From: an uncultured Chthonomonas sp.
GTDB lineage: Bacteria; Armatimonadota; Chthonomonadetes; Chthonomonadales; CAJBBX01
Assembly (NCBI GenBank): GCA_903951425.1
Contig: CAJBBX010000002.1
Location: 1-54,554 of the forward strand
Direction: 5' to 3'
DNA length: 54,554 nt
The translations under genes were made by a program, and so were the position numbers. Shown here piece by piece: positions 1 to 54,554 of this stretch; the first letter of the stretch is position 1; every line of letters begins with the position of its first letter. The notes under the pieces are model-generated. The model had not been told where the DNA came from, made no database searches, and saw nothing but the letters and a program-made list of their open reading frames with translations.

Positions 1-1935
1 GGTGCCGCCGTCGCCGGTATTGGAGTGTCCGCGCCCCGGCCCCTGCTCGTACACGTAGCCGCAGCCTGTCACATCGATGGACCCGCCGAGGTCGACCGTC
101 AGGTTCCGGCCGACGTTGATGCTCAGACCAATGCCGTCGTTCCCGGGGCAGGTGACGGCGCCCCCGGTGCGGACCGTCAGGTCGCGGGTCGCCAAGGGCT
201 CATCCACACAGCGGAATACCACCGTGGCAGAGGAGACAAACCAATCGGCGCCGGCAATGGAGAGCGCCGGATGGAGGGTGGTTCCTGCCACGCCACCGTT
301 GTCAAATGTCACGGTCTGCTGTACCGTTGTCGTGTTCTGGGCAAAGACCGTGCCTGGGCCCCCGCTGGCCGTCACGCCGTTGAGGGTCCAGCGTCCGCCG
401 CGGGCCGAGAACGATCCGGTGAACGCAGTCGAGCCCCAGTAGAGGGCAACGCGGCCGCCGCCGCCGCCCAGGGCCTGCCAGCCGTCGCCTGTACTCGTCC
501 CGCCGCCATCAGCTCGGATGACCCCGCTACCGGCAAGCGAGCCGACATGCATCAAGACGGATCCGCCGGCGCCGCCGCCCGCCTTGTAGGCGGCGCCTCC
601 GTCTGCCGAGACGGCGCCGTCCACAGTGGCGGTTCCCGTCACATCCATCGACAGCCGTCCGCCGCCTGCGCCGCCGTTGAACTGGTTGCCGTTGTTGGAG
701 CCGCCTCCGCTACCCGGGACAACCGGCTCGGTGATGGATCCATAGGCCCACCACTCCCAGTTGCCGGAGCCTGTGCCGCCGTGGGTGCCGCCGTCGCCGG
801 TGTTGTAGTGGCCACGCCCCGGGCCCTGCTGATAGGGGTAGCCGGCGCCGGTGGCGGTGAGCTCTCCGCCCGCCTCGACCAGCAAATCTCGGGTGACCAT
901 GACGAGCAATCCGGAACCGTCATTGGCCGGGCAAGTGACCGTGGCGCCGGAGCGTACGGTGAGGTCGCGAGCCTGGACGGCGGAGGACGAGCAGTCGAAG
1001 ACCATCACCGTGGGCGCTGCCACAGTCAGGTCCGTCGTGGGTAGGTTCGCCGCCCGGTGCCTCGTCGGGCCGACCAGCCCGCTGTTATCGAAGGTCAGTG
1101 TCTCGGTTGACGTACCGGTATCCTTGACGTAGCAGCTACCGGGCCCGCCATGCGAGTTCACGCCACTGCCGCCGCGCGCTTGGGTCGACCCGCTGAAGGT
1201 GCTGGAGCCGACATAGACGGCCACTCGGCCGCCCCCGCCGCCGTGGGCGGGCCAGCCATCGGCGCTACCGGCTGCGCCGCCGTTGGCGGCAATGGCGCCG
1301 CTACCCGACATCGTGCCTGCCTCGATCCAGATGCTCCCGCCGGCCCCGCCTCCCGACTTCCAGCCGTCCGCGCCGCGCGCCAAAGCCTGGCCATCCAGCG
1401 TGAGCATTCCGCCCACCTGCGTATGGATGCTGCCGCCGCCCATGCCTCCCCAGAACTGCTCGCCGTTGTTGCACCCGCCGCCGCTACCGTGGTCGGTCGG
1501 GCTTGTGACGGAGCCGTACGCCCAGGCGCCGTTGCCGCCGCCCGATCCGCCATGGGTCCCGCCCACGCCTGTGTTGGACGCGCCCGCGCCGGGTCCAGAA
1601 TGGTGCAGGTAGCCGGAAGAGCTCACATCAATGCGGCTCCCCGGCTCAATGGAAACGTTGCCGCTGACACCCAGGAGGAGAGTGCCGGTTCCGGCCCGGA
1701 CGACGCCATTGCCGCGCACCAGCAGGCTGCGGTAGTTGGTGAACCCCGATGTGCAGTCGATGGTCAGCGTGCAGTGGGTGACGATGACGTCCTCACCGGC
1801 GAACTGATGCGACTCGATACCGTGGTCCGTGAGGAACTCGACCGCCTGCGCCCTTCCCGTACCGAGGCTGAACAGGACGGCCAGCGCCGCCACCGCACAC
1901 CTGCGCGTGCGTCCCCTAACGTGCATGTAAACCAT
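1..1935 (-). CDS. Secreted glycine-rich modular repeat protein (C-terminus beyond window)
   Basis: The frame is open from ATG at 1935 through base 1 (645 codons, no stop), so the C-terminal part lies outside the window. AAGGAG at 1944-1949 sits 8 nt before the ATG. Residues 1-31 look like a signal peptide (RTRR, hydrophobic core, AQA cleavage site). After a lead-in of about 100 residues the protein is a tandem array of glycine-rich modules. The ACC codon of the GGTHGG anchor lies at 1555-1557, 784-786 and 1-3, giving periods of 771 and 783 bp (257 and 261 residues). Each module repeats the same motif order: GGTHGG, GSGGG with NNG, GGGAGGS, GGGGGRVA, TFDN, RDLTVR and a TCP-NDG site. Such proteins are usually surface or matrix proteins; that role is inferred. 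The C-terminal anchor cannot be seen. Convincing as a gene, function unknown. Confidence 0.85.
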   Translation of the reverse strand, partial: MVYMHVRGRTRRCAVAALAVLFSLGTGRAQAVEFLTDHGIESHQFAGEDVIVTHCTLTIDCTSGFTNYRSLLVRGNGVVRAGTGTLLLGVSGNVSIEPGSRIDVSSSGYLHHSGPGAGASNTGVGGTHGGSGGGNGAWAYGSVTSPTDHGSGGGCNNGEQFWGGMGGGSIHTQVGGMLTLDGQALARGADGWKSGGGAGGSIWIEAGTMSGSGAIAANGGAAGSADGWPAHGGGGGRVAVYVGSSTFSGSTQARGGSGVNSHGGPGSCYVKDTGTSTETLTFDNSGLVGPTRHRAANLPTTDLTVAAPTVMVFDCSSSAVQARDLTVRSGATVTCPANDGSGLLVMVTRDLLVEAGGELTATGAGYPYQQGPGRGHYNTGDGGTHGGTGSGNWEWWAYGSITEPVVPGSGGGSNNGNQFNGGAGGGRLSMDVTGTATVDGAVSADGGAAYKAGGGAGGSVLMHVGSLAGSGVIRADGGGTSTGDGWQALGGGGGRVALYWGSTAFTGSFSARGGRWTLNGVTASGGPGTVFAQNTTTVQQTVTFDNGGVAGTTLHPALSIAGADWFVSSATVVFRCVDEPLATRDLTVRTGGAVTCPGNDGIGLSINVGRNLTVDLGGSIDVTGCGYVYEQGPGRGHSNTGDGGT

Positions 1936-2130
1936 CACTGGCTCTCCTTGGAATTACAGGACACGGGCTGATCAGGATCGGCCCTTCGGCGAGACGCTGT
2001 ATGCCACAGCATCAGTGTGCCGGTGCCGGTCAGAACCACGGTTGGCCCCGGCCCGGTGCGGCTCCGGTGACGGTGTCAGCGGGCGCCCGCAAGGTGGGTC
2101 TAGTGGTCGTGTTACCAATTCGTTAGGTAT

Positions 2131-2151
2131 AGGCCGGTCTCCAGCCGGCCT
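2131..2151. other. Perfect 7-bp inverted repeat
   Basis: AGGCCGG (2131-2137) and CCGGCCT (2145-2151) are perfect complements around a 7-nt loop. There is no T run, so a simple intrinsic terminator is unlikely. It could be an operator or RNA hairpin in the divergent region; function unknown. Confidence 0.4.
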
Positions 2152-2232
2152 CCGCCGTATAGTTCCATGCAAATCGGCTATCTCCTCTTACGATTTGAGG
2201 CAGTCCAAGAGTCACACGGGCCAGATCAGAGG

Positions 2233-2270
2233 CGCTCCTGTTCGCCCGGTATCGGGCGACGACAGGAGCG
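2233..2270. other. Strong 16-bp hairpin with 2-nt bulge
   Basis: The left arm CGCTCCTGT plus TCGCCCG (2233-2248) pairs perfectly with CGGGCGA (2253-2259) and ACAGGAGCG (2262-2270). The loop is GTAT and there is a CG bulge at 2260-2261. It lies 108 bp before the ROK kinase start and is not followed by T residues. It could be a REP-like element, a leader structure or a terminator for upstream transcription. Confidence 0.5.
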
Positions 2271-2377
2271 AGACCCGGAATTCGCCCGCGGTGCGTGGAG
2301 GCATACGAGTCATGGGCTAGAATTAGGCCAAGTTGATCTTGGATGGGCCGCTACAAGGCCCTGGAGGGTGGAGCGTG

Positions 2378-3427
2378 ATGGGTGACAAGCCGGCGATCAT
2401 GGGTGTGGACGTGGGTGCGACGGGCATCAAGGGAACGCTCTTCTCCCCGACGTTCGAGATCATCGCCGACCTGGGACGGCGGCCCACCCAGGCCGACCTG
2501 GGCCCCGACCAGGCCATCGGCAAGATGGTTGCCATGCTGCTCGAGGCGCGCCCGAAGTGGGACGGGCACAAGCTTGCGCTCTGGGGCGGCAACATCCCTG
2601 GCCCGGCGCGCTACGGAGAGGGGCGTATCCTCCGCTCGCCGAACCTGGGACCCACGTGGGATGACTTCGGCTTCACGGACGCCCTCTGCGCCGCGCTCAA
2701 CGATGCCCTCGGCTACTCCGTGCCCGGTACGGTAGCCAACGACGTGGCCGCGGCCGCGTTCGGCGAGCAGCGGTTCGGCGCGGGCGGCGGGACGAAGTCG
2801 GTCTACCTGGCCGCCGTGGGCGGCGGCGTAGGCGGCGGATTCGCCGATGCATCGGGCCTCTACAAGGGCGCCCGGCACGTCTGCCAGAACCACATCGGCC
2901 ACGTCTACGTGGTCGATCCCACGCTCCCGTATGCTCCCCTCTGTGGTTGCGGCAAGCGCGGGCATATGGAGGCGTTCACATCGTTCACGTCCATGTTCCG
3001 GGCCGTGGATGACGCGCTGGCGAAGAACGTGGCGACGAGCCTCAAGGGCGAGTGGGCGACGACCGACAACAAAGGTAAGTCGCTCATGGATGCGGCCAAG
3101 GCGGGCGACGCAGTGGCGCGGCAGATCCTGGAAGTGAGCGCGCGCTATCTGGCCATCGCGCTGCACAACGCGGCCATGGAATTCGAGCCGGACATTCTGG
3201 CGGTGGGCGGAGGCGTGACCTACTACGAAACCTACATCGGCATCGTGGCGCGGGAGGTCGACTCTCTCTTTCCGGAGACATGGACGGTGCTACGCGAGGA
3301 GACGGAGGTGGTCTTCGCCCACCTCAAGAACAACGCCGGGCGCGTAGGCGGCGCCGCGCTGGCCATGGAGAAGGCGGGGATGCCGTTGCCGGCATCGCTG
3401 CCGGCAGCAACACTGAACGCGGACTAA
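2378..3427 (+). CDS. ROK family sugar kinase (glucokinase-like)
   Basis: The predicted 349-residue cytoplasmic protein would phosphorylate a hexose with ATP. The N-terminal phosphate loop DVGATG (residues 11-16) and the catalytic-Asp motif NDVAAAAFGE (Asp122) fit the ROK family. So does the zinc region NHIGH (171-175) followed by CGCG (189-192) and GHMEA. In typical ROK proteins the last zinc ligand is Cys in CxCGxxGC; here that place is His196, a small deviation. The length is slightly above the usual 300-330. ATG 2378 was chosen over an in-frame start at 2333 because GGAGG (2363-2367) precedes it and homology begins there. The gene stands alone, divergent from the glycine-rich protein, and may serve the sugar-use genes elsewhere in the window. 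The sugar substrate cannot be told. Confidence 0.9.
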   Translation: MGDKPAIMGVDVGATGIKGTLFSPTFEIIADLGRRPTQADLGPDQAIGKMVAMLLEARPKWDGHKLALWGGNIPGPARYGEGRILRSPNLGPTWDDFGFTDALCAALNDALGYSVPGTVANDVAAAAFGEQRFGAGGGTKSVYLAAVGGGVGGGFADASGLYKGARHVCQNHIGHVYVVDPTLPYAPLCGCGKRGHMEAFTSFTSMFRAVDDALAKNVATSLKGEWATTDNKGKSLMDAAKAGDAVARQILEVSARYLAIALHNAAMEFEPDILAVGGGVTYYETYIGIVAREVDSLFPETWTVLREETEVVFAHLKNNAGRVGGAALAMEKAGMPLPASLPAATLNAD

Positions 3428-3429
3428 GG

Positions 3430-4149
3430 CTACCTGCGCTCGATGACCAGGGCCTGTGCGGGGGCTGCAACCTTGAGCAGTTCCCCGGTCCTGGCGTCGC
3501 ACCAGAACTTGTTCGCGATGGGCGCCGCATCGACCACGACGCACTCCACGCGCTTGCCTGCCACCGTGATCGTCTCGGTCTTCGGCTGGGCCGTGAGGGT
3601 CAGCTTCATGGTCTGGAGCGCGCTGGCGGCGAAGATCGACGCCGTGGCCACCTTTCCCGCCTGCGGCCGTACCGTCTGGGTGGTGAAGGACATGAGCGTG
3701 ATCAGGTTGTTCAGCTGAAGCGTCTCTGATCCGCCGAGCGCCGCATCGCGGGTGATGCTCTGACCTCCCACGGTGATGCGCGCGGTGGCCTTCTTGCCCG
3801 CGAAGGTGTAGGCGGCGCGCTGCTTGGAGCCTGCGGCGTCGGCCTCGAGCGCCAGCGCGATGGGGGTGCCGTTTGCCGCAATGGTGAACGTGCCGGACAT
3901 CGTCACGGCCACCGCAGCCCCCTGCGACGGGACACGCAAGTCCAGCGCGAACTTCCAGTCCGACTGCCCCGGCCGCACCGCCACGCACTGCGCGGTCTGG
4001 GACCCCATCTCCTTGCCGTTGGCCGTGAAGCCCCACCGCTCAGAGGCGCCCTTCCGGGCGATCACTCCGCCCGCCTGCGCTGTCGCCGCCGGTTGCGAAG
4101 TCATTGCAGCCAACGCAGCGACTGCCAACCACACCGAATCTCGAGCCAT
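3430..4149 (-). CDS. Secreted hypothetical protein
   Basis: A 239-residue protein with a signal peptide of about 26 residues (hydrophobic core, then ATAQA). The body is beta-rich with alternating Thr/Val/Ala strands. It ends in a segment (VECVVVD..., FWCDARTGELLKV) reminiscent of periplasmic beta-barrel or lipocalin-like DUF3108-type proteins; that likeness is weak. It starts 22 bp after the stop of the HEAT-like gene 4172-5215, so the two are probably cotranscribed. A GGTAAGG ribosome site precedes ATG 4149. The stop lies 2 bp from the convergent ROK kinase stop. No function can be assigned. Confidence 0.75.
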   Translation of the reverse strand: MARDSVWLAVAALAAMTSQPAATAQAGGVIARKGASERWGFTANGKEMGSQTAQCVAVRPGQSDWKFALDLRVPSQGAAVAVTMSGTFTIAANGTPIALALEADAAGSKQRAAYTFAGKKATARITVGGQSITRDAALGGSETLQLNNLITLMSFTTQTVRPQAGKVATASIFAASALQTMKLTLTAQPKTETITVAGKRVECVVVDAAPIANKFWCDARTGELLKVAAPAQALVIERR

Positions 4150-4171
4150 AGTCCTTACCTTTCCAGCCCGC

Positions 4172-5215
4172 CTACCAGTCGCCGGAGTGGAAGCTGGTGG
4201 CCGGGTTCGGCCGCACCTTGGCCGCGTCCTTCGTGATGTCGCGGCAGCCCCGGACCACGCGCTTGGCCTCTGCCGCAGTCAGCTCGCCGCCAGGGGCGCG
4301 CACAGTCCTGCCCAGCCGGGCCATGCCCTCGGCGGCCGCGGCGGCCACGGGGAAGGCGATACGGCGGAGGCCCTGGCCGGCAGGCGCGGCGATGTAGCTC
4401 TCGTCGTGCAAGAGGCGATCCAGCGGCTGGATGAGGTCGCGGTCGGCCGCCATGCCCAGCGCCAGCGCTGCCGCGGCCCGGACCCGGTGCTGCTTGTCGC
4501 GGGCGGATTCGAGGACCAGGTCGATGAGGCGGGCGCGGATTACAGCGCTCAGCTCGAACTCGGCAGGCTCGAAGAGGAGCGATGCCGGCGCCGCAAGCTG
4601 CCCATCGCGGTTCAGCAGCATCCCCAGCGCCGCCACGCCGCGGCTACGGAGGTACCCATCATCGGCCGAGGCGAGGGCTGTGAGGATCCCCGCCTGGCGC
4701 GGCTTGGCGCGGCGCACCATGGCATCGGCGGCGCCGTACTTGCGGGCGCTGAGCAGGACCAGGTCGTTCGGGGCCGCCAGCACGCCGGCCAGCGCCTCAT
4801 CGAAGCTGTCGCCATACTTCGCCAGGTGCGCCACGGCGGCCGCATAGGCCTCACGGGCGTCGGCGGGCGGCTCCAGCACCAGCGAGAGGGCCAGCGAGGC
4901 GGTCAGGCGCTCGTCGGAACCCTCCGCGGCCTCACGGAAGGCGGCGGCGCGGGCCTCGGCCGGCGCGTATGCCTGCTTCTTTTTCTCGCCCACGATGAGC
5001 GGCGATCCGCCGAGCAGGGGGCGCCGGGCCAGACCGGCGACCACCGCGGCCAGCGAGGTCTCATCGCTCAGCTTGTCGCCCCGCCAGCCGATACGGTCCT
5101 CGGCGCCGGCGAGCTCCGACCTGAAGAGCGTCCGGAGGTCGGGCGCGGATATCGACGCGGACGCGACCGACATCATCACAAGGGCCGCCAGGGAGGCCCG
5201 TACTGCATTCATCAT
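4172..5215 (-). CDS. Secreted HEAT-like helical repeat protein
   Basis: A 347-residue protein with a signal peptide (about residues 1-24). It has repeated Ala/Leu-rich helical pairs, such as RSRGVAALGMLLNRDG, HRVRAAAALALGMAADRDLIQPL and FPVAAAAAEGMARLG, typical of HEAT or PBS-lyase-type repeats used as protein-binding scaffolds. No catalytic motif is visible. ATG codons at 5215 and 5212 are both possible; the ribosome site is weak (CAGGA). It is the first gene of a two-gene leftward unit with 3430-4149. Related secreted helical-repeat proteins recur at 18682-20697 and 35117-35584. Confidence 0.8.
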   Translation of the reverse strand: MMNAVRASLAALVMMSVASASISAPDLRTLFRSELAGAEDRIGWRGDKLSDETSLAAVVAGLARRPLLGGSPLIVGEKKKQAYAPAEARAAAFREAAEGSDERLTASLALSLVLEPPADAREAYAAAVAHLAKYGDSFDEALAGVLAAPNDLVLLSARKYGAADAMVRRAKPRQAGILTALASADDGYLRSRGVAALGMLLNRDGQLAAPASLLFEPAEFELSAVIRARLIDLVLESARDKQHRVRAAAALALGMAADRDLIQPLDRLLHDESYIAAPAGQGLRRIAFPVAAAAAEGMARLGRTVRAPGGELTAAEAKRVVRGCRDITKDAAKVRPNPATSFHSGDW

Positions 5216-5314
5216 GGGTTGTGTCCTGTTCGGGTTCGATCGCCACGGGGGCGTAGTAGTAGACGGAGTCGGAGCCTGCCTCGTGCCATGAACCCTTTCG
5301 TCAGTGCAGTCGTC

Positions 5315-5320
5315 TACACT
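5315..5320 (+). promoter_or_regulatory. Possible -10 box TACACT
   Basis: TACACT lies 114 nt before the ATG of the small BON-like gene at 5435. It matches -10-like hexamers ahead of other genes in this window. No clear -35 is seen. Confidence 0.2.
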
Positions 5321-5368
5321 ACCACAAGCAATGCATCCAGTGTGTCCGAGGGTGTCTCACACGCAACG

Positions 5369-5390
5369 CCGGCGCGACCGGTCGCGCCGG
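5369..5390. promoter_or_regulatory. Perfect 22-bp palindrome in leader
   Basis: The arms CCGGCGCGACC (5369-5379) and GGTCGCGCCGG (5380-5390) form a perfect self-complementary 22-mer, 44 bp before the start of the small gene at 5435. It could be a dimeric-repressor operator or an mRNA structure. Confidence 0.45.
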
Positions 5391-5396
5391 ACGGCA

Positions 5397-5412
5397 GGAG
5401 CGGCGCCGCTCC
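5397..5412. promoter_or_regulatory. Perfect 16-bp palindrome in leader
   Basis: GGAGCGGC (5397-5404) and GCCGCTCC (5405-5412) are perfect complements. The palindrome begins 6 bp after the 22-bp palindrome and ends 8 nt before the AGGGAGG ribosome site (5421-5427). The pair together is unusual. Confidence 0.45.
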
Positions 5413-5434
5413 CGCCCGAGAGGGAGGCAAACGC

Positions 5435-5677
5435 ATGGCCGTCGAGGATGCCCACTTCACACGCACCATCCAGCGTGAGCTGGGGAGGCGTTATGTGGAC
5501 GCGAGCCTGGTCGATGTGCGCGTCATGCACGGCATCTGCTACGTGCGAGGGACCATGCGCTGCCTGCGCAGCCATCCCAACGTGGACCTCACCAAGGAGT
5601 CGGAGACCATCCGTAAGATGATCCGCCAGAAGGGCTTCATCCGCGAGGTGATCTGGGAGGTCGACCTCCGGAACTGA
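5435..5677 (+). CDS. Small BON-domain-like protein
   Basis: An 80-residue protein starting at ATG 5435, with AGGGAGG at 5421-5427 and a 7-nt spacer. Its pattern is an N-terminal helix (TIQRELGRRY), a VDVRVMHGICYVRGTM strand pair, a helix (ESETIRKMIRQKG) and a final strand FIREVIWEVDL. This matches the alpha-beta layout of BON domains, which bind phospholipid or serve as small adapters. The match is by eye and moderate. No signal peptide is seen. It stands alone between leftward genes, behind two palindromes. A longer reading frame runs upstream through the antisense of 4172-5215, but only this part looks coding. Confidence 0.7.
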   Translation: MAVEDAHFTRTIQRELGRRYVDASLVDVRVMHGICYVRGTMRCLRSHPNVDLTKESETIRKMIRQKGFIREVIWEVDLRN

Positions 5678-5701
5678 CGCCGACAAGGGCGATGCAGGCG
5701 G

Positions 5702-7135
5702 CTACTGGGCCGTAACCGTAATCGCGCCGAGGCGGTACCTGCGGGCGCCGTCATCGTTCGCCAGCGGCAGCGCGATCACCGGCGTCCCGTCGCGTCGTCC
5801 CACCGATACGAAGACGTCATAGCGCCCGGGTTTCACGACCGGCGCCACCTCGCCCACGGAAGCCCGGAACAGGCGCCGTGTCTCCCGCGCCTTGCCCGGC
5901 TCCGCCGTCTCCAGGCTCCGGAGGTCCAGCCCCTCGTCCACGAGCAGGGCCACGATGCCGCCCTTCTCGTCCTTCAGCGTCAGCGCGCCGAACCCGCCAG
6001 GATAGCAGGGAGCCACGCCCGCGTTGGCCCACGTCAGGGCGGAGGGGAATGGCTTGCCTGCCGTGACCGACGCCGGCCACTCCGCCTGGCGCAGCTGCAG
6101 CCGATATCCCATGCGTCTGTTGATGGCATCGATGATCGGCCGGTTCGCCTCAAGCAGCACCCGAGGCCACCAGTGGATGGACATGTAGCTGGCGTGGTAG
6201 GCCTCCACGGACTTGAGCAGCAGCGTGCCGTCGCCCCAGGCCCCGCGCTCCTTGGAGGGGCCGTAGTGCTCGTGCTCCAGGATGACCGGTAGCGTGGGCC
6301 AGAAGGCCTGCGCCAGGTCGGCGTGGTACCAACTGTTGGGCGGGCCGCCCACGCAGACGCTGTCATCGCGGAGCGAGACGCCCTTGGAGAGCGCGTAGTC
6401 GGTCTCAGGCAGGTGGAGGCCGGGCTTGTTGTGCCCCGCCACATCGTCGCTGATGCATAGCAGCGTCCGCGGGAAGTGCTTCACGTGGAGGTCGATGTGC
6501 TTCCGGACGTCGACCGCCGCCTTCGGCTCGGGGACCATGCTGCTCATGAACGTGTGCCCCTCGCCCCAGAGGCCGTAGGTGCCCACGTCGACAAAGGCCA
6601 CGTTGGGGTTGCCGTCGTACCGCGCCGCCATGGCGGACAGGAAGGCCTCGAGCTTCTGGAGGAAGACCGGGTCGCCGAAGTCGGGGTCGGTCCACGCGCC
6701 GTTCGGTAGCGGGCCTTTGCCAAACTCATAGCGGACCGACTTGGCGCCAGCCTTGTATACCCATTCCGGCACCGGGTTGGGCATCCAGTTCTCGGAGCAG
6801 GTGATGCGGAACGCCACGCGCTTGCCCTTGGCGATCCAGCGCTGAGCGGGCGTGTCAAGAATGGCCCAGTTGAAGCGGTCCTCTTCCGGCTGGATGTAGG
6901 ACCAGGGCACGCGCAGGTAGACCGTGGAGAGGCCGGGGAAGTCGTCGACGGTGTCGGACGGCTCCAACTGCGAACCGTAGTTGGTGGGGACGTTGGAGTA
7001 GTAGTGCATGGTCCACCCCATGTCCGGGTTCACCAGCGCCGCGCCCGTATCGGCGGGCCGCACCACCACGTCACCGCCCTGCGCTACCACGCCCAAGAGC
7101 GCTGCAACCATCGCCAACGCAGCGATCAGACCCAC
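5702..7135 (-). CDS. Secreted DUF4832-type putative glycosidase-like protein
   Basis: A 477-residue protein. GTG at 7135 is chosen because GGGAGGT (7141-7147) lies 5 nt upstream. The signal peptide covers about residues 1-19. The NPDMGW motif after it, the VYLRVPWSYIQPEEDRFNW and FVDVGTYGLWGEGH segments, and a C-terminal MGYRLQLRQAEWP beta-domain fit the DUF4874/DUF4832 layout: a TIM-barrel-like domain followed by a beta-sandwich. Members resemble GH42-like glycosidases but have no well-known activity. It lies 26 bp downstream of the Rpn-type gene 7162-8115 and may be cotranscribed with it. Substrate unknown; a secreted carbohydrate role is inferred. Confidence 0.85.
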   Translation of the reverse strand: MGLIAALAMVAALLGVVAQGGDVVVRPADTGAALVNPDMGWTMHYYSNVPTNYGSQLEPSDTVDDFPGLSTVYLRVPWSYIQPEEDRFNWAILDTPAQRWIAKGKRVAFRITCSENWMPNPVPEWVYKAGAKSVRYEFGKGPLPNGAWTDPDFGDPVFLQKLEAFLSAMAARYDGNPNVAFVDVGTYGLWGEGHTFMSSMVPEPKAAVDVRKHIDLHVKHFPRTLLCISDDVAGHNKPGLHLPETDYALSKGVSLRDDSVCVGGPPNSWYHADLAQAFWPTLPVILEHEHYGPSKERGAWGDGTLLLKSVEAYHASYMSIHWWPRVLLEANRPIIDAINRRMGYRLQLRQAEWPASVTAGKPFPSALTWANAGVAPCYPGGFGALTLKDEKGGIVALLVDEGLDLRSLETAEPGKARETRRLFRASVGEVAPVVKPGRYDVFVSVGRRDGTPVIALPLANDDGARRYRLGAITVTAQ

Positions 7136-7161
7136 TCTCCACCTCCCGCCGGCGGCGCCGG

Positions 7162-8115
7162 TCAGTCCTGCAGCTTCAGGTCGGCCAGGCTCTTGGCGGT
7201 CAGTACCGTCTGCGCCAGCTCGGTAAGCCGTCTGGAGTCGGTGATGCGGTCCAATCGGGCCTTGACGTCGGTCGGCGGCGACGGGAACCGGGCCTCTATG
7301 AGGCTCAAGATGATGCTCCGCTTGCCATCCAGATGGCCGACCGCATGGCCCTTCCGGATGCCCTGCGCGATGCCCTGCGCGATGCCCCTCTCGATTCCCT
7401 TCTCAATGCCTCTTGCCTCAAACTCGTTCACCATCTCTCGCACCTCCTCTGCGCCTGTGTACGTGATGAGGCGGTTCATCTCCGCCTCCTGCTCCGGGTT
7501 CAGGTGCAGGTACTCACCAACCATATGTACGAGTATGTCGCGCCGCGCCGCGTCGATCGGGCCGCGGGCGATGCGGTGCAGAACCTGCAGCTTATGCATG
7601 GCGCGGCTCAGCCTGCCTGGTCGCATCACCGAGCTGACGGCGGCGCCGAAGATTGGCTCTGCCTTCAGGAACCGCGCTGCGGCAAAGCTCGGCAGCGAGA
7701 TCGCCCAGTAGGTCTGCGTGGCGTACGTCATGCCGAACACCCGGTCCACGTAGCGCTCCCGTGCCAGCCCGGCGCGGCCCTTCACAAGGTAGAGCACAAT
7801 GGGCACCACCGGCTTCCGGTGCCGCAGCCGCAGCAGGTGGTAGTACTCCCACATTCGCTGGGCCATCTCCGCGTCGCGGCGGCCCTGAATCTCCACATGG
7901 ACCAGAATGAGTGCCGGTTCGCCCGTGCGGCTTCGCACCTCCGCCACCAGGTCTGCCTCCCGGCGCAGTCCCTTCGGCAGATCGGTGAAGGTCTCCTTGT
8001 CCTGAAACCGCACGGTCTCCAGGTCGAGGCGCTCCGCCACATCCGGTAGGAAGAGACGCAAGAAGTCCGGCATGAACTCCCGCAGCAGGTCCTTCCACAA
8101 TTGGTCTTGGTCCAC
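7162..8115 (-). CDS. Rpn family / PD-(D/E)XK nuclease transposase-like protein
   Basis: A 317-residue protein starting at GTG 8115, with AAGGAG at 8123-8128 and a 7-nt spacer. The N-terminal half shows the Rpn/YhgA-type layout: ADLVAEV with Asp55, then ILVHVEIQG with Glu75 and Gln77, the expected PD-(D/E)XK positions. The middle (WEYYHLLRLRHRKPVVPIVLYL) is also typical. Near residues 230-260 there is a short tandem run of GI-E/A-(K/R/Q)G repeats, common in this family and prone to length change. E. coli Rpn proteins are DNA endonucleases that promote RecA-independent recombination. No terminal inverted repeats were seen, so this is a domesticated or stand-alone gene rather than an insertion sequence. 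Confidence 0.9.
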   Translation of the reverse strand: MDQDQLWKDLLREFMPDFLRLFLPDVAERLDLETVRFQDKETFTDLPKGLRREADLVAEVRSRTGEPALILVHVEIQGRRDAEMAQRMWEYYHLLRLRHRKPVVPIVLYLVKGRAGLARERYVDRVFGMTYATQTYWAISLPSFAAARFLKAEPIFGAAVSSVMRPGRLSRAMHKLQVLHRIARGPIDAARRDILVHMVGEYLHLNPEQEAEMNRLITYTGAEEVREMVNEFEARGIEKGIERGIAQGIAQGIRKGHAVGHLDGKRSIILSLIEARFPSPPTDVKARLDRITDSRRLTELAQTVLTAKSLADLKLQD

Positions 8116-8153
8116 GCCACCACTCCTTCAGGCCAACTCGGCGCCGCCAGGGC

Positions 8154-8159
8154 ATTGTA
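8154..8159 (-). promoter_or_regulatory. Possible -10 box TACAAT
   Basis: On the minus strand TACAAT, preceded by GAG, lies 38 nt before the GTG start at 8115. The same GAGTACAAT string occurs before the gene at 37072. No clear -35. Confidence 0.35.
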
Positions 8160-8261
8160 CTCGCGCGCGGGTTTGAAGGCAAGCGGCGGGACGGGCGGTA
8201 CCATGAAGCATCGGGCGCCGCAGGGACGGATGCGGGCGGCGTGACCGCAAGGAGGCATGCC

Positions 8262-9578
8262 ATGAGTGACCTTTCGCGTCGGACCTTCATTGGAGCGGCC
8301 GCCGCCGTCGGCGCAGGGCTGGCCGGCGACGCCCTGCCCGGACCCGCGGCGCGTGGTGCAGGTCGAGCCGTGGGCGCCAATGACAAGCTGGTGCTGGGCC
8401 TCATCGGCTGCGGGGGCATGGGTGCGCACAACATGCGCGTCCTCATGGAGAAGCCCGAGGTCGAGGTGGCGGCCCTCTGCGACGTGGACGAGGCCCGCAT
8501 GCCCGGCGACATCAAGAACGTCACCGAGAAGTACGGCAAGGCGCCCACGATCTACCGGGATTACCGGAAGATGCTGGAGCGGAAGGACATCGACGCCGTC
8601 ATCATCGGCACGCCGGACCACTGGCACGCCCTGAACCTGATCCACGCCGTGGAAGCGGGCAAGGACGCCTACTGCGAGAAGCCTATCTCCCACAGCATCG
8701 TCGAGGCCAAGTCCATGGCCGCCGCCGTGAAGCGCTACGGCCGCATTGTGCAGGTGGGGACCTGGCAGCGGAGCACGCCGGAGTTCACCAACGCCGTGGC
8801 CTACGTCCGCGCGGGGAAGCTGGGAAAGATCGTCTTGGCCCGCGCCTGGAAGACCGACCCCTTCGCCGTTGGCAACGTGGCGCCCACTACGCCGCCCACC
8901 GGGCTGGACTACGACTTCTGGACCGGCCCCGCCGCCATGCTCCCCTACGCGCCCAACCATGTCCACGGCAACTGGCGCTGGTTCCTCAACTACGGCTCCG
9001 GCATGACCGGAGACTGGGGCGTCCACATGATGGACATCGCCCTCCTGGGCCTCAGCGAGGATACTGACCTTGCCATGCCCACCGAGGTGACCAGCTGTGG
9101 AGGCCGCCTGGCCTATCCCACCGATGACCGCACCGCGCCCGACACCGTCCAGACCCTCATGCGCTTCGCCAAGCCCGATGTGGTGCTCCACTGGCAGACC
9201 GGGCGCGACTTCCCCGGTAGGCCCGACCACGGCACCGAGTTCGTAAGCGCCGACGGCAAGACGCTCCGCGTCTGGCGCGGCGGCTGGCATGTCATGGACC
9301 CCTCCGGCGAGCTGATCCCGCCCGAGCGCGTCGAGCCGACCAACGACCACTGGCAAAACTGGCTCGACTGCGTGAAGAGCCGTGAGCAGCCCCGGTCGCA
9401 CCTGGCCTCCATGGCCCAGACCACCATCGTCTGTCATCTGGCCAACTGCTCCCTGCTGGCAGGCGCCACCGTGCGGTGGGACAAGGCGAAGAACGATATC
9501 ACCGGCCGCGCGGGCAAGGAGACCCTCTGCTACTCGCGCGAGTACCGAAAGCCCTGGAAGCTGCCCATCTACAAGTAG
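8262..9578 (+). CDS. Tat-exported Gfo/Idh/MocA family oxidoreductase
   Basis: A 438-residue NAD(P)-dependent oxidoreductase. The twin-arginine signal SRRTFIG is at residues 5-11, the Rossmann motif GCGGMG at 49-54 and the family CEKP motif with its catalytic-type Lys at about 140. PDHWHALN is also characteristic. Members oxidise or reduce sugars and cyclitols; Tat-exported forms include GH109-type glycosidases, which cleave via NAD-bound redox chemistry. ATG 8262 was chosen over GTG 8241 because AAGGAGG (8249-8255) lies 6 nt before it and the Tat signal then has normal length. The SGNH hydrolase gene follows 24 bp downstream. Two more Tat MocA paralogues lie at 20726-22030 and 35598-36884, and all three end in a PW(K/R)L-type motif. 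Substrate unknown. Confidence 0.93.
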   Translation: MSDLSRRTFIGAAAAVGAGLAGDALPGPAARGAGRAVGANDKLVLGLIGCGGMGAHNMRVLMEKPEVEVAALCDVDEARMPGDIKNVTEKYGKAPTIYRDYRKMLERKDIDAVIIGTPDHWHALNLIHAVEAGKDAYCEKPISHSIVEAKSMAAAVKRYGRIVQVGTWQRSTPEFTNAVAYVRAGKLGKIVLARAWKTDPFAVGNVAPTTPPTGLDYDFWTGPAAMLPYAPNHVHGNWRWFLNYGSGMTGDWGVHMMDIALLGLSEDTDLAMPTEVTSCGGRLAYPTDDRTAPDTVQTLMRFAKPDVVLHWQTGRDFPGRPDHGTEFVSADGKTLRVWRGGWHVMDPSGELIPPERVEPTNDHWQNWLDCVKSREQPRSHLASMAQTTIVCHLANCSLLAGATVRWDKAKNDITGRAGKETLCYSREYRKPWKLPIYK

Positions 9579-9602
9579 GCCCGGACCGGAGAAGACCGCA
9601 CC

Positions 9603-10736
9603 ATGACCTGCAGCCCCCTCGCCGCCGTCCTCGCGGCGGCAGCAGCCCTTCTGGCCGCCTGCGCCGTCGCGCAGCCTGCCGCAAAACCGGTAGCCTGGAA
9701 GCTCGACGAGCGCCTCCTCACGCCCTTCTGGCGCACATCGGCTATGCGCGGCGAGAGCGTGCTTTTCGTGCGGGAAGGCGCCTCCGAGCCGCCGTCTGCG
9801 CCGCTGATCTTCGCCCCCACGCGCATCCTGTCGGTCGTGAGCAACTCCGGCCTCGTCACCTACGAGGCGGGGCGCGACTACCTCTGGGACGCCGCCCGAG
9901 GCCGCCTCACGCTGCCCGAAGGCTCGCGCGTCCCCTGCGCAAGCCCGGCGCAGCTCCGCCGCAAGCCCGGTACGCAGATGTTCAACCTCACCCACCGCGA
10001 CGGCGGCGATGAAATCCTCTTCGGCGCCTCCACCGAGTACCTCGACATGCAGGTCACGGTCACCTACGACCATCGGCGGTCGGCCTGGCCCGCGCCCCGG
10101 CTGGCCGGGAGCCTGCCGAAGACCCAGGAGCGCCTCAAACAGCGCCGCCCACTGGCCGTCGCCGTCCTGGGTGACAGCATCTCCACCGGCTGCAACTGCT
10201 CGGGCTGGGCCAACGTGCCGCCGCACCAGCCGCCCTGGCAGGAGCTCGTGCGTCTGGCACTGGAGCGCCGGTGCCGCGCCGCCGTGACGTTGGCCAACTT
10301 CGCCGTCGGCGGTACCGACACAACCTGGGGCCTCGGCGAGATCGGCAAGGTGGCCGACGCGCAGCCCGACCTCGTCATCCTGGCCTTCGGCATGAACGAC
10401 GCCGCCGGGCGCGAGGCCCCGGACTTCGCCGCCAACATCCGCAGGATGGTCGAATCGGTCCGCGCCCGCCGCCCCGAGGCCGAGTTCATCCTCGTCGCCC
10501 CCATGCTGGGCAACCCGGACTGGACCGCGCTCCGCCACGACCGCTTCCCGCAGTACTGCGACGCCCTCGCCAGCCTCTGCGCACCGGGCATTGCACTGGC
10601 GGACGTGACGTCGGTCTGGGCCGAGTTCCACAAGCGCAAGCGCGACTTCGACCTGACCGGCAACGGAGTGAACCACCCCAACGACTTCGGTCACCGCGTC
10701 TACGCGCAGGTGGTGCTGGGGTCCTTCGGGAGGTAG
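9603..10736 (+). CDS. SGNH/GDSL-family secreted hydrolase
   Basis: A 377-residue protein in an operon-like position 24 bp after the MocA gene. The N-terminus is hydrophobic with an LAAC sequence at residues 17-20 (possible lipobox) or a type I site near AVAQ. The N-terminal half is a beta-rich domain; the SGNH fold starts at about residue 180. Block I is VLGDSIS (Ser192), block II FAVGG, block III GMND (Asn265) and block V NHPNDFGH (His358). The Asp usually three residues before the catalytic His is not obvious. Such enzymes deacylate polysaccharides (carbohydrate esterases); that role is inferred. GGAG precedes ATG 9603. Confidence 0.9.
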   Translation: MTCSPLAAVLAAAAALLAACAVAQPAAKPVAWKLDERLLTPFWRTSAMRGESVLFVREGASEPPSAPLIFAPTRILSVVSNSGLVTYEAGRDYLWDAARGRLTLPEGSRVPCASPAQLRRKPGTQMFNLTHRDGGDEILFGASTEYLDMQVTVTYDHRRSAWPAPRLAGSLPKTQERLKQRRPLAVAVLGDSISTGCNCSGWANVPPHQPPWQELVRLALERRCRAAVTLANFAVGGTDTTWGLGEIGKVADAQPDLVILAFGMNDAAGREAPDFAANIRRMVESVRARRPEAEFILVAPMLGNPDWTALRHDRFPQYCDALASLCAPGIALADVTSVWAEFHKRKRDFDLTGNGVNHPNDFGHRVYAQVVLGSFGR

Positions 10737-10941
10737 GCACAGCTGCGGGAGGGGCGAAGGCGGGCGCATCAGGCGGCTGGCGGCCCAGGCTTCTATTTGG
10801 GCGGGTCCGTGACGGTCTGACGACATGGGCGGACTGACAGCCCTCACGATGGCCCCGCGGCCGGGGTGCCGGCGGGTCCGCCCTCGCCGCGCGGGGTATC
10901 GTGGATGGGGTGCGGCCCGCTCGGGCTGCGGGAGGTGGGGT

Positions 10942-12597
10942 ATGCGGTTCGGCGCGGCGTTGGCGGTCTTGGCGGTCTTGGCGGCGTTGGCGGCAGGGCC
11001 GGCCTGCTTGGCGGATCAGGGTCTCGGCAAGCCTGCCATGCAGCGGCGCTGGCTTTTTGTCTGGCGCGATATAAACGATCCGAAGGAGGTCGACCGCGTC
11101 ATCGCCCGCCTGCCCGCCGCCCATCGCGCGGGATACAACGGCGTGGCGCTCTCGGCCAACGTGGCTCCTGACCGCGCCGCGGCCCTGCGTCAGGCCGCCA
11201 AGCTGAACGGCATCGACCTCGTCGCCATCGTCATGGGCAACTCCCGCGACCGCAACAACATGGAGGGCGTGCCCGTGCGGGATGCGCTCTACCTGGTGAA
11301 GGAGGGCGTGGCCAGGCTGGAGCAGGACAACCCGACCCGCGTAGCCAACGGCGGATTCGAGGCCGAGGCCGGCGATCGTGCCGTGGGCTGGGGCTGGCAG
11401 GACGATGAGGGCGTCACCACCTTCATCGACCGGGAGGTCATGCGCTCGGGCCGCAGTTCGCTGCGCATGGAGGCCATCGGCAAGAACCAGTACCGCCACT
11501 GCCGCGTCAGCCAGCCCGTGAAGCTCCAGCCGCGCCGCCAGTACCACGTCTCCGTCTGGGTCAAGACCGAGGACCTCGCCCCGGCCGACCCGGAGATCAA
11601 GCTCCTCACCAGGGATGGGGCGTCGCTCAGCTTCCAGACCTTCCGCGTTGATCGGACCCAGGACTGGAAGTGCTACGACATCGTCTTCAACAGCTTCGAC
11701 GCGACGGAGGCCAACCTCTACCTGGGCAGTTGGGGCGGCAAAGAGGGCAAGCTCTGGTGGGATGACCTGGCCATCGAGGAGATCGGCCTGGTCAACGTGC
11801 TGCGGCGGCCGGGATGCCCCGTGGCCGTGCGCGGCGAGGGCGGCACGGCGTACGAGGAGGGGCGCGACTTCCAGCGCATCGTGGACCCCGTCCTGCACCC
11901 CTGGATCGCCTACCACGAGCAGCCGCCCATCCGACTGGCCGCGGGCACGCGCATCCGCGAGGGCGAGAGGCTCCGCGTGAGCTGGTACCACTCGATTGTC
12001 GTCTACGAGGACCGCCTGAACAGCTGCCTCAGCGAGCCGGCCATCTTCGAGGAGTGGCGCCGAGAGGTGAAGGCCGCCGACGCGCTGCTCCACCCGGCGG
12101 CGTTCCTCATGTCGCATGACGAGATCCGGGTCATCAACCAGTGCGCGCTCTGCCGGGGCCGTAACCTGACGCCGGGTCAGATACTGGCAGACAACGTGCG
12201 CAAGGCGGCGGCCATCATCCGACAGGCCCGGCCCGACGCCGGCATCTGGGTCTGGAACGACATGTTCGACCCCATGCACAACGCCGTGGAGAAGTTCTAC
12301 GCCGTGAACGGCACGCTGGCCGGAAGCTGGAAGGGGCTGGACAAGGACGTGGGCATCGTGAACTGGCATGGCGGGCTGGAGGGCAAGAACTGCCGCTTCT
12401 TCGCCGATCTGGGCCTGAAGCAGATCCTCTCGGGCTACTACGACGGCGACGACGACGGTGCGGCGATCACGCGGTGGAAGGCTGCCACGAGGGACATCCC
12501 CGGCATCGTCGGCGCCATGTACACCACCTGGGAGGACAAGTACGGCGCGATGGAGGCCTGGGCGAAGGCGGCCTGGGGAGGCGGCGGCGAACAGTGA
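10942..12597 (+). CDS. Secreted GH20-like TIM-barrel protein with inserted jelly-roll domain
   Basis: A 551-residue protein from ATG 10942, with GGGAGGTGG at 10930-10937. In-frame codons upstream (from 10825) lack a ribosome site. The signal peptide spans about residues 1-24. A barrel-like N-terminal part (WLFVWRDINDPKEVDRVIARLPAAHRAGYNGVAL) is followed by a carbohydrate-binding-like beta-sandwich (about 135-282, NGGFEAEAG...WWDDLAIEEI). A second barrel part contains LMSHDEIR (Asp393-Glu394), resembling the Asp-Glu pair of GH20 hexosaminidases. Substrate unknown. Its last residues AKAAWGGGGEQ are encoded by a 28-bp direct repeat found again at 13077-13104; the original end was probably AKAAWGGGG plus stop, before insertion of the DUF6508 segment. 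Confidence 0.85.
   Translation: MRFGAALAVLAVLAALAAGPACLADQGLGKPAMQRRWLFVWRDINDPKEVDRVIARLPAAHRAGYNGVALSANVAPDRAAALRQAAKLNGIDLVAIVMGNSRDRNNMEGVPVRDALYLVKEGVARLEQDNPTRVANGGFEAEAGDRAVGWGWQDDEGVTTFIDREVMRSGRSSLRMEAIGKNQYRHCRVSQPVKLQPRRQYHVSVWVKTEDLAPADPEIKLLTRDGASLSFQTFRVDRTQDWKCYDIVFNSFDATEANLYLGSWGGKEGKLWWDDLAIEEIGLVNVLRRPGCPVAVRGEGGTAYEEGRDFQRIVDPVLHPWIAYHEQPPIRLAAGTRIREGERLRVSWYHSIVVYEDRLNSCLSEPAIFEEWRREVKAADALLHPAAFLMSHDEIRVINQCALCRGRNLTPGQILADNVRKAAAIIRQARPDAGIWVWNDMFDPMHNAVEKFYAVNGTLAGSWKGLDKDVGIVNWHGGLEGKNCRFFADLGLKQILSGYYDGDDDGAAITRWKAATRDIPGIVGAMYTTWEDKYGAMEAWAKAAWGGGGEQ
12560..12587. repeat. 28-bp direct repeat, left copy
   Basis: It begins GGGCGAAGGCGG and ends GGGGAGGCGGCGG. It is identical over 28 bp to 13077-13104. 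Both copies are read in the same frame as AKAAWGGGG at the end of a coding region. Confidence 0.9.
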
Positions 12598-13104
12598 ACC
12601 ACAACAGGCCCTGTGCGGCAACGGTCCGGCGGGCATGAGCGGGCTGAATGAACGGAACTGCGCCGAGGTAATCTGCGCGGTCACACTGCAGGACTGGCAA
12701 CCGCTGTTCGCCCTGATCCCGGCGATTGAGGCTGCAGTGGTGTCTGGCGAACGGGATGGCGGCGGCTCGTCCCAAGATCACACGCCCGACCTCGCCATGG
12801 GTACCCAGGAGTCCCTGGTATCGCAGTTCATCACCATTGTATACGATATACCGATCATGATCGGGTTTGACTGGGCGCGATGGGACGCAGGGCGCGCCAT
12901 GGTGGCCGGCGGGTTGTTCGACTACGATAGCGTCGACTTGGTGACCAAGTGCAAGCTGATTAGCGCGATCGTAAGAAATGACCGGTTCTGCGATGGGGCT
13001 TTAGCCAGTTCGTTTGCATCTGGCATTATGTACAAGATAATCAGATCGATTGAGGACGAAGTGCGCGGTCGTGGCGGGGCGAAGGCGGCCTGGGGAGGCG
13101 GCGG
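12588..13104. mobile_element. Probable inserted segment carrying a DUF6508 gene
   Basis: The 489 bp between the two 28-bp repeats plus one repeat copy (517 bp in all) can be removed to restore the upstream gene ending AKAAWGGGG-stop, with its stop overlapping the convergent gene's stop. The segment uses ATA, TTA and AGA codons that are scarce around it and is visibly richer in A and T. No transposase or terminal inverted repeats are present. The insertion mechanism is unknown; a recombination or duplication event is the alternative. Confidence 0.45.
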
Positions 13105-13108
13105 TTAG
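12635..13108 (+). CDS. DUF6508-containing protein
   Basis: A 157-residue protein. The pattern WQPLFALIPAIEA, FDWARWDAG, DLVTKCKLISAIVRNDRFCDGAL and FASGIMYKIIRSIED matches the DUF6508 family, small bacterial proteins of unknown function often found in variable genome regions. ATG 12635 gives a normal N-terminus; no good Shine-Dalgarno is seen. Codon use (ATA, TTA, AGA) and base composition differ from all neighbours, which suggests recent transfer. The last residues GGAKAAWGGGG are not DUF6508-like. They are read from the 28-bp repeat shared with the upstream gene, so the native stop was lost and a short host-derived tail gained. The stop TAG overlaps the stop of the convergent gene at 13105. 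Confidence 0.85.
   Translation: MSGLNERNCAEVICAVTLQDWQPLFALIPAIEAAVVSGERDGGGSSQDHTPDLAMGTQESLVSQFITIVYDIPIMIGFDWARWDAGRAMVAGGLFDYDSVDLVTKCKLISAIVRNDRFCDGALASSFASGIMYKIIRSIEDEVRGRGGAKAAWGGGG
13077..13104. repeat. 28-bp direct repeat, right copy
   Basis: Identical to 12560-12587. It encodes the last nine residues (AKAAWGGGG) of the DUF6508 frame and is followed directly by TTAG, in which the stops of the two convergent genes overlap. Confidence 0.9.
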
Positions 13109-14496
13109 CGGGGCTCCGGCCTTCGGGCGGCGGTGCGCGCCATCTCGTCGCGCATCAGGACCAGCAGGGCGTCGACCAGCACGCGCTGCTCCTCGGTGGG
13201 TTTCCGCTCCGGCGGCGCGAGCCTGGGATTGCGCAGGGCGTCCAGCGCTTTCAGCGTCACCACGCGCCCGCCGCGCGGGTAGGTCGCGACGCGGTTGCCG
13301 CTCTCGTCGCTGACCCTCGGCTCTCCCAGCCGGGCAGCCAGCGTGCGTGCAAGGCTTCCCGGCGCCTTAGCGCGCCCTAGGATAACCAGGGGCCTGCCGC
13401 GTCGCAGGTGATTTACCACCGCGTCCGCCGCCGCCTCGGGCAGTATGTAGCCGTCATGCGCGAAGAGGATCAGGTCCGGCGCCTCGGGCAGGTCGGCGGC
13501 GGCGAAGAGTGGCACGTGGCGGCCCAGAGCGGCGAAGAGGTTGAAGAGGCCCGTCCGCCCGCTGTTGCCCCAGAGCGAGGCCCGGTACTCCTCGTACGCC
13601 GCCACTCGCGGGCCGATCGCCCGGGTGAAGGCTACCGGGGCGGCATACCGCGGCTCCCTGCATAGCCAGGCCATGGCGTTCAGCCAGAGGCGGCCGTTGT
13701 CGGCGTAGCGGAAGTAGGGGTCGCCGAGCATGTTCTGGTCGGCCGCCACCACGATTCGGCCCTTCCCCAGCGTCCTCGCTGCCACCACGCCCAGGGGGCC
13801 GTTGCGCTCGCCGGGGTCCTGCTTCCAGTTACCGTAGTGGCCAGGGGTGTCGCCCTCGCCGAACGGGTGCGAGGTCCACTGGTCGCCCCATGCCCGCGCT
13901 GTTGTGCGGGCGACGGCCCAGCGGTCGTCCACCGTGCCGCCTGTCTGCAGCGCGATGGCCCGAAGCCCCTCCGTGACCGGGTGCCTGGGGAAGTCCACCG
14001 CGACAAACCAGCCGTTACCCGCGCCCAGCGTCAGCGGGCCGCGCTCGGCGGCCGTCTCGGTGGTCACCCGTATGCCCAGCTCCTCCATCAGCGGCGCGAG
14101 CTTGTGGGCGTGGTAGTAGCAGTTGCTGTGGTCCGTGATGATGAACAGGCCGCCGCCTCGGAGTACGAAGCGCTTGATGGACGCGATCTCCGCGACGCCG
14201 AAGGCGGGCAGGTCCGCCGAGACGAGGTTGATGAACAGCGCCCGCACCCCCGCCAACCGCGCGTCGTCGATGTGGCCGGAGGTGGCCTCCTGCGCGCGGA
14301 TGCCCTGCGACTCCAACGCGCGGAAGGCACGGCGTAGCCCGTAGGCCGTGTGATAGGAGAAGGGGTCGTGGTCCGGGCCGAGCCGCAGGAAGTTGTGCGC
14401 GTGGATGCTGTCGACGAGGACCCGCACAGGCGCCGACGGCTTCGGGCGGCCTGCCGGCGCGAGCAGGAGGATGGCGGCAAGGGCGAATGAAACCAT
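13105..14496 (-). CDS. DUF4350-like / GATase-like fold protein, probably exported
   Basis: A 463-residue protein starting at ATG 14496 after GGGAG (14505-14509); the frame extends upstream to 14730, but that part overlaps the divergent ADH gene. A short hydrophobic N-terminus (SFALAAILLLAPAG) suggests export. The segment VRVLVDSIHAHNF, DDARLAGVRALFINLVSADLPAF, IKRFVLRGGGLFIITDHSN and later KGRIVVAADQNML fits the class I glutamine amidotransferase-like fold seen in DUF4350 and ThuA-like proteins. A catalytic Cys nucleophile is not evident, which is common in such secreted homologues. A second Rossmann-like part follows (about residue 290 on). Role unknown; the setting suggests carbohydrate work. 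Confidence 0.8.
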   Translation of the reverse strand: MVSFALAAILLLAPAGRPKPSAPVRVLVDSIHAHNFLRLGPDHDPFSYHTAYGLRRAFRALESQGIRAQEATSGHIDDARLAGVRALFINLVSADLPAFGVAEIASIKRFVLRGGGLFIITDHSNCYYHAHKLAPLMEELGIRVTTETAAERGPLTLGAGNGWFVAVDFPRHPVTEGLRAIALQTGGTVDDRWAVARTTARAWGDQWTSHPFGEGDTPGHYGNWKQDPGERNGPLGVVAARTLGKGRIVVAADQNMLGDPYFRYADNGRLWLNAMAWLCREPRYAAPVAFTRAIGPRVAAYEEYRASLWGNSGRTGLFNLFAALGRHVPLFAAADLPEAPDLILFAHDGYILPEAAADAVVNHLRRGRPLVILGRAKAPGSLARTLAARLGEPRVSDESGNRVATYPRGGRVVTLKALDALRNPRLAPPERKPTEEQRVLVDALLVLMRDEMARTAARRPEPR

Positions 14497-14541
14497 GCGA
14501 TCCGCTCCCGGTGCGGCGCATCTGCCGGGCCGCACGGTGCT

Positions 14542-14547
14542 ATTGTA
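14542..14547 (-). promoter_or_regulatory. Possible -10 box TACAAT
   Basis: TACAAT on the minus strand lies 45 nt before the ATG at 14496, in the short divergent region shared with the ADH gene. No clear -35. Confidence 0.35.
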
Positions 14548-14556
14548 ACGTATCAG

Positions 14557-14576
14557 CCGGTGTCGGCACACACCGG
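14557..14576. promoter_or_regulatory. 7-bp hairpin in ADH leader
   Basis: CCGGTGT (14557-14563) pairs with ACACCGG (14570-14576) around a 6-nt loop. It ends 5 nt before the GGAGG ribosome site (14582-14586) of the ADH gene. Confidence 0.4.
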
Positions 14577-14590
14577 TGCATGGAGGCGAT

Positions 14591-15544
14591 ATGCGAGCGC
14601 TTGTATTCGACGGAGCGGTCAGGCTCACCGAGGAGTGGGCGGAGCCGCAGTTGATGCCGGGATGGGCCGTGGTGCGCGTGGGGCTCTGCGGCGTCTGCCG
14701 CACCGACCTGGAGATCGCCCAGGGGTACATGGGCTACCGGGGCGCCATGGGCCATGAGTTCGTCGGTGTGGTTGAGCAGTGTGAGGATGCCGATTGGATC
14801 GGCAAGCGCGTGGTGGGCGAGATCAACGCGGCGTGCGGCGATTGCGACTGGTGCCGCCGGGGCCTCCAGCGCCACTGCCCCGGCCGGACCGTGCTGGGCA
14901 TCGTGAGCCATGACGGCTGCATGGCGGAGCGCTGCGCCCTGCCCGTGGAGAACCTGCACGAGGTCCCCGAAGGCATGGCCGACGAGCAGGCCGTCTTCTG
15001 TGAGCCCGTCTCGGCCGGGTTCGAGATGCTGGAGCAGGTCGATGTGGCCCGCAAGGACCGCTGCATCGTCCTGGGCGACGGCAAGCTGGGCATTCTATGC
15101 TCCTGGGCGCTGGCCACGGCCTCCAGCGACGTCACGCTCTGCGGCCACCACCCGCACAAGCTAACCGTGGCCGACTGGGGCGGCGTACGGTCGCAGATGG
15201 GCTCCGACAGCATCACCGACTGCGCGGACATCGTGGTCGAGGCCACGGGCTCGGTCTCAGGTCTCGCCGAGGCCCTGCGCCTCTGCAAGCCCCGCGGCGT
15301 GCTGATCCTGAAGTCCACCATCGCCGCCGACTCGGCCCTCAACCTGGCGCCGCTGGTTGTGAACGAGATCACCGTGGTCGGTTCCCGCTGCGGGCCCTTC
15401 GGCAGGGGGCTCCGCGAGATGGCCACGCACCGCTTCCCGGTGGAGCGGCTGATCACGGCCCGCTACGACCTATCGCAGGGGCTGCAGGCCTTCCAACGAG
15501 CCCGGCAACGCGATGCGCTGAAGGTGCTGGTTCGATGCTCGTGA
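14591..15544 (+). CDS. Zinc-dependent alcohol/polyol dehydrogenase (MDR family)
   Basis: A 317-residue member of the medium-chain dehydrogenase family, oxidising an alcohol or polyol with NAD(P). Catalytic-zinc region: GLCGVC (Cys33 or Cys36) and GHEF (His55-Glu56). Structural-zinc cluster: Cys82, Cys85, Cys88 and Cys96. The Rossmann motif LGDGKLG is at 161-167 and EATGS fits the later fold. It is about 20-30 residues shorter than typical members. ATG 14591 is chosen because GGAGG (14582-14586) precedes it. The 3' end overlaps the start of the beta-lactamase/GH fusion gene by 10 bp, so these are cotranscribed. Substrate unknown; a sugar alcohol fits the setting. Confidence 0.92.
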   Translation: MRALVFDGAVRLTEEWAEPQLMPGWAVVRVGLCGVCRTDLEIAQGYMGYRGAMGHEFVGVVEQCEDADWIGKRVVGEINAACGDCDWCRRGLQRHCPGRTVLGIVSHDGCMAERCALPVENLHEVPEGMADEQAVFCEPVSAGFEMLEQVDVARKDRCIVLGDGKLGILCSWALATASSDVTLCGHHPHKLTVADWGGVRSQMGSDSITDCADIVVEATGSVSGLAEALRLCKPRGVLILKSTIAADSALNLAPLVVNEITVVGSRCGPFGRGLREMATHRFPVERLITARYDLSQGLQAFQRARQRDALKVLVRCS

Positions 15545-17574
15545 TCGGCGCCGCGGCCATGCAGGGGTTTGCCGCGCTACTTGCCTGCCTCTGCGCATCG
15601 GCCGCGCCGGCCGCCGTCGATGCTCCCGTATGGCCCGGCAAGGGCTGGTCATGGAGAAGCCCCGAGGAGCTGGGCCTGAGCCGCGCCAAGCTCGACACCC
15701 TGCGCGATCTGGTCGGAGGGCGGGGATGCGTGGTGCGCGGCGGCTGCATGGCCTACTCCTGGGGCGACCAGTCGCAGAGCGCCGACGTGGCCTCAGCCGT
15801 GAAGCCCGTCATCAGCACGCTGCTGCTCATGGCCGTTCAGGAGGGCAAGCTCCGCGGCGCCGATGCGCCCGTGGCCGACTTCGAGCCCGGCCTGCGCTCG
15901 CTCAACGCCGGCAAGGACGCCCGCATCACCTGGCGCCACCTGGCCTCGCAGACCTCGGGCTACGGGCTCGCCGAGGCGCCCGGCGCCGCATGGGCCTACA
16001 ACGACAGCGCGCTGGCCCTCTACTTCGACACGCTCATGCGGAAGGTGTTCGCCGTGCCCGCCGACGAGGTCCTCCGGCCTCGGCTCGCGGAGCCGCTGGG
16101 CTTCGAGGACCGCTGCACCTTCTCGGCCTTCGGCCGGGAGGACCGCCTCGGACGGCTGGCGATCTCGGTGCGCGACTTCGCCCGCTTCGGCCTCTTCATC
16201 CTGCGCGGCGGCAAGTGGCAGGGCAGGCAGCTGCTGCGCCCGTCTCTGCTTCGAATGTCGCTGGAGAGCCCCGTCCCCGCCGCGCTTCCGCGGTCGGCCG
16301 GCATCGAGGCGCCCATGCTGCCCGGCCAACGCTCCCTGGGCGGCGGCAAGAACCAGACCCCCACGGGGCCGGGCTGTTACAGCTTCAACTGGTGGATCAA
16401 CCGCACGGACGCCGCGGGTCACCGCCTCTACCGCGACCTTCCGCCCGACCTGGTCCTGGCATCCGGCCATGGCGGTGTGCGGAACCTTTGGATCGTCCCG
16501 AGCCTCGACCTCATCGTCAGTTGGAACGACGCCGACGTGCGCGACCACGACGACTCGCCGTCTAACCCCAACACACGGGCCAACCAGGCCGCCCGGCTCA
16601 TCGCACAGTCCGTGGTGGGTCCTGTCGCCACGCCCGCCGCACCGCAGCGCACGCGCGTCTCCATTCAGGGCGGCCAGTGGCGGATCAACGGCGCGACGAC
16701 CTACCTCAGCGCCCCGGCCCAGGGGCTTCTGCTCAATGTCCGCATGGTGAACGCCACCTACGAGGACCGAAACAGGCCCGGATGGGAGCGAGAGGCCGAG
16801 GCCAACACCGACGCCTTCATCGCGAAGGTCCCTGAATACGTGGCTACCGGCGTGCGCGCCATCACCCTCAACCTGCAGGGCGGTGCGCCGGGCTATGAGG
16901 GCGCCCACAACTCCGCCTACGAGCCCGACGGCACGCTGCGTCGGGAGTACCTGGGCCGCGTGGAGCGCGTGATCGAGGCCTGCGACCGGGCCGGAGCCGC
17001 GGTCATCCTCGGCTGCTTCTACCAGCGGCAGGATCAGCGCCTCCGTGACGAAGCAGCTGTGCGCCGCGCCGTCGTCGAGGTCGCCCGCCGGCTCAAGCGC
17101 CTCGGGCGCGGCAACGTGCTGCTGGAGATCGCCAACGAGTACGGCCACAGCGGCTTCGACCACCCGATCCTCCGCTCGGCAGATGGGCAGGTCGAGCTGA
17201 TGCAGGCCGCACGGGCCGCCTGTCCCGGCCTACTCGTCTCCACCAGCGGGCAGGGCGACGGCGCTCTGGGCGAGCGGGTGGCGCGTGCGTCGGACTTCAT
17301 CCTCATCCATCTGAACGGCACGCCCGCATCGGCCATCCCGTCGAAGGTGCGGCCGCTGCTTCGCTTCGGCAAGCCGGTGGTCTGCAACGAGGACCAGAAA
17401 GTGGGCGCCGCCGGCGCCGAGGCCCTCTCCGCCTGCGTGGCGGCGGGCGCCTCCTGGGGCCTGATGGCCGAGGCAGTCAACCAGCGCCACCCCTTCCGCT
17501 TCACCGGCGCCGCCGACGACCCGGCAGTATACGCCCGCATGCGTGCGCTGACGACGCCGGGCGAAGGGAGATGA
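15535..17574 (+). CDS. Secreted serine beta-lactamase-fold / GH-A glycosidase-like fusion protein
   Basis: A 679-residue protein with two enzyme domains. The signal peptide spans about residues 1-27. Residues 35-360 form a class C beta-lactamase/esterase-type domain: SAVK (Ser87 to Lys90, SxxK), AYND (Tyr155, in the place of YxN) and HGG (312-314, in the place of KTG). Residues 380-675 look like a clan GH-A TIM barrel: IANEYGH with Asn534-Glu535 as likely acid/base and VVCNED with Glu619 as likely nucleophile. An esterase joined to a glycosidase would suit acylated glycans; this is inference. ATG 15535 overlaps the ADH stop; ATG 15559 is an alternative. No stop or frame change separates the domains. 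The next gene starts at its stop. Confidence 0.88.
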   Translation: MLVIGAAAMQGFAALLACLCASAAPAAVDAPVWPGKGWSWRSPEELGLSRAKLDTLRDLVGGRGCVVRGGCMAYSWGDQSQSADVASAVKPVISTLLLMAVQEGKLRGADAPVADFEPGLRSLNAGKDARITWRHLASQTSGYGLAEAPGAAWAYNDSALALYFDTLMRKVFAVPADEVLRPRLAEPLGFEDRCTFSAFGREDRLGRLAISVRDFARFGLFILRGGKWQGRQLLRPSLLRMSLESPVPAALPRSAGIEAPMLPGQRSLGGGKNQTPTGPGCYSFNWWINRTDAAGHRLYRDLPPDLVLASGHGGVRNLWIVPSLDLIVSWNDADVRDHDDSPSNPNTRANQAARLIAQSVVGPVATPAAPQRTRVSIQGGQWRINGATTYLSAPAQGLLLNVRMVNATYEDRNRPGWEREAEANTDAFIAKVPEYVATGVRAITLNLQGGAPGYEGAHNSAYEPDGTLRREYLGRVERVIEACDRAGAAVILGCFYQRQDQRLRDEAAVRRAVVEVARRLKRLGRGNVLLEIANEYGHSGFDHPILRSADGQVELMQAARAACPGLLVSTSGQGDGALGERVARASDFILIHLNGTPASAIPSKVRPLLRFGKPVVCNEDQKVGAAGAEALSACVAAGASWGLMAEAVNQRHPFRFTGAADDPAVYARMRALTTPGEGR

Positions 17575-17576
17575 CC

Positions 17577-18614
17577 ATGCGATGTCTTGTACTGGCCGTT
17601 CTGTTCTTGGCCGCCGCCTGCGCCTCGGCCGCGCCACAGGCAAAGCCATACCGGCCCGAGGTCTGGCTCTGCACGGCCTCGGCCGAGGAGCTGCTGAAGC
17701 AGGCCGAGTGGCCCACGGTGCGCCGCGGCATCACCGGCATCAAGCTCTACGTGGGCCTGCTGCACGAGCCCAAGCCCGGAGTGCTGGAGAAGTTGGTCAA
17801 ACTGGTGAAGGAGAACCGCCTGCAGGTGGCCGTGGAGCTGGGCTGCTGCCTGGACTTCGGGCCCATGGACGAGACCAACGGCGAGTGGTCGGCACGATCG
17901 GAGACCACCGCGCTGGACCGCTGGTACGCCGCAGGCGGCAGGGTGGACTACCTCGACCTGGACGGCCCGGTTCGCCGCCTCCTCTTCCCGGAGAACCGCA
18001 GCGACGGCAAGTGCTTCACCTCCATGGACGCCGCCGCCGACCAGGTCGTGCGGTCGGTGCAGTACTTTCGTCGGGCGCACCCCAACATGCGGTACTGGCA
18101 CCTGACCAACTTCCCCAACTGGGGCTACCTGGGCGATGTCTCCTACCATGCCCGCGGGCCCAAGCGGCAGGACTACGGCGAGTACGATGACGCGCATCGC
18201 ATCGTGGCGAACAAGCTACGTGCGGCGGGCATCCCGCTGGCGGGAGTCACCATCGACAACCCCTACGACTACCTGATCGGCGAGCGGCCCTCCGTGAACC
18301 TGAAGCCGGCCACCGTCGTGAACTGGGTCAAGCGCGTGCGGGCCTACGAGGACCGCTGCCGCACCGAGCGGCTGGAGGTGAACCTGATCGTCAACTCCGA
18401 GCGCGGCGGCAACACGTCGGATGACCTGTTCGCCAAGGAGACGCTGGCCATGGTGGATACCTATATGAAGGCCGGCGGACGCCCCACGCGCTGGATCGTG
18501 CAGGGCTGGTACGCCTGCCCCAAGGTGATCGTCCCCGAGACCGACCCAACAACCCTGACCGGGCTGGTCAAGGGGGTCATCGAGCGGGTCCGCGGCGGCG
18601 CGCCGCGTCGGTAG
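17577..18614 (+). CDS. Secreted TIM-barrel-like hypothetical protein
   Basis: A 345-residue protein with a signal peptide of about 19 residues (RCLVLAVLFLAAACASAA). Alternating strands and helices (GITGIKLYVGL, LQVAVELGCCLDFG, VDYLDLDGPVRRLLFP, MRYWHLTNFPNWGYLG, LAGVTIDNPYDY, LEVNLIVNSERGG) suggest a beta/alpha barrel. I do not recognise the family. ATG 17577 is preferred over ATG 17571 because AAGGGAG (17564-17570) is then 6 nt away; 17571 would overlap the previous stop as ATGA. It is the last gene of the ADH-fusion operon and is followed by a hairpin shared with the convergent HEAT gene. Confidence 0.82.
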   Translation: MRCLVLAVLFLAAACASAAPQAKPYRPEVWLCTASAEELLKQAEWPTVRRGITGIKLYVGLLHEPKPGVLEKLVKLVKENRLQVAVELGCCLDFGPMDETNGEWSARSETTALDRWYAAGGRVDYLDLDGPVRRLLFPENRSDGKCFTSMDAAADQVVRSVQYFRRAHPNMRYWHLTNFPNWGYLGDVSYHARGPKRQDYGEYDDAHRIVANKLRAAGIPLAGVTIDNPYDYLIGERPSVNLKPATVVNWVKRVRAYEDRCRTERLEVNLIVNSERGGNTSDDLFAKETLAMVDTYMKAGGRPTRWIVQGWYACPKVIVPETDPTTLTGLVKGVIERVRGGAPRR

Positions 18615-18629
18615 CGGGGCGCAGACGAA

Positions 18630-18671
18630 GGCCGGGCAGGAGGGAGCGCACACCCCCTCGCCTGCCCGGCC
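18630..18671. terminator. Candidate bidirectional terminator between convergent genes
   Basis: GGCCGGGCAGG (18630-18640) pairs perfectly with CCTGCCCGGCC (18661-18671), an 11-bp stem with a 20-nt loop, followed by GTTCTT on the plus strand. It fills the 67-bp gap between two convergent stops, which fits a shared terminator. Confidence 0.6.
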
Positions 18672-18681
18672 GTTCTTGCGA

Positions 18682-20697
18682 CTACGGCTGGATCAGCTTG
18701 CGTGCGCGGTCCCGAAGGCCGCCGTCCTGCGCCTTGGCCACGATCTTCTCCAGCGCGGCGCGGGTGACAGGTCCGCTGACGGCGCCGTTACCGGAGGCCA
18801 GCTTGATCACCGTGTCGGCCGCCTCGGCGAAGAGGGCCTCGTCGTCCAGCGCCTCGGCCGCCAAGTCCATCGCGCCTGCCGTCCGGCAGCCGGCGAGGAC
18901 GCCCAGGGCCATCTTCTTCTCGTCGGGCCGCTCGGCCATGGCGTAGGCCTGGGCCAGGTCGGCCACGCGCTCGGCGGCGTCGACCTTCTTCTCGCCGATC
19001 AGGCGGATGCAGCCACGCAGGGCGCGCACGCGGAGCGACCGGCTCTCCTCGGACTTGGCGAGGCCGAGTAGCGTCGGCAAGGCTTCGGACCCGCTCCACC
19101 GGTCGGCCAGCGCCACCACGGCCGCGCGCCGGACCTCGGCGTCGGACGAGCCGGCGCCCTTGGTGAGCTCGGCCAATGCGGCGACGCCGCCGATCTCGGC
19201 CATGACGCTGAGCAGCGCGCCCTTGGCCTGCGGCGACGCGCCTCCCACCGCCCCCAGGATCGGGGCGAGTGCGGCCTCACGGTCCGATGTGCGGCCGGCT
19301 GCGGCAGCCAGTGCGTCCTGCGCGCTCTGCCGCACGTCGTCGTCCTGCGTAGCGGTGACGATGCCCACCATGCCCTGAAGCTGCCCGGCGGACGCGATCG
19401 GCGCGAGGGCCCGGAGCGCGGCCACGGCGGCGCCCGTGTCAGTGCCCTTGGCGTTCGCCATGAGTGTCGGGACCGCGCGGGGCCCATCACGCTCGGCGAT
19501 GATGCCGGCCAGCGCGGCCTTCACGTCTGCGGCGCCCGAGCCTGCCAGCTTGTCGATGGCGTCCGCGGCAGCGGCGCCCTTGGCCTGGCGGAGCCACTCC
19601 GCGGCCATGCGCTTGTCGTTTCCTGAGCCCGAAGCGGCCAGTTGGGCCACCGGCGCGGCCGCTCGCTCGGGATCGAGCAGGATGGCGGCGCGGATGGCTG
19701 CGGTGCGCACGTTCTGGTCCGATGACTTCAGCTGGGCCAGCGCGGCGTTGGCGGCGGCCGCATCGCCTCGGGTCCCCAGGGCGGCCAGCAGGGCGACGGC
19801 GGTATCAGGCGTCACCGTAGCGGCGGCGGCGGCGTAGCGCTTGACGGCGTCTGGCCGGCGCACGGTCGCGGCCAGTTCGGCGGCAACGATCTGGAGGTAG
19901 GGCGACGATCCCTTGAGGGTCGCCAGAGCCGCGGCCAAGCCCTCGGGAGCGCCCGAACCGGCCAGCAGGCAAAGCGCCTCGCCGCGGACCGGCTCAGGCG
20001 CGGCCTTCGATGCCAGCACCTTGGAGGCAAGCGCCAGGCCGATCTTCGGCTGCTTGCCGGCGAGGGCCGATCGGGCGGCGGCGACCATGCCGTGCCAGCC
20101 GGGCAGCCCCTTGGCGGGCAACGCGTTCAGCGCGGCGGCGGCCTGTGGCGTGGCGATCCTGGCCAGGGCTGCCACGGCGGCCTGCGCCAGGTTCGCATCG
20201 GCGCTCTTGGCCAGGCCGGTGAGGGCTCCGACGGCGAGCGGGTCCTGGCGGTTGCCGACCGAGTTGATCACGCCGACCAGCGCCGGGCCCTTCAGCTTGG
20301 CCAGACTGGAGCGCAATGCCGCGCCCGCCTCGGGCGCCGGGCAGCGCTCCAGGGCGTAGCGGGCCACGTCGCCCAGCTTCCCGTCGGGCAGTAGCGAGGC
20401 CAGCGCGGGCACGGAGCGGGCGGTGCCGACCATCCAGAGGATGCGGCACACCTCCTGCTTGCCGGCAAACCCGGCGGCGGGGTCCTTCAGCGCAGCCGCC
20501 AGCTTGGCCTCGATGGCGGCCATCTGGGCGGGCTTGCCCTGCGCGGCCTTCACTGACTTCTCGATGGCGGCCACGGAGGTCCGGTTCTGGCCGTCGTACC
20601 GGGCCAGGCCTGCGTACGGGTCGTCCTGGGCCAGTGCGGCGGGCGTCAGGGCAGCCAGGGCCGCTACGGCGCAAGCGATGCGGATCGCTCGGGTCAT
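18682..20697 (-). CDS. Secreted HEAT-repeat protein
   Basis: A 671-residue protein starting at ATG 20697, with AAGGAG 6 nt upstream; an in-frame ATG at 20715 has no such site. The signal peptide spans about residues 1-23 (TPAALAQ). The rest is many Ala/Leu-rich helical pairs of about 30-37 residues, for example VPALASLLPDGKLGDVARYALERC and EVRRAAVVALADRWSGSEALPTLLGLAKS, typical of HEAT/PBS-lyase repeats. Such solenoids bind proteins; no enzyme motif is visible. It lies 28 bp downstream of a Tat MocA gene, the same order seen at 35598-36884 with 35117-35584. It is the last gene of the leftward block. Confidence 0.88.
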   Translation of the reverse strand: MTRAIRIACAVAALAALTPAALAQDDPYAGLARYDGQNRTSVAAIEKSVKAAQGKPAQMAAIEAKLAAALKDPAAGFAGKQEVCRILWMVGTARSVPALASLLPDGKLGDVARYALERCPAPEAGAALRSSLAKLKGPALVGVINSVGNRQDPLAVGALTGLAKSADANLAQAAVAALARIATPQAAAALNALPAKGLPGWHGMVAAARSALAGKQPKIGLALASKVLASKAAPEPVRGEALCLLAGSGAPEGLAAALATLKGSSPYLQIVAAELAATVRRPDAVKRYAAAAATVTPDTAVALLAALGTRGDAAAANAALAQLKSSDQNVRTAAIRAAILLDPERAAAPVAQLAASGSGNDKRMAAEWLRQAKGAAAADAIDKLAGSGAADVKAALAGIIAERDGPRAVPTLMANAKGTDTGAAVAALRALAPIASAGQLQGMVGIVTATQDDDVRQSAQDALAAAAGRTSDREAALAPILGAVGGASPQAKGALLSVMAEIGGVAALAELTKGAGSSDAEVRRAAVVALADRWSGSEALPTLLGLAKSEESRSLRVRALRGCIRLIGEKKVDAAERVADLAQAYAMAERPDEKKMALGVLAGCRTAGAMDLAAEALDDEALFAEAADTVIKLASGNGAVSGPVTRAALEKIVAKAQDGGLRDRARKLIQP

Positions 20698-20725
20698 CTC
20701 GTATCTCCTTCTCATCGCGGTCCGC

Positions 20726-22030
20726 CTACAGCCGCCACGGCGAGCGCATGGGCGTGCGGAGCATGCGGTTCGCTGTGGCGTCGTTCTGGAAGCGCTCGGT
20801 CACCGGGTCGAACTTCAGCTTGCGGCCCAGCAGCATGGCGATCTGACCCAGGTGGCCGATGGAGGCCGACCGGTGTGCTGTCTCGGCGGGCGTGGTGGTC
20901 TGCTGCCGGCTCTTCACGCAGTCGAGGAACTCGCGGTGGTGGCCGGGGCTACGGAAGAGGTTGGTCTCGTCCGGCCCGATCCGCTCCTGCAGCAGCGACT
21001 TCGGCTGGGCCTCAAGCCCGCCGCGGTCGACCCAGACCCAGTTGCCGTTCTCACCGATCCAGCGGGTGCCGCCGCGGATGCCCTTGTTGCCGCCGTTGGC
21101 CAGGTGCATCTCCACGCCGCCCTTGTACTTGCAGACGAAGTAGTAGGTGGTGGCCGCGTCCCAGATGCCCTGGTCGGGGTACTGGCCCGTGCCCTCGATC
21201 TCGACGGGCCCGGTGTGGTCCCAGCCCATGCCCCAGTGGGCGATGTCGCCGTGGTGGCCGATCCAGTCCATCATCTGGCCGCCGCCGTAGTCGAGCTGCC
21301 AGCGCCAGTTCCAATGCGTCCGCTGGTCGCAGTAGGGCGCCCAGCGGGAGGGGCCCACCCAGAAGTCGTAGTCCAACTCCGGCGGGGCGTCCTTGAACTG
21401 CGTGGGGCCGCAGCCGCCGCCAGTGGGCAGGCCGACCTCGATGCGGACGACCTTGCCGATGCGCCCGTTGCGCACCAGCTCGCAGGCGGTGCGGAAGTGC
21501 CCCTGGGAACGCTGCCAGCTGCCGGTCTGCCAGATCCGACCGTTGCGCTTCTGGGCGTCGGCCATGTCGCGGCCCTCGAGGAGGCAGTGGGAGATGGGCT
21601 TCTCGCCGTAGACGTCGTAGCCGGCGTTCAGTGCCGCGATGGCGGGGATGGCGTGCCAGTGGTCGGGCGTGGCCAGCGAGATGGCGTCCAGGTCCTTCCG
21701 CGCCAGCAAGTCGCGGAAGTCGGCGTAGGCGCCGCAGCCTTGGTTGTTGTAGTGGCGGTTGACGGCGTCGCGGGCGCCGTTGAGGTGGTTCCGATCCACG
21801 TCGCAGACGGCCACTACCTGCGTGTCGCTCTGTCCCAGGAAGCCGCCCATGTTGCCGTTGCCCTGGCCGCCCATGCCGATGCAGCCCATGACGATCCGGT
21901 TGCTGGGCGCCGGCCGGCCACCGAGCCCCAGCGCCGAGGCGGGCACGATGCTGAAGAGCGCGGCGCCCGCGCCGGTCCGAAGGGCGCCCGCCATCACGTC
22001 GCGGCGGCTCAGGCCTTGTTCGTTGTCCAT
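20726..22030 (-). CDS. Tat-exported Gfo/Idh/MocA family oxidoreductase
   Basis: A 434-residue protein with a Tat signal (LSRRDVMAG, Arg9-Arg10). The dinucleotide-binding GCIGMGGQG is followed by TPDHWHA and GEKPISH, the MocA family catalytic-Lys region. The C-terminal domain has the DYDFWVGPS and FLDCVKSR motifs common to exported members, and the protein ends MRSPWRL. It probably acts on sugars or glycosides in the cell envelope with a bound NAD(P); the substrate is unknown. GGAGGAG precedes ATG 22030. The HEAT protein follows 28 bp downstream and the ADP-ribosylglycohydrolase-like gene lies 76 bp upstream. Confidence 0.93.
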   Translation of the reverse strand: MDNEQGLSRRDVMAGALRTGAGAALFSIVPASALGLGGRPAPSNRIVMGCIGMGGQGNGNMGGFLGQSDTQVVAVCDVDRNHLNGARDAVNRHYNNQGCGAYADFRDLLARKDLDAISLATPDHWHAIPAIAALNAGYDVYGEKPISHCLLEGRDMADAQKRNGRIWQTGSWQRSQGHFRTACELVRNGRIGKVVRIEVGLPTGGGCGPTQFKDAPPELDYDFWVGPSRWAPYCDQRTHWNWRWQLDYGGGQMMDWIGHHGDIAHWGMGWDHTGPVEIEGTGQYPDQGIWDAATTYYFVCKYKGGVEMHLANGGNKGIRGGTRWIGENGNWVWVDRGGLEAQPKSLLQERIGPDETNLFRSPGHHREFLDCVKSRQQTTTPAETAHRSASIGHLGQIAMLLGRKLKFDPVTERFQNDATANRMLRTPMRSPWRL

Positions 22031-22106
22031 GCAGTCTCCTCCAGATGGCCGAACCGTCCGGCCCGTTGTAAAGGCGTCGCGGCAACGTGCGCGGCGCCGG
22101 TCATCC

Positions 22107-24212
22107 TTACCAGTGTGCGGTCGACAGCGAAATCAGCGGGTCGCCGTCGGGTCCCAGGAACATGAGGACCAGGCGGTAGGGCTCGTCGCACCGCACGGCC
22201 TTCAACAGCAGGGGCGTATCGCCCGCGGGCAGCTTCAGGCTCGCGCCGGGCCCGCCCGACCAGGTGGGCCGGCAGGCCTGATGGCTGTGGACCTGGAAGA
22301 CGAGGCGGCCCGCCACCCAGACCTTCGCGCCGTCGTTGGTGTGGACCACCAGCCGCGTCTCCACCGCCGCGGGCACGCGAAGCACGAGCCGCGCATAGGC
22401 GACGCCGGGAGCGCCCCTGAAGTAGGCCTCCTCCAGCGGCAGTTCGGAGCCGGGGACCTGCAGCCGCGTCCAGCCGACCAACCCGCCCGCCCGGCTCAGG
22501 TAGGTCTCCTCGAGGCCCTGCTTGTCCTCCACCTCGTACCGCTTCTCGTAGCCCTCGCGCAGGGGCGAAGGGAGCGCGCCCACGGCCCACCAGCAGGCCC
22601 CGGAGGGCGCGGCGACGGCGCAGGTGTGGGGCTTGCCCTCGTCTGGCGTGAGGGTGACCGTCAGAGAGGTCACCGGCGGCATGGCGGCTGTGGCGGGGGC
22701 TCGAAGCACGAAGCCCAGCCGGGCGGCGCGGCCCGGTGGCAGGTCCTGCCGGGCGCCCTGCGCGCCGGGAACGTGCACCTCCCAACCCGCCGGCGCGGTC
22801 AGGGAGATGGAGCCTATGAAGCGTAGCGCCGACAGGTTGCGCACCTCCAGCATGAGCGTGACCGGAACGCCGGGGTAGAGCGCGGGGCCGCGTTCGCCGA
22901 AGTCTGCCGCGATCTCGAACTCGCCGGCCCGGTGGATCGACGCCGTACCCAACTCCTCCGGATGTGTGGCGGCAAAGCCGGGATCTAGCGCAGGCACGGT
23001 GACCACGGGCGGGACGGCCACGATCGGCGGCACAGCCACAACCGGCGCCGCAATGACTTCGGCTGGCGGAACAGCGGCATCCGGCGCCTCAGCAGCCGGT
23101 TCGACGCCTGCATCAGCCTCCGGCCCAGCCTCAGTAAGCGGTGCATCAGCGATATCAGGAAGGACGGGCGCCACGGGCTCGGGGGCAGCCGCCGCGACCG
23201 CCGTCACCTCCTCACCTCCTCCCGCCTCCTCACCTCCTCGCGCCGAAGGCGCCGGCGGCACGGCCACCACAGCGACGCACCTCTCCGCCAGCGCGTCAGG
23301 CGAGTGGCCGTCGCCATCGGAGCGGAGGCCCCAGCCCACCGGTAGCGCCTCGCCCAGCGAGGCGACCCACACGGCGGGGAGGCCCGCCGTCCCCAGCGAG
23401 GCTCCCAGCAGCGCTCCCGCCAGCACACTGTTGGGCATGGCGGCCCGCGCCAGCGCCACCACGGTCGCCAGTTGCGCGGCCGGTCCGCCGGGGCGGCTCA
23501 GGCCCAGGGCAACGAAGCCGAGGTTGATGCCCGCGTCGGCCAGATCGGCGTCGCCCATGCCCTGCAGCAGGGCGCCTCGGGCGGTGGCCAGTGAGCCCTC
23601 GGCGGGACCTGCCGCCAGTCCCAGCCGCAGGCCGAGCCGGACGCGCGAGGCCGGGGGCAGGGCGTCGATTGCGAAGCGGATGCACCTCAGCGGATCGGCG
23701 CCGGTCATGGCCAGGGAGACCACCATGGCTGCGGCCCCGGCGGCCTCGATGCCCTGCCCGGCGTGGTCGATGGTGGCGTCGCGCCGGGCCAGCCACGCGG
23801 CGGTCTGGGGCGCTCCCGGCACCACCATACCCCAGAGGGCTGCCCTGCCCGCGGCGGCCACGCCGTTGGCGCAGGGGTTCCAGAAGTGGCCCGACGCCGG
23901 CGGCCTCAGCCCGCGCAACAGGTTGCTCCGCGCCGCTCCGAAGGCGTCCCAACGATACGTGAGGCCCTCCAGCCGAGCCTCGGCCAGCGCCGCCGGGCTG
24001 AGCGCGCCCTGGGCCGCCTCCAGCGCCCGAAGGCTCAGGCGCATGGCGTCGACGCAGGCGGAGGCGTGGGCGGCGACCATGGGCGAGGCGGGCTCGGGTA
24101 GCGGCTGGATATCTCCCTCGCCGTCGGCTGCGGCCGCCAGCGACCCGCCCATAGCGGCGCCGATCCAGGCGGCCTTGCATCGGTCTCGGATCTCATCCAT
24201 GGGTCGGGTCAT
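22107..24212 (-). CDS. Degenerate ADP-ribosylglycohydrolase-like protein with Ig-like and C-terminal beta domains
   Basis: A 701-residue protein. ATG 24212 has GGAG 6 nt upstream; ATG 24222-24224 is an alternative start. Residues 1 to about 300 are all-helical and resemble ADP-ribosylglycohydrolases (GAAMGGSLAAA near the start, then DATIDHAGQGIEAAGAAAM, then NSVLAGALLGASLG near the end). The Asp residues that bind Mg in active enzymes (GDALG, TDD and DxDT positions) are replaced, so catalysis is doubtful. A long Pro/Ala/Val linker follows (about 310-400), then an Ig-like domain (YPGVPVTLMLEVRNLS) and a C-terminal beta domain (VVHTNDGAKVWVAGR, PA14-like in feel). No signal peptide is seen. It is 10-22 bp from the MFS gene, so in the same operon. 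Function unknown. Confidence 0.8.
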   Translation of the reverse strand: MTRPMDEIRDRCKAAWIGAAMGGSLAAAADGEGDIQPLPEPASPMVAAHASACVDAMRLSLRALEAAQGALSPAALAEARLEGLTYRWDAFGAARSNLLRGLRPPASGHFWNPCANGVAAAGRAALWGMVVPGAPQTAAWLARRDATIDHAGQGIEAAGAAAMVVSLAMTGADPLRCIRFAIDALPPASRVRLGLRLGLAAGPAEGSLATARGALLQGMGDADLADAGINLGFVALGLSRPGGPAAQLATVVALARAAMPNSVLAGALLGASLGTAGLPAVWVASLGEALPVGWGLRSDGDGHSPDALAERCVAVVAVPPAPSARGGEEAGGGEEVTAVAAAAPEPVAPVLPDIADAPLTEAGPEADAGVEPAAEAPDAAVPPAEVIAAPVVAVPPIVAVPPVVTVPALDPGFAATHPEELGTASIHRAGEFEIAADFGERGPALYPGVPVTLMLEVRNLSALRFIGSISLTAPAGWEVHVPGAQGARQDLPPGRAARLGFVLRAPATAAMPPVTSLTVTLTPDEGKPHTCAVAAPSGACWWAVGALPSPLREGYEKRYEVEDKQGLEETYLSRAGGLVGWTRLQVPGSELPLEEAYFRGAPGVAYARLVLRVPAAVETRLVVHTNDGAKVWVAGRLVFQVHSHQACRPTWSGGPGASLKLPAGDTPLLLKAVRCDEPYRLVLMFLGPDGDPLISLSTAHW

Positions 24213-24233
24213 ATTTGGCTCCATCCTTGCCGG

Positions 24234-25601
24234 CTACTCCGGCAACGGCTTGCCCTTGGTCTCTGGGGCGAGCATCAGTCCGACGACGCCGACAAAGTAG
24301 ACGAAGGCAATGACGGTCGCCGCCTTTCGGAGGCCGATGGCAGGATCGCCTGCATCAGCGAACTCCTTGGCCAGTTTGCCCAGCGTGAACGGCGCCGCTG
24401 CGGCCAGGATGCGGGCGCAGTTGTAGCAGAACCCCACGCCCGTAGCCCGGAGCCGCGTGGGGTAGAGTTCAGGGAAGTAGACGGCGTAGGCCGAGAAGGG
24501 CGCAAGGCAGAAGACGCCGACGATGAAGGAGAAAGCGTAGGCGCCGGTCACGCTGTTGAGGGACCAGAACGCCACCTGGACGGCACCGAATGCCAGCGCG
24601 AAGACGCCCGCCAAGGCCGGCTTGCGCCCAACGCGCTCGCTTATGGCTGCGTACCCAATCATTCCGATGAATGCGCCGATGTTCTGTACGAAGAAGGCCT
24701 TGCTGGCCAGCTGGGTAAGGGCCTTCTTCACGGCGGCTGCCTGAGCGTCGGCCGGCAGAGCAGTGATCTCGGGCAGGTGTTCGAAGCTTGCCTTGAGTGC
24801 GCTCTTGATCAGGTCGGGCAGGAAGAAGCCGACACCCCAAACCCCGCCGACGCCTGCCGTGGCCAGCAGCACACCGGCAATGGTGTTCCTGCACAGCTTC
24901 TTGTCCCGGAAGAGCGCGGCGATGCTCCCGATCTCGCCGCCGCCCTTGTTCTGGCCGGCTGCATCGTGCGCCTTCTGCCACTGCTCGGGCTCCCGTACGG
25001 AGCTGCGAATCCAGAGCACGAGCAGGGCCGGGACGGCGCCCACCACGAAGACGTAACGCCATGACACCGCGCTGAGCACTAGCGTTACGACGGCCGCCAT
25101 CATGTTGCCCACCGCCGACAGCGCCTGCAGAAGCCCCAGCGCCATGGGGCGCGACCGCGCGGGCCAGACCTCCGCGACAAGGGCGGCTCCTGCGGCGAAC
25201 TCGCCGCCGACGCCCAGGGCCGTCAGGAACCGGCACAGGGCGTACTGCCAGGGGGTCTGTACCAGCGCGTTCAGGCCGGTGAATGTGGCGTAGATGAGGA
25301 TCGTTATCATCATCGTACGCGTACGGCCCAGTCGGTCGCCAAGCATACCGAACAGGAAGCCCCCGGCCGCCCACCCGAGCAGGAAGATGGCCGTCAGTAT
25401 TGGGCCGATCTCCTGGGCGGCGGTGGTCGGGTCAGTTACGCCAGGCCTGGTCATCAACTCAGTCAGCGACGTCAGGCGGACCAGGTTGAAGAGATGCTGG
25501 TCCATGGTGTCGAACATCCAGCCCAGCGCGCCGATGATGAGCACCGTCCAGGCATAGCGCGGTACGCCCTGGAACCACCGCAACTGCTTCGTCTCCGTCA
25601 T
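24234..25601 (-). CDS. MFS transporter, sugar/organic acid:proton symporter type
   Basis: A 455-residue integral membrane protein with about 12 hydrophobic segments. The loop 2-3 signature GMLGDRLGRTRTMM and the second-half ERVGRKPAL are characteristic of the major facilitator superfamily. RFLTALGVGGEFAAGAALVAEVWP resembles the sialic-acid and aromatic-acid proton symporter groups. PELYPTRLRATGVGFCYN is also typical of those groups. GGAG precedes ATG 25601, and the DUF6807 gene ends 19 bp upstream. It is the only carrier in the leftward carbohydrate block and probably imports the released products. The substrate is inferred from the neighbours, not from the sequence. Confidence 0.92.
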   Translation of the reverse strand: MTETKQLRWFQGVPRYAWTVLIIGALGWMFDTMDQHLFNLVRLTSLTELMTRPGVTDPTTAAQEIGPILTAIFLLGWAAGGFLFGMLGDRLGRTRTMMITILIYATFTGLNALVQTPWQYALCRFLTALGVGGEFAAGAALVAEVWPARSRPMALGLLQALSAVGNMMAAVVTLVLSAVSWRYVFVVGAVPALLVLWIRSSVREPEQWQKAHDAAGQNKGGGEIGSIAALFRDKKLCRNTIAGVLLATAGVGGVWGVGFFLPDLIKSALKASFEHLPEITALPADAQAAAVKKALTQLASKAFFVQNIGAFIGMIGYAAISERVGRKPALAGVFALAFGAVQVAFWSLNSVTGAYAFSFIVGVFCLAPFSAYAVYFPELYPTRLRATGVGFCYNCARILAAAAPFTLGKLAKEFADAGDPAIGLRKAATVIAFVYFVGVVGLMLAPETKGKPLPE

Positions 25602-25620
25602 GCCTGCCTCCAGCGCCCCG

Positions 25621-26811
25621 CTATCGGGTGCGCACTACCGCTCTGGGTGGGTCGATGAAGCTGCCACATACCTGCGCCACGCCGGCCGCCTCGGGCTCTC
25701 CGGCGTGCAGGTAGACGCGGTAGCGGAAGGTTACGCTCTCGCCAGCCTCCACCACCATGTCGCCCGTGCCCGCCGGCTTCTTCTCGAAGTCATGGATGCC
25801 GAATGGGTTCGCCGCGAAGAGGCCGTAGGTGCGGACGTGCCACCAGGTCGGGAAGCGCGGGTTGGCCGGGTGGTCGGCCATGGCCATGCCCATCGTCTTG
25901 CCCGCAACGGGGCCGTAGCAGTCGACCCACGGCGCCCGCATGCCCCAGGCCTTGCCGTCCATGATGCCCGTGCTGGTCACGATGTGACCCTTGCCGCGGT
26001 CGACGATCATTTCATCCGGTAGACGAACGCCGAGGGAGCCCTCTTTCGTGTCGCCGAAGGTGACCTTGGCCGGCCCGGCGGTGAAGGTGATCACGAAGTC
26101 GAGCACGTCGCCCGGCGCGTAGACCGTCACTTCGCGGGCGTCCTTGCCGACTCTGACGCCGTCGGGGCCGATCCAGTCGGTGGCCGTGGTGAGCCGCGCG
26201 AAGACCGGACCAGACTCCACCTTCTGTGCTGCCGCAAGGTCAACCGTGTGTGCCTTGGTGCTGGTCTCCGACCAGTAGTCGCCGCCGTTCACGGCGCCGT
26301 GCGTCCACCAGAGGCCGCGGTGGTGCGGGTGGTCCGCCGACTCGCCGGCCACCTTGGCCAGCGGGTACTGGCGGCACATGAGCGTGCCGTCCGGGGCCAG
26401 GAGCGGGTAGAGGTAGGGCTTGTTGGGCCCGGTGGAGGTGTCGTACTTCATCAGCAGGCGGTCACCGGCCCGCACCTCGATGCCGCCGGCTACCTTGGCG
26501 GCCTTCATTCCGGCGGCCTGGGGCGCCTTGCCCGTGCGGGCCAGCAGATAGACGCGCTTTTCGTCCTCGCGCAGGCCGTCCACCAGCCAGGTGGCCTCGT
26601 AGCCCCCGGCGACCTTGCGGACCTGCACGGGCCAGGCCTCGCCGCCCCGGACCTGGGCCGCCGTGGGGGAGTAGGGCAGCACCACGCGCGCCACGGCGCG
26701 GCGGCATCCGTGCGCGCCGGCGGTGACCTCGATTTCGGAGCCGCCCGGCGCGGCAACAGCGGCTACCGGCGCAAGGGCCAGAGCCGCCGACAAGAGGGAA
26801 AAGGGTCGCAT
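25621..26811 (-). CDS. Secreted DUF6807 (PmoA-like) family protein
   Basis: A 396-residue protein from ATG 26811 with AAAGGAG 7 nt upstream; the frame extends to 27324 only in the shadow of the next gene. The signal peptide spans about residues 1-20 (SALALAPVAAVA). The motif DHPHHRGLWWTHGAVNGGDYW is the hallmark of the DUF6807 or methane-oxygenase-PmoA-labelled family. Despite the label this family is not a methane oxygenase and usually sits in sugar-use loci of Bacteroidota and Planctomycetes-like genomes. Its beta-sandwich fold and setting suggest a role on sugars; the reaction is unknown. It lies between the glycosidase lipoprotein and the MFS transporter. Confidence 0.92.
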   Translation of the reverse strand: MRPFSLLSAALALAPVAAVAAPGGSEIEVTAGAHGCRRAVARVVLPYSPTAAQVRGGEAWPVQVRKVAGGYEATWLVDGLREDEKRVYLLARTGKAPQAAGMKAAKVAGGIEVRAGDRLLMKYDTSTGPNKPYLYPLLAPDGTLMCRQYPLAKVAGESADHPHHRGLWWTHGAVNGGDYWSETSTKAHTVDLAAAQKVESGPVFARLTTATDWIGPDGVRVGKDAREVTVYAPGDVLDFVITFTAGPAKVTFGDTKEGSLGVRLPDEMIVDRGKGHIVTSTGIMDGKAWGMRAPWVDCYGPVAGKTMGMAMADHPANPRFPTWWHVRTYGLFAANPFGIHDFEKKPAGTGDMVVEAGESVTFRYRVYLHAGEPEAAGVAQVCGSFIDPPRAVVRTR

Positions 26812-26845
26812 GGCAATCTCCTTTGCCCCGTAGTTCGCCGGACGC

Positions 26846-26864
26846 CCGCGCAAATCCTGCGCGG
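26846..26864. other. 7-bp inverted repeat between glycosidase and DUF6807 genes
   Basis: CCGCGCA (26846-26852) and TGCGCGG (26858-26864) pair perfectly with a 5-nt loop in the 113-bp gap. No T run follows on either strand. It may process or attenuate the leftward transcript. Confidence 0.35.
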
Positions 26865-26924
26865 CTTTGTACGAGACCATGGTGCGGGCGGCAGGCTCTT
26901 TCGCCCTGCGCAGCGAGTCGCCTC

Positions 26925-29900
26925 CTACCGGGCCTTCATCTCCAGCCTGTAGACCCGCCCCCCCGCCGGCCTGGGCACCACCACCGTCTCGCCGCTCCAA
27001 CTCTCCAGCGGCTTGCCGTCCAGGCGCACCGAGGCGAGGGCGCGGCCGTTGGGCAGCCGCGCCGAGAGGACTACCTTGCCCAGCGGTCGGGCGGCCTGGT
27101 CGCCTCGCGGGACGATGCGGAAGGTGGCGATGATCCGCCTGCCGCCGTCGCTGGGCCGCACGTTCAGGTCCAGCGCGCCGAAGTGGGTGGGGAGGCCAGC
27201 GACGCTGACTGCCTTGCCCGAGCCCTGCCAGCGGCGGAGTGTTGCCGGCGTCAGGAGCAGTGTGTCGCCCTCCTCCATGGCGAAGAGGTGGCGGTAGAGG
27301 TTCAGCCACTGGGCGTCGGCCCACATGTGGGGTTGGTCGCCGGCGGCCGTGTTCTGCTTGTTGTCGTACCCCTCACCCCAACTGAAGGTGTGGCCGGCGG
27401 TGTCGGTGAAGGCGCAGAAGTAGTCCGCGGCCCGCTCCGGCTCGCCGCGCAAGATGGCGCCGATGGCCCAATCCACGCCGATGTAGGGCCACGAGCTACC
27501 GGAGCCTTCGCTGAAGATGCCGCCGCCCCACTCGTGGGAGCCGCGCAGCATGCGGCGGTCGGTGGCGGTCCAGAGCGGATCGTGGGGCTCGAAGACCCGC
27601 GTGGGCCAGAGGAGGGGCGTGTGGCCCCACATGCCGTACATGCCGTCGCCCTGCTGCTCCACGCCGAACCAGAGCGAGCCCTCGTAGAGGCCCGAGCGCC
27701 GGAAGGTTCTGCGGCACGATCGGAGCAGGCAGGCGCGCAGGTCGGCGGCCTCGCGGCGGAAGCGCGCGGCATCGGCCGGGATGCCCGCCGCGGAGGCCGC
27801 ATCGGCGGCTTCGTTGAGGCCCAGCACGGCCCAGGCGTCCATGTAGTACATGTGCATGCCCTTTGTGACCGAGCCCACCTCCATGGCGCCCGGCTCGATG
27901 AGCCCGTAGCGCGGGTCGTTCGGGTCCCTCACCTCGGCCATGTGCTTGTGCCGGGAGTTGACCAGCCATTGCGCACCGCGCCGCACGAAGGGGTAGGCGA
28001 CGGCGCGGAGCCATGGGCGGTCGCCGGTGAGCTTGTAGTGCTGCACCACGCACCAGATGTTCTGGCCCTGGGTGTCGAACTGGCCGGGGCGGGTGTTCCA
28101 CAGGCCGTCGGGTCTCATGCCGATCCGGATCGGGATGTCTGCGAAGCCGGTTGGGCCCTGCGGCGCATCCTTGAGGTCCATGCAGTAGGCCCGTAGAAGT
28201 CTCCGCGACCGGTCGTGGAGGCCCGCCAGGTCGTAGGCGTATACGACGTAGGCCTGGTCGCGGAAGGCGAAGTCGTAGTAGAACCACGCGCTGCAGGGGT
28301 TGAACCAGACATTGCCTGCGATCCGCACGTCCAGGATGGCCCGCGCCGCCAGCCGCGAACGGTACACGTCGCCCAGCACCGCGTCGGGTGTGCTGATCTG
28401 CGCCGACGTGCCGGCGAACGCTGCCCACCACCGCAGCGAGGCATTCCATTCGGCGACCGGGTCACGTCGGGCTAGGTCGGCGAGTTGCGCCTGGGAGAAG
28501 GGCGGCGCGGCCTCGCGCGGCAGTGCCTCGCGGAAGGCGTGGGAGTAAGTGCCCATGCTGGCCGGGTCGCGCCGCTGGAAGGGGGGAGCCTTGAGCCAGA
28601 AGACCCGGGACCCACCGGCCGGCACCAGGCCCCCGAGCGGCAGATTCAGGCGCGCGATGCCCACGTCGGTCATGCCGTAGTTCTGGTTCTGCCAGCCGGT
28701 CTCGGGCGTGGCGCCCACGTCGATATGCTGCACGCAGAGGGCGTTCAACCGGCCCGCTACCAGCTCGGCGGGATCGGCCACAGGCGTGCCCGCGGGAAAG
28801 ACGTAGATCGCGCTGAGGCGGGTGTGCCGCAGGCGCGACCGGGCGTCGCATGCGGCCCGCACCTCGACCATGCCGTCGCCGTCCAGGTCGCCCGCCCCGC
28901 GGAAGCCGACGCAGATCACCCTGGGCTTCTGCGAGATGTATGTGAACCAGTCCACGGTCTGGGAGCCGGCGCCCTCCACCTCGTAGCGCAGGATCAGGTC
29001 GCCGGCCTTGGTCACCTTGCCCAGGAACGCGGCGATGTGGGGCGAGGTGGCGGTCCAGACATCGTGACGGACGCCGGCCTTGGCGGCGAACCGGTAGACC
29101 ACGGGCAGTCCGCCCATGCCGATGCGGGTGCTGGAGACGGCGGCCTCGGTGTCGCCAGGTCCGGCGCCGCACTCGTAGGTCTTGGCCCGCTTGTCGCAGA
29201 GGCCCCAGTCGCGACTGACGGCAGGCTCGAACGAGGCGCCGGCGGGCGTGAGCAGGAAGGGGACCGAACCTAGGCCGCGGACCACGCCGTCGGCGGGCCT
29301 CATGTCCGGCGGACCGTCCAATCCGGCGATCAGGGCGCTGGGCAAAGGCTTGGATGTCGGGTTGGTTACCTCGACGCGATAGATATCGTAGGCCCCGCTG
29401 CCGAACGGGCGCGACATGGCGGCTACCTTGTAGCGCAGCCCGCCGTGCTCCCAACTGCTCTTGATCGCAGGCAGGTAGCCGCCGACCAGGCCTAGCCGGA
29501 AGCCCTCCAGGTCGCCGGGCTCCAGCTCAACGCCCTTCTCTCGCAGACGGAACACGAGGTCGAAGGTGGGGTACCTGACGCGCATCCCCCGGCCGAGGCA
29601 GTTCAGGTCGCTCCGGCCGGTGGGCCATCCGAAGGCGCTCCACTCGTTGGCGGCGCTGTTGCGGCCGGGCGCAGCCTCCTCGAAGCTGGTGTCGAACCGC
29701 TCGTCGCGGGCCTCGCCCAGCCGCCTGAGGCGCGGCGGCGCATAGCCGCCCGTGCCGATCCTCGACATTTGCTCCATCCGCCGGGCGCGCTCGGAGGCCG
29801 TCACATCCTGCGCGGTGACCGCCTCGAAGGTCATGTCCGCGAACTCGCCGGGGCTGCCGTCCCACGGCGAGAGGTAGACCTCGCGCACCTCGGCGGAGTT

Positions 29901-30398
29901 CCAGCCCAGTGCGGTGCGGATATCCTCGGCCAGGCGGCGCGTGACGCGCGTCCACTGCCGCGGCGGCGCTGGGGCCACCCAGACCTCCACGGTGGGGTCG
30001 ACTGCCGCCGGTTCGCCCAGCCCGCCCGCGCCGAAGCCCAGGTAGCGCGAGGCGCCCGTCTCCGGGTTCACCACCTGCAACTGCACCACGCAGACAGTCC
30101 CCTCCGGCTTGCGCCACGACCAGTTCAGCACGCTGTCGCGGCCGACGAACAGGGGCTTGGCCAGCTTGAAGCCGTACTGCTTGTCCGCGACCCGGTAGGC
30201 CGCAGTTCCCGACGGCGCGTTGCCCGCCCGGTCGACGGCGCCCGAGATCGGCGTCCCGGCAGGCCCTGCGTCTCCGAGCGCCTCCGATCGGAACGGCTCG
30301 GCAGGCGGCATGGCGCCGGCGCCGGATCGGATCAGACAGGCTCCCAGGGCCGACGCGGAGAGCAGGGCCAGGGCCATGGTTCGCAGGTTCAGGGACAT
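26925..30398 (-). CDS. Lipoprotein six-hairpin-fold glycosidase
   Basis: A 1157-residue protein from ATG 30398, with GGAGG upstream. The lipobox LGAC (Cys21) marks a lipoprotein signal. Residues to about 600 are beta-rich: discoidin or galactose-mutarotase-like stretches and a GH-type N-terminal sandwich. From about residue 650 onward the chain matches the (alpha/alpha)6 toroid of six-hairpin glycosidases: AWFYYDFAFRDQAYVVYAYDLAGL, YGLIEPGAMEVGS, MYYMDAWAVLGLNEAADA, GLYEGSLWFGVEQQGDG and HMWADAQWLNLYRHLF. Acidic residues suited to catalysis are in those segments but I cannot assign them. It is the first gene of the six-gene leftward block, divergent from the GH2 gene. An outer-membrane or periplasmic location is inferred. 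Substrate unknown. Confidence 0.85.
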   Translation of the reverse strand: MSLNLRTMALALLSASALGACLIRSGAGAMPPAEPFRSEALGDAGPAGTPISGAVDRAGNAPSGTAAYRVADKQYGFKLAKPLFVGRDSVLNWSWRKPEGTVCVVQLQVVNPETGASRYLGFGAGGLGEPAAVDPTVEVWVAPAPPRQWTRVTRRLAEDIRTALGWNSAEVREVYLSPWDGSPGEFADMTFEAVTAQDVTASERARRMEQMSRIGTGGYAPPRLRRLGEARDERFDTSFEEAAPGRNSAANEWSAFGWPTGRSDLNCLGRGMRVRYPTFDLVFRLREKGVELEPGDLEGFRLGLVGGYLPAIKSSWEHGGLRYKVAAMSRPFGSGAYDIYRVEVTNPTSKPLPSALIAGLDGPPDMRPADGVVRGLGSVPFLLTPAGASFEPAVSRDWGLCDKRAKTYECGAGPGDTEAAVSSTRIGMGGLPVVYRFAAKAGVRHDVWTATSPHIAAFLGKVTKAGDLILRYEVEGAGSQTVDWFTYISQKPRVICVGFRGAGDLDGDGMVEVRAACDARSRLRHTRLSAIYVFPAGTPVADPAELVAGRLNALCVQHIDVGATPETGWQNQNYGMTDVGIARLNLPLGGLVPAGGSRVFWLKAPPFQRRDPASMGTYSHAFREALPREAAPPFSQAQLADLARRDPVAEWNASLRWWAAFAGTSAQISTPDAVLGDVYRSRLAARAILDVRIAGNVWFNPCSAWFYYDFAFRDQAYVVYAYDLAGLHDRSRRLLRAYCMDLKDAPQGPTGFADIPIRIGMRPDGLWNTRPGQFDTQGQNIWCVVQHYKLTGDRPWLRAVAYPFVRRGAQWLVNSRHKHMAEVRDPNDPRYGLIEPGAMEVGSVTKGMHMYYMDAWAVLGLNEAADAASAAGIPADAARFRREAADLRACLLRSCRRTFRRSGLYEGSLWFGVEQQGDGMYGMWGHTPLLWPTRVFEPHDPLWTATDRRMLRGSHEWGGGIFSEGSGSSWPYIGVDWAIGAILRGEPERAADYFCAFTDTAGHTFSWGEGYDNKQNTAAGDQPHMWADAQWLNLYRHLFAMEEGDTLLLTPATLRRWQGSGKAVSVAGLPTHFGALDLNVRPSDGGRRIIATFRIVPRGDQAARPLGKVVLSARLPNGRALASVRLDGKPLESWSGETVVVPRPAGGRVYRLEMKAR

Positions 30399-30444
30399 AT
30401 CGCCTCCAGTGCCAGCAGGTCGGGGCCGCTGCTGCGGCGGCAGG

Positions 30445-30450
30445 TACACT
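30445..30450 (+). promoter_or_regulatory. Possible -10 box GG-TACACT
   Basis: TACACT preceded by GG lies 80 nt before the GTG start of the GH2 gene at 30531, in the divergent region. The same GGTACACT is found before the genes at 53078 (+) and 42116 (-). Confidence 0.25.
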
Positions 30451-30530
30451 CAATCAGAGCATAGCTTACGGCGACGCCGTTGGCGGCGGTCTGCCTCGCG
30501 TGGGCAGTCGGCCCGAGGAGAGTTCGGCAA

Positions 30531-32498
30531 GTGAAAGAGACCTTCGACCTGTCGCAGTTGGATTGGACGCTGTCCGGATGGACGCCCTACCTCTGGGGCC
30601 TCATGCAGACGCTGGAACTGGGCGAACAGCCCGACGCCGAGGTTCAGGGCATGCCGGTCCGCATCCCCAGCTCCGTGCAGGCCACCTTGCGCAACGCGGG
30701 GCTCATCCCCGACTGGAACCTGGGCGCCAACTGGCAGCAGTGCGAATGGGTCGAGAACCGCCACTGGATCTACGAGGCCGTCCTCCCCGCGTCCATGCTG
30801 CCCGAGAGGCGCACCGCGCGACTGGTCTGCGACGGGCTTGACTTCTCCGGCTGGGTCCACCTGAACCACGCGCAGATCGGCGAGTTCCGGGGCACCCACG
30901 TGCCGCACACCTTCGACCTGACCCCGCACCTGATGCCCGGCGACAACAAGCTCCGGATCATCTTCGATATGCCGCCCCGCTGGCTCGGCCAGTTCGGACA
31001 CACGTCGCGCATGACCGAGTGGAAGGTGCGCTTCAACTACACATGGGACTGGCAGCCCCGCCTGGTGCAGATCGGCATCTGGGAGCCCATGCGGCTGGAG
31101 GTTACCGACGGCGCCGAGATACGCACCTTCACCGCCGTGGGCGATGCCGATGCAGCCGCGGGAACGGGCATCCTCCGCGCACGGGGCCTCGTGGCCGCTC
31201 CGGAGGGCTCCGGCGTCACCGTGGAGCTGTTGGAGGGCGATGCGTCCATCCGCCGCGCCGACCTCTCTGCCGCCGCCTTCAACACCGCGGGCGTCGCCTG
31301 GGACGGCCTGCCCGTACGCCTCTGGTGGCCCAACCTGGCCGGCGAGCAGCCGCTCTACACGGTCCGCTGCACGCTACGCACGCCCGACGGCGAACAGGCC
31401 GATGCCGCAGAGCGCCGCGTGGGCTTCCGCTCCGTGGAGTGGCGCCAGTGCGATGACGCCCCGGCCGGGGCCGACCCCTGGATATGTGTCATCAACGGCA
31501 AGCCCACCTTCCTGCAAGGGGTGAACTTCGCGCCGCTACTGCCGAACTTCGCCGACCTCACCGAGGAGCGCTACCGCGCGTTCCTCAGCCTCTACCGCGA
31601 ATTGGGCGTCAACATCTTCCGCATCAACGGCGTCGGCTACCTGGAGAAGACGTGGCTCTACGACCTCTGCGACGAGATGGGCATCCTCGTCTGGCAGGAC
31701 GTGCCGCTCTCCTCCTCCGGCCTCGAGAACATCCCGCCGGATGAGCCGCTACTGGTGGCGCAGATGGCCGAGACCCTCCGCTCCTTCATCGCCCGGCGGC
31801 GGCACCACCCGTCGCTGCTCCTCTGGTGCGGCGGCAACGAGCTGCAGCGCGTGGCGCCCGAGGGCTACGGCTCGCCGCTGGAGCCGAGCCATCCCATGCC
31901 CGCCGCGCTTCGAGCCGTGGTGGAGCAGGATGACCCCGGCCGCCGCTTCCTGACGACCACCTCCACCGGCCCGCGCTTCACCGCCGACGCCAAGGATTTC
32001 GGCAAGGGCGTCCACTGGGACGTCCACGGCCCCTGGAAGCCCTGGGACGACCTGACGGACTGGGCGGTCTACTTCGGCAACGACGACGCCCTCTTCCGCT
32101 CCGAGACCGGCGCGCCAGGCTGTGCATCTGCCGACCTGATCCGCCGCTATGCGGGCGAGCTGGAACCCATGCCCGTGAGCGCGGCCAACCTCTTCTGGCG
32201 GCGGCCGGTGACCTGGTGGATCGAGAACGCCCAGTTCGCCGCCGAGAAGGGCCGCCAGCCCGAGACGCTGGAGGAGTACGTCGATTGGAGCCGCCAACGG
32301 CAGGCCGACGCCCTGCGCGTCGCCGTCTCGGCCTGCAAGCGGCGCTTCCCGAAGTGCGGCGGCGTCATGCTCTGGACCGGCCACGACTGCTTCCCGTGCC
32401 CCACCAACACCAGCATCATCGACTTCGAGGGGCAGCCCAAGCCCGCCGCGCTGGCGTTGAAGGAAGTCTGGCACGCGCCGGCCGGCGAGGGAGCCTGA
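30531..32498 (+). CDS. GH2 family glycosidase, beta-mannosidase-like
   Basis: A 655-residue protein. It has an N-terminal sugar-binding jelly roll (FDLSQLDWTLSGW to DMPPRWLGQFG), Ig-like middle domains (RLWWPNLAGEQPLYTVRCTL) and a TIM barrel from about residue 310 (INGKPTFLQGVNFAPL). WCGGNE (Asn436-Glu437) is the likely acid/base and FRSETG (Glu525) the likely nucleophile, both in the expected places. The layout is closest to GH2 beta-mannosidases and exo-beta-glucosaminidases. No signal peptide, so it is probably cytoplasmic and acts on imported oligosaccharides. GTG 30531 is chosen because homology starts there and GAGGAG (30515-30520) lies upstream; a TTG at 30480 is possible. The methyltransferase starts 1 bp after its stop. 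Confidence 0.9.
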   Translation: MKETFDLSQLDWTLSGWTPYLWGLMQTLELGEQPDAEVQGMPVRIPSSVQATLRNAGLIPDWNLGANWQQCEWVENRHWIYEAVLPASMLPERRTARLVCDGLDFSGWVHLNHAQIGEFRGTHVPHTFDLTPHLMPGDNKLRIIFDMPPRWLGQFGHTSRMTEWKVRFNYTWDWQPRLVQIGIWEPMRLEVTDGAEIRTFTAVGDADAAAGTGILRARGLVAAPEGSGVTVELLEGDASIRRADLSAAAFNTAGVAWDGLPVRLWWPNLAGEQPLYTVRCTLRTPDGEQADAAERRVGFRSVEWRQCDDAPAGADPWICVINGKPTFLQGVNFAPLLPNFADLTEERYRAFLSLYRELGVNIFRINGVGYLEKTWLYDLCDEMGILVWQDVPLSSSGLENIPPDEPLLVAQMAETLRSFIARRRHHPSLLLWCGGNELQRVAPEGYGSPLEPSHPMPAALRAVVEQDDPGRRFLTTTSTGPRFTADAKDFGKGVHWDVHGPWKPWDDLTDWAVYFGNDDALFRSETGAPGCASADLIRRYAGELEPMPVSAANLFWRRPVTWWIENAQFAAEKGRQPETLEEYVDWSRQRQADALRVAVSACKRRFPKCGGVMLWTGHDCFPCPTNTSIIDFEGQPKPAALALKEVWHAPAGEGA

Positions 32499-32499
32499 C

Positions 32500-33045
32500 T
32501 TGCCCGGTATCTGCCCGCCGTGGCTCAGCCTGCTCCTGACGTGCGGCCTCCGGCACCGCGGCCAGGACCCCTTCCGCATCGTGGGCCCCTTCGTGCAGGA
32601 GGGGGCCACCGTGGCCGACGTGGGCTGTGGCCCCGGCTTCTTCACGGGGCCCATGGCCCACCTGGTAGGCGAGACCGGCCGCGTCATCGCCGTGGACGTG
32701 CAGCAGGGGATGCTGAACCGCGCCAAGGCGGACGCAGTGCGGGTGGGCATGGTGGAGCGCATCGACTTCCGGCTGGCGTTAGACACCGACCTGAAACTCG
32801 ACGAGGGCCTCGACTTTGTGCTGGCCTTCGCCGTTCTGCACGAGATGCGCGACCCCAAGGGCGCCCTGGAACAAATCACCCGCGCGCTCCGGCCGGGCGG
32901 GCGGCTGCTGCTGGCCGAGCCCATCTTCCATGTACACAAGCCGAAGTTCACCGAAGCGGTCCGGTTGGCCGAGTCCACCGGGCTCTACTGGGTCGACATC
33001 GTCGACATCCGCATGAGCCACGCCGCCGTCCTGCGCCGCGACTGA
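32500..33045 (+). CDS. Class I SAM-dependent methyltransferase
   Basis: A 181-residue protein starting at TTG 32500, with GAGGGAG (32487-32493) about 6 nt upstream and only 1 bp after the GH2 stop. Motif I is VADVGCGPGFF (residues 38-48). The acidic end of strand 2 is VIAVDVQQGML, and motif IV/V is FVLAFAVLHEMRDP. It resembles UbiE/Coq5-type or arsenite-type small-molecule methyltransferases but lacks the Cys triad of the latter. The substrate is unknown and its link to the GH2 enzyme is not obvious; it may simply share the transcript. It ends 13 bp before the convergent TauE gene. Confidence 0.9.
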   Translation: MPGICPPWLSLLLTCGLRHRGQDPFRIVGPFVQEGATVADVGCGPGFFTGPMAHLVGETGRVIAVDVQQGMLNRAKADAVRVGMVERIDFRLALDTDLKLDEGLDFVLAFAVLHEMRDPKGALEQITRALRPGGRLLLAEPIFHVHKPKFTEAVRLAESTGLYWVDIVDIRMSHAAVLRRD

Positions 33046-33058
33046 GGCGGCCCCGAAC

Positions 33059-33901
33059 CTACCAGAGGCGCAGGCCCGCCCGCAGGGCCATGCGCCCCGC
33101 CGTGTAGAGCAGCACCAGCCCGAAGAGCCACCGGAGCCGCTTGGCGTCGATCTTCCCCGCTGCCAGCGAGCCCAGGCGTGCGCCGGCCATGACACCCAGC
33201 GTGCAGATCGCCGCGATGCGCGGGTTCACCTCCCCGTGGGCCAGGTAAGGCACCGCCGTAGCGGCCGCCGTGATGCCGATCATGAACGTGCTGGTGGCCG
33301 TTGCCACTCGGATGGGTAGCTCCATGCGCCCGGCCATGGCCGGCACCATGACGATGCCTCCGCCCACACCCAGCAGCGCCGAGATCACGCCCGCCGCCAA
33401 CCCCGCCACCCGCCCCAGGTTCAGGTTGCGGACGCGGTAGAACACCTCGTCGCCCGTGGCCGGATCGATGTAGGACCTGGGAGCGTCGCTGGTGGCTCGG
33501 GCCTCCGTGCCCGAGTCCGCAGGTGCCCGCTCATGCCGCCCGCCCAGCGCCACACTGAAGGCCGCATAGAGCAGGAAGAGCGCAAAGAGTCCCGCCACCG
33601 CCTCGCCGGAGACGCGATAGGCCACATAAGCCCCCACGATGGAGCCAAACACCGTGGAGCCCTCAAGCTGCAGGGCCAGGGGCACGTCCACCAGCCGTTG
33701 GCGCAGGAAGCGGATCGCGCCGGACGACGACGTGGCCACCACGCTGATGACGCTGCACGCCACCGCTTGCCTCGGCTCCAGCCCCAGTAGCGCGATGAGG
33801 CCAGGCACAAGGATGACGCCGCCGCCCACGCCCATCATCGCCCCGAATGCGCCGGCGAAGAGCGCCACGGCTGCCACCTGCGCGGCATGCGTCCAATCCA
33901 T
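33059..33901 (-). CDS. TauE/SafE (DUF81) family membrane exporter
   Basis: A 280-residue membrane protein with about eight hydrophobic segments in two halves. Each half has the family glycine motif: FGAMMGVGGGVILVPGL in the first and ISALLGVGGGIVMVPAM in the second. Members move sulfite, sulfoacetate or other organic anions. The loop between halves is long and polar (GGRHERAPADSGTEARATSD...), and its SGTEARAT residues are encoded by a REP-like hairpin repeat also found in the intergenic region at 34860 and 35075. ATG 33901 follows GGGAGG. It is divergent from the creatininase gene. Substrate unknown. Confidence 0.92.
   Translation of the reverse strand: MDWTHAAQVAAVALFAGAFGAMMGVGGGVILVPGLIALLGLEPRQAVACSVISVVATSSSGAIRFLRQRLVDVPLALQLEGSTVFGSIVGAYVAYRVSGEAVAGLFALFLLYAAFSVALGGRHERAPADSGTEARATSDAPRSYIDPATGDEVFYRVRNLNLGRVAGLAAGVISALLGVGGGIVMVPAMAGRMELPIRVATATSTFMIGITAAATAVPYLAHGEVNPRIAAICTLGVMAGARLGSLAAGKIDAKRLRWLFGLVLLYTAGRMALRAGLRLW
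33491..33515. repeat. REP-like hairpin repeat, copy 1 (inside TauE/SafE gene)
   Basis: A 25-bp unit with arms CTCGGGC (33496-33502) and GCCCGAG (33509-33515) around loop CTCCGT. Identity with copy 3 (35075) extends to 27 bp. It lies in-frame in the inter-domain loop of the transporter. Confidence 0.75.
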
Positions 33902-33956
33902 GGGCCAACGTCCTCCCGTGCGGCGCCGGGTTGGCGCCAGCGGCAAGATACCACAG

Positions 33957-33990
33957 TGCGGTACCCTGAACCCGTCCTGTCGGTACTGCA
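33957..33990. promoter_or_regulatory. Leader hairpin of creatininase gene
   Basis: TGCGGTACC (33957-33965) pairs with GGTACTGCA (33982-33990), nine pairs including one G-T wobble, with a 16-nt loop. It ends 8 nt before AAGGAG (33999-34004). The left arm also contains GGTACC, part of a possible -10-like TACCCT. Confidence 0.4.
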
Positions 33991-34010
33991 ACCCAGCCAA
34001 GGAGCAAGCC

Positions 34011-34802
34011 ATGGAGCGCCGTTTCGAGTACCTCACCTCGCCGCAGCTGAAGGAGCACATCGCCCGGAAGTCGCTGGTGATCCTGGGCATCGGCACCATC
34101 GAAGAGCACGGCAACCACCTGCCCACGGGCACCGACCTCTTCATCACCCAGCGCTTCATGGATGACCTGCGCGAGCGGCTAGACGCCGACGGCTCGGTGC
34201 CGTTCCTCACGCTGCCGGCGATCTGGACGGGCTACTCGGCCAAGCTGATGCAGGCCTGGCCCGGCACGATCCGCATGGACACCCGCACGGTGATGGACAT
34301 GATGCGCCAGATCATCGGCTCGCTGGCCGAGATGGGCTTCGACAAGATCATGGTGCTGAACGGCCACGGACACCACGCCGAGCTGCTGCGTGTGGTCGCC
34401 CGAGAGCTGTCCGACGACCACGGCATTGCACCGGCCGTCATCAACATCCTGTCGCTGGGAGTCAAGCCCTACAACGCGGTCCGCAAGGGCGCCGCGGGCG
34501 GGAGCATCCACGGCGGCGAGGACGAGACCTCGGTCATGCTCCACTACGGCTACGAGATCGACCCGGCGCTCTACACCGATGTCGACCACGTGAAGGTCCA
34601 CACGGATTTCGTGGCCGGCGACAACTACATAGGCTCCACCCGCGTCTTCTGGTCGACCTGGCACTACAACCCCAGCAAGACCGGCCTCCTGGGCGACCCG
34701 ACGCCATCCACTCCCGAAGCCGGCCGCGTCCTGGTGGAGGCCTGCCTCGACGAATCGGTCCGCTTCGCCCGCGAGTACTGGAGCTTCCGGCCCGGCGCGT
34801 AG
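34011..34802 (+). CDS. Creatininase/formamidase family amidohydrolase
   Basis: A 263-residue protein from ATG 34011 with AAGGAG 6 nt upstream. The motif GTIEEHGNHLPTGTD (residues 28-42) holds the metal ligands of the creatininase family (Glu, His36, Asp42); NGHGHH and HGGEDETS supply the remaining ligand region. The family hydrolyses cyclic or linear amides in creatinine, N-formyl compounds and cofactor precursors (MftE, FAPy deformylase), so the name does not fix the substrate. The gene stands alone, flanked by the TauE gene and a repeat-rich gap. A cytoplasmic location is expected, as there is no signal peptide. Confidence 0.92.
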   Translation: MERRFEYLTSPQLKEHIARKSLVILGIGTIEEHGNHLPTGTDLFITQRFMDDLRERLDADGSVPFLTLPAIWTGYSAKLMQAWPGTIRMDTRTVMDMMRQIIGSLAEMGFDKIMVLNGHGHHAELLRVVARELSDDHGIAPAVINILSLGVKPYNAVRKGAAGGSIHGGEDETSVMLHYGYEIDPALYTDVDHVKVHTDFVAGDNYIGSTRVFWSTWHYNPSKTGLLGDPTPSTPEAGRVLVEACLDESVRFAREYWSFRPGA

Positions 34803-34820
34803 GGGCGCGGGCCCGGACAG

Positions 34821-34850
34821 ACACGGACGACCACGGACCAACACGGACGA
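34821..34850. repeat. Three tandem 10-bp CACGGAC units
   Basis: ACACGGACGA, CCACGGACCA and ACACGGACGA follow without gaps; the first and third are identical. Confidence 0.7.
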
Positions 34851-34859
34851 CGCGCCGGT

Positions 34860-34884
34860 GGTGGCTCGGACCTCCGTGCCCGAG
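34860..34884. repeat. REP-like hairpin repeat, copy 2
   Basis: It matches copies at 33491 and 35075 except for one base in the left arm (CTCGGAC instead of CTCGGGC), which breaks one pair of the stem. Confidence 0.75.
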
Positions 34885-35074
34885 ACCGCCCGCACTTGAC
34901 GTCGTCTTGACGCAAAGCGGAAGGACCCTGATTCGCTCGGTGACCCCTGGCGCCCCAGAGGCCCGATGGCCCCGAGACAAGCCACGCCTGCGCTGGAGCC
35001 AGCGTCCTTCGTTTCACCCAGGACGACGGCCAACGGCCATCCACGCGCCGCCCCGCCCTGTCACCGCTGTCCTC

Positions 35075-35099
35075 GGTGGCTCGGGCCTCCGTGCCCGAG
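35075..35099. repeat. REP-like hairpin repeat, copy 3
   Basis: Identical over 25 bp to copy 1 and just downstream of the leftward HEAT gene's 3' end. Its arms CTCGGGC and GCCCGAG could form a hairpin in that transcript's tail. Confidence 0.75.
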
Positions 35100-35116
35100 T
35101 CTTCTCACCCTCATCC

Positions 35117-35584
35117 TTAGCCTGCTGCTGCGAGGGCTACCCTTGCGGCTTTGCCGGGCATTCGCGTCAGGGCCATGCGGGCGTCGGCGGCCAGCGTTTC
35201 GTCCTTCAGCAGGCGGGCCATGGGCGCGACGTGGGCGTCCAGGCCTACATGCCCCAGCAGGTAGAGCGCTTCGGCGCGTACCCGCCTTGGGCGCGTGGGC
35301 GCCAGCAGCTTGACCAACTCGCCGCCTGCCTTGCGACGCTCGGCGGCGGCCCCGGGACGGCCCGCGTGCAGCGCCACGCGACGCAGGGCCTCCAGCGAAG
35401 CCTTGGCGGCGGCCGAGTCGGCTTCACCGTACACGTCGCCCAGTGGCACGATGGCTGATATGCCCACTAGCGCGGCCTGGTCCACAGCCCGCAGGCGCAG
35501 CGCCGTATCGCCCGACCGCACGTCGGCCAGCAGCGCGGCCAGCGTCGACTGCCGGCTGGCCAACTCCAGTTCGTAGGATGTCAT
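35117..35584 (-). CDS. Small HEAT-repeat protein
   Basis: A 155-residue protein of Ala/Leu-rich helical pairs (LRLRAVDQAALVGISAIVPLGDVYG, KASLEALRRVALHAG, VRAEALYLLGHVGLDAHVAPMARLL), consistent with HEAT repeats. No signal peptide is seen, unlike the larger HEAT proteins in the window. ATG 35584 is favoured over ATG 35587 because AAGGAG (35591-35596) is then 6 nt away. It starts 13 bp after the stop of the Tat MocA gene, so the pair is one operon, mirroring the MocA-HEAT order at 18682-22030. It probably binds a partner protein; function unknown. Confidence 0.85.
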   Translation of the reverse strand: MTSYELELASRQSTLAALLADVRSGDTALRLRAVDQAALVGISAIVPLGDVYGEADSAAAKASLEALRRVALHAGRPGAAAERRKAGGELVKLLAPTRPRRVRAEALYLLGHVGLDAHVAPMARLLKDETLAADARMALTRMPGKAARVALAAAG

Positions 35585-35597
35585 CATCGTCTCCTTG

Positions 35598-36884
35598 CTA
35601 GACCTGTAGCTTCCACGGGGCGCGCATGGGCTCGCTGATCATCCGGTCGGCCTCTTCATCGCCGATGAACCTCTCGGTGGCGAAGTCGTAGGTGACCTTG
35701 CGCTGGAGCCTCCAGGCGATGTTGCCCAGGATGCAGATCGTGATCACGTGGTGGCCGATCTCCACGTCCATGACCGGCCGCTTGCCGGTGCGGATGCAGT
35801 CGAGCCAGTTCTCGCGGTGGCCGGGGCTCTTGTAGATCTCCACGCCGCCGGAGGGGACGGTGAACTCCTTGGCCTTCTGCTCGGTGTCGCAGCCGCCGTC
35901 GCCGCCCAGCACCACGAGGTCGCCCTTGCTGCCGGTGTAGGTGGCGCCCCAGTCGCCGGGGAAGCGCGGGTTGGGCGTGCCGGGCTGGCTCCAAGTGAGG
36001 ATCCACTCGGGCTTGTGGAAGCGCCAGGTGACGTTCATGTTCGCCGGCGCGTCGTAGAAGCCGCTCAGGTGCGGGTCGCCCTTGGCCTCCACGGTGACGA
36101 GGCCCCGGTAGCCGTCGCTATCGGTGAGCCACGAGACGATGCTCAGGGCATGGTTGCCCCGGTCGCGGATGAAGCCCGCGCCGTAGTCCATGAACCAGCG
36201 GAAGTTGAAGTGCGTCCGCTGCGGATGGTAGGGCGCCCAGCGCGCGGGCCCGAGCCACATGTCGTAATCGAAGCCCGTCGGAACCGGCTGCTCCTCGCCC
36301 CAGCTGTCCGTGCTGAAGTTCAGCGGGTGCCAAACGTCCACGCGCTCGATCTCGCCGATGCCGCCGTTGCGCACGTACTGGCACGCGGCGTGGGCGTTGC
36401 CGTTGGAGCGTCCCTGGGCGTGAATCTGCACCGCGCGGTTGTACTTGCGCGCAGCCGTGACCATGGCTCGGGCCTCGGCGATGGTCTTGGCGGTGGGCTT
36501 CTCGGACATGACGTGCTTGCCCGCCTGGCAGGCCATGACGGTCATCAGCGCGTGCCAGTGGTCCGGGGTGGCGATGATGACGGCGTCCACATCCTTGCGG
36601 TCGAGGATGCGGCGGAAGTCCTTGGTGAGGAAGGGCGTCCCCTCCGTCACGCGCTTGGCAGCGTTGGCGAGGTGGCCGTCGTCGACGTCGCACAGGGCCA
36701 CGGTGTCGGGCGCGACGTGGCCGGTTCCCATGCCTCCGGTGCCGATAACGGCCACGCGGATGCGGTCATTGGCCCCCTGTCGGCCTCGGCCGGCCAGGGC
36801 GCTACTGGGCACGATGGCGGGAAGGGTTGCCGCTGCCGCCCCTCCCACGAACGATCGCCTGCTGATCGGTTTGTCAGGTGTCAT
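35598..36884 (-). CDS. Tat-exported Gfo/Idh/MocA family oxidoreductase
   Basis: A 428-residue protein with a Tat signal (SRRSFVG, Arg9-Arg10) and a Rossmann motif (GTGGMGTG). It also has TPDHWHAL, SEKPTAKT (family catalytic-Lys region) and DYDMWLGPARWAPYH. It ends MRAPWKLQV, close to the end of the paralogue at 20726-22030. GGAGG (36891-36897) precedes ATG 36884. It likely acts on a sugar or glycoside in the envelope with NAD(P) carried through the Tat pathway. The small HEAT gene follows 13 bp downstream. Divergent from the FAD oxidoreductase. Substrate unknown. Confidence 0.93.
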   Translation of the reverse strand: MTPDKPISRRSFVGGAAAATLPAIVPSSALAGRGRQGANDRIRVAVIGTGGMGTGHVAPDTVALCDVDDGHLANAAKRVTEGTPFLTKDFRRILDRKDVDAVIIATPDHWHALMTVMACQAGKHVMSEKPTAKTIAEARAMVTAARKYNRAVQIHAQGRSNGNAHAACQYVRNGGIGEIERVDVWHPLNFSTDSWGEEQPVPTGFDYDMWLGPARWAPYHPQRTHFNFRWFMDYGAGFIRDRGNHALSIVSWLTDSDGYRGLVTVEAKGDPHLSGFYDAPANMNVTWRFHKPEWILTWSQPGTPNPRFPGDWGATYTGSKGDLVVLGGDGGCDTEQKAKEFTVPSGGVEIYKSPGHRENWLDCIRTGKRPVMDVEIGHHVITICILGNIAWRLQRKVTYDFATERFIGDEEADRMISEPMRAPWKLQV

Positions 36885-37028
36885 GCATCAGTCCTCCGCG
36901 GCCGCCGGTTGGGGCCGCGCGCTGTGGCGGCTGGTCGTCGATCCGGCCAATGCCGGCGTATAGGGAGCTACGCACCCGCTCGCGGCTGAGTTGCGCCGGC
37001 GTACCGTTAGCCCGCCAGCTTTCCTGAG

Positions 37029-37034
37029 TACAAT
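37029..37034 (+). promoter_or_regulatory. Possible -10 box TACAAT
   Basis: TACAAT preceded by GAG lies 37 nt before ATG 37072. A 10-bp palindrome CCGCCGGCGG follows at 37036-37045, near the expected transcription start. Confidence 0.35.
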
Positions 37035-37071
37035 ACCGCCGGCGGCATCACGGCTGCACGGGGGTCCGAAC

Positions 37072-39327
37072 ATGCGGCGCGAAATGGCAGTGGAGTGTCG
37101 GTGGCCTCATCGTGAGATGCACTCGGCGGATATCGCCGTGATCGGCGGCGGCATGGCCGGGACCTGCTGCGCCATCACGGCCGCGCGGGCCGGAGCCGAC
37201 GTGGTGCTGGTGCAGGATCGTCCCGTGCTGGGCGGCAACGCCAGCAGCGAGGTGCGCCTCTGGATCCTGGGCGCCACGGCCCACATGGGCAACAACAACC
37301 GCTGGGCCCGCGAGGGCGGCCTCATTGACGAGATCCTGGTCGAGAACCTCTGGCGCAACCGCGAGGGCAACCCGGTCTTCCTCGACGCCCTGCTTCTGGA
37401 GAAGGCCGACGCCGAGCCGAACCTCCGCCTGCTGCTCAACACGGCGGTGCATGAGGTCGACCGGAAGCGCCACGGGCCCATCCAGCGCGTCCGGGCCGTC
37501 TGCAGCCAGACCGGCGCCATGCACGAGGTCTCCGCCAAGCTCTTCGTGGATGCCTCGGGCGACGGCGTGGTGGCCTTTCTGGCCGGCGCGGGATACCGCA
37601 TGGGCGCGGAAGACGCCTCGGAGTATGGCGAGCGCTTCGCACCGGATGCCTCCTATGGCGAGATGCTGGGCCATACCATCTACTTCTACAGCCGCAACAC
37701 CGGCGCGCCCGTGACCTACGTGCCGCCGGAGTGGGCCCTGCGCGACATCACGGCCATTCCGCGCTACCGCGACATCACGCCGGACAAGGACGGCTGCCGC
37801 CTCTGGTGGTTCGAGTATGGCGGCCGACGCGACACGGTGCTGGACACCGAGCGCATCAAGTGGGAGCTCTGGCGCGTGGTCTACGGCGCGTGGGACCACA
37901 TCAAGAACTCGGGCCGCTTCCCCGAGGCCGCCGACATGACGCTGGAGTGGGTGGGCCTCATACCCGGCAAGCGCGAGAGCCGCCGGTTCGACGGCCTGGC
38001 CACGCTGACGCAGGCCGACATCATCGAGCAGCGCGATCCCTTCGACGCGGTGGCTTTCGGAGGCTGGTCCATCGACCTCCACCCGGCCGACGGCATCTAC
38101 AGCGACCGGGCCCCGTGCGACCAGTGGCACTCGCGCGGCGTCTACGGCATTCCCCTCCGGTCATACATAAGCCGCGACGTGCCGAACCTCTTCTTCGCCG
38201 GCCGCAACATCGGCGTCTCGCATGTGGCCTTCGGTTCCACACGGGTCATGGCCACCTGCGCGCACGGCGGGCAGGCCGTGGGCATGGCGGCCGCTCGTTG
38301 CGCCTCCAAGGCCATCCGTCCGGGGAGGTTGCTGGAGGCCGAGCACCTCCGCGGGCTGCAGTCCGACCTGCTCCGCTCAGGCCAGCACATCCCGAACCTG
38401 AAGCTGCGCGACGAGGCCAACCTGGCCCTCCGCGCACGAGTGGGCGCCTCCAGCCGCTTCGTGCTGCGCGAACTGCCCGCCGACGGCCCCGAACAGCATC
38501 TGGACGCGCCCCGCGCCCAGATGCTGCCGCTGCGGCCCGGACCTGTCCCGGCGCTCACCATCCGCGTCTCCGCCGATGCGCCCGTCACGCTGCGTTGCGA
38601 GTTGCGGACCTCGTCGCGGCTCGGCGGCTTCACGCCCGACCAGTTGCTGGCGACCTGCGCGGTGGAGGTTCCGGCCGGGCCGGAGCGTCCGGTGGAGCTG
38701 CGCTTCGACGCGGCGATGGCCGAAGCCTGCTACGCCTTCGTCTGCCTTCCCGCAGCGCCGGGCGTGCGCGTGCGATGCACCGACCTGCGCGTCACGGGCC
38801 TCCTGAGCGTGGCGAAGCGCGGCCGCCAGGAGCCGAAGCGCGACATCGGTGTGGAGACCTTCGACTTCTGGCGCCCGGACCGCAGGCCAGGCGGCCACAA
38901 CTGGGCGCTGGCCTCGGCGTCGCCGCTAGAGGGTTGGGGTCCGGAGATGGTCCTCACGGGCACGGCGCGGCCTACCACGCAGCCCCACGGCTGGGTGGCC
39001 GACCCCGCCGACGGGGAGCCATGGCTGCGGCTCGATTGGGCGAGGCCTGTGTCCGCCCGCGAGGTGGTCCTGGAGTTCGATACGGACTTCGACCACCCCA
39101 TGGAGAGCGTGCAGTGGGGCCACCCCGAGCGCGTGTCGCCCTTCTGCATCCGACGCTACACGCTGGCGGACGCGCAGGGAGAGGTGATCGCGGCCGTGAC
39201 GGACCACCACCAGACCCGCCGCGTCCACCGCGTCGGCGGCGTGCGGGAACTGACCGGCATACGCCTGACGATCCACGAGACCTGGGGCGCACCGGCGGCG
39301 GTGATGGGAGTGGGCGTCTACGGCTGA
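37072..39327 (+). CDS. FAD-dependent oxidoreductase with C-terminal beta domain
   Basis: A 751-residue protein. The N-terminal FAD-binding motif DIAVIGGGMAGTCCAITAARAGA (GxGxxG at 25-30) is followed by PVLGGNASSEVRLW, typical of the FAD_oxidored family. A second cofactor contact VPNLFFAGRNIGVSHVAFGSTRVMATCAHGGQAVG lies near residues 375-410. From about 480 onward there is a beta-sandwich tail, probably carbohydrate- or protein-binding. Homologues accompany sugar-use loci in environmental bacteria; the substrate is unknown. ATG 37072 and 37084 are both possible; the ribosome site is weak (GGGG). There is no Tat or Sec signal, so it is cytoplasmic. Its end overlaps the convergent protease gene by 10 bp. 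Confidence 0.9.
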   Translation: MRREMAVECRWPHREMHSADIAVIGGGMAGTCCAITAARAGADVVLVQDRPVLGGNASSEVRLWILGATAHMGNNNRWAREGGLIDEILVENLWRNREGNPVFLDALLLEKADAEPNLRLLLNTAVHEVDRKRHGPIQRVRAVCSQTGAMHEVSAKLFVDASGDGVVAFLAGAGYRMGAEDASEYGERFAPDASYGEMLGHTIYFYSRNTGAPVTYVPPEWALRDITAIPRYRDITPDKDGCRLWWFEYGGRRDTVLDTERIKWELWRVVYGAWDHIKNSGRFPEAADMTLEWVGLIPGKRESRRFDGLATLTQADIIEQRDPFDAVAFGGWSIDLHPADGIYSDRAPCDQWHSRGVYGIPLRSYISRDVPNLFFAGRNIGVSHVAFGSTRVMATCAHGGQAVGMAAARCASKAIRPGRLLEAEHLRGLQSDLLRSGQHIPNLKLRDEANLALRARVGASSRFVLRELPADGPEQHLDAPRAQMLPLRPGPVPALTIRVSADAPVTLRCELRTSSRLGGFTPDQLLATCAVEVPAGPERPVELRFDAAMAEACYAFVCLPAAPGVRVRCTDLRVTGLLSVAKRGRQEPKRDIGVETFDFWRPDRRPGGHNWALASASPLEGWGPEMVLTGTARPTTQPHGWVADPADGEPWLRLDWARPVSAREVVLEFDTDFDHPMESVQWGHPERVSPFCIRRYTLADAQGEVIAAVTDHHQTRRVHRVGGVRELTGIRLTIHETWGAPAAVMGVGVYG

Positions 39328-42116
39328 GGTGCGGCCTTCGCAACCACCTTCACTGAGATAGGCAGGCTGTACCGTAGGCCGTCGATCACCCAGAACCGGT
39401 AGGTCCGCACGCCGGCCTTCTCCGGCGCCCGCAGGCGCACGTGCAGGCCGTCCGCCTCCTCCATGCGGAGCCACTCACCCTCCACGGTGAAGCCCAGCGT
39501 CAGCGGCTTGCCCTCGGGGTCATGGCTGGCCGAAAGGTCGATCTCAAACGACTGCCCGCACTGCACCCGCACCTCGGCAGGCGCCACAGCCACCGGCCGC
39601 AGGTTCTGCTTGGCCGGCTCCTCTGCGTGGATCCGGACCTCCGTGGGCGTGGCCGAGGGCCTCAAGCTGGTGCGGATGTCGTACCTGCCCGCCACGGTCC
39701 GGCCCGACAGATAGGCCTCGTTAAACTCCGTCAGGTCCATCCAGCGGTACTCCGTCTCGGCGCCCGAGGTGATCTGCAGGAGGAGCAGGCCCTCCACGGT
39801 CCAAACGTTGGGCGTGAAGGCCGTATCGGGGAGGCCGCCGTCGGACTGCTTCGCCCGGCCGAAGGGGTTCCAGACGGGCATCTCGCCCTCCACCTCGTCG
39901 GTTTCGGCATCGTCCCATCGCGCGTCGGTAGCGCCCGGGAAGACGAAGCGGCCGTCGGCGTCGGTCGGGCCCACGAACTTCGGCAGGTCGGGGATGTACT
40001 TCGCGCCGCTGTCCTGCACGGCCGGGTTCACCACATGGTAGACGCGCACGGTGGCTCCGGCCAGCGGGCGGTCGCCGATGTCGGTCACCGCCAGCGCGTT
40101 GGACCGTGTGGGGATGAGCCGCCCCTGCGTGCCCCAGAACCGGTCGCCGCGGTAGCCCTTGTAGTGCATGATGTGCCCCGCCTGCGATGGGTGGAGCCAG
40201 AGGTGGCAGTAGTTCATCAGGGACGTGTAGCCGCCGCCGCAGGGGATGTCGAAGGCGTGGGAGGCGCTGAGCGTGCCGCCCGAGCCGACGATGGGCAGCA
40301 GCGGCGTTCCGGCGGCCCGCTTGCCGTCGCCGCCCGTGACGAAGACGTTGCTCGCCTTGATGGGGTAGCCGTAGAGGTCCGGCTGGCTCAGGATGGTGTG
40401 GCCGAACTCGTGGATGATGGCGGGGTCGATGGCCATCAGGTCCACCGGCTCGTTCACTGGGAAGCCGCCGTCGAAGAGCGCCGCATCCCGGTTGAACGGC
40501 TCGTCGTCCCACGGCCCGCCCTGCAGCGGCGTCATCCGGTCGATGCGGTAGAGCTCCTCCACGCCGTGCGGGCCTGTGGTGGGCCAGACCGCCTCGCGGA
40601 GCATGACGTCCATGCGCCGCTTCTCGGCCCGGAGCCAGTCGTAGTAGCTGTATGAGCCCACGTGGTTCATGGACCGGTCGCGCAGGCAGGCCTGCAGCGC
40701 CTTCGGCGCGTAGCCCATCTGGATGGGACGGGCGTCGGTGCGCTCGGCCTCGTCGTTGTTGGCCTCGCAGATCTCGTCGACGGCGTTGGCCGGGTCCAGC
40801 GCGACGTGCATCCAGAGCGGCCGCTCGGGGTAGGCGAACCGGAACTCCACAGACCCTTCCTGCCCCGGCGCAAGCGGCTCCCGCGTGGCCGCCTCGAACC
40901 GGGCCGTGCGGCGGCGGGCGGGCTCGAAGCGGTACGAGCCGCCGTCCTCCACCAGGTCCAGCCGCACCCGCGCGCCGGCGGGCAGGTCGGCCGCGCCGAA
41001 GTTGCCGTAACGCACCACGGCGGTCACGGCGTCGCCGGGAGCGGGACGGTCCTTGGCGGCGTCGCTGCGGTAGCGGGGCAGCATCTCGATGCAGATGAGG
41101 CCCAGGTCCGGCCGGGCAGCGCTGATGACCCGGGCGGTCCAATCGGCGCGCATCCCGCGGAACTCGGCGCCGATGCGGCACGAACCCGGCGCCACGCCCC
41201 GAACACAGCCCTTGGCGTCCACGGTGGCCACAGCGGCGTTCGAGCTACTCCAGCGGATGTGCGGCTTCATGTCGAAGTCGGCCCACGGACCGTAGCGCAC
41301 GGAATGCTCGGTGACGGGCTGCCATCCCCGGTCGGTGCGGACTTCGAGGCCCAGTTGCTTCAGCCCGCCCGCCACCACGCGGGCGTCCGCAGGCGTCAGC
41401 ATCGGCGTCGGGTTCACGCGGATCGCCGCGCAGGGGCCGGTGAGCAGGGCGTCGCGGTAGACGGTGCCCACCATTCCCGAGCCGTAAGCGTCGATGCGGT
41501 CGCGCATGACCATTTCGTCGATGTCGCATTCGGAGCCGGGCCCGCCCAGCCGAACGCTGCGATCGGCCATAGCCTCCGGGTCGAAGAAGGGGTTGCCGCC
41601 GGCGATGGGGCCATCCACGGCCACGCGGTCGATCCAGAGCGGCAGGCCCAGCGGCGCGCCGCCGCGGGAGAACCAGCCCACCGCCACATGCCGCCAGACG
41701 CCGGGCCGCCAGCCGCGGATGTCGGCGCGCGCGGCCGTCCGCTTGCCTCCGCCAGCCATGACGAAGCGGAGCAGCCCCGCCTCGGACTTCTCCACCACCA
41801 GCCCGTTGGAGGCCGGGTCGCCGACGCGCAGGAGCGTCCGCCGCACTCGGTCTGCCCCGGACCAGCGCGGCCGCACCCAGAAGGAGATGAGCCCCTCGCC
41901 GCGCCGGAGCAGCGGGTTCGCCACCGCCACCCCGCCGTCGGCCCGCACGCCGCGCCTGCAGGTTCCTGCGACCATGGGCGGTAGCGGCGACGGCGTTACG
42001 GAAGCCACAGCGCCGTGCACGGGAGCGTCCGTGAACCAGGCCACGGCAACGCGAGGCGCGTCAGGCAGGGCCGCGGCGTTCAGCGCGATCAACGCCAGGA
42101 TGGAGGGCAGAGGCAT
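39318..42116 (-). CDS. Secreted multidomain zinc metalloprotease-like protein
   Basis: A 932-residue protein from ATG 42116 with GGGGAG upstream. A short hydrophobic signal (LPSILALIALNAAA) is followed by domains. About 25-225 is a LamG/concanavalin-like sandwich (LISFWVRPRW, WRHVAVGWF). About 285-335 is a Big2-like Ig fold (SSNAAVATVDAKGCVRGVAPG). About 350-460 is a CARDB-like fold ending CEANNDE. The catalytic region has IIHEFGHTIL (HExxH, His569, Glu570, His573), with Asp580 as a possible third ligand. A C-terminal cadherin/PKD-like domain (FEIDLSASHDPEGKPLTLGF) ends the protein. The exact peptidase family is not clear. It may act on extracellular protein or glycoprotein. Its gene ends inside the FAD oxidoreductase's 3' end. 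Confidence 0.88.
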   Translation of the reverse strand: MPLPSILALIALNAAALPDAPRVAVAWFTDAPVHGAVASVTPSPLPPMVAGTCRRGVRADGGVAVANPLLRRGEGLISFWVRPRWSGADRVRRTLLRVGDPASNGLVVEKSEAGLLRFVMAGGGKRTAARADIRGWRPGVWRHVAVGWFSRGGAPLGLPLWIDRVAVDGPIAGGNPFFDPEAMADRSVRLGGPGSECDIDEMVMRDRIDAYGSGMVGTVYRDALLTGPCAAIRVNPTPMLTPADARVVAGGLKQLGLEVRTDRGWQPVTEHSVRYGPWADFDMKPHIRWSSSNAAVATVDAKGCVRGVAPGSCRIGAEFRGMRADWTARVISAARPDLGLICIEMLPRYRSDAAKDRPAPGDAVTAVVRYGNFGAADLPAGARVRLDLVEDGGSYRFEPARRRTARFEAATREPLAPGQEGSVEFRFAYPERPLWMHVALDPANAVDEICEANNDEAERTDARPIQMGYAPKALQACLRDRSMNHVGSYSYYDWLRAEKRRMDVMLREAVWPTTGPHGVEELYRIDRMTPLQGGPWDDEPFNRDAALFDGGFPVNEPVDLMAIDPAIIHEFGHTILSQPDLYGYPIKASNVFVTGGDGKRAAGTPLLPIVGSGGTLSASHAFDIPCGGGYTSLMNYCHLWLHPSQAGHIMHYKGYRGDRFWGTQGRLIPTRSNALAVTDIGDRPLAGATVRVYHVVNPAVQDSGAKYIPDLPKFVGPTDADGRFVFPGATDARWDDAETDEVEGEMPVWNPFGRAKQSDGGLPDTAFTPNVWTVEGLLLLQITSGAETEYRWMDLTEFNEAYLSGRTVAGRYDIRTSLRPSATPTEVRIHAEEPAKQNLRPVAVAPAEVRVQCGQSFEIDLSASHDPEGKPLTLGFTVEGEWLRMEEADGLHVRLRAPEKAGVRTYRFWVIDGLRYSLPISVKVVAKAAPQP

Positions 42117-42150
42117 GGTTCACTCCCCGGTTCGGCGGACGATGTGCCTC

Positions 42151-42156
42151 AGTGTA
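42151..42156 (-). promoter_or_regulatory. Possible -10 box GG-TACACT-GAGG
   Basis: On the minus strand GGTACACTGAGG (42158-42147) lies about 30-40 nt before ATG 42116. The same 12-mer occurs on the plus strand at 53043-53054 before another gene. No clear -35. Confidence 0.3.
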
Positions 42157-42188
42157 CCAAGGCGCGGCGGAGCGGGGCGGCGCTGGGT

Positions 42189-42194
42189 TACAAT
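42189..42194 (+). promoter_or_regulatory. Possible -10 box TACAAT
   Basis: TACAAT lies 48 nt before ATG 42243 of the VOC gene, ahead of a 20-bp palindrome in the leader. Confidence 0.35.
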
Positions 42195-42204
42195 GGGGGT
42201 TGTG

Positions 42205-42224
42205 CGCGGCGCTCGAGCGCCGCG
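42205..42224. promoter_or_regulatory. Perfect 20-bp palindrome in VOC gene leader
   Basis: CGCGGCGCTC (42205-42214) is followed directly by its complement GAGCGCCGCG (42215-42224). It begins about 10 bp after the -10-like TACAAT and ends 5 nt before AAGGAG. It could be an operator or an mRNA structure. Confidence 0.45.
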
Positions 42225-42242
42225 GCGGCAAGGAGACACACA

Positions 42243-42695
42243 ATGCGGGGGAGCGGGAAGAACGAGGCCATTGCCGGCGGCGGGTTCCACCATGTGGCCA
42301 TGAGCGTTTGCGACTTCGAGAAGAGCGTTGAGTTCTACACCCAGGGCTTGGGCATGGTCCCCTGCTACGGCTGGGGCGTCGATGGCCGCGCCGACGGCGG
42401 AGCCGATAGCCGCGCGCTGATGCTCGACACCGGCGCGGGCGACTACATCGAGATCTTCGCCGGGAACAAGCGGAACCCCGCCGAGCCCGCGCCGGACGGC
42501 CTCTGGATGCACATCGCCCTGCGCACCACCGATGCCGCCGCTGCCTATGCGCGCGCCATGGCCGCCGGCGCCGCGAGCCACATGGAGCCCGCCACCGTAT
42601 CGGTGCCCGGCGACCCGCCGCGTGACTTCACCATCGCGTTCATCAAGGGGCCCGACGGCGAGATCATCGAGTTCTTCTGCAATCCGGACCTCTAG
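42243..42695 (+). CDS. VOC (glyoxalase/dioxygenase) superfamily protein
   Basis: A 150-residue protein from ATG 42243 with AAGGAG 7 nt upstream. The two beta-alpha-beta-beta-beta modules of the vicinal-oxygen-chelate fold are visible. The likely metal ligands are in FHHVAM (His16 or His17), DYIEIF, MHIAL and EIIEFF. Members include glyoxalases, epimerases and extradiol dioxygenases; the exact role is unknown. It starts a three-gene run with the SGNH and AMMECR1 genes (gaps 15 and 18 bp). Confidence 0.9.
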   Translation: MRGSGKNEAIAGGGFHHVAMSVCDFEKSVEFYTQGLGMVPCYGWGVDGRADGGADSRALMLDTGAGDYIEIFAGNKRNPAEPAPDGLWMHIALRTTDAAAAYARAMAAGAASHMEPATVSVPGDPPRDFTIAFIKGPDGEIIEFFCNPDL

Positions 42696-42710
42696 AAAGG
42701 CGGGAGCATC

Positions 42711-43880
42711 ATGATCACGGCTCTGCTCTGCGCAGTGTCCGGCATGGCGGGAGGGGCGATGCAGGTCAATGAGGCCGAGGTGCTGAAGCGCAGCGTCGTC
42801 AGCCAGGGCGACCCGGCGCGCATCCGGCGCGTCATGGCCCGGGCGCAGGCAGGTGGCAAGGTGGTGGTGGGCGTCATCGGCGGTTCCATCACCCAGGGCG
42901 CCGCGGCCAGCAAGGAGGAGTGCCGCTGGGGCAATCGCGTGGCCCAGTGGTGGCGCGAGGCCTTCCCCAAGGCCAATATCCAGTTCGTCAACGCGGGCAT
43001 CGGCGCCACGGGCAGCGATATCGGGGCGCACCGCTGCGCCGCGCACCTCCTCGCCAAGAAGCCCGACTTCGTGGTGGCCGAGTACGCGGTGAATGACGGG
43101 AACACGCAACTCGCCGCCGAGACGCTGGAGGGCATTGTGCGCCAGGTGCTCAGCGCGCCGAACAATCCGGGCATGATGCTTCTCTTCACGATGAACAACG
43201 CGGGCGGCAACGCCCAGGAGTGGCACTCCAAGGTGGGCGCCCACTACGGCCTGCCCATGGTGAGCTTCCGCGACGCGCTCTGGCCCGAAATCCAGGCCGG
43301 GCGGCTCCGGTGGGAAGATGTCGAGGGCGACATCGTGCATCCCAACGACCGTGGCCACGGCGAGTGCGCGCGGTTCATCGGTAGCGTGCTTCAGGGCATC
43401 AAGGCGACGGTCAAGCCCGCGTCGGCGCAGGCGGCGATCAAGCCTCTGCCGAAGCCGCTGATCTCCGACGTCTTCCAGTACGCGGCCATGCTCGGACCCG
43501 CCGCGCTCAAGCCCACTCGCTCGGAGGGCTGGGGCCCTGGGCCGGACCACTGGGCGTTCGGCGCTGGGTGGAAGTCCACCGAGCCCGGCTCGACGCTGGA
43601 GTTCGCGGTGGAGGGCTCCACGGTCAGCGTCATCTACTTCCGCATCAAGGGCGCCATGGGCCGAGCCTTGGCCCAGGTGGATGACCTGCCGCCCGTGACG
43701 CTGGAGGGCTGGTTCGATGCGGATTGGGGAGGCTACGACGCCGCGCAGATCGTGGCCCGCGACCTGAAGCCCGGACCGCACAAGCTGACCATCCGCTTGC
43801 TGAACGAGCGTGCACCGGCCAGTACGGGGTATGAGTTCCGGCTCATCCAGGTGCTGACCGCCGGGATGGGGCGCCGCTAG
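42711..43880 (+). CDS. SGNH-family hydrolase with C-terminal beta domain
   Basis: A 389-residue protein. Block I is VIGGSITQG (Ser59), block III is YAVND (Asn128) and block V DIVHPNDRGH (Asp to His, DxxH). From about residue 245 a second beta domain follows (EGWGPGPDHWAFGAGWKSTEPGSTLEFAVEG...), as in two-domain acetylxylan esterases of the CE2/CE3-like type. The N-terminus (ITALLCAVSGMAGGA) is a weak signal peptide. GGGAG precedes ATG 42711. It likely deacylates polysaccharide; this rests on the fold only. A second, different SGNH gene lies at 9603-10736. Confidence 0.9.
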   Translation: MITALLCAVSGMAGGAMQVNEAEVLKRSVVSQGDPARIRRVMARAQAGGKVVVGVIGGSITQGAAASKEECRWGNRVAQWWREAFPKANIQFVNAGIGATGSDIGAHRCAAHLLAKKPDFVVAEYAVNDGNTQLAAETLEGIVRQVLSAPNNPGMMLLFTMNNAGGNAQEWHSKVGAHYGLPMVSFRDALWPEIQAGRLRWEDVEGDIVHPNDRGHGECARFIGSVLQGIKATVKPASAQAAIKPLPKPLISDVFQYAAMLGPAALKPTRSEGWGPGPDHWAFGAGWKSTEPGSTLEFAVEGSTVSVIYFRIKGAMGRALAQVDDLPPVTLEGWFDADWGGYDAAQIVARDLKPGPHKLTIRLLNERAPASTGYEFRLIQVLTAGMGRR

Positions 43881-43898
43881 CCGCCCCGGGAGGCCGAC

Positions 43899-44498
43899 GT
43901 GAGCGACGCACCACAACTCCTGACGCATGCCGAGGAGGCCGCCCTCCTGCGCCTCGCGCGCCGGAGCCTGGAGGCGGCCGTGCGCCGCAAGCCCGAGCCC
44001 AGACTGCCGGTCGAGGAGCGCACCCAGACGCTCCTCGACCCGGCGGGCTGCTTCGTCACGCTCATGGTCGCCGGGCAGCTACGCGGCTGCATCGGCTGCC
44101 CCATGCCCGACCTGCCGCTGCACGAGGCCGTGGTGGTCTCCGCCGGCGACGCGGCGCTGCACGACCCCCGCTTCGAGCGCGTCCAGCCTGGCGAACTGGA
44201 GGCCATCCGTCTCAGCGTCTCCGTACTCACACCGCCCAACCCCGCGCCCGTGCAGGGCTGGCGGGAGTTCCTCGCCTTCGTGGAACCGCTACGCCACGGG
44301 GTGATCCTGCGGAACGGTCGCCGCTCTGCCCTTTTCCTCCCCGAGGTCTGGCAGCACTTCGCCCCAAGCCCGGACCCGAAGTCCGAGTTCCTCAGCCAGT
44401 TGAGCCGCAAGGCGGGCGACTGGAGCGGCGACCTCTGGCGCGACCCGGCCACCAGCTTCGAGGTCTTCGAGACGATCCACCTGCAGGAGCCCGACTGA
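43899..44498 (+). CDS. AMMECR1-domain protein (AmmeMemoRadiSam system protein A-like)
   Basis: A 199-residue protein starting at GTG 43899 with GGGAGG upstream. The invariant motif LRGCIGCP (about residues 61-68) and the following HEAVVVSAGDAALHDPRF and LEAIRLSVSVLTPP segments identify the AMMECR1 fold. In some genomes it is linked to a Memo-like protein and a radical SAM enzyme (the AmmeMemoRadiSam set); neither partner is near here. The biochemical role is not known. It is the last of three close rightward genes and ends 21 bp before the convergent UroD-family gene. Confidence 0.92.
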   Translation: MSDAPQLLTHAEEAALLRLARRSLEAAVRRKPEPRLPVEERTQTLLDPAGCFVTLMVAGQLRGCIGCPMPDLPLHEAVVVSAGDAALHDPRFERVQPGELEAIRLSVSVLTPPNPAPVQGWREFLAFVEPLRHGVILRNGRRSALFLPEVWQHFAPSPDPKSEFLSQLSRKAGDWSGDLWRDPATSFEVFETIHLQEPD

Positions 44499-44519
44499 GG
44501 GGCCCGGCCCTCAGCCGCC

Positions 44520-45533
44520 CTACTGCCCCTGCAGGACCTCGATCATGGCTGCGATGTTGGCGGGCTTGGCGTCGGCGGGGATGGCGTGCGCCGGCGAGAC
44601 GATGAGACCGCCGTCCTTGCCTACAATCTCGATGAGCCGCCGCACCTCGGCCTTCACCTCGTCAGGCGTGCCGTAGGGCAGGCCGCGCTGGGTGCTGACG
44701 CCTCCGAAGAAGGTCAGGTCCCTGCCGAACTCGCGCTTGGCTTCAACCACGTCGATGACCTCGGGCTGGAAGGGGTTGAAGCAGTCCAGGCCGATCTCGA
44801 TGAGGTCCGGGAAAAGCTGCGTACACTTGCCGCAGGAGTGGATGAAAACGAACTTGCCGTGAGCCTTCACCGCCGCGTACATCTGCGCAACGCGTGGGCG
44901 GATGAACTCGCGCCAGAGCTTCAGGCCCATCTGGATGCCGGTCTGCGAGCCCCAGTCATCGCCGAACATCATGGCGTCGATGTCATAGGCGCAGGCGTGC
45001 TCGATGATGCGCAGGTTGTACTCGAGGATGCGGTCCAGCAGGGCGTTGGCGAAGGCCTTGTCGCTGACCATGGCCATGAGGATGGTCTCCATCCCGGCCA
45101 GTGTCCAGGCGCGCTCATAGAGGCTGAAGCCCAGGTCGGCCACCACGAACTGGTCCGTGCGCACGCCGTCGGGCTTGATGACGGTGTCGTAGTAGTCGAA
45201 CCGGGTCGGGTCGTCGGGGTCCGGCACAAACACCGTGTCCAGCGTGTCGGGCGTGACCACCTGGTTGCAGACGATGCCGATGTCCTTGTCGATGGACCGG
45301 TTCCACTGCACGCCCCACTCGTCCTCCCACGTGCAGCAGTCGCCCTCCTTCCAGGCATCCTTGCCGGTAGTGCCCATGGTGGCCAGGGCATTGCCCAGCT
45401 TGCTGACGAAGAAGGGATCCTGGAGGTATGTGGCGGTGGCGGCCTGAGCGGGCAAGGTGAACCCGATGTGGTACGGGGTCTTGTCGGGCTGCCGATGGGC
45501 CAGGGACGCGCGGACTCGCTCTCGATTGGTCAT
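44520..45533 (-). CDS. Uroporphyrinogen decarboxylase (URO-D) family protein
   Basis: A 337-residue protein. ATG 45533 follows GAGGAA; GTG 45545 is an in-frame alternative. The family N-terminus TNRERVRASLAHRQPDKTP, the HSCGKC motif with Cys ligands and the C-terminal FFGGVSTQRGLPYGTPDEVKAEVRR are typical of the MtaA/CmuA-like branch. This branch moves methyl groups from corrinoid proteins rather than making coproporphyrinogen. No corrinoid protein is nearby. Environmental genomes with many MocA genes often carry such paralogues of unknown substrate. A second member is at 53078-54184. Confidence 0.92.
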   Translation of the reverse strand: MTNRERVRASLAHRQPDKTPYHIGFTLPAQAATATYLQDPFFVSKLGNALATMGTTGKDAWKEGDCCTWEDEWGVQWNRSIDKDIGIVCNQVVTPDTLDTVFVPDPDDPTRFDYYDTVIKPDGVRTDQFVVADLGFSLYERAWTLAGMETILMAMVSDKAFANALLDRILEYNLRIIEHACAYDIDAMMFGDDWGSQTGIQMGLKLWREFIRPRVAQMYAAVKAHGKFVFIHSCGKCTQLFPDLIEIGLDCFNPFQPEVIDVVEAKREFGRDLTFFGGVSTQRGLPYGTPDEVKAEVRRLIEIVGKDGGLIVSPAHAIPADAKPANIAAMIEVLQGQ

Positions 45534-45611
45534 GCCGTTCCTCACAATAGCAGAGATGGGCGCTCGGGCCGCCCGCCAATACGCCCTAGATGCGACACCC
45601 AGCCCGTGGAA

Positions 45612-45625
45612 TCCTGCCGGCAGGA
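45612..45625. promoter_or_regulatory. 14-bp palindrome before SSS transporter gene
   Basis: TCCTGCC (45612-45618) is followed directly by GGCAGGA (45619-45625), a perfect palindrome 72 bp before ATG 45698. Candidate operator; no regulator gene is nearby. Confidence 0.35.
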
Positions 45626-45697
45626 GTCCGCAGCCCGTCCGGCGAACTCTGGAGCGGCGCCGGGCGCCACAGCGCAGCGAAAGGGGCGATCCGCGGC

Positions 45698-47416
45698 ATG
45701 GGTCTAGCGGTTGACGGGCTGATCATCGTTCTCTACTTTGTGGCGATTTCGGCGATCGGCCTCTATATGGGGCGGCGCGAGAAGAGCCTGCATGACTTCG
45801 CGTTGGGTGGGCGGCAGGTGCCCTGGTGGGCTGTGATGGCCTCCATCATCGCCGCCGAGACCAGCGCGGCGACCTTCCTCGGGGCGCCTGGCGAGGGGTT
45901 CGATAAGCGGAGCCTGGCCTACGTGCAGTTGGTGATGGGCCTCATCATCGGCCGCTTCATCGTCGGGTTCGCCTTCCTCAAGCCCTACTACCGGTACAAA
46001 GTCTATACCGTGTACGACTACCTGGCCATCCGCTTCGGCCAGGTGACGAAGAACTACGTCTCGGCCCTCTTCCTCGTCATGCGGACGCTGGCGTCGGGCA
46101 CGCGGCTCTTCGTGCCGTCGCTGGTGATGGTGCTGGCGTGGCGCATGTTCGCCGGCGGCGACGTGCAGTTCCATCAGGGCGCCGTCACCTCCGTGCAGCC
46201 CTACGTGGTGGCCATCGTGGCGCTTACCATCCTCACATGCATCTACACGGCGCTGGGCGGCATCAAGGCGGTGATCTGGACCGACGTGGTGCAGGCCTGC
46301 CTCATGTTCGGTAGCGCGCTACTGGCCGTCGGGACGCTGATCCACAATGTGGGCGGGTTGGGCGAGGTGGTCAAGGCCGTGCCCGCCATGGGCCGCATCG
46401 AGGGCTACTTCCTAACCGGGTTCGAGCCAGACAAGATCGCCGCCTGGCGCGAGGTGAACCACCTGACCGCCATGGGCGCTTGGGACTACGTGAAGCTGAT
46501 CCTGGCCAGCGACTACACGCTCTTCTCCGCGCTCATCGCCACCACGCTCATGAACATGGCCGCCTTCGGGACCGACCAGGACATGGTGCAGCGCCTGCTG
46601 ACCGCCGAGACGCACAAAAAGGCCCGCCGGAGCCTCATCACAGCGGCCTTCATGGACGTGCCCATCGCCGCCTGCTTCACGTTCATCGGCATCCTGCTCT
46701 ACGTCTACTACCTTAAGGACCCCACCTACAAGCCCGCGGCAAACTCGGACGTGTTCGGCTCCTACATCCTTAACGTGATGCCCGTGGGCGTGCGGGGGCT
46801 GGTTCTGGCCGGCGTCTTCGCCACGGCCATGGGCTCGCTCTCGGCGGCGCTCAACGCCCTGGCCACCAGCGCGACCAACGACTGGTACATCCCCTACTTC
46901 GCCCGCCGTAGCGGCGAGGAGGCACATGTCCGGGCTGCCCGGGTCTTCACGGTGGTCTTCGCGGCCCTCATGGTGCTCATCGCCGTCGCCTTCGCCTACG
47001 CCAAGGTGACCGACCCCAACGTGCGCATCATCCCGGTGGTGCTGGGCATCGCCGGGTTCATCCTGGGCCCCATGCTCGGGGTCTTCCTCATCGGCATGTT
47101 CACCAAGGGGCGCGGGTCCGACCTCGGGAACGTCATCGCCATCACCTGCGGGCTTGTCGCCACGGTGGTCTGCGGCGATCTACACGTGACCATCGCCAAC
47201 GGCGTGACGGGCCTGCTGGGCCAGACGGTCACGTTCGTTCGGCCCGACTGGCTGCCCAAGGTCTCGTTCACCTGGTTCGCCATGCTGGGAGCCGTGGTGG
47301 TCTTCACCGTGGGCGTGCTCTTCCCAACGCCGCGGACGTCACTCAAAATGGCCGAGCGCCGGGCCGCCGAGGCCGACGGCGGCGAGGACCGACCCCTGGC
47401 CCTGCGCCAGGAGTAA
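45698..47416 (+). CDS. Sodium:solute symporter (SSS) family transporter
   Basis: A 572-residue membrane protein with about 13-14 hydrophobic segments. The N-terminus (LIIVLYFVAISAIGLYMGRREKSLHDFALGGRQVPWWAVMASIIAAETSAATFLGAPG) and the IYTALGGIKAVIWTDVVQACLMFGSALLA stretch are hallmarks of the SSS family, as is VFATAMGSLSAALNALATSATNDWY. It likely carries a sugar or organic acid with Na+. ATG 45698 follows AAAGGGG at some distance; an in-frame start upstream at 45590 lacks support. It starts a rightward run with the pectate-lyase-fold gene 12 bp behind. Confidence 0.93.
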   Translation: MGLAVDGLIIVLYFVAISAIGLYMGRREKSLHDFALGGRQVPWWAVMASIIAAETSAATFLGAPGEGFDKRSLAYVQLVMGLIIGRFIVGFAFLKPYYRYKVYTVYDYLAIRFGQVTKNYVSALFLVMRTLASGTRLFVPSLVMVLAWRMFAGGDVQFHQGAVTSVQPYVVAIVALTILTCIYTALGGIKAVIWTDVVQACLMFGSALLAVGTLIHNVGGLGEVVKAVPAMGRIEGYFLTGFEPDKIAAWREVNHLTAMGAWDYVKLILASDYTLFSALIATTLMNMAAFGTDQDMVQRLLTAETHKKARRSLITAAFMDVPIAACFTFIGILLYVYYLKDPTYKPAANSDVFGSYILNVMPVGVRGLVLAGVFATAMGSLSAALNALATSATNDWYIPYFARRSGEEAHVRAARVFTVVFAALMVLIAVAFAYAKVTDPNVRIIPVVLGIAGFILGPMLGVFLIGMFTKGRGSDLGNVIAITCGLVATVVCGDLHVTIANGVTGLLGQTVTFVRPDWLPKVSFTWFAMLGAVVVFTVGVLFPTPRTSLKMAERRAAEADGGEDRPLALRQE

Positions 47417-47428
47417 CAGGAGAAGACC

Positions 47429-48658
47429 ATGCGCCTGACGCCCATGCCGGCCGCCCTCGCCCTCGCCATCCTGGCGGCGCCCTCCGCTCGGCCCGCGCCC
47501 ACTGCACCTGCCGCGGCCGTCGATGTCCGCCAATGCGGCGCCAGGGGCGACGGCAAGTCCGACGACGCCCCGGCATTCCTTGCAGCCATCGCCCGGGCCA
47601 CGGCGCTGAAGGTCCCGGTCACGGTGCCCATGGGCATCTACCGCCTGGGCAAGCCTCTGGTCCTGGGCTCCGTGGCGCTCTGCGGGCCTCCCGGCGGAGC
47701 GTGGAACGCCGACATCGACTCCATGCCCGTGCTGGAGCCGTCGCGCCACGATAGGCCCTGCGTCACCATGGGCGCGGGGGCCGGCCTCAAGGGCATCTGC
47801 ATCCGATACAAGTGGCAGGCCGAGCCGACGTCGGGTCCGGCAGCCGTGCTGGTTACCGGCATCGGCGCCTACATCAGCGGCGTCAAGATCATGTACCCGT
47901 GGGACGGCATCATGACCGACGGCGTCAACAACGTGGGCCGCCTGCACATCGAGAACGTCTTCATGGTCTCGCCCCGGAACGTGGGCGTCCGCGTGACCGG
48001 CACCTGGGACGTGCCCAGCCTCCGCAACGTGGAGGTCTGGAACGCAGGCCCCGTGCCGCGTGGGCTGGACAAGGGCATCGGCTTCGACCTGGGCAAGAAC
48101 GACCTGATCCGCCTGACCGACTGCTTCGCCTTCGCCATGCAGACCGGCTTTCTGCTGCGCGACAAGATACCGGGCTGCAAGATCGAGGGCGGCACATGGG
48201 GAACCATGGCCAACTGCGCCACGGACTACTGCGGCTACGGCCTGGTGGTGGAGGGCGAGAACACCGTCAGCGTCAGCGGCGGCACCTTCTGGGACCACGC
48301 CGAGGGCCTCGTGGTGAAGGGAGCCGCCCGCGTGCGCATGGCCGGCGCCGAGTTCCGCTCCAATGGCGCGCCCGCCATTAAGGTGCTTTCCGCCGATCAC
48401 GTTGCGCTGTCGGGCTGCTCCATCCTGCGGCCGATGAAGGAGTACCTGGCTCCGGCGGTGCTGCTGGAGGGCGGACGGACGATCCTCACCGGTAATCGCA
48501 TCGACGGCTGGGGCGCTGGAATCCGCGTGAACGGCGCGGCCTCCCTCACCGCCACGGGCAACGACTTGGAGACACACGGCTCGCCGCTGCTGGAGGACCG
48601 CCACACCGCGGGCGGCTCCGTGCGCACCGATATCCCGCCGCAGGAAGCACGCCCATGA
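47429..48658 (+). CDS. Secreted right-handed beta-helix (pectate-lyase superfamily) protein
   Basis: A 409-residue protein with a signal peptide (about residues 1-22). The start of the mature part, VDVRQCGARGDGKSDDAPAFLAAIARA, is the classic pectate-lyase_3 (GDGKSDD) opening. The rest is beta-helix-like: short strands with Gly, Asn and Val stacks (VEVWNAG, LTDCFAFAMQTG, VSVSGGTFWDHAEG, VALSGCSIL, GNRIDGWGAGIRV). It would bind or cleave a polyuronide or other polysaccharide; catalytic residues cannot be assigned. AGGAG precedes ATG 47429. Its stop overlaps the heparinase start (ATGA). Confidence 0.9.
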   Translation: MRLTPMPAALALAILAAPSARPAPTAPAAAVDVRQCGARGDGKSDDAPAFLAAIARATALKVPVTVPMGIYRLGKPLVLGSVALCGPPGGAWNADIDSMPVLEPSRHDRPCVTMGAGAGLKGICIRYKWQAEPTSGPAAVLVTGIGAYISGVKIMYPWDGIMTDGVNNVGRLHIENVFMVSPRNVGVRVTGTWDVPSLRNVEVWNAGPVPRGLDKGIGFDLGKNDLIRLTDCFAFAMQTGFLLRDKIPGCKIEGGTWGTMANCATDYCGYGLVVEGENTVSVSGGTFWDHAEGLVVKGAARVRMAGAEFRSNGAPAIKVLSADHVALSGCSILRPMKEYLAPAVLLEGGRTILTGNRIDGWGAGIRVNGAASLTATGNDLETHGSPLLEDRHTAGGSVRTDIPPQEARP

Positions 48659-50534
48659 GGCCCGCACTGATGCTCTGCGCCGCCCTGCTTGCGGCCTCGG
48701 CGGCGGGGCAGCAGGCCGCCAAGCCCAAACGAGCCCGTGAGGCGAGGCCTTTGATCCAGGTCCCGCCGCGCGAGCGCATCCTGGCATCGTTGCGTCCGGG
48801 CCACCCGCGCTTGCATGCCGACGCGGCCCGGTTTGAACTGCTGAAGCGCCGTTGCGAATCCGACCCCACTGTCTCGGCATGGTTCAAGCAGGCCCGGAGC
48901 CAGGGAGCCGAACTGCTGGCCGCCGCGCCCTGCGATTACGTGATCCCCGACGGCAAACGCCTGCTCGCCACGAGCCGCGAGGTGCTCCGCCGCGTCCAAT
49001 TGCTCGCCTTCCTGTACCGCATCGAAGACGACGCCGTCTGGGCTAAGCGCGCCTGGGAGGAGATGGACCACGTCGCGGCATTCAAGGACTGGAACCCCAG
49101 CCACTTCCTCGACACCGCCGAGATGACCCACGCCTTCGCCATCGGCTATGACTGGCTCTACGACTGGCTCAGTCCCGACCAGCGCAAGCGGCTGCGGACC
49201 GCCATCGTCACCCTCGGACTCCAGCCGGGGCTCAAGGTCTACCGCAGCCGAGGCGGATGGCCCACCGTCACCCACAACTGGAACCAGGTCTGCAACGGCG
49301 GCCTGGGCATGGGCGCGCTGGCCATCGCCGACGAAGAACCCGGGGCCGCCGCCGAAGTACTCCATGCCGCCGTCACCTCGATGCCCCGCGCCGTGGCCTC
49401 CTACGGTCCGGCGGCGCCTGGGCCGAGGGGCCGGGCTACTGGCAGTACGCTACCGCCTACACCGTGGCCTTTATGTCGGGCCTCAAGAGCGCCCTTGGCA
49501 CTGACTTCGGGCTCAGCGGCATCGCGGGCTTCTCCAAAGCGGGGCTCTTCCCGGTTCACGCCTCGGGCATCGGCTCCGTGGTGTTCGACTACGCCGACGC
49601 CCATGCCGGCGTGATCCGCGCGCCGGAGATGTGGTGGCTGGCCAACCGCTTCGGCAACCCGCTATACGCCTTCTACGCGGCGCGGCACGCCCTGGGCACA
49701 CCGCTGGACATGCTCTGGTACGAGCCCTCCCTCAGCGGCGCCAAGCCGGCCCGCGCACCCCTCAGCGTCCGGTTCCGGGGCGCCGGGATCGTCTGCCTCC
49801 GCACCTCCTGGGCCGATCCCGACGCCACCTGGCTGGGCGTGAAGGGCGGCGACAACCGCGCCAACCACAGTCACCTTGACCTGGGAAGCTTCGTCATGGA
49901 GGCGCAGGGCGTCCGCTGGGTCGTGGAGCTGGGCGGCGACGACTACAACCTGCCCGCCTACTTCGGAGCCCGCCGCTGGACCTACCACCGCCTCCGCGCC
50001 GAGGGCCACGCCGCCATCGTGTATGGCCCCGGCTCCGGGCCCGACCAGGACCCCTCCGCCGTGGCGCCCATCACGCAGTTCAAGGGTGGCAAGTCGCCCG
50101 TGGCGGTGCTGGACCTGAGCCGCGCCTACGGGTCGGCGGTGAGGTCGGCACAGCGCGGCTTCCGCCTCGTCGAGCCCGGTCTGGTGGTGGTGCAGGACGA
50201 GATGGAGGCCGACAGCCCCACCGACGCCTGGTGGTTCATGCCCACGCAGGCCGAGGTCGAAGTGGCGCCGGACGGCCGTAGCGCGCGCCTGACGCGGCAG
50301 GGCAAGGCCCTCACCGTGCGGATCGGCGAAGGATGCCCCGGCGCCCTCACCGTCATGCCCGCCGCCCCGCTGCCCGGTTCGCCGCATCCGGCGCGCCAGA
50401 ACGCCAACGCGGGCTACCGCAAGCTCGCCATCCACCTGCCCGCCGTCATATCGCTGCGGTTGGCCGTCGAGCTGGATGCCCGCACCGGCTCGCCTAGCCC
50501 TGCGCCGCCCGTGCGTCCGCTGGCGGCATGGTAA
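48655..50534 (+). pseudogene. Heparinase II/III family polysaccharide lyase, one-base frameshift
   Basis: The coding region starts at ATG 48655 (4-bp overlap with the previous stop), with a signal peptide (LMLCAALLAASAAG). An N-terminal alpha/alpha toroid (NWNQVCNGGLGMGALAIADEEPG) runs in one frame until about 49410. Homology then continues in the frame one base back: GAWAEGPGYWQYATAYT..., and later NHSHLDLGSFVMEAQGVRWVVELGGDDY, the heparinase beta-domain with its His/Asp motif, to TAA at 50532-50534. Heparinases usually read YGPDGAWAEG here; the DNA has GC where a GAC codon is expected, so a single base is missing near 49410-49412. Either a real inactivating deletion or an assembly error. 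Read separately, the two pieces would be 48655-49614 (319 residues) and a frame ending at 50534. Confidence 0.85.
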
Positions 50535-50605
50535 TAGTTAGCGCGATTCGCCTCGGCCGCAGTTTCGGTCGCCGCACTGCCGCGTAAGAAGGGGCACAAG
50601 ACATC

Positions 50606-50625
50606 CCGATCTCCCGTGGGATCGG
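50606..50625 (+). promoter_or_regulatory. Leader hairpin directly before Shine-Dalgarno
   Basis: CCGATCTC (50606-50613) pairs with GGGATCGG (50618-50625), eight pairs with one wobble and a 4-nt loop CCGT. AAAGGAG (50626-50632) follows with no gap, so folding could affect ribosome access for the gene at 50639. Confidence 0.5.
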
Positions 50626-50638
50626 AAAGGAGCCCGCT

Positions 50639-51529
50639 ATGCGATCACAGCTCAGCAGCCTGCTGGTGGCGGCCATCATCCTGACCGGCGCTTCGGCCAC
50701 CGGCCAGCAGCCCGGAGGCTTCCCGCAGGGCGGTCCCGGCATGGGCATGCGCGGCGGCCAGGGGCCCTTCATGCCCGGTCAGGGCGGGCCAGGCATGGGG
50801 CCGATGACGCCCACGCTGGCGGCCAAGACCGCCCAGCTGATGGCCCTTCGGCGCATCGTCGGCCTGAAGCTGACCCGAGATGAGATCAGCGCCGCGTTGC
50901 CGCACATTAAGGCCCTCCGCGCCGCCGAGAAGGCCATGGAGTCCGCCGCCGAGAGGGCGCTGGACGATGAGAAGAAGGCCCTGCTTGCGGCCGGACCCAA
51001 TACCACCGCCCCCCGCGGCGGCGGACTGAAGATGCGTGAGGCCGCGGACACCCTTCGCGCCAGGCATGACGAAACCTGGAAGGCGCTGGCCGAGGCCGTC
51101 GGTCCGGCCAAGGCGCGTGGGCTTCAGCAACTGGTCGGCGGTGGCGGTGTAGGCGGCTTCCAGATGCAGCCCGGCATGCCCGGAATGCCTGGGATGGGCG
51201 GCCCTGCCGGCGGAATGCCGGGGATGCCCGGTGCGGGTGGCGGCATGCGGCCCAACGCCGGTCAACGCGGCGGAGGGCAGGGCATGCGACGGCAGCCCGG
51301 CGGCCCCGGCGGAATGCCCGGAGGCGGCATGGAGGGACCCGGTGGACCTGGCGGCATGCCTGGCGGCATGCCCGGCATGGGCGGCCCGGGCATGGGCCCC
51401 GGCCCCATGGGCGGTGGACAGCCCGGCATGGGCAACCCCGGCGGGATGATGGGCGCCATGCCGGTCCGCATCAGCGTGGGCGAGCTGCTGGAGTTGCTGG
51501 AACAGAAGCTCGCAGCCATGCCCCGGTAG
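50639..51529 (+). CDS. Secreted Met/Gly/Pro-rich protein with helical core (Spy/CpxP-like guess)
   Basis: A 296-residue protein from ATG 50639, with AAAGGAG 6 nt upstream. The signal peptide spans about residues 1-22. The chain has a GPGMGMRGG-type region, a charged helical core at about 55-145 (ALRRIVGLKLTRDEISAALPHIKALRAAEKAMESAAERALDDEKKALLAAG), then a long GGMPGMPG-type low-complexity region, and a short C-terminal helix (VRISVGELLELLEQKLAAMPR). The core resembles Spy/CpxP/ZraP-type periplasmic stress proteins in position and charge, but the match is weak. Met-rich repeats can bind copper or silver. It sits just before an ECF sigma/anti-sigma pair, which fits an envelope-stress or metal role; that is inference. 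Confidence 0.8.
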   Translation: MRSQLSSLLVAAIILTGASATGQQPGGFPQGGPGMGMRGGQGPFMPGQGGPGMGPMTPTLAAKTAQLMALRRIVGLKLTRDEISAALPHIKALRAAEKAMESAAERALDDEKKALLAAGPNTTAPRGGGLKMREAADTLRARHDETWKALAEAVGPAKARGLQQLVGGGGVGGFQMQPGMPGMPGMGGPAGGMPGMPGAGGGMRPNAGQRGGGQGMRRQPGGPGGMPGGGMEGPGGPGGMPGGMPGMGGPGMGPGPMGGGQPGMGNPGGMMGAMPVRISVGELLELLEQKLAAMPR

Positions 51530-51540
51530 CGCGTAACCCA

Positions 51541-51568
51541 GGGGCGGGCGGGCAACCCCGTCCGCCCC
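51541..51568 (+). promoter_or_regulatory. GC-rich hairpin between Met/Gly-rich gene and sigma factor gene
   Basis: GGGGCGGGC plus GGG (51541-51552) pairs with CCC(C) and GTCCGCCCC (51556-51568), about 12 pairs with one wobble and a one-base bulge; the loop is CAA. It ends directly before GGAAG, 13 nt before the sigma-factor start at 51582. It could terminate or attenuate read-through, or cover the ribosome site. Confidence 0.5.
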
Positions 51569-51581
51569 GGAAGCACCTCCG

Positions 51582-52163
51582 ATGCATACTATAGCCGTGA
51601 CGCGACCCCACTGGCAGACCGAGAGTGATGACCTGGCCCTGGCCGCGGCCGCCCGCGACGGCGACCGCTCGGCCTACGCCGTGCTGATCGCCCGGTACCG
51701 CGGCATGGCTTTCGCCTATGCGTTGTCCGCGCTGGGCAACCGTGAAGAGGCCGAGGACGCAGCGCAGGACGCCTTCGTGCAGGCCTACTCCGCAATGCCC
51801 CGCTTCGATCCCGACCGGGCCGAGTGGGCCGCCTGGTTTATGCGTATCGTCCGCAACCGGTGTCGCGACGGGTTGCGCCGCCGCAAGACGCGCAGACCCG
51901 CCGAGATGCCGCTGGAGATCGTGGATGAGGCGCCCGGCCCCGAGGCCGTAACCATGGCCGACGACCGCCGCCGTGTCCTCATGCAAGCTGTGGCTGCACT
52001 GCCGGAGGCCCAGCGCGTGCCGCTTATCATGCACTACGCTGCCGGCAGGACGCGTGTCGAGATCGCCCACGCATTGGGCGTGCCCGAAAGCACCATCATC
52101 GGCAGGCTTGCCGGAGGCCTGAAGACGCTGCGCCGGCGCTTTGGCGGGGAGGGCTTGATATGA
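51582..52163 (+). CDS. ECF-family RNA polymerase sigma factor
   Basis: A 193-residue protein. Region 2 spans about residues 32-98 (YAVLIARYRGMAFAYALSALGNREEAEDAAQDAFVQAYSAMPRFD... FMRIVRNRCRDGLRRR). Region 4 spans about 130-185 (AVAALPEAQRVPLIMHYAAGRTRVEIAHALGVPESTIIGRLAGGLKTLRRRF). Together they give a group-4 (ECF) sigma factor. ATG 51582 is used; GTG 51597 is an in-frame alternative and neither has a strong ribosome site. Its stop overlaps the anti-sigma start by 4 bp (ATGA), the usual translational coupling. Target promoters cannot be seen. Confidence 0.95.
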   Translation: MHTIAVTRPHWQTESDDLALAAAARDGDRSAYAVLIARYRGMAFAYALSALGNREEAEDAAQDAFVQAYSAMPRFDPDRAEWAAWFMRIVRNRCRDGLRRRKTRRPAEMPLEIVDEAPGPEAVTMADDRRRVLMQAVAALPEAQRVPLIMHYAAGRTRVEIAHALGVPESTIIGRLAGGLKTLRRRFGGEGLI

Positions 52164-52960
52164 ACCTAGTGTGCACCTGCGTGCGCCGCCGCCTGGCCGC
52201 ACTCACTGCCTCGGGAACCGAGATCGGGCCGGCATCGTGGCTCGCGCGCCATCTGGCCGCCTGCCCGGACTGCTCCCTCGAGAGCCGCGCCCTTGCCTCC
52301 CTGGCCGGCGACCTGGCCTCAGCTCGGCTGCCGGAGCCCGACGAGCAGACCTTCGCGGCCGCCGTCTGGCGCAAGGTTGACGCCCTGCCCGCGCCCATCC
52401 GCCGAGCCGTCTGGTGGCAGTCGCCCGGTCTTCTCGCCGCCGCGGCCGGCGCATGCGCGGTCGCCCTCTGGATGGCCCGCGAACCAGCCCGCGTCGACAT
52501 CACCGAACAGCCGCACTCTCCGGGCTCGGCAGTCCGCGCCGCCGGCCTGGCCGGAACGGTGGCATCCATCTCGCCCGCGTCGCGGCCCAAGGCCGACCTG
52601 GTAACCCCGCCGCCGGCGCCTCCTGTTCCGCGGGTCAAGAAGCCCACTGCCGCCGGTTCGCGCACGCCGGCGATCCCGAAGCTCCGTCCGGGCCTCAACC
52701 CCGCCTCCGCGCGCCCGCGACGCATGCTTGCCTCGGCGGCCTCCTCAACGGCCGGCTCCACCGTGGCCTGGTCCGACTGGGGCTCCTACTATGAGCAGAA
52801 GGGCGACTACCGGAGCGCAGCCTACGCCTACGGCATGGCCCACTCCGAGAAGCGCGACCCCACCACCGCCTTCGCCTACGGCCGAGCATCCGAGGCCTCC
52901 GGCGACCTGGCATCTGCCATGGACCGCTACGCCGCCGTCCTGGAGCAAGACGGGGGGTAG
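52160..52960 (+). CDS. Membrane anti-sigma factor with zinc-finger domain and TPR-like tail
   Basis: A 266-residue protein overlapping the sigma gene by 4 bp. The N-terminus has HLAACPDC (His31, Cys35, Cys38, H-x3-C-x2-C), the zinc-binding anti-sigma (ZAS) motif. A transmembrane helix (about 88-106, LLAAAAGACAVALWMA) follows, then a Pro/Ala-rich stretch. The last 60 residues (WGSYYEQKGDYRSAAYAYGMAHSEKRDPTTAFAYGRASEASGDLASAMDRYAAVLEQ) look like one or two TPR helices. It would hold the ECF sigma at the membrane until a signal outside, perhaps sensed by the outward tail. The tail side depends on topology, not proven. Confidence 0.9.
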   Translation: MNLVCTCVRRRLAALTASGTEIGPASWLARHLAACPDCSLESRALASLAGDLASARLPEPDEQTFAAAVWRKVDALPAPIRRAVWWQSPGLLAAAAGACAVALWMAREPARVDITEQPHSPGSAVRAAGLAGTVASISPASRPKADLVTPPPAPPVPRVKKPTAAGSRTPAIPKLRPGLNPASARPRRMLASAASSTAGSTVAWSDWGSYYEQKGDYRSAAYAYGMAHSEKRDPTTAFAYGRASEASGDLASAMDRYAAVLEQDGG

Positions 52961-53021
52961 GGCCCCCCGCTTGACCTCACTGACGACGCTGTCAGTGCTG
53001 CCAATGAGGTCAAAGGGGGCC
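52951..53021 (+). terminator. Terminator or attenuator with two alternative hairpins
   Basis: GGGGGG (52952-52957, before the anti-sigma stop) can pair with CCCCCC (52963-52968). That same C run can instead pair with GGGGG at 53015-53019. The second form is a long stem-loop: GGCCCCC/GGGGGCC (52961/53015), TTGACCT/AGGTCAA (52971/53007) and CACTGAC/GTCAGTG (52978/52991) with loop GACGCT. The helix is stable but lacks a T run. Confidence 0.5.
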
Positions 53022-53044
53022 GCGCCCCTGCCCTTCGCACCCGG

Positions 53045-53050
53045 TACACT
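53045..53050 (+). promoter_or_regulatory. Possible -10 box GG-TACACT-GAGG
   Basis: TACACT lies 27 nt before TTG 53078. The surrounding GGTACACTGAGG is identical to the minus-strand string before the gene at 42116. Confidence 0.25.
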
Positions 53051-53077
53051 GAGGGCCATTCCGCACGGAGGTGCGCC

Positions 53078-54184
53078 TTGGCCCTCGGTTCCGATTATCG
53101 CCGCCGCTTCGCGCTGACCCTTGAGCACAAGCCCGTGGACCGGCCTCCCATGGATCTGGCCGCCACGGACATGACTACCATCGACGGCGGTCCGCGCCGT
53201 CTGGCTCCCGCGCTGGGACTGCCGCCAATGGCCGATCCCGCCGAGGCCGATGAGGCCGTGCTCGTGGCGCTGGATATCGACGTGCGGGGCATCGGTGGTG
53301 TCATCTCCGCTCCCTCGCCCCTGGAGCACCGCATTTCGGAGACCGAGGTCGCCGACGTCTGGGGCATCACCTACCGCTACAACGGCCACCACTACGAGGC
53401 CGTGGGGCGTCCGCTTGCCGGGGCCACCCTCGCCGATCTGGAGGCGTTCCCCTGGCCCGATCCCGAGCGTATCGACCCGGCGACCATCCAGGCCGTCGCC
53501 GACCGTGCCCGGTACCTGGCCGAGGAGACCGGATACGTTGTCTGCGGCAAGCACCCGGTCCTCGGCGTCATGGAGCTGGGCTGCTGGATGTGCGGGTATG
53601 ACGATTTCCTGGAGCGCATGGCCTCCGAGCCCGAGTTCGTCCACCGCTTCTTCGAGATCATCCGCGCCTACCAACGCCGCGTAGACGCGCTCTACTACGG
53701 CGCCGTGGGCCGCTACCTCCACTTCACCAGCGCTGGCGACGACTTCGGCACCCAGACCGGCCCCTTCATCTCGCCCCGCATGTTCCGCCGCATGGTCAAG
53801 CCCTACATCGAAGACCGTCTGCGCGACCTCCGCCGCTTCACCGACGCCGCCTTCTTCCACCACTCCTGCGGGGCCATCCGGGAGCTGATCCCGGACCTAA
53901 TCGACGCCGGCGTGCAGATACTCAATCCCATCCAGCCCCACGCGGCGGGCATGGAGCCGGATGGCCTCAAACGCGACTTCGGGGAGCGGCTCACCTTCCA
54001 CGGAGGCATCGACACGCAGCAGCTCCTGCCCTACGGCACGCCCGAGGAAGTGATCTCCGAGACGCGGCGCATCATCGCCACGCTGGGCGACGGGGGAGGC
54101 TACGTGCTGGCCGCGGCCCACACCATCCAGGACGACGTGCCCGCCGAGAACGCCGTGGCCCTCTTTCGCGCGGCTATGCCGTAG
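53078..54184 (+). CDS. Uroporphyrinogen decarboxylase (URO-D) family protein
   Basis: A 368-residue protein starting at TTG 53078, with GGAGG (53066-53070) 7 nt upstream. DYRRRFALTLEHKPVDRPP is the family start; HHSCGAI carries the Cys/His metal site, and FHGGIDTQQLLPYGTPEEVISETRRIIATLG is the conserved C-terminal barrel region. It differs from the protein at 44520-45533 but shares its PYGTP(E/D)EV signature. Likely a methyltransferase-type or other non-heme member, given no heme genes nearby; substrate unknown. It follows the hairpin at 52951-53021. Its end overlaps the convergent VUT-like gene by 11 bp. Confidence 0.92.
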   Translation: MALGSDYRRRFALTLEHKPVDRPPMDLAATDMTTIDGGPRRLAPALGLPPMADPAEADEAVLVALDIDVRGIGGVISAPSPLEHRISETEVADVWGITYRYNGHHYEAVGRPLAGATLADLEAFPWPDPERIDPATIQAVADRARYLAEETGYVVCGKHPVLGVMELGCWMCGYDDFLERMASEPEFVHRFFEIIRAYQRRVDALYYGAVGRYLHFTSAGDDFGTQTGPFISPRMFRRMVKPYIEDRLRDLRRFTDAAFFHHSCGAIRELIPDLIDAGVQILNPIQPHAAGMEPDGLKRDFGERLTFHGGIDTQQLLPYGTPEEVISETRRIIATLGDGGGYVLAAAHTIQDDVPAENAVALFRAAMP

Positions 54185-54554
54185 CGCCGCTGGGGGAGCG
54201 CCGGCCGGCGCGCACCAGGCCGACCAGGCCGACCAGGGCGCCCATGACGGCCTTGGTCAGCATGTCGCCCACGGTCAGCCCCAGCATGGCGCCCCAACCC
54301 AGGACGCCGGCGAAGGCCACCAGATTGAAGACCACTGTGTCGATGGGGATCGAGACCGAGTTCGAGCGTAGCACCCGGGCCAGCCAGGCACGGCGCCGGT
54401 TGGCGTGGTAGATCTCGGTATCGGCGGACTCGGCCATGGCGGTGGCGATGACCGACGCCAGGATGATCCGCGGCGGGACGCCAAGCAGGGCCGTCTCGGC
54501 GCACGAGGCTACGATGGCCACGCAGATCATGGCATACGCTCCTCGCCTCCCGAA
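54174..54554 (-). CDS. VUT-family (queuosine-precursor-transporter-like) membrane protein, truncated by window edge
   Basis: The frame is open from the right edge of the window to TAG at 54174 (126 residues seen). The visible part has hydrophobic segments (AYAMICVAIVASCAETALLG, a middle SIPIDTVVFNLVAFAGVLGWGAMLGLTVG and MGALVGLVGLVRAG) and the charged loop ADTEIYHANRRRAW. Together they resemble VUT/YhhQ family carriers, which import queuosine precursors. An ATG at 54530 is possible, but the frame continues in-phase upstream and the first helix looks cut, so the true N-terminus is probably beyond the window. Moderate confidence in the family. Confidence 0.7.
   Translation of the reverse strand, partial: FGRRGAYAMICVAIVASCAETALLGVPPRIILASVIATAMAESADTEIYHANRRRAWLARVLRSNSVSIPIDTVVFNLVAFAGVLGWGAMLGLTVGDMLTKAVMGALVGLVGLVRAGRRSPSGATA

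Follow-up and report, generated by a model that had tools for sequence, protein, structure and literature searches.

The locus analysed here raises the question of how a single gene of foreign composition came to lie between two copies of the 3' end of its upstream neighbour. The DNA examined, referred to as the window (54,554 nucleotides), is contig C2 of the 6.1-Mb genome G000, an Armatimonadota MAG, and it was compared with two congeneric genomes, G001 and G002.

Direct repeat at the junction of two convergent genes

An exact direct repeat of 28 bp (GGGCGAAGGCGGCCTGGGGAGGCGGCGG) was found at positions 12560-12587 and 13077-13104 of the window, with a spacing of 517. Each copy lies within its own open reading frame and is read there as AKAAWGGGG, which agrees with the original prediction in both sequence and frame. 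The longest exact repeat with a spacing of 200-2000 bp in Markov-1 simulated windows (n=30) was 13-18 bp, and since the observed repeat is well above the simulated maximum of 18 bp, it is not a product of chance. When 1.17 Mb of the genus was scanned, this pair was the sole repeat longer than 20 bp, 300-1000 bp apart, that lay outside duplicated domains.

The other repeats of at least 20 bp in the scan were set aside as duplicated domains or paralogues, a tandem array, and a dispersed hairpin-forming repeat of 27 bp. The last of these (GGTGGCTCGGGCCTCCGTGCCCGAGTC) was located in the window at 33491-33517, 35075-35101 and 34860-34884, and full or near copies were also present elsewhere in G000 and G001, on several further contigs. 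Two further pairs were recorded, one of 20 bp and one of 33 bp in G002, which no relative resolves. The 33-bp pair (contig C49 of G002; L075, 675-707 and 2176-2208) is an exact direct repeat with a spacing of 1501 bp; the stretch it encloses contains an amidase-like frame and has no counterpart in G000 or G001. The short contigs C3 and C6 of G000 (L086 and L089) were mostly or wholly N as read here.

The left copy (12560-12587, + strand) forms the 3' end of the upstream gene (10825-12597, + strand), for which matches were found in 67 of 101 relatives. This gene had been described as GH20-like, a label that is weakly supported: the match to the GH20 catalytic domain had an E value of 0.059, and Pfam showed CBM_4_9 only. 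The left copy is followed at 12588-12594 (+ strand) by a remnant of the old stop, which in the alignment reads CGAACAG in the window and CTAG in G001. Because of this change, the upstream gene is now two residues longer and ends as AKAAWGGGG-EQ at the TGA that opens the insert. The inserted segment proper (12595-13076, + strand) measures 482 bp in the window as in G001 and is missing from G002 and the other family members examined. The right copy of the target unit (13077-13108, + strand) consists of 28 bp identical to the left copy followed by TTAG, and it encodes a second AKAAWGGGG together with a stop. The convergent gene (13105-14499, - strand) encodes a DUF4350 protein, and its stop overlaps that of the inserted gene here and that of the upstream gene in G002.

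Composition and product of the inserted gene

The inserted gene (12635-13108, + strand) encodes a protein of 157 amino acids, whose core domain (12683-13057) matched Pfam PF20118, DUF6508, with an E value of about 6e-29 (99.6-100.9 bits against a cut-off of 23.6). The GC content of the insert was 58% against about 70% in its surroundings; its coding part had a GC of 0.58 and a GC3 of 0.72, compared with a GC3 of 0.92 for the upstream gene. The codons ATA, TTA and AGA occurred 2, 1 and 2 times in 147 codons of the DUF6508 gene versus 2, 0 and 0 times in 541 codons of the upstream gene. The identity of the gene and its atypical use of these codons, both noted from the sequence beforehand, were therefore borne out, and the comparison of GC and codon usage that had been proposed placed the insert below its surroundings in GC and below the upstream gene in GC3.

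Other DUF6508 proteins end at most a few residues past the domain. Beyond it, the window protein runs on as GRGGAKAAWGGGG and the G001 protein as GRGGAQPTRGGGG, and the final nine residues of the former are encoded by the duplicated host sequence. A shallow AlphaFold model built from two sequences was all-helical with a low mean pLDDT of 63, and residues 147-157 scored below 50. Together with the ends of the other proteins, this low-confidence model supports the proposal that the C-terminal tail is a host-derived addition, predicted to be unstructured. Searches for a relative of the protein in the PDB, for a PADLOC defence-system match and for a mention of DUF6508 in the papers searched returned none.

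Empty and occupied sites in congeners

The corresponding site of G002 (CAISJD010000049.1) is empty, as it contains GGGCGAAGGCGGCCTGGGGCGTCGGCGGCTAG once and no DUF6508 gene. This copy matches the left copy of the window at 26 of 28 positions, and in a BLAST comparison both ends of the window insert fell on the same 29 bp of G002. The upstream and convergent genes of G002 stand tail to tail with both stops inside the palindrome CTAG, an arrangement confined to this genus among the loci tested. Removal of the insert from the window was expected to recreate such a pair with overlapping stops, and it does so.

In G001 (JAPLCQ010000054.1), the same site is occupied by a left copy (GGGCGAAGGCGGCCTGGGGAGGCGGCGGCTAG), 482 bp, and a right copy (GGGCCCAGCCGACACGGGGAGGCGGCGGCTAG). 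The left copy is identical to that of the window over the 28 bp and still ends in the old stop CTAG, and the right copy agrees with it exactly over 17 bp and at 26 of 32 bp overall. The two alleles together uphold the reading of the locus as an insertion: the congener that has the gene also has the repeats, and the congener that lacks the gene has one copy and not two. An assembly artefact is unlikely, since the insertion with its diverged copies is common to two separate assemblies.

Identity between the window and G001 was 91% for the insert and 91-93% for the flanks, and the dS values were 0.22 for the DUF6508 gene, 0.22 for the upstream gene and 0.26 for the convergent gene. The equal dS of insert and flanks indicates that the insertion is older than the split between the window and G001, which by divergence are nearer each other than either is to G002. 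The dN/dS of the DUF6508 gene between the two was 0.29, a value indicating that the gene has been kept under purifying selection since the split.

Two other differences were seen among the three congeners. About 570 bp of G001 (contig C30; L083, 17694-18268) are unique to that genome and encode a small c-type cytochrome (CDYCH, CAMCH), and no long flanking repeats were seen around this segment. A region of about 1.7 kb with a beta-lactamase-like gene (window 15822-17507) is present in the window and G002 and missing from G001, where the comparison with L083 at about 16603-16646 gives the appearance of an in-place deletion.

Length of the original duplication

The duplicated unit had been proposed to be 28 bp. 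The identity over 28 bp in the window stands; the length of the unit is revised by the comparison with G001, probably up to 32 bp including the stop codon. As judged from the two occupied alleles, the original target duplication would have been 17 to 32 bp. The shorter limit corresponds to a duplication or homology of just 17 bp (GGGGAGGCGGCGGCTAG), with the 28 bp of the window arising from later left-to-right gene conversion. This length variant, which is compatible with the insertion favoured below, is a lesser possibility that deserves some weight, because the right copy of G001 is identical over 17 bp only and its six differences are crowded into 12 bp. However, of the other 15 bp, which lie outside the 17-bp core, 9 still agree (p about 0.012 if the sequences were unrelated and of such composition). 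The excess of matches beyond the core favours, though not strongly, an original copy of 28-32 bp that later diverged in G001.

Mechanism of insertion

Given a gene of foreign origin, an empty site, a direct duplication, an age before the split and purifying selection afterwards, all of which we consider established, the locus is probably explained by insertion of a foreign gene with target duplication before the window's species and G001 diverged. In their common ancestor, a foreign stretch of about 480 bp with the DUF6508 gene on it would have entered at the seam of two convergent genes whose stops overlapped in CTAG. A target sequence of 17 to 32 bp, made up of the upstream gene's 3' end and its stop, would have been duplicated in the process, and because the stop was included, both neighbours would have kept their ends. 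The DUF6508 frame would then have run into the second copy, gaining a host tail and a host stop. Since the neighbours overlapped in CTAG, one of them would have lost its stop to an insertion that duplicated nothing, whereas a duplicating event would be tolerated. We infer that the duplication was made at insertion by staggered-break illegitimate joining, in which the ends are filled in, or by template switching, without a transposase. As had been remarked for this segment, no transposase was found among the neighbours tested, nor was an integrase, and terminal inverted repeats were absent from the ends of the insert, which therefore has neither of the two marks of an insertion sequence or transposon.

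The main rival to target-duplicating insertion is a decayed integrative element, which would leave the same scar. A tyrosine recombinase would have integrated an element into the upstream gene's 3' end, the repeats would be attL and attR, and the integrase and other cargo would have been lost with DUF6508 left behind. Elements of this kind typically sit at a gene 3' end that is re-created at each flank, and 17-32 bp is a typical core length. The position at a gene 3' end and the re-created end fit, as does the occurrence of DUF6508 elsewhere on plasmids and, at one locus (L117), beside an integrase arm-domain fragment. We nevertheless regard this history as somewhat unlikely, for no integrase or integrase fragment was detected among the neighbours tested, the insert is 482 bp in both species so that decay must have been complete before their split, and the repeat was not found elsewhere as another attachment site. 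The window shares with integrative elements at the 3' ends of protein genes a direct repeat of the gene end including the stop, and differs from them in the missing integrase and in an insert of about 480 bp only.

The two remaining alternatives concern the timing and the route of entry. The empty site is represented by a single congener, and gain in the ancestor of the genus followed by exact loss in G002 also fits the alleles: direct repeats promote exact deletion, and the tail-to-tail pair was found in this genus alone among the loci tested. This sequence of events is unlikely, as it needs two events where one suffices and the window and G001 are nearer each other than either is to G002. 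Single-crossover integration of a circular DNA with a short match to the gene end, with the remainder later deleted, would likewise leave the matching stretch in an additional copy, and work in plants has proposed that genes can move by way of circles with flanking repeats (PMC2869330). It seems improbable here, because a match of 28 bp offers very little length for homologous recombination, the match in the donor would need to have arisen by chance, and no donor was found. Set against all these, target-duplicating insertion remains the reading we prefer, with the reservations that the 28 bp of the window may include later gene conversion, the copies of G001 being exact over 17 bp only, and that the congener MAG sequences may carry assembly errors.

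Comparison with known systems

The closest resemblance is to the 'insertion with long target duplication' of Helicobacter pylori, which is often associated with restriction-modification genes and has been suggested as a mechanism of gene mobility (PMC1643837); the stretches of target that it duplicates are of the order of 100 bp (PMC3874152, PMC4978471). The comparison draws on these three papers as they cite Nobusato et al. 2000. According to them, the Helicobacter insertions, like that in the window, are gene-sized and revealed by close relatives, with one copy in the empty allele and repeats when occupied, and these accounts name no transposase. The window has the one-copy empty allele (in G002) and repeats longer than those usual for insertion sequences. 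It differs in its cargo, a single DUF6508 gene in place of a restriction-modification gene set (the usual though not a strict association), in a duplication of 17-32 bp instead of the order of 100 bp, and in an inserted frame that ends inside the duplicated target.

In Arabidopsis, the direct repeats that flank transposed genes exceed 15-30 bp and consist of non-transposon host sequence, often with a single repeat copy at the orthologous target, as in the window; unlike the present case, the host is a eukaryote and the repeats often derive from the donor site (PMC2869330). The insert resembles an integron gene cassette in being one small gene of about 500 bp. Inspected by eye only, its ends displayed no attC-like structure, and GTTRRRY was not conserved in G001. 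Integron cassettes are not known to duplicate 17-32 bp of their target.

Distribution of DUF6508

DUF6508 of the window type was present in 2 of 291 genomes of the phylum, those of the window and G001, and absent from the other family members examined, G002 included. The other DUF6508 genes of the phylum, mostly in one further family (f14), belong to a distant subfamily with 18-21% identity where aligned. The domain also occurred in 9 of 294 sampled genomes of the phylum of G291, some of which outscore the window protein against Pfam, and in 7 of 388 sampled genomes of the phylum of G293. A search for phage, plasmid or virus sources of the window type yielded none, and no second copy of the insert was found elsewhere.

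Among 31 DUF6508 loci tested, host-derived flanking repeats were limited to the window and G001. This distribution, and the earlier description of insertion with long target duplication, speak against the suggestion of a novel mechanism specific to DUF6508. One apparent parallel, L117 of genome G491 with flanking repeats of about 57-59 bp, was dropped as the repeat recurs at least 10 times genome-wide. Some of its copies lie at contig ends and some form short inverted pairs, so that they look like IS-like repeat ends. At that locus (1254-1310 and 1808-1866), the 3' end of the DUF6508 gene is cut by the dispersed repeat, and the integrase arm-domain fragment adjoins.

Possible role and significance

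A Mesorhizobium plasmid encodes DUF6508 in fusion with a GIY-YIG nuclease domain (L190, 2185-3438), and at another locus its fusion partner is an ADP-ribosylglycohydrolase domain (L125, 6058-7527, - strand). On a Croceicoccus plasmid, DUF6508 adjoins a ParD/RelE pair and a gene annotated as HEPN, in which Pfam shows no domain; elsewhere it adjoins a Gp49/HTH pair (L132) and apparent type I restriction genes, as read by eye (L128). These fusions and neighbours suggest a putative role of DUF6508 in conflict or defence. Genome G864 carries two near-identical DUF6508 genes on different contigs (L132 and L136), each beside a 3-dehydroquinase-like gene, which it overlaps in L132.

A broader idea, that DUF6508 genes are small selfish or defence genes that move bare by target-duplicating insertion and prefer sites at which gene ends overlap and a duplicated stop leaves the neighbours unharmed, is highly improbable; we read the window as a one-off insertion of a foreign gene with a long target duplication. 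The entry of bare genes into bacterial chromosomes is poorly understood. The locus offers a clean single case of a foreign gene without a recognisable mobile element, whose stop codon and final residues were borrowed from the host; both an empty allele and its occupied sister are available, and the divergence is dated. A pattern familiar chiefly from the restriction-modification genes of Helicobacter is seen here, in one case, in another phylum and with another type of gene.
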